A stretch of DNA of 42,418 nt from Nanobdellati archaeon (GTDB lineage: Archaea; Nanobdellota; Nanobdellia; Woesearchaeales; GCA-2686295): assembly GCA_014384375.1 (NCBI GenBank), contig JACNFY010000033.1:1-42418 (forward strand). The letters are read 5' to 3'. The notes beneath the pieces are model-generated. The model did no database searches and was not told the origin of the DNA. It saw only the letters and a program-made list of their open reading frames with translations. Below are positions 1-42,418 of this stretch, piece by piece (the first letter of the stretch is position 1; the number at the start of each line of letters is the position of its first letter). The translations under genes were made by a program, and so were the position numbers.

Positions 1-6
1 AAAACC

Positions 7-38
7 AATCCCGCTAAGTTTAAATATTTAGCGGGATT
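7..38. repeat. Perfect 11-bp inverted repeat (hairpin) at the window edge
   Basis: Bases 7-17 (AATCCCGCTAA) are the exact reverse complement of 28-38 (TTAGCGGGATT), leaving a 10-nt AT-rich loop. The hairpin sits directly in front of an open frame (32-133) that looks like the missing 5' part of the next gene, and it contains the in-frame TAG (29-31) that closes that frame. It could be a terminator of an upstream gene, the edge of an insertion, or an end artefact if the window begins at a contig end. Confidence 0.7.
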
Positions 39-136
39 TCATACTTTATATACAACAAGAAATCAATTATCTTATTGAGCCACATCGAAAAGCGTTCCAC
101 CACGACGAAAGGGAAAGCATTCTCAGTATTGCCTTG

Positions 137-1042
137 ATGATAAGGAACAATGAAAACGTAGCCAAGATAATGAAAAGATTAAGAGAGCATCAGAAAAAGT
201 TCTTCTGGATATATAACAACTACAAATATTCCGACCCTATAAGCATTGAAACATTTTATGAAACTGCTTTGGAAACCTCAGACAAGGTCAAGAATATTCA
301 GGAGCGATTAGACCAAATAAGGTTTTATGAAGATATCCGAGAAAAAGAAAGGTCCAGCATTTTAGCAAATTTCAATTTTACAAAAGATGAAGAGAGAATC
401 CTGAAATGGTCTTCAATTCTTGCCTGGTGGCAGGACCAGAGAAAAAAAGCGAACTTGATAGCAGACTATTGGCTCAATGAATTCCTGAAAAAGATTGGCG
501 AGAGATACAATTATTCATTAATCGAGTTGCAACATACAGATTTTAATGAGATTCTTGGATTGCTTGAAGGAAAGAAGATTAGCAAATCAGTTATCAAAAC
601 AAGGATGAAGGAATGCTTCCACTATATTCTTCCTGATGGGAGCATCGGTTTAATTGAAGGCAAAGAAGCAACTAAGATTAAGAACAAGCTTTTAGTTACA
701 AAAGACGAGACCGATCTTTGGGAACTAAGAGGCTTATCAGGATCATTAGGCATCGCTCATGGAAAAGTCAGAATCATTAGGAATCCGAAAACAGAGAGTA
801 TCGAGAAAGGCGACATTCTTGTTGCAGGAATGACCAGACCTGATTACCTTCCTCTGATGAAAAAAGCTGCAGCTATTGTGACAGATGAAGGAGGAATTAC
901 TTGTCATGCAGCAATCATCGCCAGAGAACTTGGAATTCCTTGCGTAATTAGTACAAAAAAAGCAACTTCAATTCTTAGAGACGGACAAGAGGTAACTGTT
1001 AATGCAAATCATGGAATTGTAAGAATTCCAAAAGGAGAATGA
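137..1042 (+). CDS. PEP-utilising enzyme swivel-domain protein (probably 5'-truncated)
   Basis: Residues about 200-301 form the phosphohistidine swivel domain of PEP synthase and pyruvate phosphate dikinase: a GLSGSLGIAHGKV start, then TDEGGITCHAAIIARELG with the phospho-accepting His near residue 257, and a closing GIVRIPKG. The first 200 residues are helical and match the region that precedes this domain in PEP-synthase-like proteins (REHQKKFFWIYNNY). The ATP-grasp and PEP-binding domains are absent, so catalysis by this chain alone is unlikely; a phosphocarrier-like role is possible. The start is uncertain: ATG 137 directly follows a TTG at 134, but the frame is open back to 32 and reads protein-like (LIEPHRKAFHHDERESILSI), with no usable start codon. 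It converges on rpl37e with a 4-bp gap. Confidence 0.82.
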   Translation: MIRNNENVAKIMKRLREHQKKFFWIYNNYKYSDPISIETFYETALETSDKVKNIQERLDQIRFYEDIREKERSSILANFNFTKDEERILKWSSILAWWQDQRKKANLIADYWLNEFLKKIGERYNYSLIELQHTDFNEILGLLEGKKISKSVIKTRMKECFHYILPDGSIGLIEGKEATKIKNKLLVTKDETDLWELRGLSGSLGIAHGKVRIIRNPKTESIEKGDILVAGMTRPDYLPLMKKAAAIVTDEGGITCHAAIIARELGIPCVISTKKATSILRDGQEVTVNANHGIVRIPKGE

Positions 1043-1046
1043 GAAA

Positions 1047-1211
1047 TTATTTCTTCTGCCAGTTATAGTTTCTGGTTTTAGAACTCTTTCCATAACCGCA
1101 GGAACTACATCTCTTCTTCCTGACATGATAGGTTCTCTTTCCGCATCGTCTGCAGACTATATGGGTTTTCTTACCTGACTTTTTACCCATAGAAGGAGTT
1201 CCTTTACTCAT
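1047..1211 (-). CDS. rpl37e: Large ribosomal subunit protein eL37 (L37e)
   Basis: This 54-residue protein opens with [20 protein letters not shown] and carries the eL37 zinc ribbon in the pattern CxxC...CxxC: Cys20 and Cys23 in CRRC, Cys35 and Cys38 in CSSC. The [18 protein letters not shown] core is diagnostic. eL37 is a component of the archaeal and eukaryotic 50S/60S subunit that binds rRNA near the exit tunnel. It lies 10 bp downstream of the LSm gene on the same strand, an arrangement conserved in many archaea, so the two are probably co-transcribed from the promoter at about 1490. Length is slightly short but normal for the family. Confidence 0.95.
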
Positions 1212-1221
1212 TTTCTAATCC

Positions 1222-1446
1222 TCACTGCGGTGAGATTATCGTGATTGTGTCTCCTCTGATAAAGAGTGTCCCCAACTTTCTTTTCAGCTCTCCGTCAACG
1301 TATTCTTCTGCGTCATCAAGCACTGTGTTTATGTGTATATCGAAAGCCACTAGCTTACCAACGTATCGCTTGTTGTTCTTCAGCTCTACTATGACTTTAC
1401 TGTTCCTTGCCTTGTTTAACGCGTCTAAAGGTCTCAATGCTTCCAT
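1222..1446 (-). CDS. LSm/Sm-like RNA-binding protein (archaeal SmAP)
   Basis: The 74 residues contain both Sm motifs. Sm1 covers roughly residues 17-50 (VIVELKNNKRYVGKLVAFDIHINTVL, with the G and the DxHxN uridine-binding segment). Sm2 is LGTLFIRGDTITII near the C-terminus. The archaeal protein assembles as a heptameric ring that binds U-rich RNA and takes part in RNA processing and tRNA metabolism. ATG 1446 is preceded by a GGAGTG Shine-Dalgarno sequence (plus-strand 1454-1459) and a TATA box at 1490-1497, giving a short leader. It is the first gene of a two-gene operon with rpl37e, linking it to translation. Confidence 0.95.
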   Translation of the reverse strand: MEALRPLDALNKARNSKVIVELKNNKRYVGKLVAFDIHINTVLDDAEEYVDGELKRKLGTLFIRGDTITIISPQ

Positions 1447-1489
1447 AAAAAATCACTCCGTTATTTCTAGTTCGAGTATTTGTAATTGG

Positions 1490-1497
1490 TTTATAAA
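1490..1497 (-). promoter_or_regulatory. TATA box of the lsm-rpl37e operon
   Basis: TTTATAAA, about 47 nt before ATG 1446. It predicts a leader of about 20 nt that contains the GGAGTG ribosome-binding site. Confidence 0.55.
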
Positions 1498-1529
1498 AGT
1501 TTTGCTTTACTTAATTTAAAACCAAAAAA

Positions 1530-1537
1530 TTTATAAT
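1530..1537 (+). promoter_or_regulatory. TATA box, leaderless promoter
   Basis: TTTATAAT is centred about 26 nt before GTG 1560, so transcription should start at or next to the start codon. No Shine-Dalgarno sequence is present, which fits a leaderless mRNA for the three-gene surface-protein operon. Confidence 0.55.
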
Positions 1538-1559
1538 TCTATTATCCAATTTTTTCTAT

Positions 1560-2309
1560 GTGAGGAAAGCCCAAATAACAATATTTGCAACTCTTGGTCT
1601 TGTTTTGGTAATGATAGTTAGTTTGATTCTGTTCATGTTTAAGGATATCTCAACTAAGGATTTGGAAATACAACTAGATGATGATATTAAGTTTCAAAAG
1701 TATTATAAGATTGGAGAAACTTATCTAAAGTATTGCATTGATTTCCAACTAAGAGAGTTGTTAGATAACCTGTTTTCGAATGTGTTCATAGAGGTTTATG
1801 TAAATGATGGTCCAAGCGCTTATGTGAACGGAGAGTCCTTTGTTCTGGAGAATTATTTTAGTGGAGTAATGGATATATATGAAGGTCTTGCTCAGACAAT
1901 CGTTGAGAATTCTTACTGCTTGAACAATATTCCAAAGGAGATGCCTTTCCTGATTGTAAATGCATCCAACACACTAGTTGAATTCGATGTTTCTGATGCT
2001 TTGTTTGTCAGAACTTACCTGGATGCAACTGTTGAATACAAGGATATCATTGGCAGAATTGACAAGATCCAAAAGAACTACGGAGTGTTGTACGCAAGAG
2101 ATTTTAATCAAACCTTCAGACAAATAGTCGAATCATTCACATCCTGTGGTTCTGGCTTCTGTCTGCCAAATATCATGTTTTCAATGCCCCTGGAAATGAA
2201 GGTAAAAACTTCGAGAATAACAAATAATTTATACTATATAACCATAGAAAGAGATGGAACATTTATTGACAATCAAGAGATACAGCTAAACATGAGGGTT
2301 CACACATGA
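1560..2309 (+). CDS. Membrane-anchored surface protein with pilin-like N-terminus
   Basis: The family is not recognised. The 249-residue protein starts with MRKAQITIF followed by about 20 hydrophobic residues (to about 28), resembling archaeal class III (type IV pilin-like) signal peptides, where cleavage would fall just before the Gln. Similar RGQVTIF-type starts recur in DPANN archaeal surface proteins. The rest is soluble, with a few Cys residues (CIDFQ, YCLNN, SCGSGFC) that could form disulfides outside the cell. The start is GTG 1560: the ATG one base earlier is followed directly by TGA. It overlaps the next gene by 4 bp (ATGA), so the two are translationally coupled. Confidence 0.8.
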   Translation: MRKAQITIFATLGLVLVMIVSLILFMFKDISTKDLEIQLDDDIKFQKYYKIGETYLKYCIDFQLRELLDNLFSNVFIEVYVNDGPSAYVNGESFVLENYFSGVMDIYEGLAQTIVENSYCLNNIPKEMPFLIVNASNTLVEFDVSDALFVRTYLDATVEYKDIIGRIDKIQKNYGVLYARDFNQTFRQIVESFTSCGSGFCLPNIMFSMPLEMKVKTSRITNNLYYITIERDGTFIDNQEIQLNMRVHT

Positions 2310-2920
2310 AGAGATTGTTATTGTTCTGTTTGGTGTTATTAATAATTCCTTTTGCCAGTGCAGAGCTTGCCTATAAGTTTGATTTTGAAGAGAAAGATGG
2401 TGAATTAGTGGTTAATTTTGTTAATCTTGTCAATGTTGAGGATTATGAGATTGTCAGGCCTGTTATTGGCAAGTACTTGTTGGTTGCTGGTAATGGGACT
2501 TCTGATTATGAGTACTTGGATGGCGTGTTTTTCACTTTGCCAGCTGTGACTTTTGTTGCTTACTTGGATGAGGATGGTGAGTTCGCTGATTACACTGAGG
2601 AGAAGAATTCTACTGTTGTTTACCTACCCTATAATGAAGAGGTAAAGGAGTTCAAGGTTTTTATTGATAATGGTACTGAGGTGTTGAGTTTTCCAGCACC
2701 AGGTCAGGAAGCGGTTAAAACCCTGAGTGAGGAAATGGTTGAAGAGACTGTTGCTAAAGAGCTGCAGGATGATGAAGAAACAGCTGGAAAGTTAGATGTG
2801 AGCCCATCTTACAAAAGAAAACCTTGGCCAATTGTGACGATTATAATAGCTGTTCTAATAATAATAGCTGTGTATTTACTTAAGAAGAAATTTGAACAAA
2901 AAGATAATGAAGAGAATTAG
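2306..2920 (+). CDS. Secreted protein with C-terminal membrane anchor
   Basis: No family is recognised. Residues 1-19 form a Sec signal peptide (MKRLLLFCLVLLIIPFASA), followed by a beta-rich, acidic ectodomain of about 150 residues. Residues about 172-193 (PIVTIIIAVLIIIAVYLL) form a transmembrane helix with a positive cytoplasmic tail. The layout is that of a type I membrane protein displayed on the cell surface. It overlaps the upstream gene by 4 bp and the downstream giant protein by 14 bp, so the three exported proteins probably act together. Confidence 0.85.
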   Translation: MKRLLLFCLVLLIIPFASAELAYKFDFEEKDGELVVNFVNLVNVEDYEIVRPVIGKYLLVAGNGTSDYEYLDGVFFTLPAVTFVAYLDEDGEFADYTEEKNSTVVYLPYNEEVKEFKVFIDNGTEVLSFPAPGQEAVKTLSEEMVEETVAKELQDDEETAGKLDVSPSYKRKPWPIVTIIIAVLIIIAVYLLKKKFEQKDNEEN

Positions 2921-5900
2921 AACTATTAAATTATTAGGAATTATTTTTTTATTATTAACTCTAGCTAGCGCTGTTTCTACCAGTAGCGAGTCCGAAGTCT
3001 TCATTGAAGAGCTAAACTTCACAATGGACTATTTAAATCCTGAACATTACAACGAAGAAACTTTTCCTTACTGGGATTATAATCATAAGTTTTTCAACTA
3101 TGAGCTTATACCAGAAGAGTTATATACGAATCTTCCCTATGATTCTGAAGAGCTAGATTATTCCAGGATTAATTATAACAAGTTCTTACGAACAGCACAA
3201 CAATCATCAAATGAGAATATTCAAAGAATAAATTTTAAAAAGTTATTTTATGATTTTGGTTGTAAATCTTGCTTCATTTTAGAAAATAAAGGTCAATATT
3301 CTGGTTTGAATGAAAGATTGTTAGAGCCTCAATTAATGGGTGCTGAAATAAATCCTATAGATATTAAGCAATTAAGATTCTTAGAGATGACTGGAGAAAT
3401 CTATTTATCTTATGGTGATGAACACTTGTTCAAATTAACAAGCCTGGCTGATATTGATGCAGCAAACACAATTTACTTTTTTGAAGCAAAATTAAAAGGA
3501 AACAAATATTTCTCTCTGTTTCTAAAAGGAGACTCTAATAATTCAATTACTTTTCTAAAAAACATAAACAATATAATATTATCAGCAGATTTAGACAAAA
3601 ACTTTTTTTCTGAATTTAATCTTGACTTTCCTGAAGGATTGACAATAACAACACCTATATTAATAGAGAATAATAAAGACTCAAATAATGCTAAGTTATT
3701 ATTGCTACCAACAAAAGAACAAGAACTTGTTAATCCAGATACTGAAACAAACATGTTTTTTGAGTATAATAAGTTATCTAATTATTTAAAACTGTCATGC
3801 TTGTATCCTGATTGTGAATTTCTTGAGTTAACTAATGATTTCTTTAGTGTGAACAATGGTGTTTTAAAAATAAAACCTACAGGGAACGCGTTATTAAAAA
3901 AAACAAGATTCAACGGTTTACCGAGCTTTTTTGCTTTTGAAATAAACTCTAAAGAGGAGTATCTAATAACTGTTGATGCCTCAGATATTTCATTGTTTGA
4001 TGTAAGCGCTGATTCTGGAGAGGTTTACATAATACAAAAAGGTTTAAAGTCGAATAATCTGATAACATATTATATTTCAAACTCTAAATTAAAATTTGAA
4101 AATAATTCAGACAAGTTTAATTTAGAAAAATACACTATGACTTTTCCAACGATAGCGATTATTGGAAAAAACACTAAGAATGTTTTAAGTTTTAAAGATG
4201 AAGAATTATTATTCTCTCCTTTTGTTAATGTTGAATCTGAGTTTTCACAGGGAAAATCAAATGATGAGATACAAAAAAGTTTACATGAGAATTATCGTTC
4301 ATTTATAGTTGCAGATAAAGAATATTTTACTCTTCTTGAAGAGCTGGGTTATAATTTCATAAATTTTGAAAGTCTTAGTAATGAAGACATATTGAAACTT
4401 AGAAACGGTCTGGCGTTATTGCCTTGGACTTATAAAGAATTTTTAAAAACCATAGAATACGGTGTTGATGCATGTCCTGGAGCTACTACTGCTTGTGTTC
4501 AACAAGCAAGTTCTAAAATGTGGATTTCACCACATTATTTTTCAATGAGTGGTTCTGAAGATATGCGACCGGTTTATGATCCTGGAATTGTCTTGGTGCA
4601 TGAAGGCGCGCACTTGTATCATTTTTATCTTGATGCAATAGCAGAATATGACTTGTTTTACACTAATCCTTTTTTGACATTTCCAGGCTTTGCAAAAGCA
4701 CAACAAAATTTTGATAGTTTTTTTCAATTAGTTAAACAAGTTGGATCCCCATCTGAAATAATTGCTGAATTGCATACAGACCATGTAGAGTACTGCTTTG
4801 AATCGGTTAGAGGAAAGTATTTGGCAGGATTTTATGCTGATGAAACAGGAATACCCTACGAAATAATACCTTATCCCCAAAGTTGTATTGAGAAATATGG
4901 TTGTAAAAACGTGTTTGAAGATGTTGCAACAATTATACAAGCAGCGTATAATATCAATTTATACAGGGAAGAACACGAAAAGGATGCACTCTTAGATTAC
5001 AATGTAGGACTTCTTGCAAATGGGCGTTATCGAGACTTAAGCAAGAGGTTAAGTCCGCCTAGTAGTAGGGTCTTTGTAAGAACACCTTCTGGAGGGTTTT
5101 CTATCCCAAGACTCAGTTTTAACGATTATATTCCTTTTCCAGATGCTCGCTTTTTAGGAATAGAATTCCGCGGCTGTAAGGATACAAAACCAATAGGCTA
5201 TGCTCCTTGGTTAGATGCAAAAATAGAATATTTATGGCGTATGGGCTTTATGCCAGAGTGGATTGCTAATGGTTTAACAGATATTGGTTTTAGAACATAC
5301 GCTCAGAATCATTTTGAAGAAGACTTTGATATAATGAGAACTCAAGAAGACAAAAAAGAATCCTTTCTTCACAAACTATTAACTAAGAAGAGAGAAGCAA
5401 AAAAAGAATCAGAACCCTTATTTGATAAATTATCAACCAACAACATGATAACGATAAGGGATTATTTCATTAAAAATATCGAGTCAGAAAAGCTGGGTGT
5501 AACCTCTCAAGAGTATGTTGATTCTGCATTATTAGCTGCAATCATATTAACAGACTTGGAAAACTATATAGGCTTAGAAAATAGTGGCATATTGCCTGAA
5601 TACAAACAAGATGTCGCAGTTCAAGGAGATCTATCAAATTTTGATTTAGCAAGATGGATAGAGAATACTTACTTGAAAACTTTAAGCACTCGAGAAAAAC
5701 GTCAGAGATTTGAAAATACAGAAATAAAACAAGGAACATTCAAAAAATATTCTGGAAAATCAACACCTGAAGAATTAATTGATGGCTTAAAAAAAGATGG
5801 AAGATCATTTAAGCAAATTGATATAAATTCGGAAAGAATAGAGTGTAATGATTTTATCTTACTAAATAACATTGAAGAGTTATCTTCAGAAACAGGGTTA

Positions 5901-6569
5901 GATGGGATGGAAGGATTTATACCCTCAATCCAGGAAACCTGTTTTTTGCTATTCCCACTATATAACAGACATACTGATGAAGAAATAGGCTTTAAAATAA
6001 GCGGGGAAAAATTACTGAATATTTTATCCTGGAGACAAAAGCATTACACTGATAGTTTAAATCAAAACATAAGGCAAGTACAAGTTGAAGATCAGAGATA
6101 TGTAAAACATTACTATATTGAACTATACCCACAATTGTATTATCTTGGAGAGGTAATGGATTTACAAAACTTAGTTGACACCGTACAAGACTCCTCTCAC
6201 GACGTTATTTCATTAGCAGAACTGTTTGCAGACGCACTTTCGCCTTCATTACTACAGCCTGATTACAATAATCTATTTGGACAAAAAAATTATATAATCG
6301 AATTCTCAATAAAAACAAAAGACCTTGCATACTTAGAGTTGGCTTACGAGTTGTGGTTGTTGCAGGAATATTTAGAAGAGGAAGTTGGAGAGTTGAATAT
6401 TGAGTTTTTAGGTAACCTGTATAAGAATGGTTTCCCTGCAAGCGCAAAGTATAAAGACCCGAGCATTGAAGATATGACTGATTCAATCTCTTGGTTCAAA
6501 GACGAGAGCTATGGTAAAGTGCTTGAAGAAAACTACAATTATTTAGAAAAGAAACTTGACTTTGACTAG
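2907..6569 (+). CDS. Large secreted protein with HEGAH motif, putative zinc metallopeptidase
   Basis: The 1,220-residue protein begins with a signal peptide (MKRIRTIKLLGIIFLLLTLA). I chose ATG 2907 over the in-frame TTG 2892 because it gives a standard signal sequence. The first ~450 residues look beta-rich and hydrophilic, as in ectodomains. Residues 565-569 are HEGAH in the context IVLVHEGAHLYHF, a match to the HExxH zinc site. Glu621 or His623 in AELHTDH about 52 residues downstream could supply the third ligand, as in gluzincins. Cys pairs (GCKSC, CPGATTAC) suggest disulfides. The remaining ~550 residues are helical with no recognised domain. It ends an operon with two other exported proteins. 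The peptidase assignment rests on one motif and is tentative. Confidence 0.75.
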   Translation: MKRIRTIKLLGIIFLLLTLASAVSTSSESEVFIEELNFTMDYLNPEHYNEETFPYWDYNHKFFNYELIPEELYTNLPYDSEELDYSRINYNKFLRTAQQSSNENIQRINFKKLFYDFGCKSCFILENKGQYSGLNERLLEPQLMGAEINPIDIKQLRFLEMTGEIYLSYGDEHLFKLTSLADIDAANTIYFFEAKLKGNKYFSLFLKGDSNNSITFLKNINNIILSADLDKNFFSEFNLDFPEGLTITTPILIENNKDSNNAKLLLLPTKEQELVNPDTETNMFFEYNKLSNYLKLSCLYPDCEFLELTNDFFSVNNGVLKIKPTGNALLKKTRFNGLPSFFAFEINSKEEYLITVDASDISLFDVSADSGEVYIIQKGLKSNNLITYYISNSKLKFENNSDKFNLEKYTMTFPTIAIIGKNTKNVLSFKDEELLFSPFVNVESEFSQGKSNDEIQKSLHENYRSFIVADKEYFTLLEELGYNFINFESLSNEDILKLRNGLALLPWTYKEFLKTIEYGVDACPGATTACVQQASSKMWISPHYFSMSGSEDMRPVYDPGIVLVHEGAHLYHFYLDAIAEYDLFYTNPFLTFPGFAKAQQNFDSFFQLVKQVGSPSEIIAELHTDHVEYCFESVRGKYLAGFYADETGIPYEIIPYPQSCIEKYGCKNVFEDVATIIQAAYNINLYREEHEKDALLDYNVGLLANGRYRDLSKRLSPPSSRVFVRTPSGGFSIPRLSFNDYIPFPDARFLGIEFRGCKDTKPIGYAPWLDAKIEYLWRMGFMPEWIANGLTDIGFRTYAQNHFEEDFDIMRTQEDKKESFLHKLLTKKREAKKESEPLFDKLSTNNMITIRDYFIKNIESEKLGVTSQEYVDSALLAAIILTDLENYIGLENSGILPEYKQDVAVQGDLSNFDLARWIENTYLKTLSTREKRQRFENTEIKQGTFKKYSGKSTPEELIDGLKKDGRSFKQIDINSERIECNDFILLNNIEELSSETGLDGMEGFIPSIQETCFLLFPLYNRHTDEEIGFKISGEKLLNILSWRQKHYTDSLNQNIRQVQVEDQRYVKHYYIELYPQLYYLGEVMDLQNLVDTVQDSSHDVISLAELFADALSPSLLQPDYNNLFGQKNYIIEFSIKTKDLAYLELAYELWLLQEYLEEEVGELNIEFLGNLYKNGFPASAKYKDPSIEDMTDSISWFKDESYGKVLEENYNYLEKKLDFD

Positions 6570-6598
6570 TCTGGTGAAGATTGATTTGAACGATTCTC

Positions 6599-7225
6599 TT
6601 AATTCCACTTCGTTGGGAATGGCACTCTCTGTTTTGTCTTCTGTCTGATCATGTATTCTGAGTCTCCTGGGTAGAGGTTGTGGAGTACTTCGTGCATCAG
6701 TACTTCTTCAAAGTCATTACCATACAACCCTTCTAGTACCTCTATCATTCCTGTGCCTGGCCATGTCCTTCCCAACACACTTATGCCCAAAGCATACTGT
6801 GGCACTCTTCTAACTGCTATGTTCGACGGGATGAAGAAGTATTTTGTGGAATCTGTCTGTATAGAATATATATCTCCTGGTTTTGATGAGTAAGAATTAT
6901 AGTATATATATTTTACATGCTTTCGTTCTTTCTTGATTTCGCTCTCTTTTTCTTTCTGTATCTTCATAAGGTCTGAGAACAACTGTTGGTTTATCCAAGA
7001 GAAATCTTCCTCGACATTCTCTTCCTTTCTCTCTTCCTGAATCTCCTCTACATCCTCTTTCTTCTCTTCAATACTCTTTGCTGCAAGCTTTATTATTAAG
7101 TCGAGCTTCGAATCTTTTTCAGTTTTCTTCTTTGGGAGCTTAATCAGGTATTTATCTCCGAGTTTCGTGTCCCAGTATCTTATTATTTGTTTTATTCTAT
7201 TCTGAACACTGCTGGTTGTATCCAT
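6599..7225 (-). CDS. Putative zinc-dependent peptidase (HEVLH motif)
   Basis: From ATG 7225 the protein has 208 residues. The N-terminal half is charged and helical, probably coiled-coil (about residues 40-100, rich in Glu and Lys). The C-terminal half carries MHEVLHNLYPGDSEY with His178, Glu179 and His182. Asp188 falls at the spacing of the third ligand in HExxHxxxxxD metallopeptidases. There is no signal peptide, so it should act in the cytosol. The start overlaps the upstream regulator gene by 34 bp; in-frame ATGs at 7237 and 7246 would lengthen the overlap. It is the last gene of a three-gene operon. The active-site motif is clear, but family and substrate are unknown. Confidence 0.75.
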   Translation of the reverse strand: MDTTSSVQNRIKQIIRYWDTKLGDKYLIKLPKKKTEKDSKLDLIIKLAAKSIEEKKEDVEEIQEERKEENVEEDFSWINQQLFSDLMKIQKEKESEIKKERKHVKYIYYNSYSSKPGDIYSIQTDSTKYFFIPSNIAVRRVPQYALGISVLGRTWPGTGMIEVLEGLYGNDFEEVLMHEVLHNLYPGDSEYMIRQKTKQRVPFPTKWN

Positions 7226-7467
7226 TCTTTCTTGCATCTCGGACATTTTGACGGTTTTTTTATCTTGCTCCTCTCTTTGAATACAAAGCCACAATTCTTG
7301 CATTCTGCGTGTCTTCTCTTCAGTTTCTTTGGTCTTATGCTCTTCTCTACATGCTCTATGTCTTCCAGAATTTCTTTTAAATCCACGCAGAATTTGTTTG
7401 CTATGCTCTGTAGTGACAATTCTCTTTCTTCAAGAAGTTTTATTATTTCTTCACGACGAGTTGGCAT
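7192..7467 (-). CDS. HTH and zinc-ribbon transcriptional regulator
   Basis: The 91-residue protein has an N-terminal helix-turn-helix (about residues 1-40, with REEIIKLLEERELSLQSIA) and a C-terminal zinc ribbon (CKNCGF at about 56-61, CPRCKKEW at about 75-82). This architecture matches the archaeal family of predicted regulators with HTH fused to Zn-ribbon (COG3357-like). It starts 2 bp after the EF-Tu-like gene and overlaps the metallopeptidase gene. What it regulates cannot be read from the sequence; autoregulation of the operon is a plausible guess. Confidence 0.85.
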   Translation of the reverse strand: MPTRREEIIKLLEERELSLQSIANKFCVDLKEILEDIEHVEKSIRPKKLKRRHAECKNCGFVFKERSKIKKPSKCPRCKKEWIQPAVFRIE

Positions 7468-7469
7468 GT

Positions 7470-7724
7470 TTACTCGGTAATCTTAAAAACCTTATCTTGC
7501 TCTCTCACGTGCTCCTTGACTTTCAAGCCAATGCTCTGTCCCTTCTTAGCCTCTTCTATCTTCTCATGTTCTATCTGCAAAGACTGCACTTTCTGCGTAA
7601 AGTCACTGGTAGCACCTTTTATGTGTATTGTATCCCCTGTTTTTAGGGTTCCTTTTGTTATCTCTACCACTCCAACACTTATATTTGTGAAATAGTGTGT
7701 TACAACACCTATTTCTTTTTCCAT
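7470..7724 (-). CDS. Stand-alone EF-Tu domain-2-like protein
   Basis: The 84 residues correspond to the beta-barrel domain 2 of translational GTPases (IGVVTHYFTNISVGVVEI, then LKTGDTIHIKG and GQSIGLKV), with no GTPase domain. Small proteins like this are annotated in archaea and bacteria as translation elongation factor-like; their role is not established. ATG 7724 follows a GGGGGTGG Shine-Dalgarno-like stretch. It is the first gene of the operon with the HTH/zinc-ribbon regulator and the HEVLH protein. Confidence 0.85.
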   Translation of the reverse strand: MEKEIGVVTHYFTNISVGVVEITKGTLKTGDTIHIKGATSDFTQKVQSLQIEHEKIEEAKKGQSIGLKVKEHVREQDKVFKITE

Positions 7725-7757
7725 TTTACCACCCCCACTTATTCACATCTAATAAAG

Positions 7758-7765
7758 TTTATAAA
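7758..7765 (+). promoter_or_regulatory. TATA box, leaderless promoter of the SAM hydrolase gene
   Basis: TTTATAAA is centred about 27 nt before ATG 7789. No Shine-Dalgarno sequence lies between them. Confidence 0.55.
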
Positions 7766-7788
7766 TTTACTGGTTTTCAACGGTTTTC

Positions 7789-8499
7789 ATGATAGTAATC
7801 CTTACTGATTTTGGGGATGATGAGTATGTCGGGGTTATGAAAGGAGTTATACTTAGTATATATGACAAATCCGATATTATTGACCTCTTTCATCATGTAA
7901 AGCCACAGTGTGTCAAGGAAGGAGCTTGGATTCTGTATAATAACTACAAGCTTTTTCCTCATGGAAGTATTTTCTTGTGCGTTGTAGATCCTGGTGTTGG
8001 TGGTGACAGGCAAGCAGTAGTTGTCAAGACTAAGAACCACTATTTTGTCGGACCTGATAATGGCTTGATGTTCCCTGCTGCTATGGATGATGGTGTTGAA
8101 AAAATTGTAAAGCTTGACACAAAGCAAGCGTCTAAGACTTTCCATGGCAGAGATGTGTTTGCAAAAGCTGCTGTGTTGTTGGAGAAAGGAGAAGATGTAG
8201 AAGGTGAAGAAACTGTTTTGAAAGAAAGATTGAAGTTCGATGAAAAAGGAGAGGTTGTTAGGATTGATGGTTTCGAAAATATTATTACTAATTTGAAAAA
8301 ATTAAATAAAAATAACTATAATACTATTATTAATAAAAAAAATCTAGAATTAAAATTATATAATACTTATTCTGAAGCGCCTAACGATGAATTATTCTTA
8401 ATTATTGGAAGTTGTAATACTTTGGAAATATCTATGAAGAATGGTCGCGCTACTGACAAGTTGAAAGTTGAGGTTGGTGACAAGATTAGGATTAGATAA
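7789..8499 (+). CDS. S-adenosyl-L-methionine hydrolase (adenosine-forming), DUF62 family
   Basis: The 236-residue protein has the DUF62/SAM hydroxide adenosyltransferase signature: TDFGDDEYVGVMKG at the N-terminus with the conserved Asp, VVDPGVGGDRQA at about 67-78 and VGPDNGLMFPA near residue 87. A C-terminal beta-barrel ends in VGDKIRIR. Archaeal members hydrolyse SAM to adenosine and methionine, with water in place of the halide used by fluorinase and chlorinase relatives. Length is a little below the usual ~255. Bases 8280-8350 are locally very AT-rich, encoding NLKKLNKNNYNTIINKKN, a probable linker insert. A MazG gene follows about 40 bp downstream. Confidence 0.92.
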   Translation: MIVILTDFGDDEYVGVMKGVILSIYDKSDIIDLFHHVKPQCVKEGAWILYNNYKLFPHGSIFLCVVDPGVGGDRQAVVVKTKNHYFVGPDNGLMFPAAMDDGVEKIVKLDTKQASKTFHGRDVFAKAAVLLEKGEDVEGEETVLKERLKFDEKGEVVRIDGFENIITNLKKLNKNNYNTIINKKNLELKLYNTYSEAPNDELFLIIGSCNTLEISMKNGRATDKLKVEVGDKIRIR

Positions 8500-8539
8500 T
8501 TTTTTATAATAATCACTATTCAAAGCTTTGGAGGATATT

Positions 8540-8854
8540 ATGTCTTTGAAGGAAGTTCAGAAAGAGGTTGATGTTTGGACCAAGCAGTTCAAAATCCAGT
8601 ACTGGGAGCCATATGAAATACTGGCTAGGTTGATGGAAGAAACCGGAGAGCTTGCCCGTGAAATCAATCACATATACGGTGAAAAAAAGAAAAAATCTTC
8701 TGAAGCGAAAAAAGAGCTTGGCGAAGAGATGGCTGACATAATCTTTACATTGGCTTGTCTGGCTAATTCTCATAATATAGATTTGGATGAGTATTTCAAA
8801 AAGGTCATGGATAAGTGTTATGGAAGAGACAATAACAGGTATGATAGGAAATAA
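8540..8854 (+). CDS. MazG-like nucleotide pyrophosphohydrolase
   Basis: The 104-residue protein has the all-alpha NTP pyrophosphatase signature: EETGELAREI (metal-binding ExxE) around residue 35 and ELGEEMADIIFTL (ExxD) around residues 65-77. Such enzymes hydrolyse (d)NTPs to (d)NMP and PPi and act in house-cleaning. ATG 8540 was chosen because GGAGG (8530-8534) lies just upstream; the in-frame TTG at 8528 overlaps that site. The length is typical of single-domain MazG-like/iMazG proteins. Confidence 0.9.
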   Translation: MSLKEVQKEVDVWTKQFKIQYWEPYEILARLMEETGELAREINHIYGEKKKKSSEAKKELGEEMADIIFTLACLANSHNIDLDEYFKKVMDKCYGRDNNRYDRK

Positions 8855-8898
8855 TTCTTCCCAAAAATATTAAAAGCAAGGAGTATTATATTCTTGAC

Positions 8899-9906
8899 AT
8901 GCAGGAGGCTATGTATTATACTTCTAAGAAAGGCGTTGTTCAATGTACTTTATGCCCTAGGAATTGTTATGTCCAACCTGACAAGATCGGGTTTTGTTTG
9001 GTGAGGAAGAACATCGATGGAAAACTCTACTCTTTGGTTTACGGAAGAGTTGCTGGCGGTTTGGCTGTTGACCCTATAGAGAAGAAGCCTCTGTTTCATT
9101 TTCTGCCTGGAACCTCTGTGCTTAGCTTTGGCACTGTCGGATGCAATCTTCACTGCAAACACTGCCAGAACTGGACTACTTCCCAAGTCCATGCTGGCCA
9201 GGCTTTTGAAAAGGAGATAAGTCCTGAAGAGATAGTTAACACTACAATAGATAGAGGTTGTGAGAGCATCGCCTACACCTACAATGAGCCAACTATATTC
9301 TACGAGTTCATGCTTGACACTGCAAAGCTTGCTAAGAAGGAAGGTATCAAGAATACAATGGTTTCGAATGGCTTCATAAACAAGTCCCCATTGAAGAAGC
9401 TTTGTAAGTACATGGATGGTGTAAATGTTGATTTGAAAGGTTTCAATAATCTATTCTATGGTAAGATAACAACTGCTTGGTTGCAGCCTGTCTTAGATAC
9501 CTTGAAGACTTTGAAGAAGGAAAAGATTTGGTTTGAGATTACTAATCTGATAATCCCTAGCTTGAATGATAACATGGATGATATCAAGAAGATGTGCGAG
9601 TGGATAAAAAACAATGTAGGTGTCGACCATCCATTGCATTTTTCTGCTTTTCATCCAGACTTTGAATTGAGGAACATACCATCTACTCCTGTAACGAGTC
9701 TGCTAAACGCCTATGAGATTGCTAAGGGTGTCGGGTTGAACTATGTATATATTGGTAATATCATCACAAGGGATTATGAGAACACTTACTGTCCGAAGTG
9801 CAAGCTCTTGTTGGTTGAGAGAGTGGGCTTTCGTGTTTTGCAGAACAATGTAAAGAATAATAAGTGTCCTTCTTGTAACACAAAGATAGCAGGAGTCTTC
9901 CGTTAA
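8899..9906 (+). CDS. amrS: AmmeMemoRadiSam-type radical SAM enzyme (AmrS-like)
   Basis: The 335-residue protein resembles pyruvate-formate-lyase activating enzymes. The radical SAM cluster motif is GCNLHCKHCQNW, with Cys82, Cys86 and Cys89. An N-terminal Cys cluster (CTLCPRNCYV...GFC, residues 16-33) is characteristic of AmrS. The C-terminus carries a CPKC...CPSC zinc ribbon (about 298-330). The family co-occurs in many genomes with MEMO1 and AMMECR1 proteins, whose reaction is not fully defined; neither partner is in this window. The 3' end overlaps the convergent flavin reductase gene by 4 bp. Confidence 0.88.
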   Translation: MQEAMYYTSKKGVVQCTLCPRNCYVQPDKIGFCLVRKNIDGKLYSLVYGRVAGGLAVDPIEKKPLFHFLPGTSVLSFGTVGCNLHCKHCQNWTTSQVHAGQAFEKEISPEEIVNTTIDRGCESIAYTYNEPTIFYEFMLDTAKLAKKEGIKNTMVSNGFINKSPLKKLCKYMDGVNVDLKGFNNLFYGKITTAWLQPVLDTLKTLKKEKIWFEITNLIIPSLNDNMDDIKKMCEWIKNNVGVDHPLHFSAFHPDFELRNIPSTPVTSLLNAYEIAKGVGLNYVYIGNIITRDYENTYCPKCKLLLVERVGFRVLQNNVKNNKCPSCNTKIAGVFR

Positions 9907-10616
9907 AATTGTTCTTGATATACGTTTTCTGGCTTCATCCCTAGTTCTATCAATCGTTGTCTTGACTGCTCGACCATTATTGGGATGCCGCAAAGATATG
10001 CTTGTTTGTTCTCAAAGCTGTCGATATGGTCTGTTAAGGTATCCTGGACATAGCCGACTTCTCCATCCCAGCCTTTTTCCGGTTGGCTGAGACAGATTAT
10101 CAAGTGGAAGTTTTCATGCTGTCTATCCCACTGGAATAATTCGTCTGCATATATTATCTCTTCCATGTTCCTGACTCCGAAGAATAGGTAGAATTCTTTT
10201 GGGTTGTGATCTCTGAAAACCTTTCTAAGCATTGACATGAAAGGAGCGATGCCACTTCCTGTCGCCATAAATATATCTCCTTCCTTTATCGGTTCTCTCA
10301 GTATGAATCTTCCATATGGTCCTGCAGCCTCTATATGGGCTCCTTCCTTCAATGAGAACAAATGATCAGTCATCTTACCACCAGGGACATGCTTGATGAT
10401 TAGTTCTATGTACTCTGCGTGTTTCATATCTCTTGGCGGCGGAGAAGCTATTGAGTAAGCTCTTTTGACTTCCTCGCCAACTATGTCAACTCTTAGCATC
10501 ACGAACTGTCCTGCCTGATAGCTGAAGTGTTTGCCATCCTCAAGTCTTAATAGAAACGAGTTCGTGTTATGGATTAATTCTTTTATCTCTACTATTTCTG
10601 CATCTATGAATTTCAT
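9903..10616 (-). CDS. FAD/NAD(P)-binding oxidoreductase (ferredoxin-NADP reductase family)
   Basis: The 237-residue protein has the FAD-binding motif KRAYSIASPP (RxYS, residues 51-60), the nicotinamide-binding motif ATGSGIAPF (about 118-126) and a CGIPIM segment near residue 215 that closes the NAD(P) domain. This is the minimal two-domain FNR fold without a fused ferredoxin or globin. It could reduce a ferredoxin, a flavodoxin or another small carrier; the partner is not evident nearby. It is transcribed convergently with amrS and divergently from the iron permease gene. Confidence 0.9.
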   Translation of the reverse strand: MKFIDAEIVEIKELIHNTNSFLLRLEDGKHFSYQAGQFVMLRVDIVGEEVKRAYSIASPPPRDMKHAEYIELIIKHVPGGKMTDHLFSLKEGAHIEAAGPYGRFILREPIKEGDIFMATGSGIAPFMSMLRKVFRDHNPKEFYLFFGVRNMEEIIYADELFQWDRQHENFHLIICLSQPEKGWDGEVGYVQDTLTDHIDSFENKQAYLCGIPIMVEQSRQRLIELGMKPENVYQEQF

Positions 10617-10686
10617 GTTTTAATTCCTGGCATTTTAGTTATATAAAATTTTAGAACTATTTTAGAAGAGCAAAAAATTAGAAAAA

Positions 10687-10694
10687 CTTATAAA
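10687..10694 (+). promoter_or_regulatory. TATA box of the iron permease gene
   Basis: CTTATAAA is centred about 30 nt before ATG 10721, consistent with a leaderless or near-leaderless transcript. Confidence 0.5.
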
Positions 10695-10720
10695 CTATAG
10701 TTAACTAGCTTTTTCTTAAA

Positions 10721-11536
10721 ATGTTAGCAAGTGTTCTTATCGGTTTCAGGGAAGCTCTTGAAGCAGCTCTGATAATAGGAATAATATTAGCTTACCTAAT
10801 CAAGACAAAGAAGGAGAAATACAACAATGTTGTCTATATGGGAATAACAGTTGCTATTATTGCAAGCATCATAACAGCCATACTATTCAATGTCTTGGCT
10901 GGTGGATTTGAAGGTAGAGCTGAAGAGATTTTTGAAGGTATCGCTATGTTCTTGGCTGCTGGTATTTTAACATATATGATTATTTGGATGAGCAAGCAGC
11001 GAAACATCGCCTCTGATTTAAGGCAAAAAGTTTCGAAACAATTGGATAATGGTCAGAGATATGGATTGTTCTTCTTAAGCTTTATAACAGTGTTTCGAGA
11101 AGGAGTTGAGACAGTTCTCTTTCTAGGAGCAGCAAAGATTGTTGGAGAATCAGAAAACAATCTAGTAGGAGCCTTAATAGGAATAATGTTTGCAGTTTTC
11201 ATCGGTTACTTGATGTTTGTAGGTTCAAAGCATATAAAGATAAAAAAGTTTTTCAGTGTTACGAGTCTCCTTCTAATGTTGTTTGCAGCTGGATTGTTAG
11301 CTCATGGGGTGCATGAGTTCCAAGAAGCAAGTATAATACCTATTGTTCAAGAACATGTTTGGGATATAAATCCTGCAATTAATACTGATGGTTCTTATCC
11401 TCTGCTACATGAGAAAGGAGTTGTTGGTAGTCTATTGAAAGGATTGCTTGGGTATAACGGAAATCCTAATCTGCTAGAAGTAATAATATGGATGTTCTAT
11501 CTAATAGGTATGCTAGCTTTTTATTATAAGAAATAA
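10721..11536 (+). CDS. FTR1-family high-affinity iron permease
   Basis: The 271-residue integral membrane protein has about seven hydrophobic segments and both REXXE iron-binding motifs of the FTR1/EfeU family: REALE at residues 10-14 and REGVE at 126-130. It transports Fe(III) or Fe(II) across the cytoplasmic membrane. No EfeO/EfeB partner or multicopper oxidase is adjacent, so it may work alone or with a distant partner. The gene is monocistronic between two oppositely oriented redox genes. Confidence 0.93.
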   Translation: MLASVLIGFREALEAALIIGIILAYLIKTKKEKYNNVVYMGITVAIIASIITAILFNVLAGGFEGRAEEIFEGIAMFLAAGILTYMIIWMSKQRNIASDLRQKVSKQLDNGQRYGLFFLSFITVFREGVETVLFLGAAKIVGESENNLVGALIGIMFAVFIGYLMFVGSKHIKIKKFFSVTSLLLMLFAAGLLAHGVHEFQEASIIPIVQEHVWDINPAINTDGSYPLLHEKGVVGSLLKGLLGYNGNPNLLEVIIWMFYLIGMLAFYYKK

Positions 11537-11542
11537 AAAATT

Positions 11543-12493
11543 CTAATGGTCCCAGTCAATGCTAACCTTTCCCTTTGCTCCACTTAGATAATGGTAGCAT
11601 TGGAGAGCTGCTTTTGCTCCTTCTCCTGCCGAGATAACTGTTTGTTTGAATATTACATCACTGACATCTCCGCATGCAAAGATTCCTGGCTGTGACGTTT
11701 CGCAGTTCAGGTTTGTTATTATCTCTTTTTGCTCATTTCTCTTGACAAGATGTCCGACAAATTCACTGTCAACTTTGAAACCTATCTCAACGAACACTCC
11801 GTCAACTTCTAATGTTTTCTGTTTTTTTGTGTTTACATCCTCAACTACAAGGCCTTCAACAAACTGATCTCCTTTGACCTCAATTGGGATATGGCTAAGG
11901 ACTATGTCAATATTATCTTGTTTTTTCACTCTCTCAACTTCTACTTCATCGCCACGAAACTCGTCTCTTCGATGGATCAAGTATATCTTCTTAGCTAGAC
12001 TTGATAGTTCCCAAGTGCCTCCTAGAGCGGAGTTTCCTCCTCCTACAACCGCAACTGTCTTATCTCTGTACAACGGAGCATCACAAGTGACACATGTTGA
12101 AACTCCTTTGCCCATAAACTTTTCTTCTCCAGGGATACCTAAGCTGAGAGGTGTTTTTCCAAAAGCTAGGATTATTGCTCGTGCATCATAGGTTTCTCCG
12201 CTTGTCACTCCAACTTTGAAGGTTCTGTCTTTTTTCTTGTCTATCTTTTTGACTTTTCCGGTTATCATCTCAGCCCCCCACTTCATAGCTTGGGCTTGGA
12301 ATTTCATCATCATCTCGTAACCGTTTATACCGTCAAAGCCAGGATAGTTCTCTATGTTGCTAGGGATAGAGGTTTGTCCTCCTACGTCCATGCTTATTAT
12401 CAGTGTTTTCAGGTTTTTTCTTCCAGTGTAGATTCCTGCTGTCATGCCAGCAGCTCCTCCACCAACTATTATGACATCATACACATTAATCAC
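11543..12493 (-). CDS. trxB: Thioredoxin reductase (FAD-dependent)
   Basis: The protein has the FAD Rossmann motif IVGGGAAGMTAG (residues 9-20), the redox pair CVTC (Cys134 and Cys137), the NADP-type motif VVGGGNSALGG (about 149-159) and the C-terminal FAD motif GIFACGDV. It transfers electrons from NAD(P)H to a thioredoxin or glutaredoxin-like protein. At ~316 residues it is of normal length. Two GTG starts are possible: 12493, which overlaps gdhA by 8 bp, or 12484, which better follows the AGGTGA sequence. It is coupled to the upstream glutamate dehydrogenase gene. Confidence 0.93.
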   Translation of the reverse strand: MINVYDVIIVGGGAAGMTAGIYTGRKNLKTLIISMDVGGQTSIPSNIENYPGFDGINGYEMMMKFQAQAMKWGAEMITGKVKKIDKKKDRTFKVGVTSGETYDARAIILAFGKTPLSLGIPGEEKFMGKGVSTCVTCDAPLYRDKTVAVVGGGNSALGGTWELSSLAKKIYLIHRRDEFRGDEVEVERVKKQDNIDIVLSHIPIEVKGDQFVEGLVVEDVNTKKQKTLEVDGVFVEIGFKVDSEFVGHLVKRNEQKEIITNLNCETSQPGIFACGDVSDVIFKQTVISAGEGAKAALQCYHYLSGAKGKVSIDWDH

Positions 12494-13733
12494 CTTTCTT
12501 TATGTAACCTCTGAGTTCTAATACCTTAATCATCCTTCTTACAGCGTAGATATAAGCAGCTGTTCCAAAGTCAACCTTGAATTCTTTGGAGGCAGAGTAA
12601 ACATTGTCAAATGCAGAGCACATCTTGTCCTTTAGTTTTTTCAGGACTTCTTCTTCACTCCAAAAGTAGCCTATATTGTTCTGCACCCATTCAAAGTAGC
12701 TGACTGCAACACCCCCTGAATTTGCCAGAATGTCAGGTATTGATATCTGTCCTTTCTTGTAAAGAGTTGCTCTAGCCTCTGCAGACACCGGTCCATTAGC
12801 TAACTCCAAGATTACTTTTGCTTTTATTTTATTAACATTATCCTTTGTGATTACTCCCTCAAGAGCGGCTGGTATGAGTACATCAACATCTAGTATTAGT
12901 AGATTTTCATTTGTGATTTCTTTTACTTCTTTAAATCCCTTTACAGACCCTGTTTTCTGTTTATGAGCAATTACTTTTTCTATATCCAAACCTTTTGGAT
13001 TATGGATTGCTGTTTTTGAATCTGAGACTGCAACTATTTTGTAGTCTTTTTCTGAGAGTAATTTAGCTGCTGTTCTTCCTGCATTTCCAAAACCTTGTAT
13101 TGCAATTGAAGCATTCTTAACTTTGAATGTATCCAACGCTTCTTCTAGAATATAAACTCCGCCTTGGGCAGTGGCTTTGTCTCTTCCCTCTGAGCCTCCA
13201 AGCTCCAATGGTTTTCCAGTTATCACACCAAAGACGTTATGACCTTCTATCCTGTGATACTCATCCATCATCCAAGCCATCACTTGTGGATTTGTGTAAA
13301 CATCTGGCGCGGGTATGTCCTTTTCTGGACCTATAAATTTATGCATTGCTTCGATGTATCCTCTGCTAAGTCTTTCTAGTTCTCCTTCTGACAACTCTTT
13401 TGGATTGCAGATAACTCCTCCTTTTCCACCTCCAAAAGGCACATCGACAACTGTGTTCTTCCATGTCATCCAGAACGCTAATGCCTTGACTTCTTCATGA
13501 CTAACATTAGGATGATATCTAATGCCTCCCTTTGTTGGCCCTCTCAAATCATTGAACTGCACCCTGAAACCCTGGAACACTTTTATCTTGCCATTATCCA
13601 TCCTCACTGGTATTGAAACATGGATTATCCTCTTAGGATTAGTCAGTATTTCAACAATGCTCTTATCAAGTTTTAGAACCTTCGCGGCCTTGTTGAATTG
13701 TTCGAGAGCCTCCTTCCAGATATCATCACTCAT
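12486..13733 (-). CDS. gdhA: Glutamate dehydrogenase
   Basis: The 415-residue protein is a hexameric-type Glu/Leu/Phe/Val dehydrogenase. Visible motifs are GPTKGGIRYHP (substrate site), VDVPFGGGKGG with the catalytic Lys104, and QGFGNAGRTAA of the NAD(P)-binding Rossmann domain near residue 220. It interconverts glutamate with 2-oxoglutarate and ammonia, linking carbon and nitrogen metabolism. Length matches archaeal homologues. It is the first gene of a two-gene unit with trxB, and both could draw on the same NAD(P)H pool. Confidence 0.95.
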   Translation of the reverse strand: MSDDIWKEALEQFNKAAKVLKLDKSIVEILTNPKRIIHVSIPVRMDNGKIKVFQGFRVQFNDLRGPTKGGIRYHPNVSHEEVKALAFWMTWKNTVVDVPFGGGKGGVICNPKELSEGELERLSRGYIEAMHKFIGPEKDIPAPDVYTNPQVMAWMMDEYHRIEGHNVFGVITGKPLELGGSEGRDKATAQGGVYILEEALDTFKVKNASIAIQGFGNAGRTAAKLLSEKDYKIVAVSDSKTAIHNPKGLDIEKVIAHKQKTGSVKGFKEVKEITNENLLILDVDVLIPAALEGVITKDNVNKIKAKVILELANGPVSAEARATLYKKGQISIPDILANSGGVAVSYFEWVQNNIGYFWSEEEVLKKLKDKMCSAFDNVYSASKEFKVDFGTAAYIYAVRRMIKVLELRGYIKKGD

Positions 13734-13807
13734 GATATGACCAAATCAGGTTTATTTAATAAAGTTTACTGTTTAATCCCAAAAGATAATTTGAACAATT
13801 GCACAAA

Positions 13808-13816
13808 AAATATAAG
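13808..13816 (+). promoter_or_regulatory. TATA box, leaderless promoter of the EEP gene
   Basis: AAATATAAG is centred about 27 nt before ATG 13839 and supports that start over any upstream in-frame codon. Confidence 0.5.
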
Positions 13817-13838
13817 TAAGTACTATAAAACAGAGAAA

Positions 13839-14564
13839 ATGACTTTCAAACTGATAACTTTGAACATTGAAGGGAACAAGCATTTGCACACAGTGATTCC
13901 CTTTTTGAAAAAAGAGAAACCTGATGTTCTTTGCCTGCAGGAAGTGTATGATTCTGATTTTGAGAAATATAAGGAAGCTTCTGGTTTGGACGGAGTTTTT
14001 ATTCCTATGTTCAAAGGAATATCCAGACCAACTGAAAACACTAATCCAAATGTTGTTCAGGGAATAGCTTTGCTGACGAATTTTCCAAATAATGGAATCA
14101 AAGCAACCACTTACTTCGGAGATGAAAATGTTCCTCGATTCACTACAGTTGCAGAAATACCTAGAAAATTAGTATATACAACCATTGAAGTTGACGGTGA
14201 AAAGTTCAATGTTGGCACAATCCATTTTACTTGGACTCCTGACGGTGAAGCAAATGATTCTCAAAGAAAAAACTTTAAAGAGTTGATGAAAGTACTTGAA
14301 CAATTCGATGAATTAATTCTTTGCGGAGATTTCAATGCTCCTCGCGGTAAAGAGATTTTCAAGAAGTTTGAACAGCAATTCAAAGACAATGTTCCTTTGG
14401 ATGTTGATACCACTCTTGATTTAGATATGCATAGAAAAGCTCCACTATACTATGTTGTTGACACGATATTCACAACACCTGCATACAAGGTTTCTAATGT
14501 CAGGGTTGTAGATGGCGTGAGTGACCATAAAGCAGTGATTGGAGAGGTAGACAAAGCTTTATAA
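13839..14564 (+). CDS. Endonuclease/exonuclease/phosphatase (EEP) family protein
   Basis: The 241-residue protein shows the EEP metal-dependent phosphodiesterase fold: TLNIEGN at the N-terminus, LCLQEV with the metal-binding Glu near residue 34, GDFNAPRG around 165 and the terminal catalytic SDHKAVIGE. The family includes AP endonucleases, deadenylases and phospholipases; the sequence does not identify the substrate. There is no signal peptide, so a cytosolic nucleic-acid or nucleotide substrate is likely. The frame extends upstream to 13698, but ATG 13839 is where homology and the promoter agree. Confidence 0.88.
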   Translation: MTFKLITLNIEGNKHLHTVIPFLKKEKPDVLCLQEVYDSDFEKYKEASGLDGVFIPMFKGISRPTENTNPNVVQGIALLTNFPNNGIKATTYFGDENVPRFTTVAEIPRKLVYTTIEVDGEKFNVGTIHFTWTPDGEANDSQRKNFKELMKVLEQFDELILCGDFNAPRGKEIFKKFEQQFKDNVPLDVDTTLDLDMHRKAPLYYVVDTIFTTPAYKVSNVRVVDGVSDHKAVIGEVDKAL

Positions 14565-14602
14565 AAGAAGCAATAAAACAGTCTAGAAAAGGAGTTGATA
14601 TT

Positions 14603-15034
14603 ATGAGTATTAAGAAAGGAGATAAGGTAAAGGTTGAGTACACAGGAACTTTTGATGACGGTACTGTTTTTGACGCTTCTGAGAAGCATGGCAAGCCATT
14701 GGAGTTCGAAGTCGGAGCTAACAAAGTAATCAAAGGATTTGACAACTCTGTTATAGGCATGAAGAAAGGTGAGGAGAAAGAGATAAAATTACAGCCTTCA
14801 GAGGCTTATGGTGACAGAAATCCTCAGCTAGTCAAGAAAGTACCAAAGGAGCAGCTTCCAAAAGATAGAGAAGTAAAGCCTGGAATGATGCTAGCAATCG
14901 GATTACCAAACGGGCAACAGATGCCTGCAATTATAACAGACGTGACAGACAAAGAAGTAACTATTGACCTGAACCATCTGATGGCTGGAAAAACTCTTAA
15001 CTTCAAAATCAAAGTTGTAGGTGTAAATGAATAA
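14603..15034 (+). CDS. FKBP-type peptidyl-prolyl cis-trans isomerase (SlyD-like)
   Basis: The 143 residues have the FKBP core (KVKVEYTGTFDDGTVFDAS at the start, then VIKGFDNSVIGMKKGE) interrupted by the insert-in-flap chaperone domain (about 70-120). This is the short archaeal/SlyD arrangement, which combines prolyl isomerase and holdase activities. It is a cytosolic folding catalyst. AAGGAG precedes ATG 14603. The stop overlaps the start of a 42-residue membrane-protein gene, and a cold-shock gene follows. Confidence 0.94.
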   Translation: MSIKKGDKVKVEYTGTFDDGTVFDASEKHGKPLEFEVGANKVIKGFDNSVIGMKKGEEKEIKLQPSEAYGDRNPQLVKKVPKEQLPKDREVKPGMMLAIGLPNGQQMPAIITDVTDKEVTIDLNHLMAGKTLNFKIKVVGVNE

Positions 15035-15155
15035 AAAAGGACATCATGAAGCAGGAATCACACCTTATGTCATCTTGGCAGGTATTCTTGGATTTATAGT
15101 ATTATACCTCAAGAAAATAGCTAATTTATCTAAAACTTTAAAAAGAAGCAAATAA
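15027..15155 (+). CDS. Small single-pass membrane protein (42 aa)
   Basis: This short ORF starts at an ATG that overlaps the FKBP stop (15027 versus 15034). It encodes MNKKGHHEAG, one hydrophobic helix (PYVILAGILGFIVLYL, residues 13-28), then a positively charged tail (KKIANLSKTLKRSK). That is the layout of a small membrane protein with a cytoplasmic C-terminus. The overlap suggests translational coupling to the FKBP. No family is recognised; the hydrophobic pattern and the overlap are the only support. Confidence 0.6.
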   Translation: MNKKGHHEAGITPYVILAGILGFIVLYLKKIANLSKTLKRSK

Positions 15156-15189
15156 ATCACTTTAAATTAAATATATAATGGAGGAAAAA

Positions 15190-15387
15190 ATGAAAGGAAC
15201 AGTTAAATGGTTTAACCTGAAAAAAGGTTATGGTTTTATAGAAGGAGAGGATGGAAAAGATTATTTCGTACATCACAGTGGATTACCTGAAGGCACAGTC
15301 CTAAATGAAAACGATCAAGTTTCTTTTGAACCTACTAAAACTGAGCGCGGAGTTCAAGCGCAGAAAGTTGAATTAGTTGAAAAATAA
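15190..15387 (+). CDS. Cold-shock domain protein (CspA family)
   Basis: The 65-residue protein is a single cold-shock domain with RNP1 (KKGYGFIEG) and RNP2 (DYFVHHS) nucleic-acid-binding motifs after MKGTVKWFN. It binds single-stranded RNA or DNA and probably acts as an RNA chaperone. ATG 15190 is preferred because GGAGG (15180-15184) lies 5 nt upstream; the in-frame ATG at 15178 sits on that site. Csp genes are common in bacteria and patchy in archaea, so it may have been acquired. A hairpin and T-tract terminator follows. Confidence 0.93.
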   Translation: MKGTVKWFNLKKGYGFIEGEDGKDYFVHHSGLPEGTVLNENDQVSFEPTKTERGVQAQKVELVEK

Positions 15388-15391
15388 AAGA

Positions 15392-15428
15392 ACAAAATTC
15401 TCTTTTGTAATTTTTTTAATTTTTATTT
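15392..15428 (+). terminator. Hairpin plus T-tract terminator after the cold-shock gene
   Basis: ACAAAA (15392-15397) pairs with TTTTGT (15403-15408) around a TTCTC loop, followed by T-rich sequence to about 15428. The CAAAA...TTTTG arms resemble those of the hairpin array at 26733-26836. Confidence 0.55.
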
Positions 15429-16670
15429 TTTAGTTAAGTTAAACGCTACTTCGTTGGCTTTCTCTAATATTTCCTCTTCATCTTTGACTTTTCTGTTCTG
15501 CATCAATATTTTTCCATTGCAGATAGTTGTGTCAACACAACTACTGTTTGCAGAGTAGACAAGGTTTGATATCAGGTTATGTCTTGGGTTAAGATGAATA
15601 TCATTTAGGTTTACTAGTAGTAGATCAGCTAGTTTTCCTTCTTTGATTTCCCCGCTGTTTAGATTGAAAACTTTGGCCCCGTTTATGGTTGCCATCCTGA
15701 AAGCTTCTGAAGCAGGCATCAGTGTTGGATTATGAGTGTGTGATTTCTGAAGCAGGGCTGCAAACTTCATCTCTTCAAGCATGTCAAGATTGTTGTTTGA
15801 GGCACAGCCATCAGTTCCTAGAGCAACTGTCAATGATTTCATTTTTTCATAAGGGAAAACACCTGATGAAAGTTTCATATTAGAAACTGGATTGTGTGCA
15901 ATTTTTACATTGTGTTTTTTCAAGATCCTTATTTCTCTGTCACTCAACCATATCGAGTGGCAAGCAACCACTCTTGGTCCTAAGAAACCTATCTTTTCAA
16001 GATACTCCACTGGCCTCATCCTGTGCTTTGCAATGCAGTCATCAACCTCACTCTTTGATTCTGAGAGATGAATGTGTATCAACAAGTTATTTTTGTCAGA
16101 GAACTCTTTTATCCATTGCAGACTCTCCTTGGAAACAGTGTAGATTGCATGTGGTCCTAAAGCAAAGATTACTCTTTCAGAGTATTTTTTTGTTTCTTGA
16201 AATAACCTCTTGTTCAGTTTTATCTGTTCTTCAGATTTTGCTTTGTCAAATAAGTCTATGAACACAGCAGAGACTGTTGCTCTCATGCCCATCTCATCTA
16301 CTGCCTTTGCTGTTCCGTGATAATGCCAGTACATGTCGTTGAAGAAAGTCGTTCCTGACTTTATCATCTCCAAGCAAGCCAGTTTTGCTCCCCAATAGAC
16401 ATCTTTTTCAGAGAGCTTTTCTTCTAGAGGCCATATCTTTGTCTGCAACCAATCCAACACCTTCATGTCATCAGCATAGCCGCGCATCAAAGTCATCGCT
16501 GCATGGGTATGTGCGTTTACAAAAGAAGGAATAACAGCTTTGTTCCTGCCATCGATTTTAAACTCTGCTTCTGTGTTGATGTTTTTACCAATCTGTGAGA
16601 TTTTATTTCCTTCGATAAGAATGTCTGTTTCTTTATTGTTTAACAAAGCTTTTTTTATCAGTATGCTCAT
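15423..16670 (-). CDS. mtaD: 5'-methylthioadenosine/S-adenosylhomocysteine deaminase
   Basis: The 415-residue amidohydrolase has metal ligands in VNAHTHAAM (His54, His56), HIHLSES, VACHS and LGTDGCASNN. It matches the MTA/SAH deaminase family, which converts MTA to methylthioinosine and SAH to S-inosylhomocysteine. Length is standard. It overlaps the upstream phosphorylase gene by 4 bp, which supports a two-step route: deamination of MTA, then phosphorolysis of the 6-oxopurine product. Confidence 0.92.
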   Translation of the reverse strand: MSILIKKALLNNKETDILIEGNKISQIGKNINTEAEFKIDGRNKAVIPSFVNAHTHAAMTLMRGYADDMKVLDWLQTKIWPLEEKLSEKDVYWGAKLACLEMIKSGTTFFNDMYWHYHGTAKAVDEMGMRATVSAVFIDLFDKAKSEEQIKLNKRLFQETKKYSERVIFALGPHAIYTVSKESLQWIKEFSDKNNLLIHIHLSESKSEVDDCIAKHRMRPVEYLEKIGFLGPRVVACHSIWLSDREIRILKKHNVKIAHNPVSNMKLSSGVFPYEKMKSLTVALGTDGCASNNNLDMLEEMKFAALLQKSHTHNPTLMPASEAFRMATINGAKVFNLNSGEIKEGKLADLLLVNLNDIHLNPRHNLISNLVYSANSSCVDTTICNGKILMQNRKVKDEEEILEKANEVAFNLTKK

Positions 16671-17287
16671 AATACTGCCTCCAGTAATCTAAGTATTTTC
16701 TCTTTGTTTTTATCTTGAGCTTTTTTTATTTCTTCAATGGTTAATCGCTTTTTAGTTATTCCATTTGCATAATTATCAACTGAGCAGATAGCAGCGTATT
16801 TAATTCCTAATTCTTTTGCCAATGTTGCTTCATTAGCCATTGTCATTCCAACAATATCCGCATAGTTTTTTATCATGTTTATCTCTGCTTTTGTCTCTAG
16901 TCTTGGACCGATTGTTTGGATGTAAATACCACTTTCCACAACAGTCATGCTTATCTTCTTAGCGGCAGTTATTATTTTCTGTCTTAGCTCTTCATTCAAA
17001 GCAGGGGTTATGTGCGCTGCTTTTAAGTCATGGTATGTCTGGATGTTTTTCAGGTTAATGTAATCATTAGGAATCACAATAGAACCTGGTGATATGCCAA
17101 GTTTTAGGGAGCCTACAGAACAAATACCAATCACAGTATCAACACCTTTGTTCTTCAATGATAGAAGATTAGCTTTGTGGTCTACTTTGTGTGGTGGAAT
17201 ATTTTTACCGTGTCTTTGCAGAAATACAACTCCCTGTTTTTCAAAATCCTTAAAACCAGATCCCCCTATAATAGCGATTTCCCCCAT
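16667..17287 (-). CDS. MTAP/PNP-family purine nucleoside phosphorylase, probably methylthioinosine phosphorylase
   Basis: The 206-residue protein has the family motifs IIGGSGFKDF, PPHKVDHKAN, IQTIGPRLETKAE and GMTMANEATLAKELGIKYA. The base-recognition segment is SVDNYANG: the Asn resembles 6-oxopurine-specific enzymes more than adenine-specific MTAP, which has an Asp-rich segment here. That fits methylthioinosine, the product of the coupled deaminase. It is about 50 residues shorter than typical MTAP. The products would be hypoxanthine and methylthioribose-1-phosphate. The substrate assignment is inference from context plus this residue. Confidence 0.85.
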   Translation of the reverse strand: MGEIAIIGGSGFKDFEKQGVVFLQRHGKNIPPHKVDHKANLLSLKNKGVDTVIGICSVGSLKLGISPGSIVIPNDYINLKNIQTYHDLKAAHITPALNEELRQKIITAAKKISMTVVESGIYIQTIGPRLETKAEINMIKNYADIVGMTMANEATLAKELGIKYAAICSVDNYANGITKKRLTIEEIKKAQDKNKEKILRLLEAVL

Positions 17288-17310
17288 TTGAATAAAGACA
17301 TGAAAAACTA

Positions 17311-17320
17311 TTTATATAAT
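17311..17320 (+). promoter_or_regulatory. TATA box of the ASCH gene
   Basis: TTTATATAAT is centred about 25 nt before ATG 17340, indicating a leaderless transcript. Confidence 0.5.
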
Positions 17321-17339
17321 TTTCTTATATCTTGATTTT

Positions 17340-17702
17340 ATGAAAGCTCTTTCGTTAAAACAACCTTGGGCAGAATTAATACTGCAAGGTAAGAAGAAGA
17401 TAGAAACCAGGAAATGGAAAACTAATTTTAGAGGTAAATTCTATATCCATGCCTCTAAGAACATCGATTTGATACCAGCGAAAGAGTTTGGATTGAAGGA
17501 TTTCCAGACAGGCGCTTTGATTGGCAAGGCAGAGCTAGTTGATGTCAAAGAATACAAAGATGAGAAAGACTTTCATAAGGATGACGACAAACACCTGGCT
17601 AGAGGATTAGGATTCAGGAAATATGGTTTCATACTAAAGAATGTGAAAAGAATAAAACCAATTCCATATAAAGGACAACTGAATTTCTTTGAAGTAAAAT
17701 AA
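17340..17702 (+). CDS. ASCH-domain protein
   Basis: The 120-residue protein has the ASCH beta-barrel signature at its N-terminus: MKALSLKQPWAELILQGKKKIETRKW, with the GxKxxExR core. ASCH domains bind RNA or act on nucleosides (some are N4-acetylcytidine amidohydrolases), and they are found with translation and RNA metabolism. The function cannot be narrowed from sequence. It is a single gene, convergent with pyrF with a 6-bp gap. Confidence 0.9.
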   Translation: MKALSLKQPWAELILQGKKKIETRKWKTNFRGKFYIHASKNIDLIPAKEFGLKDFQTGALIGKAELVDVKEYKDEKDFHKDDDKHLARGLGFRKYGFILKNVKRIKPIPYKGQLNFFEVK

Positions 17703-17708
17703 AAAAAA

Positions 17709-18590
17709 TTAAGGTGTATAACCAATTTGCTCGTTGAGTTTATGAAGTTCTGCAACGCACACCTTTGCAAAGTCTTCTGGTGCAGGCGGTTTCTTCCACG
17801 GATGTGTCAGACCGCTTGAGCTGTTTATTCTAATAATACTCAAACCATATCCTACATCTCTTAATCTGCTGGAGACTTCTTCTGCGCTTCCTCCCTGGCT
17901 ACCAACGCCTGGAATCAGCAATGGAATATCTTTTCCAGTGAAGAACTCAGCCAAATCACTCAACTCTTCTGGTGAAGTTGCACCAACAACAGCACCAATT
18001 CCTGGATGGTCTGCAGCCCATTCAACTATCTTAGAAGCGACATGTTTGTAAAGAGGCAAATCTTGCGACATCAAATTCTGAAAATCTCTTGCTCCCTTAT
18101 TTGAGGTCCTATCTAAGACATAAACTCCTTTTCCTTGCTCTTCATTGCAGTACTCTCCAAACGGCATCACTGAATCTGTTCCCATGTAGGGCGATACTGT
18201 CACAGCGTCAGCTTCCCATACATCAAAGCCTTCTATTCCATAGTTGGCAGATGACTTCGCGATATCACCTCTTTTATAATCGAGAATTATTGGCGTTCCT
18301 GGAAAAATCTCTTCAATCATGTTCATAACTAATGATAAACCCACACTTCCAGAGAAGTCTCTTGTTCTTCTTGGTCTATCATGCTTTAGATAGAACCCTT
18401 GATTTGGTTTGAATGCTCCAGGCAGAACACCTTGCTCTTTCATCTCATGAAAAAGTTGTCCAAGATACAAATTAAACTCTCTTATACCCTTAAACTGTTC
18501 AGGCATCGCTTCAACAACAGGGTCAAGACCCATGCAAACGATGCTGTTGTTTGTTTTAGCTGATTCCCTTAATTTGTCTAGATAATTCAT
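17709..18590 (-). CDS. pyrF: Orotidine 5'-phosphate decarboxylase
   Basis: The 293-residue protein belongs to the longer (type 2) OMP decarboxylase group. The catalytic DxKxxD motif is LDYKRGDIAKS with Asp104, Lys106 and Asp109. VCMGLDPV at the N-terminus and PLLIPGVGSQGG in the phosphate-gripper region are also diagnostic. It decarboxylates OMP to UMP, the last step of de novo pyrimidine synthesis. It is 1 bp from the OPRT gene, so the last two steps of the pathway are co-expressed. Confidence 0.93.
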   Translation of the reverse strand: MNYLDKLRESAKTNNSIVCMGLDPVVEAMPEQFKGIREFNLYLGQLFHEMKEQGVLPGAFKPNQGFYLKHDRPRRTRDFSGSVGLSLVMNMIEEIFPGTPIILDYKRGDIAKSSANYGIEGFDVWEADAVTVSPYMGTDSVMPFGEYCNEEQGKGVYVLDRTSNKGARDFQNLMSQDLPLYKHVASKIVEWAADHPGIGAVVGATSPEELSDLAEFFTGKDIPLLIPGVGSQGGSAEEVSSRLRDVGYGLSIIRINSSSGLTHPWKKPPAPEDFAKVCVAELHKLNEQIGYTP

Positions 18591-18591
18591 T

Positions 18592-19725
18592 TTATTCCAC
18601 CCCCAACTTCAATGATTGTAATCCATAGGTCTTGAATTCTCTTTCAATCGCTTTTACTAATTCCGGACATTTGTCGCTTGCTTTGACTGCTTCTGGCAAG
18701 AATTCTGGAGCAGTAATCATAGCGTGATAAGGAATTCCCATATGATCGAAAGCGTCAGAAACTCCCATTGCACCAATGTATTCCAATCCAGTAGCATGTT
18801 GATATATTTTTTTGAAAGCAGCAACAACTTCTGGATCATCCAATCCAGGAATTGGTGTTAACTCTGTCCTATTTGTCACACCTATAACTCCTTCAACTTT
18901 TATATCAGCTTGTCTTAATTCATACGCTTTTTTTATTGCTGAACCACCAGTTGTTGTAACATCCTCAACTTCTACAACACCAGAGGGATTATTAAGTATG
19001 AGAGTTCCACCATCTGCATAGAAAACCTCGACATCATCTGGCGCATATTTCTTTTCAATTACTCCTTCGGCAATATCAGTATAAACAATTCCAACAATCT
19101 CTGTTCCTGTAATACCAAACAAATCTTCAAAATTATTCTCTTTTGCCCAAGGACCATTAATAACTAAAACAGTTCTTCCTTCAGGTTTTCCAACATAAGA
19201 ATGCTGATCTTTCTCATCTCCATGAGTTTTTGTTACTTGCCTGAACATTGGCATTATTAATTTTTCAGATGCAAATTTATTCTTGGTTGACAAAACATGT
19301 TGGGTTAGCAAAGCCAATTCCTTAGCAGGGGTATCTGCAGGATATCCTATATAACAATTTGGATTTAGTCTGCCAGTTTGTTCTATAATGTCTTCTGCAA
19401 TATCACTAAGCTCTATAGAATCAAGCATTTGACCAGGCGCTTTCAATATTTCTTGTCCTAATATATGATTCATAGCAACACCAATCTTTGTTGCTCCTTC
19501 AGGCACTCCGTAGAAAATCTTTCCTGCAATCCCTTTGTCTGTTGCAAAGTTAATAACATATTCAGCTAAAATGTATAACAAAGCAGGATCATTAGTCACA
19601 TCACGCCAATTGACATACCAATTAGACATCCTTTTAGATTTCAATTGTTTCTCTTTCGGAAAGATTCCAACAACACCACTTTCTAGAACAAATCTTTTGA
19701 ATTCTGCTTGATCAAATTCACCCAT
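18592..19725 (-). CDS. pyrE: Orotate phosphoribosyltransferase, enlarged form
   Basis: The 377-residue protein has the OPRT hallmarks: FYGVPEGATKIG (about 71-82), the flexible catalytic loop with MFRQVTKTHG (about 160-169) and the PRPP-binding motif VEDVTTTGGS (253-262). Standard OPRT is about 170-220 residues. Here there are two extra blocks: about 87-155 between the first strand region and the catalytic loop, and about 185-250 between that loop and the PRPP motif. It should make OMP from orotate and PRPP and sits directly upstream of pyrF. AGGGGTG precedes ATG 19725. Confidence 0.88.
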   Translation of the reverse strand: MGEFDQAEFKRFVLESGVVGIFPKEKQLKSKRMSNWYVNWRDVTNDPALLYILAEYVINFATDKGIAGKIFYGVPEGATKIGVAMNHILGQEILKAPGQMLDSIELSDIAEDIIEQTGRLNPNCYIGYPADTPAKELALLTQHVLSTKNKFASEKLIMPMFRQVTKTHGDEKDQHSYVGKPEGRTVLVINGPWAKENNFEDLFGITGTEIVGIVYTDIAEGVIEKKYAPDDVEVFYADGGTLILNNPSGVVEVEDVTTTGGSAIKKAYELRQADIKVEGVIGVTNRTELTPIPGLDDPEVVAAFKKIYQHATGLEYIGAMGVSDAFDHMGIPYHAMITAPEFLPEAVKASDKCPELVKAIEREFKTYGLQSLKLGVE

Positions 19726-19804
19726 AAATTAGCACCCCTATAAATATTTGAAAAAAAGGACACCATTAAATTATTTAAATTTATCTATTCTAGAAGGGTA
19801 ACAA

Positions 19805-20506
19805 TTATTTTTTCATGTAGAATTGTCGCTTTTTCTCATCAAACCTTTCAATTGCGTATCTGAGCATTGTTCTTGGCATTTGCTTGTAATGTTTCCTCAG
19901 GAACCTCTCTTCTACTGCCTGGTCTCGTTTGCCAATCTCTCTCAGCATCCAGCCAACAGCTTTATGGATTAAGTCATGACCATCATGCAACAATATTCCT
20001 GAAACTTTCAAGGTATCTTCGAACTCGTTGTTCTTTATGAATTCAAAAGTTGTTATTATCGAAATTCTTCGAGTCCATAATCTTCTTGATTTCACCCATT
20101 TGTAAAGCTTCTTTTTTTCTTTGGAATGTTCTAGCATGTATGGGCCAAGAATTTTGTCACAAGTACAGTCAATTAAATCCCAGTTGTTGATTCTATCAAA
20201 GTTTTTTATGTAAAAATTGTAGATTTTCTTTTTTTCTTTATCACTTGCTCTTTGAAATTTGTAGACAAGGATAAATATACCTGTTAATCTGTATTCATGA
20301 ATTTTGTTATTCAATAGAATCTGTATGTCTTTGAAGTCAAGATCGATGTATTTCTTTGCAATGCTTCTCTGCTCAGGCACTGTCGGTCCTATAAACACAT
20401 CTCCTTCGCCATACTCTCCAGGTCCTGTCTTGAAGAACCTTTGCATTATTGCAGCTTTCTTAGGATTAGAAAGTTTTTGAAGTTCTTTTTTTAGTTGATT
20501 TAACAT
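19805..20506 (-). CDS. AlkD-like DNA alkylation repair protein
   Basis: From ATG 20506 the protein has 233 residues. It matches the HEAT-like-repeat DNA glycosylase family AlkD: FFKTGPGEYGEGDVFIG near the N-terminus, NNWDLIDCTCDKILG with the catalytic-region Trp and Asp, then HDLIHKAVGWMLREIGKRD and PRTMLRYAIER at the C-terminus. AlkD excises cationic alkylated bases (3-methyladenine, 7-methylguanine). The frame continues upstream to 20629, but that part would overlap the divergent promoter and has no homology-like content. Confidence 0.92.
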   Translation of the reverse strand: MLNQLKKELQKLSNPKKAAIMQRFFKTGPGEYGEGDVFIGPTVPEQRSIAKKYIDLDFKDIQILLNNKIHEYRLTGIFILVYKFQRASDKEKKKIYNFYIKNFDRINNWDLIDCTCDKILGPYMLEHSKEKKKLYKWVKSRRLWTRRISIITTFEFIKNNEFEDTLKVSGILLHDGHDLIHKAVGWMLREIGKRDQAVEERFLRKHYKQMPRTMLRYAIERFDEKKRQFYMKK

Positions 20507-20528
20507 ATTACGCGAAAAAAACGAGGAA

Positions 20529-20538
20529 ATATATAAAA
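20529..20538 (+). promoter_or_regulatory. TATA box of the radical SAM gene
   Basis: ATATATAAAA lies about 29 nt before ATG 20562, in the 55-bp divergent interval shared with alkD; the transcript would be leaderless. Confidence 0.5.
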
Positions 20539-20561
20539 ATAACCATTCTTTCACACCTTTC

Positions 20562-21413
20562 ATGGTTGTTGACTCCAGAGCTATTTTTAATTTAGGATTT
20601 GCTTGTAATAATTGCTGTATTATGTGCACTTACAAGCTTCCTGAAGAGACTTACATGGTCTCTTTTGAAGAAGCAAAGTCCATGATTAACAATCTCGGAG
20701 ATGTAGACGGCAATGTAATTATGACTGGCGGTGAGCCCACTATAAGAAAGGATTTCTTTGAGATTCTGGATTACATTGGTGAGAGGCATCCTGACAATGA
20801 TATTCATCTAAGCACTAACGCTACCACCTTTGCTGACCCAGATTTTACTAAAAGAGTTGCAAGGTATCCCAAGGTTTACGTCACCACAGAATTCCACGGC
20901 TCAACCCCTGAGAAGCATGACGCAATAACCAGGACAAAGGGAAGCTTTAAACGAACATATGACGGTATTAAAAACATGCTGAAGTACGGCGTAAGATTCC
21001 AGATAAGGGAAGTAATCCATAAGATGAACTATCAAGATTTGCCGGCAATTGCTAAGTTCTTGGTAAAAGAGTTTCCAGAGCTTAGAAAAACAGTAATCTT
21101 CACAATTGACTTTATAGGCAATGCCAAGAGGAACATTGACGCTGTTTTCGTTAAGAACTCAGAGATAATACCTTATGTTGAGGAAGCAACCAAAATCTTT
21201 GAAAGAAACAATGTCCAAGTAACATATTTCCAGATACCCTGCTGCATGCTGAAAAAGAAGTACAGGTACAAAGTAGTGCCGAACAATGTCAGCTCTGACA
21301 GGATATACTTCGACAAGAAATGTGATGCCTGTTCTTACAGAAACAAATGTTCAGGTGTTTGGAGAACATATGCAGAGAAAGCAGGAGTGGGTGAGTTGAA
21401 GCCTATTCCTTAA
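20562..21413 (+). CDS. Radical SAM protein with C-terminal Cys cluster
   Basis: The 283-residue protein has a radical SAM cluster motif CNNCCIMC, giving CxxxCxxC with Cys15, Cys19 and Cys22, followed by TGGEPTIRKDFFEIL (the GGEP SAM-binding motif). The C-terminus has IPCCML and KKCDACSYRNKCSGVW, resembling the auxiliary Fe-S (SPASM/twitch-like) regions of peptide- or cofactor-modifying enzymes. No precursor peptide or pathway partner is adjacent, so the substrate is unknown. It overlaps the convergent aIF2-gamma gene by 11 bp. Confidence 0.88.
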   Translation: MVVDSRAIFNLGFACNNCCIMCTYKLPEETYMVSFEEAKSMINNLGDVDGNVIMTGGEPTIRKDFFEILDYIGERHPDNDIHLSTNATTFADPDFTKRVARYPKVYVTTEFHGSTPEKHDAITRTKGSFKRTYDGIKNMLKYGVRFQIREVIHKMNYQDLPAIAKFLVKEFPELRKTVIFTIDFIGNAKRNIDAVFVKNSEIIPYVEEATKIFERNNVQVTYFQIPCCMLKKKYRYKVVPNNVSSDRIYFDKKCDACSYRNKCSGVWRTYAEKAGVGELKPIP

Positions 21414-22650
21414 TAACACCATAACCTATCAGTCTAAACCTTGTGCCTACTCTTCTGCTTATAGTTACTTTGCTGCCGACTTCTGCGCAGATTGGTTTTT
21501 TCAGGCGACATTTGAATTGGTCTTTGCCAAGTTCTTCGACAAACCCTACTGTTGCTGCACTGTTGACATTCAGCATGAATATCTCATTCATCTTTACCGG
21601 TTCAACATCAAGTTCTTGCTCACTTCCAATAACCTTATCTAACAGGTTCATCTCTAATGTCAGATTAGTCCAGACAGGTGGTAGCTTGTCAGGCAACCCT
21701 ACAAGGTTTCCAACAAGTTTGTCTGAGCTTACAACACTTGAATCCAAGGTTGTCATTATGGCAGCTGAGCCGCCCGGACCTATCTCCTTGACAGGATGTC
21801 CGCCAGTCATGCAAGAAGTTACTTTTGTGAATATTGGTTTGGCAACAACCTTGTTTTGCTCCTCAACTACACGGCCAGGTCTTACCTCTATCCTGTCACC
21901 AATCTTTATGCCTCCTTGAAACAACGCGCCTCCAATAACTCCTCCTTTCAAATCCTTTGGCTTGAGACCTGGCTTGTTTATATCAAAGCTTCTTGCCACA
22001 AACATCATAGGCTCTTTGCCTGCAGCTCTCTTCGGAGTAGGAATCTGTTTCTCTATTGCTTCTATTAAAAAACTAACATTGACTCCTTTCTGTGCGCTCA
22101 CAGGTATTATTGGTGCCTTCTCATAATCTGTTCCTTTCAAGAATTTCTTTATCTGCTTGTAGTTTCTCAATGCTCTTTCTTTTGTCACAACATCTATCTT
22201 GTTTTGAACAACTACTATGTTCTTTATACCTGCAATCTGCAAACCCATCAAATGCTCCCTTGTCTGGGGCTGCGGGCAGTTCTCGTTTGCTGCTATCAGA
22301 AGAATAGCGCCATCCATTATCCTAGCTCCTGAGAGCATCGTTGCCATAAGACTTTCATGCCCTGGAGCATCAACAAATGACACCATCCTAATAACTTTTG
22401 TTTTAACCTTGTGTTTCTCACAGGTTTCCTTAACAGTATAAGCATTTTCACCCTTACATTTTGGACATTTCCTGAAAATAGCGTCTGCATAACCAAGCCT
22501 TATTGTTATCCCTCTTTTGATTTCTTCAGAATGAGTGTCAGTCCATTTTCCTGATAATTTCTCTGTCAAGGTTGTCTTTCCATGGTCTACATGGCCAACT
22601 AATCCTATGTTAATCTCAGGGGATAATTCCTCTTTCTTCTTTCCAGCCAT
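21403..22650 (-). CDS. eif2g: Translation initiation factor aIF2 subunit gamma
   Basis: The 415-residue GTPase has G1 GHVDHGKTTL, the switch Thr in GITIRLGY, a zinc knuckle (CPKC...C.KH, about residues 62-80) typical of archaeal and eukaryotic IF2-gamma, G3 DAPGHESL and G4 QNKIDVV. Domains 2 and 3 follow. It binds initiator Met-tRNA together with the alpha and beta subunits and delivers it to the 30S subunit. A TATA box (plus-strand 22673-22682) about 27 nt before ATG 22650 indicates a leaderless mRNA. It is divergent from rps7. Confidence 0.96.
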   Translation of the reverse strand: MAGKKKEELSPEINIGLVGHVDHGKTTLTEKLSGKWTDTHSEEIKRGITIRLGYADAIFRKCPKCKGENAYTVKETCEKHKVKTKVIRMVSFVDAPGHESLMATMLSGARIMDGAILLIAANENCPQPQTREHLMGLQIAGIKNIVVVQNKIDVVTKERALRNYKQIKKFLKGTDYEKAPIIPVSAQKGVNVSFLIEAIEKQIPTPKRAAGKEPMMFVARSFDINKPGLKPKDLKGGVIGGALFQGGIKIGDRIEVRPGRVVEEQNKVVAKPIFTKVTSCMTGGHPVKEIGPGGSAAIMTTLDSSVVSSDKLVGNLVGLPDKLPPVWTNLTLEMNLLDKVIGSEQELDVEPVKMNEIFMLNVNSAATVGFVEELGKDQFKCRLKKPICAEVGSKVTISRRVGTRFRLIGYGVIKE

Positions 22651-22672
22651 TAAACGCTTGGAAACAGCGTGG

Positions 22673-22682
22673 TTTTATAAAT
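22673..22682 (-). promoter_or_regulatory. TATA box of the aIF2-gamma gene
   Basis: ATTTATAAAA on the minus strand is about 27 nt before ATG 22650. Confidence 0.5.
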
Positions 22683-22698
22683 TTTATTCATCAAAACT

Positions 22699-22706
22699 TT
22701 TATAAA
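22699..22706 (+). promoter_or_regulatory. TATA box of the rps7 gene
   Basis: TTTATAAA is centred about 26 nt before ATG 22729, indicating a leaderless transcript. Confidence 0.55.
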
Positions 22707-22728
22707 TAGTCTATTATTCCACGGAGCC

Positions 22729-23328
22729 ATGGCTCAAGTAGAAGCTTTTAACAGGTGGGATTGCTCGAATATAAAAGTTGAGGATCCTGGATTACAGAGA
22801 TACATAAACATCAAACCAGTCTTTGTACCAAGGACAGGCGCGAGATACGCTGGTAACAGATTTCACAAGTCAAGGATTTTCATAGTTGAAAGACTTATCA
22901 ACAAGGTTATGAACCCAGGCCACAAGGGTAAGAAGCACAAGATTACAAGCGGCTTGTGCACTGGTAAATCAACCACTGCTTACGGGTTGGTTGAGAAAGC
23001 TTTCAAGATTATTGAGCAGAAGCTCAAGAAAAACCCTGTAGAGGTGTTTGTCAAGGCCTTGGAGAACTCTGCACCAAGAGAAGAGATTGTTGCGATTGAA
23101 TACGGTGGAGCTCGCTACCCAAAATCTGTTGAGTGCTCACCGCAGAGAAGGATTGACGTTGCCCTGAGAATGATGACACAGGGTGCTTATCAGAAAGCCT
23201 TTAATTCTAAGAAAAAAGCAGAAACATGCCTTGCTGATGAAATCATAGCAGCCTATCAGTTAAGCCAGAGTTCAAACGCTATAGCCAAGAAGTTAGAGCT
23301 TGAAAGACAAGCAGACGCGAGTAAGTAA
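22729..23328 (+). CDS. rps7: Small ribosomal subunit protein uS7
   Basis: The 199-residue protein matches archaeal uS7. It has a basic N-terminal arm region (FNRWDCSNIK), the core NKVMNPGHKGKKHKITSG and VFVKALENSAPREEIV, and the conserved C-terminal QRRIDVALRMM and ECSPQR segments. It nucleates assembly of the 30S head and contacts tRNA in the E site. Length is typical for archaea. It stands apart from S12 and EF-1A, with which it is linked in many archaea, and is followed by two degenerate small genes. Confidence 0.96.
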   Translation: MAQVEAFNRWDCSNIKVEDPGLQRYINIKPVFVPRTGARYAGNRFHKSRIFIVERLINKVMNPGHKGKKHKITSGLCTGKSTTAYGLVEKAFKIIEQKLKKNPVEVFVKALENSAPREEIVAIEYGGARYPKSVECSPQRRIDVALRMMTQGAYQKAFNSKKKAETCLADEIIAAYQLSQSSNAIAKKLELERQADASK

Positions 23329-23330
23329 TT

Positions 23331-23600
23331 CTATACAGCCCTATCTAACAAATCTTTGAGTCTTAACATCGGATTAGAAACAGTTTCTTCTTCTTGGAAC
23401 TCTTCACGATCCACGTGTTCAAGCTCTCTAATTTTATACCTTATCCTTTGAATATCATTCAACAGCCTCTCCCTATCAAGTTGACCTTCAAGAACGTACT
23501 ACTGGATCTCGACTAAAGATTCTTCTATCTGAGCTAATCCGCTCATCACTCTTTCGGTTTCTTTTTTAAGACCTTGAAGAATCAGTTCTAGAATATTCAA
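23331..23600 (-). pseudogene. Small coiled-coil protein gene interrupted by an in-frame TAG
   Basis: From TTG 23600 the minus strand reads MNILELILQGLKKETERVM and continues for 33 codons to a TAG at 23499-23501. The same frame resumes as YVLEGQLDRERLLNDIQ and runs for 55 more codons to a TAG at 23331-23333. Both halves are heptad-rich and acidic, with the same style and codon use, as if one ~89-residue coiled-coil protein. Simple explanations are a nonsense mutation (pseudogene) or a single-base sequencing error; readthrough is possible but unsupported. The start overlaps the toxin remnant on the other strand. Confidence 0.5.
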
Positions 23601-23775
23601 AAAATTACAAGAAACAAAAAAAGATCCTCATCATTACTTTGAAAGGTTAACAAGAAAGTTCTTATACAAACTCAGAGTTGGAAAGTATAGAATAATTGCA
23701 GATATTAAAGATAAAGAAATTGTAATATTGATTCTGTATATAGGACATAGAAGAAATATCTACAAAAAAATCTAA
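23578..23775 (+). pseudogene. RelE/ParE-type toxin remnant, 5' end lost
   Basis: The frame after the TGA at 23575-23577 encodes 65 residues. They include KKDPHHYFERL and then KLRVGKYRIIADIKDKEIV and GHRRNIYKKI, the conserved second half of RelE/ParE mRNA-interferase toxins. No ATG, GTG or TTG gives a sensible start, and the first strand and helix of the fold are missing. An adjacent frame (KTLKNQF before 23590) may hold part of the lost N-terminus after a frameshift. No cognate antitoxin is visible. The remaining 110 bp to 23889 show nothing recognisable. Confidence 0.6.
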
Positions 23776-23889
23776 AAGGAGCCAGAAATCAATTGAATAT
23801 AATCATTGTTAAACTCATCGTTAGGGTTGAATTTTAGTACAACATTTCGAAGAAAAAATTCAGAGTTCTTAATGACTTTTTAGAATCAT

Positions 23890-24549
23890 TCATGGCAAAT
23901 CTTCAAAGTTCAGCACCGGCTTTTTGAACTTCGGGTAGTCATCATATGCTATCCTTTCACAGGCCGTGTTTACAAAGCAGTCTATAAATGGGAAGTCTTC
24001 TAGTCTGTCAAACTCTATGTTGTTATTCACCAAAAAATAGAAGTCCTTGTCTGGGTATTTTTTCTTTATTTTCATGAATTGTAACAATTTGTTCTGGCCT
24101 GGCTTTGTCGTTACCAAGACACCGATGTTCTTGCTTATTAAGAACTTTGTCTTTGTGGCATCGAGTCTCTTTCTTATGAGTGTCGCATATCTCTTTGTCA
24201 GCTTAGAATACTTGTTCTCCACATGATTGTAGATGTGTACTAGCTTATCATTCTTTATAATCAATGCTTGTGGGTGGAACAATCCATCGCCAACATAGAA
24301 GAAAGCATCAAAATCTCCCTCAATCCTCTCTGTGTCGCAGCCAAGAAGCTGTCCTTTCTGGATTGTATGCCTTGGCTTTATCAACAGGACTTTTTTATCT
24401 GATTTCTCCAGTTGTTTTATAATATCATCTCTCTGGTCTATCAGCTGCGCTGTCATGAAGAACATTATTTTCTCTGGCAACTTTTCCAAGACACTTTTAG
24501 GTATATCAACTCTTTCCTTATATTTTGCTTCCACAAAGTATGTCTTCAT
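23890..24549 (-). CDS. Dph2-like protein lacking the N-terminal domain
   Basis: The 219-residue protein matches domains 2 and 3 of archaeal Dph2, which makes the 3-amino-3-carboxypropyl radical for diphthamide on EF-2. Recognisable segments are KGQLLGCD (Cys71), FFYVGDGLFHPQAL, TTKPGQN and CFVNTACERI (Cys191, Cys197). In Dph2 three Cys residues, one per domain, hold the 4Fe-4S cluster. The Cys71-Cys197 spacing (126) fits the second and third ligands, but the first domain and its Cys are absent, as no in-frame extension exists beyond ATG 24549. It may need a partner or have another role. Confidence 0.8.
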   Translation of the reverse strand: MKTYFVEAKYKERVDIPKSVLEKLPEKIMFFMTAQLIDQRDDIIKQLEKSDKKVLLIKPRHTIQKGQLLGCDTERIEGDFDAFFYVGDGLFHPQALIIKNDKLVHIYNHVENKYSKLTKRYATLIRKRLDATKTKFLISKNIGVLVTTKPGQNKLLQFMKIKKKYPDKDFYFLVNNNIEFDRLEDFPFIDCFVNTACERIAYDDYPKFKKPVLNFEDLP

Positions 24550-24620
24550 GCTCTTTCGGAAATGATTTTGTTTTAAAAAGTTATCTTGTATCGATTACCA
24601 CTAACGAATTGAACTAATTA

Positions 24621-24629
24621 TTTATATAG
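24621..24629 (+). promoter_or_regulatory. TATA box of the permease-methyltransferase gene
   Basis: TTTATATAG is centred about 28 nt before ATG 24653; the transcript would be leaderless. Confidence 0.5.
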
Positions 24630-24652
24630 AATAAACTAAATTAGACAAGAAC

Positions 24653-26557
24653 ATGGCTGAGTTAAAAAGAACACTAAGTTTTCCAGTTATTCTGCTTATA
24701 ACTATTAACTCAATTATGGGTACTGGTATTTTCTTTCTTCCTGCGATTGGAGCAAAGATTGCAGGACCAATGTCAATAATATCTTGGCTTGTACTTTCAA
24801 TTATAGCCATCTACATCGCCATGTGCTTTGGTGAGCTAGCAAGCATGTTTCCAAAATCAGGGGGTATTTATGAGTTCTGCAAGCAGGCTTATGGAAGCTT
24901 TACTTCCTTCATCGTAGGATGGATGACTCTCATAGCAGGTAATATCACTATAGCCATGCTTGTTGTTGGGGCTATCAGGTATCTAAACCCGGCTATGCCA
25001 GAAATTTTGAAGATTACTATAAGTCTCTTTTTCATACTGTTGTTCAATTTCATGGCCTATAATGGAATGAAGACAAGCGCAGTTATGCTGGTAGCTTTCG
25101 CTATTATCACACTCATGTCTATCTTTAGTCTTATTTTCCCAGGCGTTCTATCAATGAATTTCAATAACATGATTCCTTTCTTCACTCATTCCTGGCCTGC
25201 AGTCTTCATAGCAATATTCTTCATCGCAGAGACTTTCTTTGGTTGGGAAACAGCTACTTTCCTATCTGAGGAGACTAAGAATCCTACAAAAGTCATCCCA
25301 AAGGCACTTGTAACAGGAACAATAATCATCGCAATCATCTGTGTATTGTTTGTCATTACTTCTTTAGGCGCTATTAATTGGGAGATCTTCTCGGTTTCAA
25401 AAGCTCCTCTAACAGACCTTTCAGTATTCCATTATGGTGAGGCTGGAAAAAGTGTTTTCACAATCCTTGTCTATCTCTCAATCATCGGAAGCGTTGCTGG
25501 CTGGATTGTCTCATCTCCAAGACTAATCCTTGCATTGGCAAAGGATAAATTGTTTCTTTCACAGTGTGCTAAAATCCATCCAAGACACCATACTCCTCAT
25601 GTAGCCATAATATTCCAAACAATCCTGACAAGTATAATAGTTGTTATTGGGGCAGGCTCCTACGAGACTCTCTTAGAGTTGCTGTTGCCTCTAGTCCTTA
25701 TTATTTACTCCTTAACATTACTAAGTCTTGTCATTTTAAGATTTAAGATGCCTGAAGTCGAAAGACCTTACAAGGTTGCCTTTGGAAAAACGGGGCCTCT
25801 AATCATAATATTCATAATGCTTGGGTTGGTTGCTTTTTGGGTTACTAATGTTCATGGCGCAGTACAAGTGCTCAAGATAGGCGCATCATTCATCATATTC
25901 GGAATACCAATATACTTCCTATTATTGTTCTACTATGACCCCGATGCTATTATAAAGATAAACAATTACTTTGCTTTCTTCAACCTGTTCCTTGAGAATC
26001 TTCTGCTTCCAAAATCTGTTAGAAAGGATATTTTATCGCTATTCAAAGATATCAAAGGCAAGCACGTCTTGGATTATGGCTCAGGTGTTGGCACGCTTAC
26101 ACTTCACCTCGCAGAGGCTGTAGGTCCTAATGGAAAAGTCTACGCTACTGATTTGAGCAAGAGAAACATCAAGATACTTGAGAAAAGACTTAAAAAGAGA
26201 AAGTACGAGCATGTTGAAGTCATACATGATGAGCATCACGTTAGCAGAGTCCATCCAAATATCAAGTATGTTGACATGGTTTTCTCTGTCGGGATGATGG
26301 GTTACATGCAGAACATCAAGAAGATCCTATCAGATATAAAGGATGTCTTGCCTGAGAACGGAAGGGTTTTCTTTGCTGAATATGTAGATTTCTTCTGGGT
26401 ATTACCAAATGTTGAGTGGTTGTCTTCGAACGAGAAGATAGAGGAGCTATTCAGGGAAGCAGGATTCTCTGTCAGAGTTATAAAGAAGAAAGCTTTGTTC
26501 TGGAATTATGTTTTTGTATATGGTATAAAATCAGAGAAAGATGTTCCATTCATCTAA
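24653..26557 (+). CDS. Amino-acid permease (APC superfamily) fused to a SAM-dependent methyltransferase
   Basis: The 634-residue protein has two parts in one uninterrupted frame. Residues 1 to about 430 are an APC-type transporter: SIMGTGIFFLPAIGA in TM1, FGELASMFPKSGGIYEF in the TM2-3 region, ETATFLSEETKNP and about 12 hydrophobic helices. Residues about 445-634 are a class I methyltransferase with motif I VLDYGSGVGTLTLHLAEA (from residue 472), the acidic YATDLSK strand and a C-terminal EEL(F)REAGFSV segment. With 12 helices the methyltransferase would face the cytosol. The transported substrate and the methyl acceptor are unknown. The 3' end overlaps the zinc-protein gene by 4 bp. Confidence 0.9.
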   Translation: MAELKRTLSFPVILLITINSIMGTGIFFLPAIGAKIAGPMSIISWLVLSIIAIYIAMCFGELASMFPKSGGIYEFCKQAYGSFTSFIVGWMTLIAGNITIAMLVVGAIRYLNPAMPEILKITISLFFILLFNFMAYNGMKTSAVMLVAFAIITLMSIFSLIFPGVLSMNFNNMIPFFTHSWPAVFIAIFFIAETFFGWETATFLSEETKNPTKVIPKALVTGTIIIAIICVLFVITSLGAINWEIFSVSKAPLTDLSVFHYGEAGKSVFTILVYLSIIGSVAGWIVSSPRLILALAKDKLFLSQCAKIHPRHHTPHVAIIFQTILTSIIVVIGAGSYETLLELLLPLVLIIYSLTLLSLVILRFKMPEVERPYKVAFGKTGPLIIIFIMLGLVAFWVTNVHGAVQVLKIGASFIIFGIPIYFLLLFYYDPDAIIKINNYFAFFNLFLENLLLPKSVRKDILSLFKDIKGKHVLDYGSGVGTLTLHLAEAVGPNGKVYATDLSKRNIKILEKRLKKRKYEHVEVIHDEHHVSRVHPNIKYVDMVFSVGMMGYMQNIKKILSDIKDVLPENGRVFFAEYVDFFWVLPNVEWLSSNEKIEELFREAGFSVRVIKKKALFWNYVFVYGIKSEKDVPFI

Positions 26558-26724
26558 AGCTTGTCTAAATATCCTAGAAGTTTAAAGTAATCCTTAGCGC
26601 AATCTTTACAGTAAGTATTCTCAGGTAGTCCTCTCATGCAGAACACAGCTGGTCCCTTGCAAACTACACATGTTTTCTGCTTTAGCTTCTTCTCTTCCTT
26701 TTTTACTTCTCTCTTGATGGACAT
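26554..26724 (-). CDS. Small zinc-ribbon protein (56 aa)
   Basis: This short gene encodes a Lys-rich helical N-terminus (MSIKREVKKEEKKLKQK) followed by CVVC (Cys19 and Cys22), a Cys at 29 and CKDC (Cys39 and Cys42), then DYFKLLGYLDKL. The two CxxC pairs can bind one zinc. It is not a recognised family; many archaeal proteins of this size bind RNA or ribosomes. It overlaps the permease gene by 4 bp tail to tail. A perfect hairpin ends only 8 nt before the ATG, the last of four in the upstream region, so its expression may depend on those structures. Confidence 0.7.
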   Translation of the reverse strand: MSIKREVKKEEKKLKQKTCVVCKGPAVFCMRGLPENTYCKDCAKDYFKLLGYLDKL

Positions 26725-26732
26725 GAATATTA

Positions 26733-26836
26733 CAAAAATCCATCGGATTTTTGAACAACAAAACCCTTAAGGTTTTGTGTCTCAAAAACTAATAGTTTTT
26801 GCGATTTCAAAAAGTATTAATTCTCAATACTTTTTG
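26733..26836. repeat. Array of four perfect hairpins with CAAAA...TTTTG arms
   Basis: Four inverted repeats lie at nearly constant spacing (starts 26733, 26758, 26783, 26808). The arms are: CAAAAATCC/GGATTTTTG (26733-26741 and 26745-26753), ACAAAACC/GGTTTTGT (26758-26765 and 26771-26778), CAAAAACT/AGTTTTTG (26783-26790 and 26794-26801), CAAAAAGTATT/AATACTTTTTG (26808-26818 and 26826-26836). The outer pairs are constant; the inner pairs differ but always match. The block lies between the 3' end of sppA and the 5' end of the zinc-protein gene, both on the minus strand. Tandem terminators or an attenuator are the leading explanations. Confidence 0.85.
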
Positions 26837-26847
26837 TAAATGAGAGG

Positions 26848-27765
26848 TTAAGTGGTTATTATAGAGCCCCTATCCTTTAAAAAAGTTGCGATTCCTCGCC
26901 CTAAATGGAAGCTTTGCTCACTCATTAGGCTACTTAGGATTTCGAAAAAAGATTTCTTCTCCTCATAACTCTTTATAGTGACTGTAGTGTTTAGTTTTTC
27001 CTCTAAGTATTTTATAACATCTCTCTTTGTCCCAATTTCATCAATCAATCCTAAGTCTAAAGCTTCTAGGCCTATGTAGAATATGCCTGAGCCTATCTCC
27101 TTCTCGACATCCTCTTCCAAGTTTCTAAGATTTACTATTTCTTGTAAAAAGTATTCATGTATCAAGTCTATCTTAGCTTGGAGTAACTGTTTCTCTTCAT
27201 CAGTCATCTCTTTTAAAGGGCTTGTGATATCCTTGTACTCCCCTGCTACCAGCCTATTATAACTCACGTTATGATCTTCCAAGAATTTAGAGAACTCAAG
27301 AGTAGATGATAACACACCTACACCGCCAACTATCGACATCTTACTTGCAAAGATTTGGTCTGTTGCAGCTGCCACCCAGTAAGCTCCTGACGCTCCAGCC
27401 TCTCTTATCCACGCAACTGTTGTTTTGTTGAGCTCTTCAATCGCTTTAACTATCTCCTCACTGGACACTGCTCCTCCACCAGGACTGTTTATCTCGAAAA
27501 GAACAGCTTTTATTGAGTCATCCTCAGCTGCCTTTTCTATCTTACCAACTGTCCTTGCTGAGGAAGTAGTTGCCAAAGAGAAGAAATCCACACCATCAGA
27601 GGTTATCATACCCTTCACAGGTATAAGTACTACATTTCCATAACTAGTCTCCTCTGAGAAAGAAGATATAATCGTTGATATAAACCAGCTAATCAAGAAC
27701 AGAACAACTAGTATTATAACAGTAATTTTTATCTTGTTGTTTGATTTTGCTTTTTGCTTCACCAT
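26848..27765 (-). CDS. sppA: Signal peptide peptidase SppA (family S49)
   Basis: The 305-residue protein has one N-terminal transmembrane helix (about 13-35) and a ClpP-like S49 protease domain. FEINSPGGGAV marks the oxyanion region, GASGAYW holds the Ser nucleophile (Ser126) and AGEYKDIT holds the general-base Lys178. The 52-residue Ser-Lys spacing agrees with the short SppA form. It cleaves remnant signal peptides or other membrane peptides outside the cytoplasm. An RDD membrane-protein gene lies 1 bp upstream on the same strand, so the two form an operon. Confidence 0.95.
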   Translation of the reverse strand: MVKQKAKSNNKIKITVIILVVLFLISWFISTIISSFSEETSYGNVVLIPVKGMITSDGVDFFSLATTSSARTVGKIEKAAEDDSIKAVLFEINSPGGGAVSSEEIVKAIEELNKTTVAWIREAGASGAYWVAAATDQIFASKMSIVGGVGVLSSTLEFSKFLEDHNVSYNRLVAGEYKDITSPLKEMTDEEKQLLQAKIDLIHEYFLQEIVNLRNLEEDVEKEIGSGIFYIGLEALDLGLIDEIGTKRDVIKYLEEKLNTTVTIKSYEEKKSFFEILSSLMSEQSFHLGRGIATFLKDRGSIITT

Positions 27766-27766
27766 C

Positions 27767-28243
27767 TTAATAAACTATCTCCTCCACTGTTTTAGTCTTT
27801 GTTATCTCCTCTAAAAATCTCCTCCCTCTAATCAGCAGGTGTACTGGTTCAACTATCCAAAGTATGTAGAATGGGAAGAATGGAAGTATAAATAGGTTTC
27901 TAAGCAGAGCTTTAAAGAATGTCAGTTCTCCTTCTACTCTTATCTTTAGTATCATCATACCAGGTGTCTGCATTATCTTTAATTGAAAGAATGTGAAGTA
28001 GGCAAGAGAGAGTATCCCTATGAAAAACAGCGCAGAGTAGACACCTGTTGTTATTGATGCCTGCATCTGATTAATGGTTTCCATTATTGAAAAACTAGGA
28101 TCTATTACTTTGTAGAATACCTTTTGGAACGGAGATACTATAACAATGTTGACAATCAACAAGTCAAGAATAAAGGCTACTAATCTTTTAAGGATGGATG
28201 CATCTCTCTTCAGGGTTCTTGCCTTAGGAAGATTTAAGTCCAT
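27767..28243 (-). CDS. RDD-family membrane protein
   Basis: The 158-residue protein has three or four hydrophobic segments and the RDD signature: RLVAFILDLLIV (Arg and Asp in TM1), QTPGMMILKIRV after TM2, and FFKALLRNLFILP. RDD proteins are small membrane proteins, some implicated in ion exchange; their function is generally unknown. The 1-bp gap to sppA implies co-translation and perhaps a shared envelope role. Confidence 0.88.
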   Translation of the reverse strand: MDLNLPKARTLKRDASILKRLVAFILDLLIVNIVIVSPFQKVFYKVIDPSFSIMETINQMQASITTGVYSALFFIGILSLAYFTFFQLKIMQTPGMMILKIRVEGELTFFKALLRNLFILPFFPFYILWIVEPVHLLIRGRRFLEEITKTKTVEEIVY

Positions 28244-28315
28244 ACTTGGCTCGAATTAATACCTGTTTAATAATTTTTCGTAAGATATTTAAAAGGCCTC
28301 TTCTTCTTCTCGACC

Positions 28316-28666
28316 ATGGTCAGGAAATTTCAGAACAAGGTCAAAACTGAAGAGCAAATACAGGAAGAAATCCGCAGGGTAAAGCTCCCCCGTGGTAACC
28401 AATCTATCGGCATCCTTGAGAGGAGACTCGGTGGTAGCAGGTGTTCTATTCGCTGCCTTGATGGAAAGACTCGCATATGCAGGATTCCAGGTCGTTTGAA
28501 GAGGAGACTCTGGGTCAGGGAAGGAAACATTGTTCTTGTCGAGCCTTGGGAGTTTGGTGGCGATGAAAAGGGTGACATAATCTTTAAATACAAACCAACA
28601 CAGGTTCAGTGGCTTAAGAACAAAGGATATCTTGACAAGCTGGACGAATTTGATGAGTTCAGTTAA
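28316..28666 (+). CDS. eif1a: Translation initiation factor aIF1A
   Basis: The 116-residue protein has the S1-like OB fold of IF1/eIF1[55 protein letters not shown] and the C-terminal helical [10 protein letters not shown]. It binds the 30S A site and promotes start-codon selection. The gene stands alone, with a probable TATA-like ATATTTAAA about 25-30 nt upstream of ATG 28316, and ends 1 bp from the convergent lspA. Confidence 0.95.
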
Positions 28667-28667
28667 G

Positions 28668-29084
28668 CTATTTCTCCTTCCAAAGAAAAAATACCAGTCC
28701 TATAACACCTATTGTTATGAATGCATCTGCAAAGTTGAAAACAGGCCATATCTTGAAATCTATGAAGTCCACGACAAAGCCTCTGAACACTCTGTCTATT
28801 AAATTACCTATGATGCCTGAGAATAGCATTACAAAAAAGATAAATGCTTTGTCAGGTATCTTGTCATATACCCGCATCAAAACTCCTATAGCTATCAATG
28901 ATATCCAGATAAATGCAGTGTTCGAATCCTTGAATAAACCCCATAAAGCCCCTGTGTTCTTCACAAGTGTTATTGCAAAGATTTTGAGGTCTATCGAAGG
29001 GTTTGTAACAGAGACTATTATTTTTACTAGCTGGTCAACTATGACTAAGGCCAAGAATATTAGAAAATTTTTTCTCCTCACCAT
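28668..29084 (-). CDS. lspA: Lipoprotein signal peptidase (signal peptidase II)
   Basis: The 138-residue protein has four transmembrane helices and all LspA motifs: VDQLVK in TM1, VKNTGALWGLF, GNLIDRVFRGFVVDFIDF with catalytic Asp97, and WPVFNFADAFI with Asp120. It cleaves lipoprotein signal peptides ahead of the lipidated Cys. LspA is a bacterial hallmark and is rare in archaea, so transfer or a DPANN-specific envelope pathway is likely. It overlaps the upstream coiled-coil gene by 7 bp. No Lgt homologue is in the window. Confidence 0.92.
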   Translation of the reverse strand: MVRRKNFLIFLALVIVDQLVKIIVSVTNPSIDLKIFAITLVKNTGALWGLFKDSNTAFIWISLIAIGVLMRVYDKIPDKAFIFFVMLFSGIIGNLIDRVFRGFVVDFIDFKIWPVFNFADAFITIGVIGLVFFLWKEK

Positions 29085-29443
29085 ACTGGCTTCTTCTTGT
29101 CTTTTTCAGATGATTTCTCTGCAAGCTTCTCTATCTTTTGGATTCTTTGGTTCATAGCATCCAGTTCTGCCTTGATAGTGTCAAGCTTTGAGGATATTAG
29201 CTCAAAGTCCTTGTTTGGTGAAAGATAACTCTCCTGTTTAGGTACTTCTTCAAAGTCTGATTTTTTCTGGAGACTCAAAGGTTGATCAACAGTTGATTCT
29301 CCTGTTCTTTCAAGTAGTTCATCCTTACCAGGCTCGAGTCCTAACCGGTCAGCCATATCTGTGCTTGAATCAATATTCAAATCGTCTTCCAAGCCAAGCT
29401 CCTCGTCTTTCTTCCAGAATTTAAGCTTTCTGAAAAAACCCAT
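29078..29443 (-). CDS. Acidic coiled-coil protein of unknown function
   Basis: No family is recognised. The 121-residue protein has a basic, aromatic N-terminus (MGFFRKLKFWKKD) that could touch the membrane, an acidic disordered middle (about 14-75) and a C-terminal coiled coil (DFELISSKLDTIKAELDAM, about 78-115) with Lys-rich end. It starts immediately after the upstream gene and overlaps lspA by 7 bp. The tight operon suggests an envelope-associated role, which is inference only. Confidence 0.8.
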   Translation of the reverse strand: MGFFRKLKFWKKDEELGLEDDLNIDSSTDMADRLGLEPGKDELLERTGESTVDQPLSLQKKSDFEEVPKQESYLSPNKDFELISSKLDTIKAELDAMNQRIQKIEKLAEKSSEKDKKKPVW

Positions 29444-30304
29444 TTACTCCTCCAACTTCATATTTTCGAGGACAACCTGCATTAATGACTCAGGTACTCC
29501 TCCTAGAACTGAAAACATAATGCTCTTAGGATACACAGTGATGGTTTTTTCTCTGAAGTAACCCATAAGAGGCATTATGTCTCTGAAGTTTTCTCCTATC
29601 ACATTTCCTAACATCAAGGCAAACACTACCCCTCTTATGTTACCTTCCAGATTTTCATTTATGGCATCCTCAACATCCTGAACTAACATACCTTCCTTCT
29701 CAGAGATTAACTCTACAAGTGTGTTGAATGGATTATCAGACTCTAGTACACTAAGACCTTCACCTATACTGAATTCTAATTCTCCGAAGCTTAGAATTTC
29801 ATCCTCTCTACCCTCAAATATAGATGCGTCAAATATGAACAGCTTGTAATAAGAAGATGATATTGCATCTAAATCTCCTTCCTTATAATTATCTTTGAAA
29901 TTATTAAACTCGTTTTCAGATGGAAACTTGAACGGAATCTCTGATTCTTCCTGTTCTTCCCTAGTCTGCAGATGACCTTTTGCCTTTATATCTTCTGTGC
30001 TAACATTCACAATTCTTTGCTTGTATATATCTGCACCTGTCTTCTTAAAAACAGGCTTTAAAACAACAGCTGCCAAGACATCATCTTCTTTTTCTAACAA
30101 GAACAAACTGCTCCCTCTAGAAACACCTTCTTTAAAGTTCATAGCATCACTAGCAACTAGAGCGCCAAAGATGATTGCTCCAACAACAAGTACAAAAAAC
30201 ACTGCTGTAAATACTTTGAAAAAAACCTTTCCAAACCTAAAAGCTAGTACTATGCACAGAATAGCTATGACGATTGCAATTAATGATACAAAAGCAGGAT
30301 TCAT
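29444..30304 (-). CDS. Membrane protein of unknown function
   Basis: From ATG 30304 the protein has 286 residues. Two hydrophobic helices (about 4-22 and 28-50) are followed by a soluble domain of about 235 residues, rich in acidic residues and probably mixed alpha/beta. No domain is recognised. ATG 30304 (MNPAFVSLIAIV) was preferred to the GTG at 30313; GAGGTG lies just upstream. A TATA-like GTTTATATAC (plus-strand 30341-30350) is about 40 nt upstream. It is the first gene of an operon with the coiled-coil protein and lspA, with no gap. Confidence 0.8.
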   Translation of the reverse strand: MNPAFVSLIAIVIAILCIVLAFRFGKVFFKVFTAVFFVLVVGAIIFGALVASDAMNFKEGVSRGSSLFLLEKEDDVLAAVVLKPVFKKTGADIYKQRIVNVSTEDIKAKGHLQTREEQEESEIPFKFPSENEFNNFKDNYKEGDLDAISSSYYKLFIFDASIFEGREDEILSFGELEFSIGEGLSVLESDNPFNTLVELISEKEGMLVQDVEDAINENLEGNIRGVVFALMLGNVIGENFRDIMPLMGYFREKTITVYPKSIMFSVLGGVPESLMQVVLENMKLEE

Positions 30305-30393
30305 GAACAACACCTCTAAAAATGGTTAATAAAGTAAGGAGTATATAAACTTTTCTTTGTTATAATTTATTTAACTAGAAACAGATACAAATT

Positions 30394-30432
30394 TTTATAA
30401 AGGAGTTGTTTTTAAACAAAAAAACTGGAGGG
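30394..30432 (+). promoter_or_regulatory. Promoter and ribosome-binding site of the APS-kinase fusion gene
   Basis: TTTATAAA at 30394-30401 and GGAGGG at 30427-30432 precede a TTG start at 30438. The strong Shine-Dalgarno sequence supports that non-ATG start. Confidence 0.6.
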
Positions 30433-30437
30433 ATATT

Positions 30438-31352
30438 TTGAAAAGAGCTGTTTTTATAGGCAGGTTTGCTCCTTTTCATAAAGGACACTTGAGTTTGATG
30501 CAGAAGAAGATAGACGAAGGAGTGCCTTTATTAATCCTAATAAGAGACACTCATTATGATTCTTACTCTGCTGAAGTCAGAAAAAGAATGATTCAGGCTT
30601 GTATGAAAAAGCTTAAAGTTGATGCTAAAATAATGATCATAGATGATATTGAAAGCATTAATTATGGTAGAGGTGTTGGTTACGACGTCTGTGAAATTGA
30701 AGTGATTCCTGAACTAAAGAAAATTTCTGCTAGCGACATTAGAACTAAGATAGATGAAGGTGATGACTCTTGGAAAAAATTGTTGGCTCCTGGCGCAGAT
30801 AAGGTTTTAGAGGATTACTTATCTAAAAAAGGTATTGTGGTATGGTTTACAGGATTGCCAGTTGCAGGAAAAACCACTATTGCTGATGCTGTTAGTGATG
30901 TCTTAAGAAAAAAAGAGATAAGATGTGAAAGGCTAGACGGCGATATACTCAGAAAACATATTACTAAAGATTTGGGGTTTAGCAAAAAAGATAGAGAGAA
31001 AAACTTGGAAAGAGCAACCTTCATAGCGAAAATATTAGCTAGAAACGGAGTGGTTGTTTTATCATCTTTCATAACCCCATATGAATCAGTTAGACAAAAG
31101 ATAAGAAAAGAGTTAGAAAAAGAAGCCACTTTTATCGAAGTCTATGTGAAAGCCTCATTAGAGACTTGTAAAAAAAGAGATTACAAAGGATTGTATGAGA
31201 AGGCAGAAAAAGGATTGATAAAAAACTTTACCGGGATAAGCGATCCTTTTGAAAAGCCAGAAACCCCTGACTTGATACTTGATACTGAGAACAAGACAGT
31301 TGAAGAATGTAAAGAAGAGGTATTGAAATATATTGAGAGTTTAATAGATTAA
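30438..31352 (+). CDS. Nucleotidyltransferase fused to adenylylsulfate (APS) kinase
   Basis: The 304-residue protein has two parts. Residues 1 to about 130 are a compact HxGH nucleotidyltransferase (FIGRFAPFHKGHLSLM with His14 and His17, and KKISASDIR as the ISxxxxR motif), resembling NMN adenylyltransferase. Residues about 131-304 are an APS kinase: P-loop FTGLPVAGKTT (139-147), RLDGDILRK, LGFSKKDREKNLERA and FEKPETPDLILDT. The kinase turns APS into PAPS, the donor for sulfotransferases, two of which lie downstream. Whether the N-terminal domain makes APS or acts on another substrate is unclear. The start is TTG with GGAGGG upstream. Confidence 0.9.
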   Translation: MKRAVFIGRFAPFHKGHLSLMQKKIDEGVPLLILIRDTHYDSYSAEVRKRMIQACMKKLKVDAKIMIIDDIESINYGRGVGYDVCEIEVIPELKKISASDIRTKIDEGDDSWKKLLAPGADKVLEDYLSKKGIVVWFTGLPVAGKTTIADAVSDVLRKKEIRCERLDGDILRKHITKDLGFSKKDREKNLERATFIAKILARNGVVVLSSFITPYESVRQKIRKELEKEATFIEVYVKASLETCKKRDYKGLYEKAEKGLIKNFTGISDPFEKPETPDLILDTENKTVEECKEEVLKYIESLID

Positions 31353-31353
31353 A

Positions 31354-32067
31354 TTAATCATCTTTTCTCAGAATACTCCTTAGAGTAGCCTTAACAATAC
31401 CTACCTTTAGCATGTCCTTCAAAACATTTTCTGCTATGAATTCACATAAGTCATTTCTTTTCATTATTTTTTCAATTGCTTTTTTTATTTTTTGACTTAG
31501 AATAATTTTTTCTTCTGAATACATCAAAAGGGCATACAAGTCGCATCCGTCTTTTAATTCTTTATCCAGTTTTTCTCTTTCAAACAAGGAAAAGGATTTT
31601 AGTTTTAGCAAGGTCTTAATATCTACTAAAGGTATACTGCTGACAACTTTGAGTTTTGCTTTGCTTAATTCTTCTATAATCCAAGCGTCAAGTTTACTTT
31701 TTTTGTTAGAAAAAACATCCAAAAAGACGTAAATAAGGTTATATATCTGTTTTTTATTTGCTACATTTTTTTTAATAAATTTCTTTTCTTCTCTGTCGTA
31801 GATCAGCTCATATCTAAAATAGTAAGCGCTTTTCTCAAATCCTAATTTTTCTATTATTTTTCTAAATTTCAATGTATCTTTTGAATCAACGAATATATCT
31901 ATATCCCTGCTTCTCAAGTATTCTATACCAAAGGCCTTTTTGTAATTATCATTTACAAAAGAATATGTGGCCCAACCTCCTATGAGTCCTATTTTTATTT
32001 TTTTACATTCATCAACTATTTTTTTCAAGATTTCAAAAGATATTTCAGTTTCTAATATATCATACAT
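31354..32067 (-). CDS. AbiEii-like nucleotidyltransferase (toxin of type IV TA system 1)
   Basis: The 237-residue protein has the nucleotidyltransferase signature IGLIGGWATYSF (GG motif) and, downstream, RSRDIDIFVD with the DxD metal site. This is the fold of AbiEii toxins and related minimal nucleotidyltransferases. ATG 32067 was chosen over the TTG at 32073. It overlaps the upstream antitoxin gene by 8 bp, the usual antitoxin-first order. AbiEii-type toxins transfer nucleotides to target RNAs and block growth; the target here is unknown. It ends 1 bp from the convergent APS-kinase fusion gene. Confidence 0.78.
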   Translation of the reverse strand: MYDILETEISFEILKKIVDECKKIKIGLIGGWATYSFVNDNYKKAFGIEYLRSRDIDIFVDSKDTLKFRKIIEKLGFEKSAYYFRYELIYDREEKKFIKKNVANKKQIYNLIYVFLDVFSNKKSKLDAWIIEELSKAKLKVVSSIPLVDIKTLLKLKSFSLFEREKLDKELKDGCDLYALLMYSEEKIILSQKIKKAIEKIMKRNDLCEFIAENVLKDMLKVGIVKATLRSILRKDD

Positions 32068-32665
32068 TTTCAATCAGCTCTCTGGCAGCATCTTCTCCTC
32101 TGCCTTTGTAAGACATTAAGTCTGCATAGAGTTGGGATAAGGATACAACTTTTATACCATCAACTACTCGCATATTATAAAAATAGTTTCTGTCAACTAT
32201 TAACAGGAGAACATTTCCTCTTTGACTTGGAAGAATGTTGTTTTTTGGCAGAATTCTTTCCCATTCATCTTTTTCCTCTTCTAATATGTAAAAATGTGTT
32301 TCACTCGGTGCCACATAAGGCTTTATTATTTCTGTTGCTGAAAATAATGTAAATGCATACTCTAAATCATTTTTAATTGCGATATTTGCTATTTTTTTTA
32401 TTATGTATTGTGGTCTCTCTGCTGCTACAAATTCGATTCTTTCTAGTTCATTAATGGAAAAAGAATATGCAAAAAAGTCTAATAATCTTTTTTTATTTTT
32501 TATTTCAAATCTTTTTGATATGTAATCAGAGATTTTTAGTTGATTAACTATCTTGGAGGTTATACCTAACGAGGTATTTGCTTCTTTTGACAACTCTCTA
32601 ACAGACTTTACTTTCTTATTTAGCAACACCCTTATTATGTTCTGCATCGATTCACTTATCAACAT
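32060..32665 (-). CDS. AbiEi-like antitoxin/transcriptional regulator (type IV TA system 1)
   Basis: The 201-residue protein has an N-terminal winged helix (about 5-60, SVRELSKEANTSLGITSKIV) and a C-terminal domain with YVAPSETHFYI and VDGIKVVSLSQLYADLMSYKGRGEDAARELI. The latter matches the AbiEi_2-type antitoxin domain. Such antitoxins repress their own promoter and counteract the toxin without direct binding. Phased repeats upstream (32677-32728) are candidate operators. It overlaps the toxin gene. Confidence 0.82.
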   Translation of the reverse strand: MLISESMQNIIRVLLNKKVKSVRELSKEANTSLGITSKIVNQLKISDYISKRFEIKNKKRLLDFFAYSFSINELERIEFVAAERPQYIIKKIANIAIKNDLEYAFTLFSATEIIKPYVAPSETHFYILEEEKDEWERILPKNNILPSQRGNVLLLIVDRNYFYNMRVVDGIKVVSLSQLYADLMSYKGRGEDAARELIENV

Positions 32666-32676
32666 TTCAATCAGCC

Positions 32677-32728
32677 TTATATATGTTCATATTAGTTTAT
32701 AAATGTTCAAACTACTTATAAATATTGT
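32677..32728. promoter_or_regulatory. Phased repeats upstream of TA system 1 (candidate operator)
   Basis: TTATATATGTTCA (32677-32689), TTATAAATGTTCA (32697-32709) and the weaker TTATAAATATTGT (32716-32728) lie 20 and 19 bp apart, about two helical turns. They sit 12-63 bp upstream of ATG 32665, overlapping TATA-like sequence. Autorepression by the AbiEi-like protein is the simplest role. Confidence 0.5.
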
Positions 32729-32755
32729 TGTAGTTGAGAATATAAATTAAGTGTT
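32717..32755. repeat. 39-bp perfect direct repeat, copy 1
   Basis: This copy is identical over 39 bp to 34396-34434. It begins TATAAATATTGTTG and ends AATTAAGTGTT. It lies 52 bp upstream of antitoxin gene 1 and downstream of TA system 2, so the two copies bracket system 2. Confidence 0.95.
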
Positions 32756-32818
32756 CTTTTGTCATGATTTAGTTACTGCTATCCAAAATACAAAAAATCT
32801 GAAGAATAATTTGTTTTA

Positions 32819-33571
32819 TTATAATCTTTTTATCTTGCTAAGTATATCTTTATTAAACTTTGATAGTATTTCATCGTATGAGGGGTACTGGATTACTAAT
32901 TTTTTAATATCATCTTCGTATTTCATCCTACTACACTTTATCTTAAAATCTAACTTTAATTTTTGTTCAGCTAATTTTTTCTTTAGAAGTGCCAAGTCGA
33001 GTTCTATACCTTCTTCCAATAAGTAGTAGATATCATATAAATCTCTTCCTTTACTTCTTGAAAAGATTGCCAATAATTTTTCTACAAGAATTTCCTTTTT
33101 GTCCATAGATTTAATGAAAAAGGCAGGAATATCAGGGTACATCTTCTGGAGCTGACTAAGCTTTGTAAGCTTTGTTTTTCTTTTTCCAACATCTATTCTT
33201 ACTGTATTAGTAGAATCCCTTCTGCCAACGTAAAGTGGTCCTTTAAATCTAATCTTCATAGTAAAGCTACTCTCAAATAATTCTTCATTAATCACTTCAT
33301 ACTCAATTCCGAGCTCGGTAAAAGCACTAAAACCCTTTCTAACAATCTTCTCAATATCTTTCACACTCAAATAAGCGTTAAAATCCAAATCTTCTGAAAA
33401 TCTCACATATCCGTGGATTAACCTTAAACAACTACCGCCCTTGAATATGAATCTGTCTGATATTTTTGAAATGGAAAAAAGAAATATTGTAAGAAAATAT
33501 TCTTTTTCTGCCTGATACAAAGACAATCCTCTTTGTTTTCTAATCTTTTCAAGTTCGAATCTATCAATCAT
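32819..33571 (-). CDS. AbiEii/AbiGii-type nucleotidyltransferase toxin (TA system 2)
   Basis: From ATG 33571 the protein has 250 residues. It is a clear AbiEii nucleotidyltransferase: FIFKGGSCLRLIHG (GGS motif), RFSEDLDFN with the catalytic acidic residues, KEILVEKLLAIFSRSKGRDLYDIYYLL (the conserved R.RDLYD motif). ATG 33571 overlaps the antitoxin stop as ATGA, with a GGAGG sequence a few bases before it, so the longer form from 33586 is unlikely. Family members transfer nucleotides to RNA and cause abortive infection or growth arrest. Confidence 0.92.
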   Translation of the reverse strand: MIDRFELEKIRKQRGLSLYQAEKEYFLTIFLFSISKISDRFIFKGGSCLRLIHGYVRFSEDLDFNAYLSVKDIEKIVRKGFSAFTELGIEYEVINEELFESSFTMKIRFKGPLYVGRRDSTNTVRIDVGKRKTKLTKLSQLQKMYPDIPAFFIKSMDKKEILVEKLLAIFSRSKGRDLYDIYYLLEEGIELDLALLKKKLAEQKLKLDFKIKCSRMKYEDDIKKLVIQYPSYDEILSKFNKDILSKIKRL

Positions 33572-34353
33572 AGGCTCTGCCTCCACTCAAATAGGTTATC
33601 CAAATTAACAATCAATTTCCATTTCGTATTGTATTCTCCTTTTTTACTAAAAGAAGGGTCTAATTTTGAATAGCTTTTACTTAAATTCTTCTTGAGTTTT
33701 GCCAACAATGGCTTAGTTATATCTAATTCTGCTTTCTCTATTAAAAATCCTAATCTCTTCAGCAATGATTTGTTGTCCATTCTTAACGCGTAATTAATCA
33801 ATACTTTATGGTCTATCTCATTCCAAGCATTATACAAGCACTTGAAAATCTCACCGATGCCACCCGCATATTTAGGTATGTGAAGCGAGTCAATCAGCGC
33901 TTTTTCTCTATTAGCAAATACAAAATTTTCGGTATGTGTATATCCAAAAAACCTTTTTTTTGGAAAATTTATGAAAACAATTCTAGCATTCTTAAGCGTT
34001 ATAGATTTTCTGCTCTTATTTGTAACCACAGCAATCTCTACTGGTACCTGTTCAGTAAAGCCATATTTGTTAAGCATAATCCAGAAAGAGACATAACTGG
34101 GCCAAACAATATTTGAGGCTATTGAAAACAAATCAGTACTTTTATACATGTAATCAATGAAGTATCTGCCTTTTGAAAGTCTGAATGCAATCTTTTTTCT
34201 TACTAAATTTTCTATGAGTTTATAGCTCTGTAAATCTTTGTAACTAAGCAAATAGTTAATGTCTTTTATTGTAAACACATCTTTTTTATACTTAAGAAGC
34301 TCACTTAATAACAGATTTTCTGTCTTTGAAATACCAATATAATTTGTTTGCAT
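33568..34353 (-). CDS. AbiEi-type antitoxin (TA system 2)
   Basis: The 261-residue protein has an N-terminal winged helix (about 8-60, LLSELLKYKKDVFTIKDI), then IAFRLSKGRYFID, a central domain with SIASNIVWPSYVSFWIML, VPVEIAVVTNKSRK and NFVFANREKALIDSLHIPKYAGG, typical of AbiEi antitoxins. ATG 34353 was chosen because the upstream extension lacks homology. It precedes and is coupled to the toxin gene through an ATGA overlap. Copy 2 of the 39-bp repeat lies 43 bp upstream of the start. Confidence 0.88.
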   Translation of the reverse strand: MQTNYIGISKTENLLLSELLKYKKDVFTIKDINYLLSYKDLQSYKLIENLVRKKIAFRLSKGRYFIDYMYKSTDLFSIASNIVWPSYVSFWIMLNKYGFTEQVPVEIAVVTNKSRKSITLKNARIVFINFPKKRFFGYTHTENFVFANREKALIDSLHIPKYAGGIGEIFKCLYNAWNEIDHKVLINYALRMDNKSLLKRLGFLIEKAELDITKPLLAKLKKNLSKSYSKLDPSFSKKGEYNTKWKLIVNLDNLFEWRQSL

Positions 34354-34395
34354 AAAAATACCTTTTTGGTCGAACAAATAAAACAATTTGTCATA

Positions 34396-34434
34396 TATAA
34401 ATATTGTTGTAGTTGAGAATATAAATTAAGTGTT
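34396..34434. repeat. 39-bp perfect direct repeat, copy 2
   Basis: This copy is identical to 32717-32755 and in the same orientation, 1,679 bp away. It lies upstream of antitoxin gene 2 at nearly the same distance as copy 1 lies from antitoxin gene 1. Confidence 0.95.
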
Positions 34435-34532
34435 TAATTCATTTATTAGTTTCTATAAAAAAATAAAGCAGAGATTTTTATCATAAAAGACAACAAATCA
34501 AGTTGACAGTAATCCTACATGCAATGAAAAAG

Positions 34533-34570
34533 TTTATAAAAAAATTGTTTTTAAAACGAGAAAGAGGGGG
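34533..34570 (+). promoter_or_regulatory. Promoter and ribosome-binding site of the glycan cluster
   Basis: TTTATAAA at 34533-34540 and GAGGGGG at 34564-34570 precede TTG 34578 with normal spacing. This mirrors the TTG start of the APS-kinase fusion gene at 30438. Confidence 0.5.
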
Positions 34571-34577
34571 TTGGATT

Positions 34578-35813
34578 TTGAAAGATAGAAAATATAAAAT
34601 AATAGGTTCTTTGATTATATTGATTGCGTTAGTTCTTAATCCTTTTGTGGTTGAATACTTTTTTAGTCCTGATAAAGAACTAGACCAAGGAAATCTAGTG
34701 AAAGTTATAATATTTGATATGTTTTTATTGTGTACAGGAATCATAACTATAAAAAAAAAAGCAAGAAAAAAATCAGAAAATTGGATAAAAAAAATAACTA
34801 AAACAATCTCACACATACTAAAAAACAAAACCATAAAAAAAATATTACTAACAACAATAATAACAATCATAGCAATAGGTTTTATAGAAAGCAGTTTTTA
34901 TCAATTAAACACACACCAAAGAACAATCACAATTACAAGAAAAGCAGACTATAGAATAATGGATGAAAACCTTGGATTTAGAGGCATTCCAAACCTTATA
35001 CAGAACGTTTTAAAAATGTATGATAACGGAAGTATCATATACAACGTGACTTACTCCATAGATGAATTTGGAAGAAGAAAAAATGAGCACAAAGAAGGAC
35101 CGCCATTAATACTGTTCGGAGGATCATTCGTCTTCGGAGCAGGACTAGAAGACAACGAAACACTAAACTACTATTTAACAAATTTCACAAAGTTCGACGT
35201 ATACAACTACGGTCTAGGAGGATATGGAACACACCAAATGCTAACACAACTAGAACAACAAAACTTCACAAAAGAAATAAACAAAACAGGAGGAAAAGCA
35301 ATATACATATTCATACCAGACCACATAAGAAGAACAATAGGAGATATGTACTGGTCATACAGATATCAATGGAAACAACCATACTACAAACTAAACAAAA
35401 ACAACGAACTACAAAGAAAAGGAAGCTTCAAAACAGGAAGACCAATAACAACAAAAATATACAAAACACTAAGAAAATCAAACATAATAAAATACTACAA
35501 CATAAACCTACCACCAAAAAGAAAAACACACACATACCTAACATACAAAATAATAGAAAAAAGCAAAGAAATATACGAAGAAAAATTCAACGGAACATTC
35601 TACGTACTAATACACCCATTGATTACTGAAAAGAAAGAAAGTAAAGAACTAAAAAAACTACTAACAGAAAACAACATAAACATACTAGAATATAATCTTC
35701 CAACAAAAAACTACTACGAAGAATATAGAATATCAGGAGACGGTCACCCAAACGCGAAACTAAACAAAAAACTAGCACAAAAAATAGCAAAAACAATAAA
35801 CACAAATGGCTAA
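34578..35813 (+). CDS. Membrane-anchored SGNH-hydrolase-like protein 1
   Basis: From TTG 34578 the protein has 411 residues. Two or three hydrophobic helices in the first ~110 residues (IIGSLIILIALVLNPFVV, ILLTTIITIIAIGFIE) anchor an extracytoplasmic domain. That domain carries block I as LILFGGSFVFGAGLEDNET and block V as GDGHPNAKLN, the Ser and Asp/His of the SGNH/GDSL fold. It may esterify or de-esterify a glycan. An ATG at 34524 is the alternative start. The coding strand is very poor in G from about 34740 to 35810, with codons ending in A or C, unlike its neighbours. It overlaps the next gene by 8 bp. Confidence 0.8.
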   Translation: MKDRKYKIIGSLIILIALVLNPFVVEYFFSPDKELDQGNLVKVIIFDMFLLCTGIITIKKKARKKSENWIKKITKTISHILKNKTIKKILLTTIITIIAIGFIESSFYQLNTHQRTITITRKADYRIMDENLGFRGIPNLIQNVLKMYDNGSIIYNVTYSIDEFGRRKNEHKEGPPLILFGGSFVFGAGLEDNETLNYYLTNFTKFDVYNYGLGGYGTHQMLTQLEQQNFTKEINKTGGKAIYIFIPDHIRRTIGDMYWSYRYQWKQPYYKLNKNNELQRKGSFKTGRPITTKIYKTLRKSNIIKYYNINLPPKRKTHTYLTYKIIEKSKEIYEEKFNGTFYVLIHPLITEKKESKELKKLLTENNINILEYNLPTKNYYEEYRISGDGHPNAKLNKKLAQKIAKTINTNG

Positions 35814-36789
35814 AAAAAAAACACCAATTTTAAAAAAAGTATCACTGTTTATAATCACTACATTAGTGGTTATCTTCCTTCTAGAAATACTACTACGCAG
35901 CACTTATTCTTTGTATTCAAATTATAATACAGAGATGTGGAGATATTCTTCTGAATTAAAACAGAAATCTTCTTATCCAGGCTTAGGTCATGAACACGTT
36001 CCAAACAAGACTAGTTTCTTGTATGGAGTTGAAATAAAAACAAACTCACTAGGATTAAGAGCAAATAAAGAATACAAAATTCCAAAACCAAGAGGGATTA
36101 AAAGAATATTAATTCTAGGAGATTCAATAACAATGGGATGGGGAGTAGAATACAACAACACATATCCAAAAGTTCTTGAAACATTATTAAACAAAAACAC
36201 AAACCAAACATACGAAGTAATAAACACGGGTGTTGGCAATTATAATGCTATAAATGAACTAGCTACATTAAAAAAACTTCTTAAACTAGAACCAGATATG
36301 GTAATACTAGGATTCTATATTAATGACATTGAAGAAATATATTACTGCTCTGAAATAGTTTGTTGGCTTGAAAGAAATTCATATTTGTATGCATTTGTAT
36401 ATGATAAAATTATTAAGCTAAAATATAGGGGAGAAACTAACTATAAAAATTACTATTTAAACTTGTATAAAGATGAAAAATTAAGAAATAATCTTAAAAG
36501 AACATTAAACCAAATGATTCAAATCGCAAATAATAACTCAATCTATTTTATATTTGTGAACATTCCAGAATTCCATGAATTCAAAAACTATCCTTTCGAA
36601 GAAGTTGATCAATTCATTGAGAGAGAAATAATAAATAACTCAACCATAACATATATAAATCTATTGCCTAAATTTAAAAATGAAACTCTTGAAAACATTT
36701 GGGTCTCATATGAAGATCCACATCCGAATGCAAAAGGGCATAGAATAATAGCAAATAGTATATTTCAAAAAATCATTAACCTAGTTTGA
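35806..36789 (+). CDS. Membrane-anchored SGNH hydrolase 2
   Basis: The 327-residue protein has an N-terminal anchor helix (VSLFIITTLVVIFLLEILL, about 12-30). All four SGNH blocks follow: ILGDSITMGWG (nucleophile Ser), NTGVGNYNAINE, LGFYINDIEE and YEDPHPNAKGH (Asp-x-x-His). This is the most complete of the three SGNH proteins here. It could be a deacetylase, esterase or O-acyltransferase acting on a surface glycan outside the membrane. It overlaps the upstream gene by 8 bp and is followed 4 bp later by a methyltransferase gene. Confidence 0.88.
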   Translation: MAKKKTPILKKVSLFIITTLVVIFLLEILLRSTYSLYSNYNTEMWRYSSELKQKSSYPGLGHEHVPNKTSFLYGVEIKTNSLGLRANKEYKIPKPRGIKRILILGDSITMGWGVEYNNTYPKVLETLLNKNTNQTYEVINTGVGNYNAINELATLKKLLKLEPDMVILGFYINDIEEIYYCSEIVCWLERNSYLYAFVYDKIIKLKYRGETNYKNYYLNLYKDEKLRNNLKRTLNQMIQIANNNSIYFIFVNIPEFHEFKNYPFEEVDQFIEREIINNSTITYINLLPKFKNETLENIWVSYEDPHPNAKGHRIIANSIFQKIINLV

Positions 36790-36793
36790 TAAT

Positions 36794-37651
36794 ATGAAGA
36801 AAAAAAAGATAAATAAACTAATTGGCGAGTTCTACAATAAATATCCTTTCCCTGGTTTTGATTTGGATAATTATAATAGTAAAGAATCGCTTTATTTTTA
36901 TGCAAATACTTATGGTAAACTATTAGCAGACCAGATTCCTGAAAATGTTAAAATAATAGATTTCGGCTGTGGGACAGGCAGACACTCATGTTTACTTGGA
37001 ATTAAAAACAGAAAGATTCTGGGAACCGATATTTCTGATAGGTCTCTAAAAATCGCGAACAAACTGAAGAAAAAACTTGGATTCAAAAATGTTAATTTCA
37101 AAAAACAAGATCTTTTCAATTTAAAGATTAATCACAAAGCAGACTACATTATTTGTATAGGAGTACTTCACCATACTTATAACATCGAGAAATCTTTTGA
37201 AGAGATTATAACATATTTAAAACCAAATGGTTACATAATAATAGGCCTATACAACACCTATGGGAGACTAATAACTAAGTTACTGAGAGCACTTAACAAA
37301 ATCAGCTTTAATTTTATAGAAAAATTAGATTTTTATATTAATAACATTGCCAAATCAAAAGTAGAGAAAGATATGTGGAGATATGATATGTATCGTTGCC
37401 CTTTCGAATCAACCATAAGTATTGGCAAGGTTTTAAAGATATTCAAGAGAAACAATATAGAATACATCAATTCTTTTCCAAACAAAATCGCTTTAAATGA
37501 AGAAGTATGGCCTAGAGAATGTGAAAAACTATTTTCTAAAACAAAAGAAGGAAAATGGTGGGAACACGCAATCATACAGTTCAAATGGATTTTTAAAGAG
37601 TACAAAGCAGGCGGATTATTTATGATGATAGGGAGGAAAAAAGCAAAATAA
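36794..37651 (+). CDS. Class I SAM-dependent methyltransferase
   Basis: The 285-residue protein begins with a helical FYNKYPFPGFDL segment, then motif I IIDFGCGTGRHSCLLG (about 55-70), the acidic LGTDISDRSLKIA strand and motif IV/V region IICIGVLHHTYNIEKSF. The C-terminal ~110 residues (after about 175) are specific, with Trp and aromatic residues. The location suggests methylation of a sugar or lipid-linked glycan precursor; the acceptor is not evident from sequence. Confidence 0.88.
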   Translation: MKKKKINKLIGEFYNKYPFPGFDLDNYNSKESLYFYANTYGKLLADQIPENVKIIDFGCGTGRHSCLLGIKNRKILGTDISDRSLKIANKLKKKLGFKNVNFKKQDLFNLKINHKADYIICIGVLHHTYNIEKSFEEIITYLKPNGYIIIGLYNTYGRLITKLLRALNKISFNFIEKLDFYINNIAKSKVEKDMWRYDMYRCPFESTISIGKVLKIFKRNNIEYINSFPNKIALNEEVWPRECEKLFSKTKEGKWWEHAIIQFKWIFKEYKAGGLFMMIGRKKAK

Positions 37652-37702
37652 AACGAAAAAGATTTATAAAAAGGCTAATAGTTTATATCTATAAAAAGCA
37701 AA

Positions 37703-37864
37703 ATGTCAAAAAATAAACCTTTAATAATACAAGTGTGGATTTTTATGAAAGAAAACAAAGCTTGGTGGCTTGCTCCTATAATGATCATTCTCTTATTATT
37801 CGGCTTTCTCATTATAGTAAGTCAAAGCAGTCCTTTATCGCCATTTATATATGCTCTGTTCTAA
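37703..37864 (+). CDS. DUF5989-like small membrane protein (53 aa)
   Basis: This short gene encodes MSKNKPLIIQVWIFMKENKA, then a transmembrane helix (WWLAPIMIILLLFGFLIIV, about 21-39), and ends in QSSPLSPFIYALF. The KxWWLxPI...SxxSPFIYxLF pattern matches DUF5989, a single-pass protein that I recall occurring beside SGNH-hydrolase and carbamoyltransferase genes in polysaccharide clusters. It probably forms part of a membrane complex with one of them. It is 1 bp upstream of the sulfotransferase start. Confidence 0.82.
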   Translation: MSKNKPLIIQVWIFMKENKAWWLAPIMIILLLFGFLIIVSQSSPLSPFIYALF

Positions 37865-37865
37865 A

Positions 37866-38579
37866 ATGACAAAAAAAATAATTATGATAATGGGAGTAAA
37901 TCGTTCAGGTACAAATGCTCTTCGGGAATCACTATCAAATGATTCTAAAGTAAACGCTTTCAATGAACATAAAAACAATGAGTTTTTTGTGGATTATTAT
38001 CTAAGGCCTAAGAAGAAGATTAGACCTTTAATTCATAAATCATTAAGACCAATTTTATTAAAACCAATAAATGAATCTAGGATCAGAAGTGTTAGTGATG
38101 TTCTTGAAGAATACAAAAATTACGATGTTCGGATTATATGGATTTATAGAGACCCTGTGAATGTTCATCAATCCCAAAAATCATTTTATAATAAGCCTCC
38201 AAGACAATATCCAAAGTATAAAGATGTTGATTGGTTTATTAAAGATTGGAATGAAAGAAATAAGAGCATACTTTTTGCATTAAAAGATTATAAAAAAAAC
38301 ATTGTAATCATTAAATATGAAGATATTATTCTAAGTCCGAGTGTTTTCTGGAATGTTTGCGAGTTTGTTGAAATAAAAGGAAAATATTTGTTTAGAAAAG
38401 ATAGCTTAAATGGAAGAAAGTTTCTGCCTGAAGAAGTAAAAGCAAAAATAGATGAAAAGACTTCTAGTGTTTTGAAGAATCTTGATCAGAACAGAACATT
38501 TAGACCTTCTGCTACTAGCAAAATGTTTGGTGTTAGTAAAGTCCAAAGATTTTTCGCCAGAAAAAAAGCATTTAAATAA
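37866..38579 (+). CDS. Sulfotransferase-family protein
   Basis: From ATG 37866 the protein has 237 residues. IIMIMGVNRSGTNALRESL is the 5'-phosphosulfate-binding loop of PAPS-dependent sulfotransferases. RIIWIYRDPVNVHQSQ holds the 3'-phosphate-binding Arg with the RDP motif. KNIVIIKYEDIILSP is the typical following strand. It should transfer sulfate from PAPS to a sugar hydroxyl in the cytosol. The in-frame ATG 37851 lies inside the previous gene and is less likely. An APS kinase to supply PAPS is encoded at 30438. Confidence 0.88.
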   Translation: MTKKIIMIMGVNRSGTNALRESLSNDSKVNAFNEHKNNEFFVDYYLRPKKKIRPLIHKSLRPILLKPINESRIRSVSDVLEEYKNYDVRIIWIYRDPVNVHQSQKSFYNKPPRQYPKYKDVDWFIKDWNERNKSILFALKDYKKNIVIIKYEDIILSPSVFWNVCEFVEIKGKYLFRKDSLNGRKFLPEEVKAKIDEKTSSVLKNLDQNRTFRPSATSKMFGVSKVQRFFARKKAFK

Positions 38580-38603
38580 GCATAAATAATAAATTTTTAA
38601 AAA

Positions 38604-39812
38604 ATGAAAGATTTATACAAAAAACTACTTTTGGCATTTATAGCTTCTTTTTTAGCTTTAGTAATTATTGAGGGTCTATTACGTTCTGAGACGATTATGA
38701 ACAAAATAACTGGCAAACACATACAGGATACTGATATTCCAATGAATAATTTGAATATCAGTAAGGAGTATTTAAGTAACGCTTGCCAAATCTTTAAGGG
38801 AAAACTAGAAAGGTCAAAAAAGTATGTTGGCTTTAATAGAGAAGGATTTAGAGATTATGAATATGATTACAACAAACCTAATAACACTTTTAGAATTATA
38901 TTGATTGGGTCATCATTTACAGTCGGAATGGGAAATAAACTCGAAGATACTTTTGGAAAACAATTAGAAGTTTTATTGAATAATAAATCTAAAAATTTAA
39001 AATATGAGGTGTTAATTCTAGCACAAGGTGGAACTTATTTTGCTACCAAACTCTGTATTCTAAATAATACTGCTTTAAAATTTAATCCTGATTTAATATT
39101 GTTCAAAAGTAGGGCTAATGGTTTGATAGACATTTTTTTTATGAATGAGCAAATAATTATTGATTACCTTGAAAACAAGAGACCTGATGAGATATATCTG
39201 GACAGTTTATTTGACTTCAATAAAGATAAGGAGAAAATTAAGCTCGCTGGTTTAGTCCAGCAATTAATAGATAGACGTGATGCTTCGAAAAAGTACCACA
39301 CTGGAGATTTGTGGAAGAATGAAAGGTTAAAAAGTAATTATATCAACAAATTAAAAGAATTCAAGAATATTTGTGATGAAAATAACATTTCTTGCATCGC
39401 CTTTCTATCACCTGAGAATGCTATGAATGATAACAACAAAAATAGGTTAATAAAAATATTTAAAGAAATAGGTTTTAGCTATTTTGATTTATTAGACTAC
39501 TTTTCTTATCCTATGGACAGGTATTGGTTCACAAATAATAAACATCCAAGCCCTTTTTATCACAAAATTACAGCGTACTCTTTATATAACGAGTTAATTG
39601 CAAACAAAATTCTGCCGAACTGGGCTGAACTTGAACTTACAGATATCTCTAAAATAAAATTGGAGAAAAACGAGTTTTATGAGTGTACTAAATGTCCAAC
39701 AAAAGAAAATAATTTGACATTTGAGGAAATTACACAGATATATGTTAACGGATGTTGCAAAGTTACAAACACTCCAACACTAGTAGATTATATTAAAAAT
39801 AGTTTTAGATAA
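38604..39812 (+). CDS. Membrane-anchored SGNH-hydrolase-like protein 3
   Basis: The 402-residue protein has an N-terminal anchor (LLLAFIASFLALVIIEGLL, about 8-26). Block I is ILIGSSFTVGMG, and NNKHPSPFYHKI is a candidate block V with the catalytic His. Blocks II and III are weak (LAQGGTYFATK, FKSRANG), so it may be divergent. The last ~50 residues contain YECTKCPTKENN and GCC, a small Cys-rich extension absent from the other two. The role is probably modification of the exported glycan, as for the other SGNH proteins. Confidence 0.75.
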   Translation: MKDLYKKLLLAFIASFLALVIIEGLLRSETIMNKITGKHIQDTDIPMNNLNISKEYLSNACQIFKGKLERSKKYVGFNREGFRDYEYDYNKPNNTFRIILIGSSFTVGMGNKLEDTFGKQLEVLLNNKSKNLKYEVLILAQGGTYFATKLCILNNTALKFNPDLILFKSRANGLIDIFFMNEQIIIDYLENKRPDEIYLDSLFDFNKDKEKIKLAGLVQQLIDRRDASKKYHTGDLWKNERLKSNYINKLKEFKNICDENNISCIAFLSPENAMNDNNKNRLIKIFKEIGFSYFDLLDYFSYPMDRYWFTNNKHPSPFYHKITAYSLYNELIANKILPNWAELELTDISKIKLEKNEFYECTKCPTKENNLTFEEITQIYVNGCCKVTNTPTLVDYIKNSFR

Positions 39813-39863
39813 TTAATTAATTTTTTAACAAAATTTTTGAATGATGAAAAATAATAAAATAAC

Positions 39864-40619
39864 ATGAACTTTATCCAAACATTCAAACTGAGTATATCTC
39901 TGGCCATTTCAGAGTTCAAACTAAGAAATGAAAGAACATATTTGGGACTAATTTGGTATTTGCTTGGCCCGTTGCTATTATTTGTCCTCCTTCTGTTAGT
40001 GTTTCATAACAGGCTTGGAAATAATATTGAAAGCTACCCTCTTTATTTATTGTTGGGAATCATAATCTTCAATTTTTTTCAGAAAACAACTACTTCAGCA
40101 GCTAATGGGATTATTCAAAATGAAGGGCTTATCAAATCCATAAATTTTCCTACTGAATCTATAGTAATATCAATTGTTTTGAGAAATATCTTTGAGCATT
40201 TATTCGAAATAATAGTTTTTATGATTTTCCTATTATTTTTTAATATTCCAATTGTTGGAATCATATTCTATATTCTCATACTATTAATTATGAGCCTCTT
40301 CATTTATGGAGTTTCACTGATATTGGCCTCTCTCGCAGTCTTTTTCGCGGATATAAATAATGTTTGGACTTTTCTTGCTCGTTTGCTATGGTTTGCAACG
40401 CCAATATTCTATGCGGTTGGCGGACAAACAAGATTATTCACTTTCAATCTATTTAATCCTCTATATCATTTCATAACAGTTTCAAGAGATATCATAATAT
40501 ATCAAAAAATGCCTGAGTGGTGGATGATTGGGGGCATGTTCGGATTTATCTTGATTTTTTTTGTTATCGGATTAATTGTGTTTAACAAAACAAAATATAA
40601 GTTTGCTGAGATGATATAA
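39864..40619 (+). CDS. ABC-2-type polysaccharide export permease (Wzm/TagG family)
   Basis: The 251-residue protein has six hydrophobic segments. The N-terminus ISEFKLRNERTYLGLIWYLLGP is the amphipathic coupling region of Wzm/TagG transporters, and TPIFYAVG and FNLFNPLYHFI near residues 172-197 are family motifs. It moves lipid-linked polysaccharides or glycans out across the cytoplasmic membrane. The GTG start of its ATPase partner follows the stop codon with no gap. Confidence 0.93.
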   Translation: MNFIQTFKLSISLAISEFKLRNERTYLGLIWYLLGPLLLFVLLLLVFHNRLGNNIESYPLYLLLGIIIFNFFQKTTTSAANGIIQNEGLIKSINFPTESIVISIVLRNIFEHLFEIIVFMIFLLFFNIPIVGIIFYILILLIMSLFIYGVSLILASLAVFFADINNVWTFLARLLWFATPIFYAVGGQTRLFTFNLFNPLYHFITVSRDIIIYQKMPEWWMIGGMFGFILIFFVIGLIVFNKTKYKFAEMI

Positions 40620-41366
40620 GTGAAAAGAATAATTGTAAATAACTTGTCAAAGAAATTCAGGATTGGTTTCAAAAAGAAGCAAACTGCTTTGTCTAGAGTG
40701 TGGTCTTTCCTTTCAAGAAGAGAACCTAAAAAAGAATTCTTGGTTCTAGACAAAGTATCCTTTGACGTAGATGCAGGCGAGATCGTAGCTATTATTGGAA
40801 GCAATGGTTCTGGTAAAAGCACATTACTCCGTACTATAACTGGTATCTACAAGCAAGATAAAGGCACAATCAAAACTGAAGGCAAAGTTATGAGTATTAT
40901 TGGTTTGCAAACAGGATTCAAGAAGAAGTTGACAATGAAAGAAAACATTTTCCTATGTTATTCTCTTCTCGGACTTAGCAAAAAAAGTGTTGAAAAATAT
41001 TTTTATTCCATTGTTTCTTTTACAGAACTCGAAGACTATGTGAATACAAAGATTTATCAGTTTTCAACTGGTATGAAAAAAAGGATGGCGATTGCTATAG
41101 CCATTTACAGTGTCATTATTTCAAAAGCCAAAGTTCTTTTATTGGATGAGGTTTTTAGTGGTGGTGATGCTCATTTCAAAAAGAAGAGTTATGATAAAAT
41201 AAAAGACATTATGAAATCAGGAATAAGTATTTTGTTGGTTTCCCATCAAATGAATTTCTTAAAGAAAAATTGTGCCCGAGCTATATGGATGGATAAAGGC
41301 AGAATCATTAGAGACGGAAATAGCAAAGAAGTGATATATGAATACTTAAAGAAGACAACTAAGTGA
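40620..41366 (+). CDS. ABC transporter ATPase for polysaccharide export (Wzt/TagH family)
   Basis: The 248-residue protein has Walker A GSNGSGKST (about 59-67), the signature segment YQFSTGMKKRMA, Walker B KVLLLDEVFSGGD and the switch His in LLVSHQ. The ~40 residues before the first strand (KKKQTALSRVWSFLSRREP) are typical of Wzt/TagH ATPases, which lengthen this region. There is no C-terminal carbohydrate-binding domain, so substrate choice would depend on the permease or other proteins. The start is GTG 40620. It ends 1 bp before a convergent gene. Confidence 0.95.
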   Translation: MKRIIVNNLSKKFRIGFKKKQTALSRVWSFLSRREPKKEFLVLDKVSFDVDAGEIVAIIGSNGSGKSTLLRTITGIYKQDKGTIKTEGKVMSIIGLQTGFKKKLTMKENIFLCYSLLGLSKKSVEKYFYSIVSFTELEDYVNTKIYQFSTGMKKRMAIAIAIYSVIISKAKVLLLDEVFSGGDAHFKKKSYDKIKDIMKSGISILLVSHQMNFLKKNCARAIWMDKGRIIRDGNSKEVIYEYLKKTTK

Positions 41367-41367
41367 A

Positions 41368-42418
41368 CTATTTCTTACAAAATTTAGCGTAATCTTTAGA
41401 GAATATCACATACCATTCTTCTGACAAGTTATCTGCTAGCTTCTTATATTTAGGCTTCGGAAGAGAGAAATTAGTTGGCACTTTTACATCAAGAAACTTG
41501 AATATGGTAATAATTGTTTTATCAAAATCTTTGATAAAATCTTCATAGATAAGTGTAAGTGGTTTGATATCATTTTCTCTGAAAAAATTAGTCCAACTCT
41601 TCTCTTCATATTTTATGCTCTTTAGAGCTTGGAGAATCCCGTCAAAGTTATAAGAGAGTGTTAAATCATGAGAATCATGTTCTTTTGTTTTGGCCCAGAT
41701 ATCTGTTTTTTGAGCTTTAAACAATGATATAGCTTGTTTTACATTATTGTTTCTTTTTAAGAATATATAATGTACATTTGGAAAAACAGATCTAACCAAT
41801 CTATCACCTTTCAAAGGTCCAAACTTGTTTGTATTAGTTACTGCAGTTTCAAATTGGTTATAAGTTGCCCAATGCATCTTTGTTCCAAAAATCTTGTTTT
41901 TAGAACTTGATAAGGTAATAATTTTATTTATTATGTCCAAATAATCTGTTTCCAATTGTAAATTCTTAGTTAGTTTGTACAACTTCCCAAAATGCCATTT
42001 TGGGTTTCCAACAAGATTAGTGCTTTTTAGTAAAGATTCAAGAACAACACTTCCTGAACGTCGCACAGTACACATAATATAACTAGTTTTAGGAGTTATT
42101 GGATGACTGTTGACTAGGAAGGTCTTAGCAAAGTAATTTACTAGGTAATCATGATATATCCTAATAATAGGAATTTTTGTTTCTTTAACCAACGATTTTG
42201 CATTTTTAAAAAGGAGTTCCTCATTTCTATCAGTTGATATAATGATTAGATCAACTTCAGATAAAAACTTATCCTTTGGTTTTATTATTGGAATATTGCT
42301 TATTGAATTTATTTTTGGGTTGTAATCAATAATTGAGATTATTTTTGGTTTCGGAACATCTTTTATTAAAGAAAGCATTTCAACAGTATGCTGATTAGCA
42401 CCATAAATAACAACAGAA
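41368..42418 (-). CDS. Stf0-type sulfotransferase with N-terminal Rossmann-like domain (partial)
   Basis: The gene enters from beyond the window: the frame stays open past ATG 42378 and reads VVIYGANQHTVEML up to 42417, so the 5' end is missing. The N-terminal ~100 residues look like a Rossmann-type GxxxxT domain (IISIIDYN, VDLIIISTDRN). The rest matches Stf0 sulfotransferases: CTVRRSGSVVLESLL as the PAPS loop, GNPKWHFG, KMHWATYNQFE and FLKRNNNVKQAISLFKAQKTDIW. It should use PAPS to sulfate a sugar, like trehalose 2-sulfotransferase. It faces the exporter genes tail to tail. Confidence 0.85.
   Translation of the reverse strand, partial: SVVIYGANQHTVEMLSLIKDVPKPKIISIIDYNPKINSISNIPIIKPKDKFLSEVDLIIISTDRNEELLFKNAKSLVKETKIPIIRIYHDYLVNYFAKTFLVNSHPITPKTSYIMCTVRRSGSVVLESLLKSTNLVGNPKWHFGKLYKLTKNLQLETDYLDIINKIITLSSSKNKIFGTKMHWATYNQFETAVTNTNKFGPLKGDRLVRSVFPNVHYIFLKRNNNVKQAISLFKAQKTDIWAKTKEHDSHDLTLSYNFDGILQALKSIKYEEKSWTNFFRENDIKPLTLIYEDFIKDFDKTIITIFKFLDVKVPTNFSLPKPKYKKLADNLSEEWYVIFSKDYAKFCKK

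Follow-up and report, generated by a model that had tools for sequence, protein, structure and literature searches.

The window analysed here is the whole 42,418-nucleotide stretch of contig JACNFY010000033.1 from a Nanobdellati archaeon, and it carries a frame that runs from ATG to TAA over 634 codons with zero internal stops (Table 1). The encoded protein is an APC-type permease (about residues 5–425) followed by a helical linker and a class I SAM-methyltransferase domain (about residues 456–626), in which the permease ends at about residue 425 and the methyltransferase-associated helices start at about residue 430. The initial annotation had described an APC transporter and a class I methyltransferase in one frame, without a stop or frame change at a join placed at about residues 430–445; Pfam supports both domains, the join is correctly placed, and the intact frame and the architecture recur in homologues. 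AlphaFold2 folded the whole chain with a mean pLDDT of 87.6 and a pTM of 0.77 (15-sequence alignment), and residues 428–634 alone with a pLDDT of 87.6 and a pTM of 0.86. ATG and GTG restart codons are absent at the join, with TTG at codons 425 and 473 as the only candidates, and expression of a separate methyltransferase from an internal restart was rejected on the lack of ATG and GTG.

Table 1. Coordinates of the fusion gene, its domains and key residues, and a conserved neighbouring gene in the window.
Feature	Position	Strand	Basis
Permease-methyltransferase fusion gene, 634 aa	24653..26557	+	Intact frame, Pfam, homologues in one frame, AlphaFold2 pLDDT 87.6
APC-fold permease domain, residues 5–425	24665..25927	+	Pfam, PDB sequence matches, Foldseek
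Glu193 codon, TM6, position of LAT1 Phe252	25229..25231	+	Alignment with LAT1, conservation
Helical linker, residues 428–462, part of the methyltransferase module	25934..26038	+	AlphaFold2 model, residue conservation
Class I SAM-methyltransferase core, residues 463–626	26039..26530	+	Pfam, domain model, Foldseek
Motif I DYGSGVGT, residues 474–481, SAM-binding loop	26072..26095	+	Sequence conservation
Asp500, motif II acidic residue	26150..26152	+	Asp in 61/73 main-clade and 5/14 VSD-clade sequences
Glu576, following strand 5, possible residue of the active site	26378..26380	+	Sequence conservation
Ribosomal protein S7 gene, conserved neighbour	22729..23328	+	S7 homologue near family members

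The Pfam model AA_permease_2 (PF13520) matched residues 9–411 of the permease part with an E-value of 3.7e-48 (165 bits against a gathering cut-off of 27), covering model positions 2–420 of 427. PDB sequence matches were xCT, BasC, LAT1 and AdiC, and Foldseek returned the LeuT-type fold of LAT1, BasC and AdiC (TMt 0.80–0.85, about 0.83 for LAT1 and BasC). Cut-offs of the curated NCBIfam APC subfamilies were not reached, the best being TIGR00909 (196 bits against 556.8). TM1 retains the motif G23-T-G-I-F, and the TM6 segment reads E193-T-F-F-G-W-E199, in which G197 was found in all 73 sequences of the main clade and E199 in 71 of them. Regarding Glu193, which aligns with F252, a gate residue of LAT1, Glu was conserved in 71/73 main-clade sequences and in 14/14 sequences of a second clade described below (VSD clade), or 85 of 87 overall; Phe takes this position in five unfused Woesearchaeal APC permeases, which are 22–28% identical. 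We read E193 as a hint at a cationic or amine-bearing substrate or at proton coupling.

The linker forms helices at residues 430–462 in the AlphaFold2 model, and its residues Y428, I433, E448 and P453 were invariant among 15 aligned homologues (E448 in 66/73 and P453 in 65/73 main-clade sequences). Several Pfam methyltransferase families match residues 456–603, the best being Methyltransf_31 on residues 468–603 (E 5.9e-14, 52.4 bits against a cut-off of 27). Foldseek matched this part to 3dh0 (E 1.5e-13), CbiT, METTL6 and PMT, and PDB profile matches were phosphoethanolamine N-methyltransferase, KsgA-type enzymes and 3dh0, while none of the curated NCBIfam cut-offs for UbiE/MenG, CbiT, ArsM and UbiG was reached (best 56.6 bits against 419.9). 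The protein carries both class I motifs, namely motif I, present as LDYGSGVGT and intact as first annotated, and the motif II Asp500; the motif II acidic residue is a SAM ribose contact in the class I fold. In the main clade, motif I residues G476, G480 and Asp/Glu474 were conserved in 71, 70 and 67 of the 73 sequences, respectively. Position 576 was Asp or Glu in 73/73 main-clade sequences and Val or Ile in 14/14 VSD-clade sequences, and W617, W589 and Y619 occurred in 72, 66 and 65 of the 73 main-clade sequences. Asp/Glu576, W589, W617 and Y619 resemble a candidate substrate pocket outside the SAM site, and their conservation, together with that of the SAM site, speaks for an active enzyme.

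A scan of GTDB contigs, which detects close relatives only, gave 15 loci from Woesearchaeota/'Nanoarchaeota' MAGs or one further archaeon, and at least 13 of these align over the full length at 43–85% identity with the same domain order in one frame. Among 288 genomes of the window's order, 170 matched at E ≤1e-10 and 140 at E ≤1e-100 (table count), genome counts here and below ignoring relatedness among the genomes; the fusion family was thereby assigned to about 140 of the 288 genomes, nearly all with a single open frame of 605–860 aa. Divergent fusions of 629–663 aa, 37–39% identical to the window protein, occur outside the order in families f112, f114, f115 and f117 of the same class. A profile of the methyltransferase module (linker and C-terminal part) was also run on 371 genomes of the phylum, and its whole-module matches lay in frames of at least 540 aa, save a few contig-end frames and one true exception in the genome G072. 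The same domain order was found in well over 100 genomes, and the idea that homologues are always split near residue 440, which the initial annotation had raised against itself, clearly does not hold, the fusions being nearly always in one frame. Since about half of the order's sampled genomes carry the join, the fusion is old and selected.

Two other explanations were rejected. An artefact or misassembly of MAGs was ruled out by recurrence of the fusion across many genera, families and genomes with few contigs, and split genes as the normal state were ruled out because the listed short frames with a full module lie at contig ends, save that of G072. One further family member, an 853-aa protein (L057:1866-4424), has an added C-terminal DUF3108-like domain.

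Both domains are constrained to a similar degree. Mean column conservation in the 73 main-clade sequences was 0.60 for the permease and 0.58 for the methyltransferase, and among seven close relatives dN was 0.09–0.30 in either domain, with synonymous sites mostly saturated, indicating that both are under purifying selection. Trees of the APC and methyltransferase parts (quick searches without bootstrap) had 23 of 84 splits in common, compared with a mean of 0.2 and a maximum of 2 in shuffles, and the distances in the two parts correlate outside the VSD clade (Spearman 0.47). Such common splits and correlated distances are to be expected if the two parts were inherited jointly.

One clade of 14 sequences (support 100 in a quick tree) gains about 155 N-terminal residues. 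A profile of this 155-aa region, built from five sequences, matches the KvAP VSD with an E-value of 2.6e-5; Ion_trans was matched at E 7.5e-4, below its curated cut-off, in one of two clade members scanned, and the S4 segment of the protein at L048 has 13 Arg/Lys residues spaced 3 or 4 apart. The added domain therefore looks, at the level of sequence, like an S1–S4 voltage sensor. By profile search, the fused VSD form was found in 15/288 genomes from six families (loci including L048:6619-8949, L049:949-3228, L051, L053, L055 and L056) and not in the window genome. In family f62, main-clade, VSD and divergent copies can follow one another in tandem, as at L048. In the VSD clade, divergence of the methyltransferase part has been about threefold that of the permease (median ratio 3.06, versus 0.79 elsewhere), G476 and Asp/Glu576 are lost in 14/14 sequences, and P585-N586 and G624 are kept. 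Here the former SAM enzyme probably persists as a degenerate domain with a structural or regulatory role. Because the clade keeps the domain with its SAM site lost, the fold also has a non-catalytic value to the transporter.

Separately from the fused form, VSD-like proteins of 187–216 aa, or an Ion_trans plus pore-domain (Ion_trans_2) protein, adjoin family members in several genomes (L010:3383-3943, L011:3241-3864 and 2220-3203, L039:496-1437, L111:238-885). The VSD profile matches 110/288 genomes of the order, mostly in frames of about 130–340 aa, which may represent voltage sensors or channels that stand alone.

The exception in G072 is a frame of 210 codons (L099:2994-3623) that encodes a methyltransferase of about 195 aa. 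S7 and aIF2-gamma genes lie near this frame, as in the window, and the enzyme retains EYGCNVGT, EYDNF and WQY. The family's APC domain was not found in G072, where AA_permease_2 matches just one remote permease of another kind. The simplest reading of this single genome is that the permease was lost and the enzyme retained. Since the enzyme is kept there without the permease, the methyltransferase seems useful alone, unlike a pure regulatory domain.

Regarding genomic context, an S7 homologue lies near family members in 20 loci, although some are the same place counted twice, as in several of our locus counts, which include one genomic place under two ids. A Dph2-like gene (23890-24549, minus strand; 219 aa, lacking roughly the initial 70 positions of the Dph2 model) is a neighbour of the fusion gene in 10–13 of the loci examined. 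Neighbours were tried as a clue to the substrate and gave none, the recurrent genes being S7, Dph2-like, SppA/RDD and others, with zero metabolic partners. Two other window genes were noted: 30438-31352 (plus strand) encodes a weakly cytidylyltransferase-like N-terminus (residues 5–60) and a complete APS kinase domain (131–282) in one frame, and 2892-6569 (plus strand) encodes a secreted-looking protein of 1225 aa that has zero Pfam matches and a HExxH motif (HEGAH) possibly of the metalloprotease type.

As for the supply of SAM, the window genome has a bacterial-type MetK and lacks an archaeal MAT, and the idea that it has no SAM synthetase at all was rejected on this basis. At 15423-17287 (minus strand), MTA/SAH deaminase-like and MTA phosphorylase-like genes adjoin with a four-base overlap, both below curated cut-offs, and point to turnover or salvage of SAM by-products; with MetK and these genes present, SAM turnover is to be expected. 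Of the 140 fusion genomes, 115 were found to have a SAM synthetase of one type or the other, compared with 100 of the 148 that lack the fusion (odds ratio 2.2, p 0.006, relatedness ignored). In the other 25 of the 140, neither type was found, for instance in G010, which is one contig and 100% complete. Near-complete Woesearchaeal genomes in which Pfam models detected neither type include G010, G062 and G068.

The fusion, its conservation, the conserved SAM site and the candidate substrate site are direct observations on the aligned proteins. From these we infer inward transport, catalysis, an amine substrate and a physical link between transport and catalysis. The two proposals of the initial annotation, that uptake is coupled to methylation or that SAM regulates transport, stand as hypotheses. 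The reading we prefer, to which we give nearly an even chance, is a bifunctional importer and methyltransferase whose enzyme acts on the imported amine or on a membrane-proximal substrate. The APC domain would import an amino acid or amine, with a cationic or amine-bearing substrate favoured by the TM6 glutamate, and the C-terminal methyltransferase would lie on the cytosolic side, beneath the point where the transport path opens, and bind SAM. The enzyme would methylate the incoming compound or a small membrane-presented substrate, and methylation would trap the imported compound or commit it metabolically. Conservation of residues beyond the SAM site and the stand-alone enzyme of G072 strengthen the enzymatic reading. 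Several points count against the importer-methyltransferase: the closest solved methyltransferases (3dh0, CbiT and phosphoethanolamine N-methyltransferase) are generic matches and name no substrate, the VSD clade keeps the domain after losing the SAM site, 25/140 fusion genomes show no SAM synthetase of either type, and the stand-alone case is one genome.

The main rival is that the C-terminal domain is a SAM-sensing gate, in which binding of SAM or SAH opens or closes the permease, for example as feedback on methionine or amino-acid uptake. Rossmann-like cytosolic C-terminal domains do regulate other APC-superfamily proteins, and c-di-AMP-bound KimA is among the fold matches; the decayed domain retained in the VSD clade likewise suggests that the fold serves the transporter in some way other than catalysis, and the 23 shared splits, against at most 2 in shuffles, show that both parts were inherited together. 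On the other hand, the near-invariant, pocket-like Asp/Glu576, W589, W617 and Y619 would be superfluous for sensing alone, and a methyltransferase without permease exists in G072; we consider such a gate possible though rather unlikely. Another explanation is that the APC domain is a membrane tether that anchors a lipid, quinone or membrane-protein methyltransferase, transport being secondary or lost. Family-level best matches that include MenG/UbiE quinone methyltransferases, and linker helices adjoining the membrane domain in the AlphaFold2 model, would suit a tether, but conservation is as high in the APC domain as in the enzyme, and the unwinding motifs of TM1 and TM6 are retained, which is more than an anchor would need, and the curated UbiE/MenG cut-offs are far from reached; we regard it as improbable. 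Least credible, and very improbable in our judgement, is that the permease serves to take up SAM, or a sulfonium compound related to it, with the fused enzyme as first consumer. For this speak the invariant TM6 glutamate, which might lie opposite a cation, and the 25 fusion genomes, G010 included, that have no detectable SAM synthetase; against it, the synthetase is commoner with the fusion than without it and MetK is present in the window genome.

The importer-methyltransferase can be extended into a joint reading of the main and VSD clades, in which uptake would be tied to SAM at the inner membrane face (vectorial methylation), one branch would be regulated by voltage with its methyltransferase as a non-catalytic coupling domain, and the neighbouring VSD- and channel-like genes would belong to the same membrane-potential circuit; taken as a whole, this seems unlikely.

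Compared with known systems, the permease shares with LAT1/SLC7A5, BasC, xCT, AdiC and GkApcT the 12-helix LeuT-type fold, the TM1 GxGIF motif and the TM6 GxE region, whereas the family differs from these APC transporters in Glu193 in place of LAT1 Phe252, in its C-terminal methyltransferase and, in one clade, in the N-terminal voltage-sensor-like domain. Similarly, the enzyme resembles 3dh0, phosphoethanolamine N-methyltransferase and MenG (Methyltransf_31/UbiE/PMT type) in its Rossmann-like fold, motif I and acidic motif II, but has its own C-terminal signature E/D-Y-x-x-F-F..PN..W ... W-x-Y and the N-terminal linker helices. A transporter followed by a cytosolic alpha/beta domain is also found in KimA and the cation-chloride cotransporters, whose C-terminal domains bind c-di-AMP or are targets of phosphorylation and are not methyltransferases. 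Bacterial fused MFS/spermidine synthase proteins combine a transporter with an enzyme of the class I methyltransferase fold, yet both the transporter fold and the enzyme differ from those described here; our literature search for this MFS fusion returned no paper. Within the literature searched, whose coverage was incomplete, no description of an APC-methyltransferase or APC-VSD fusion was found, and permeases go unmentioned in the main text of a survey of archaeal fusions (PMC11237513). The design is thus apparently undescribed: a new cytosolic partner is joined to an APC transporter and, in one clade, a new membrane partner as well.

No Woesearchaeota are in culture; these archaea are mostly reduced and presumed to depend on metabolites taken up from outside. 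Occurrence of the fusion in about half of the order's genomes suggests transport-linked methylation or SAM control of uptake. According to the abstract of PMC10620092, no transporter other than the voltage-gated sperm Na+/H+ exchanger SLC9C1 is known to be under the control of voltage-sensing domains. The VSD-APC-methyltransferase form is similar to it in being a transporter fused to an S1–S4 voltage-sensor-type domain, but it is archaeal and has an unrelated transporter fold and a different VSD position and partners. The VSD clade would be, by sequence, a second kind of voltage-sensor transporter besides SLC9C1, and a prokaryotic one.
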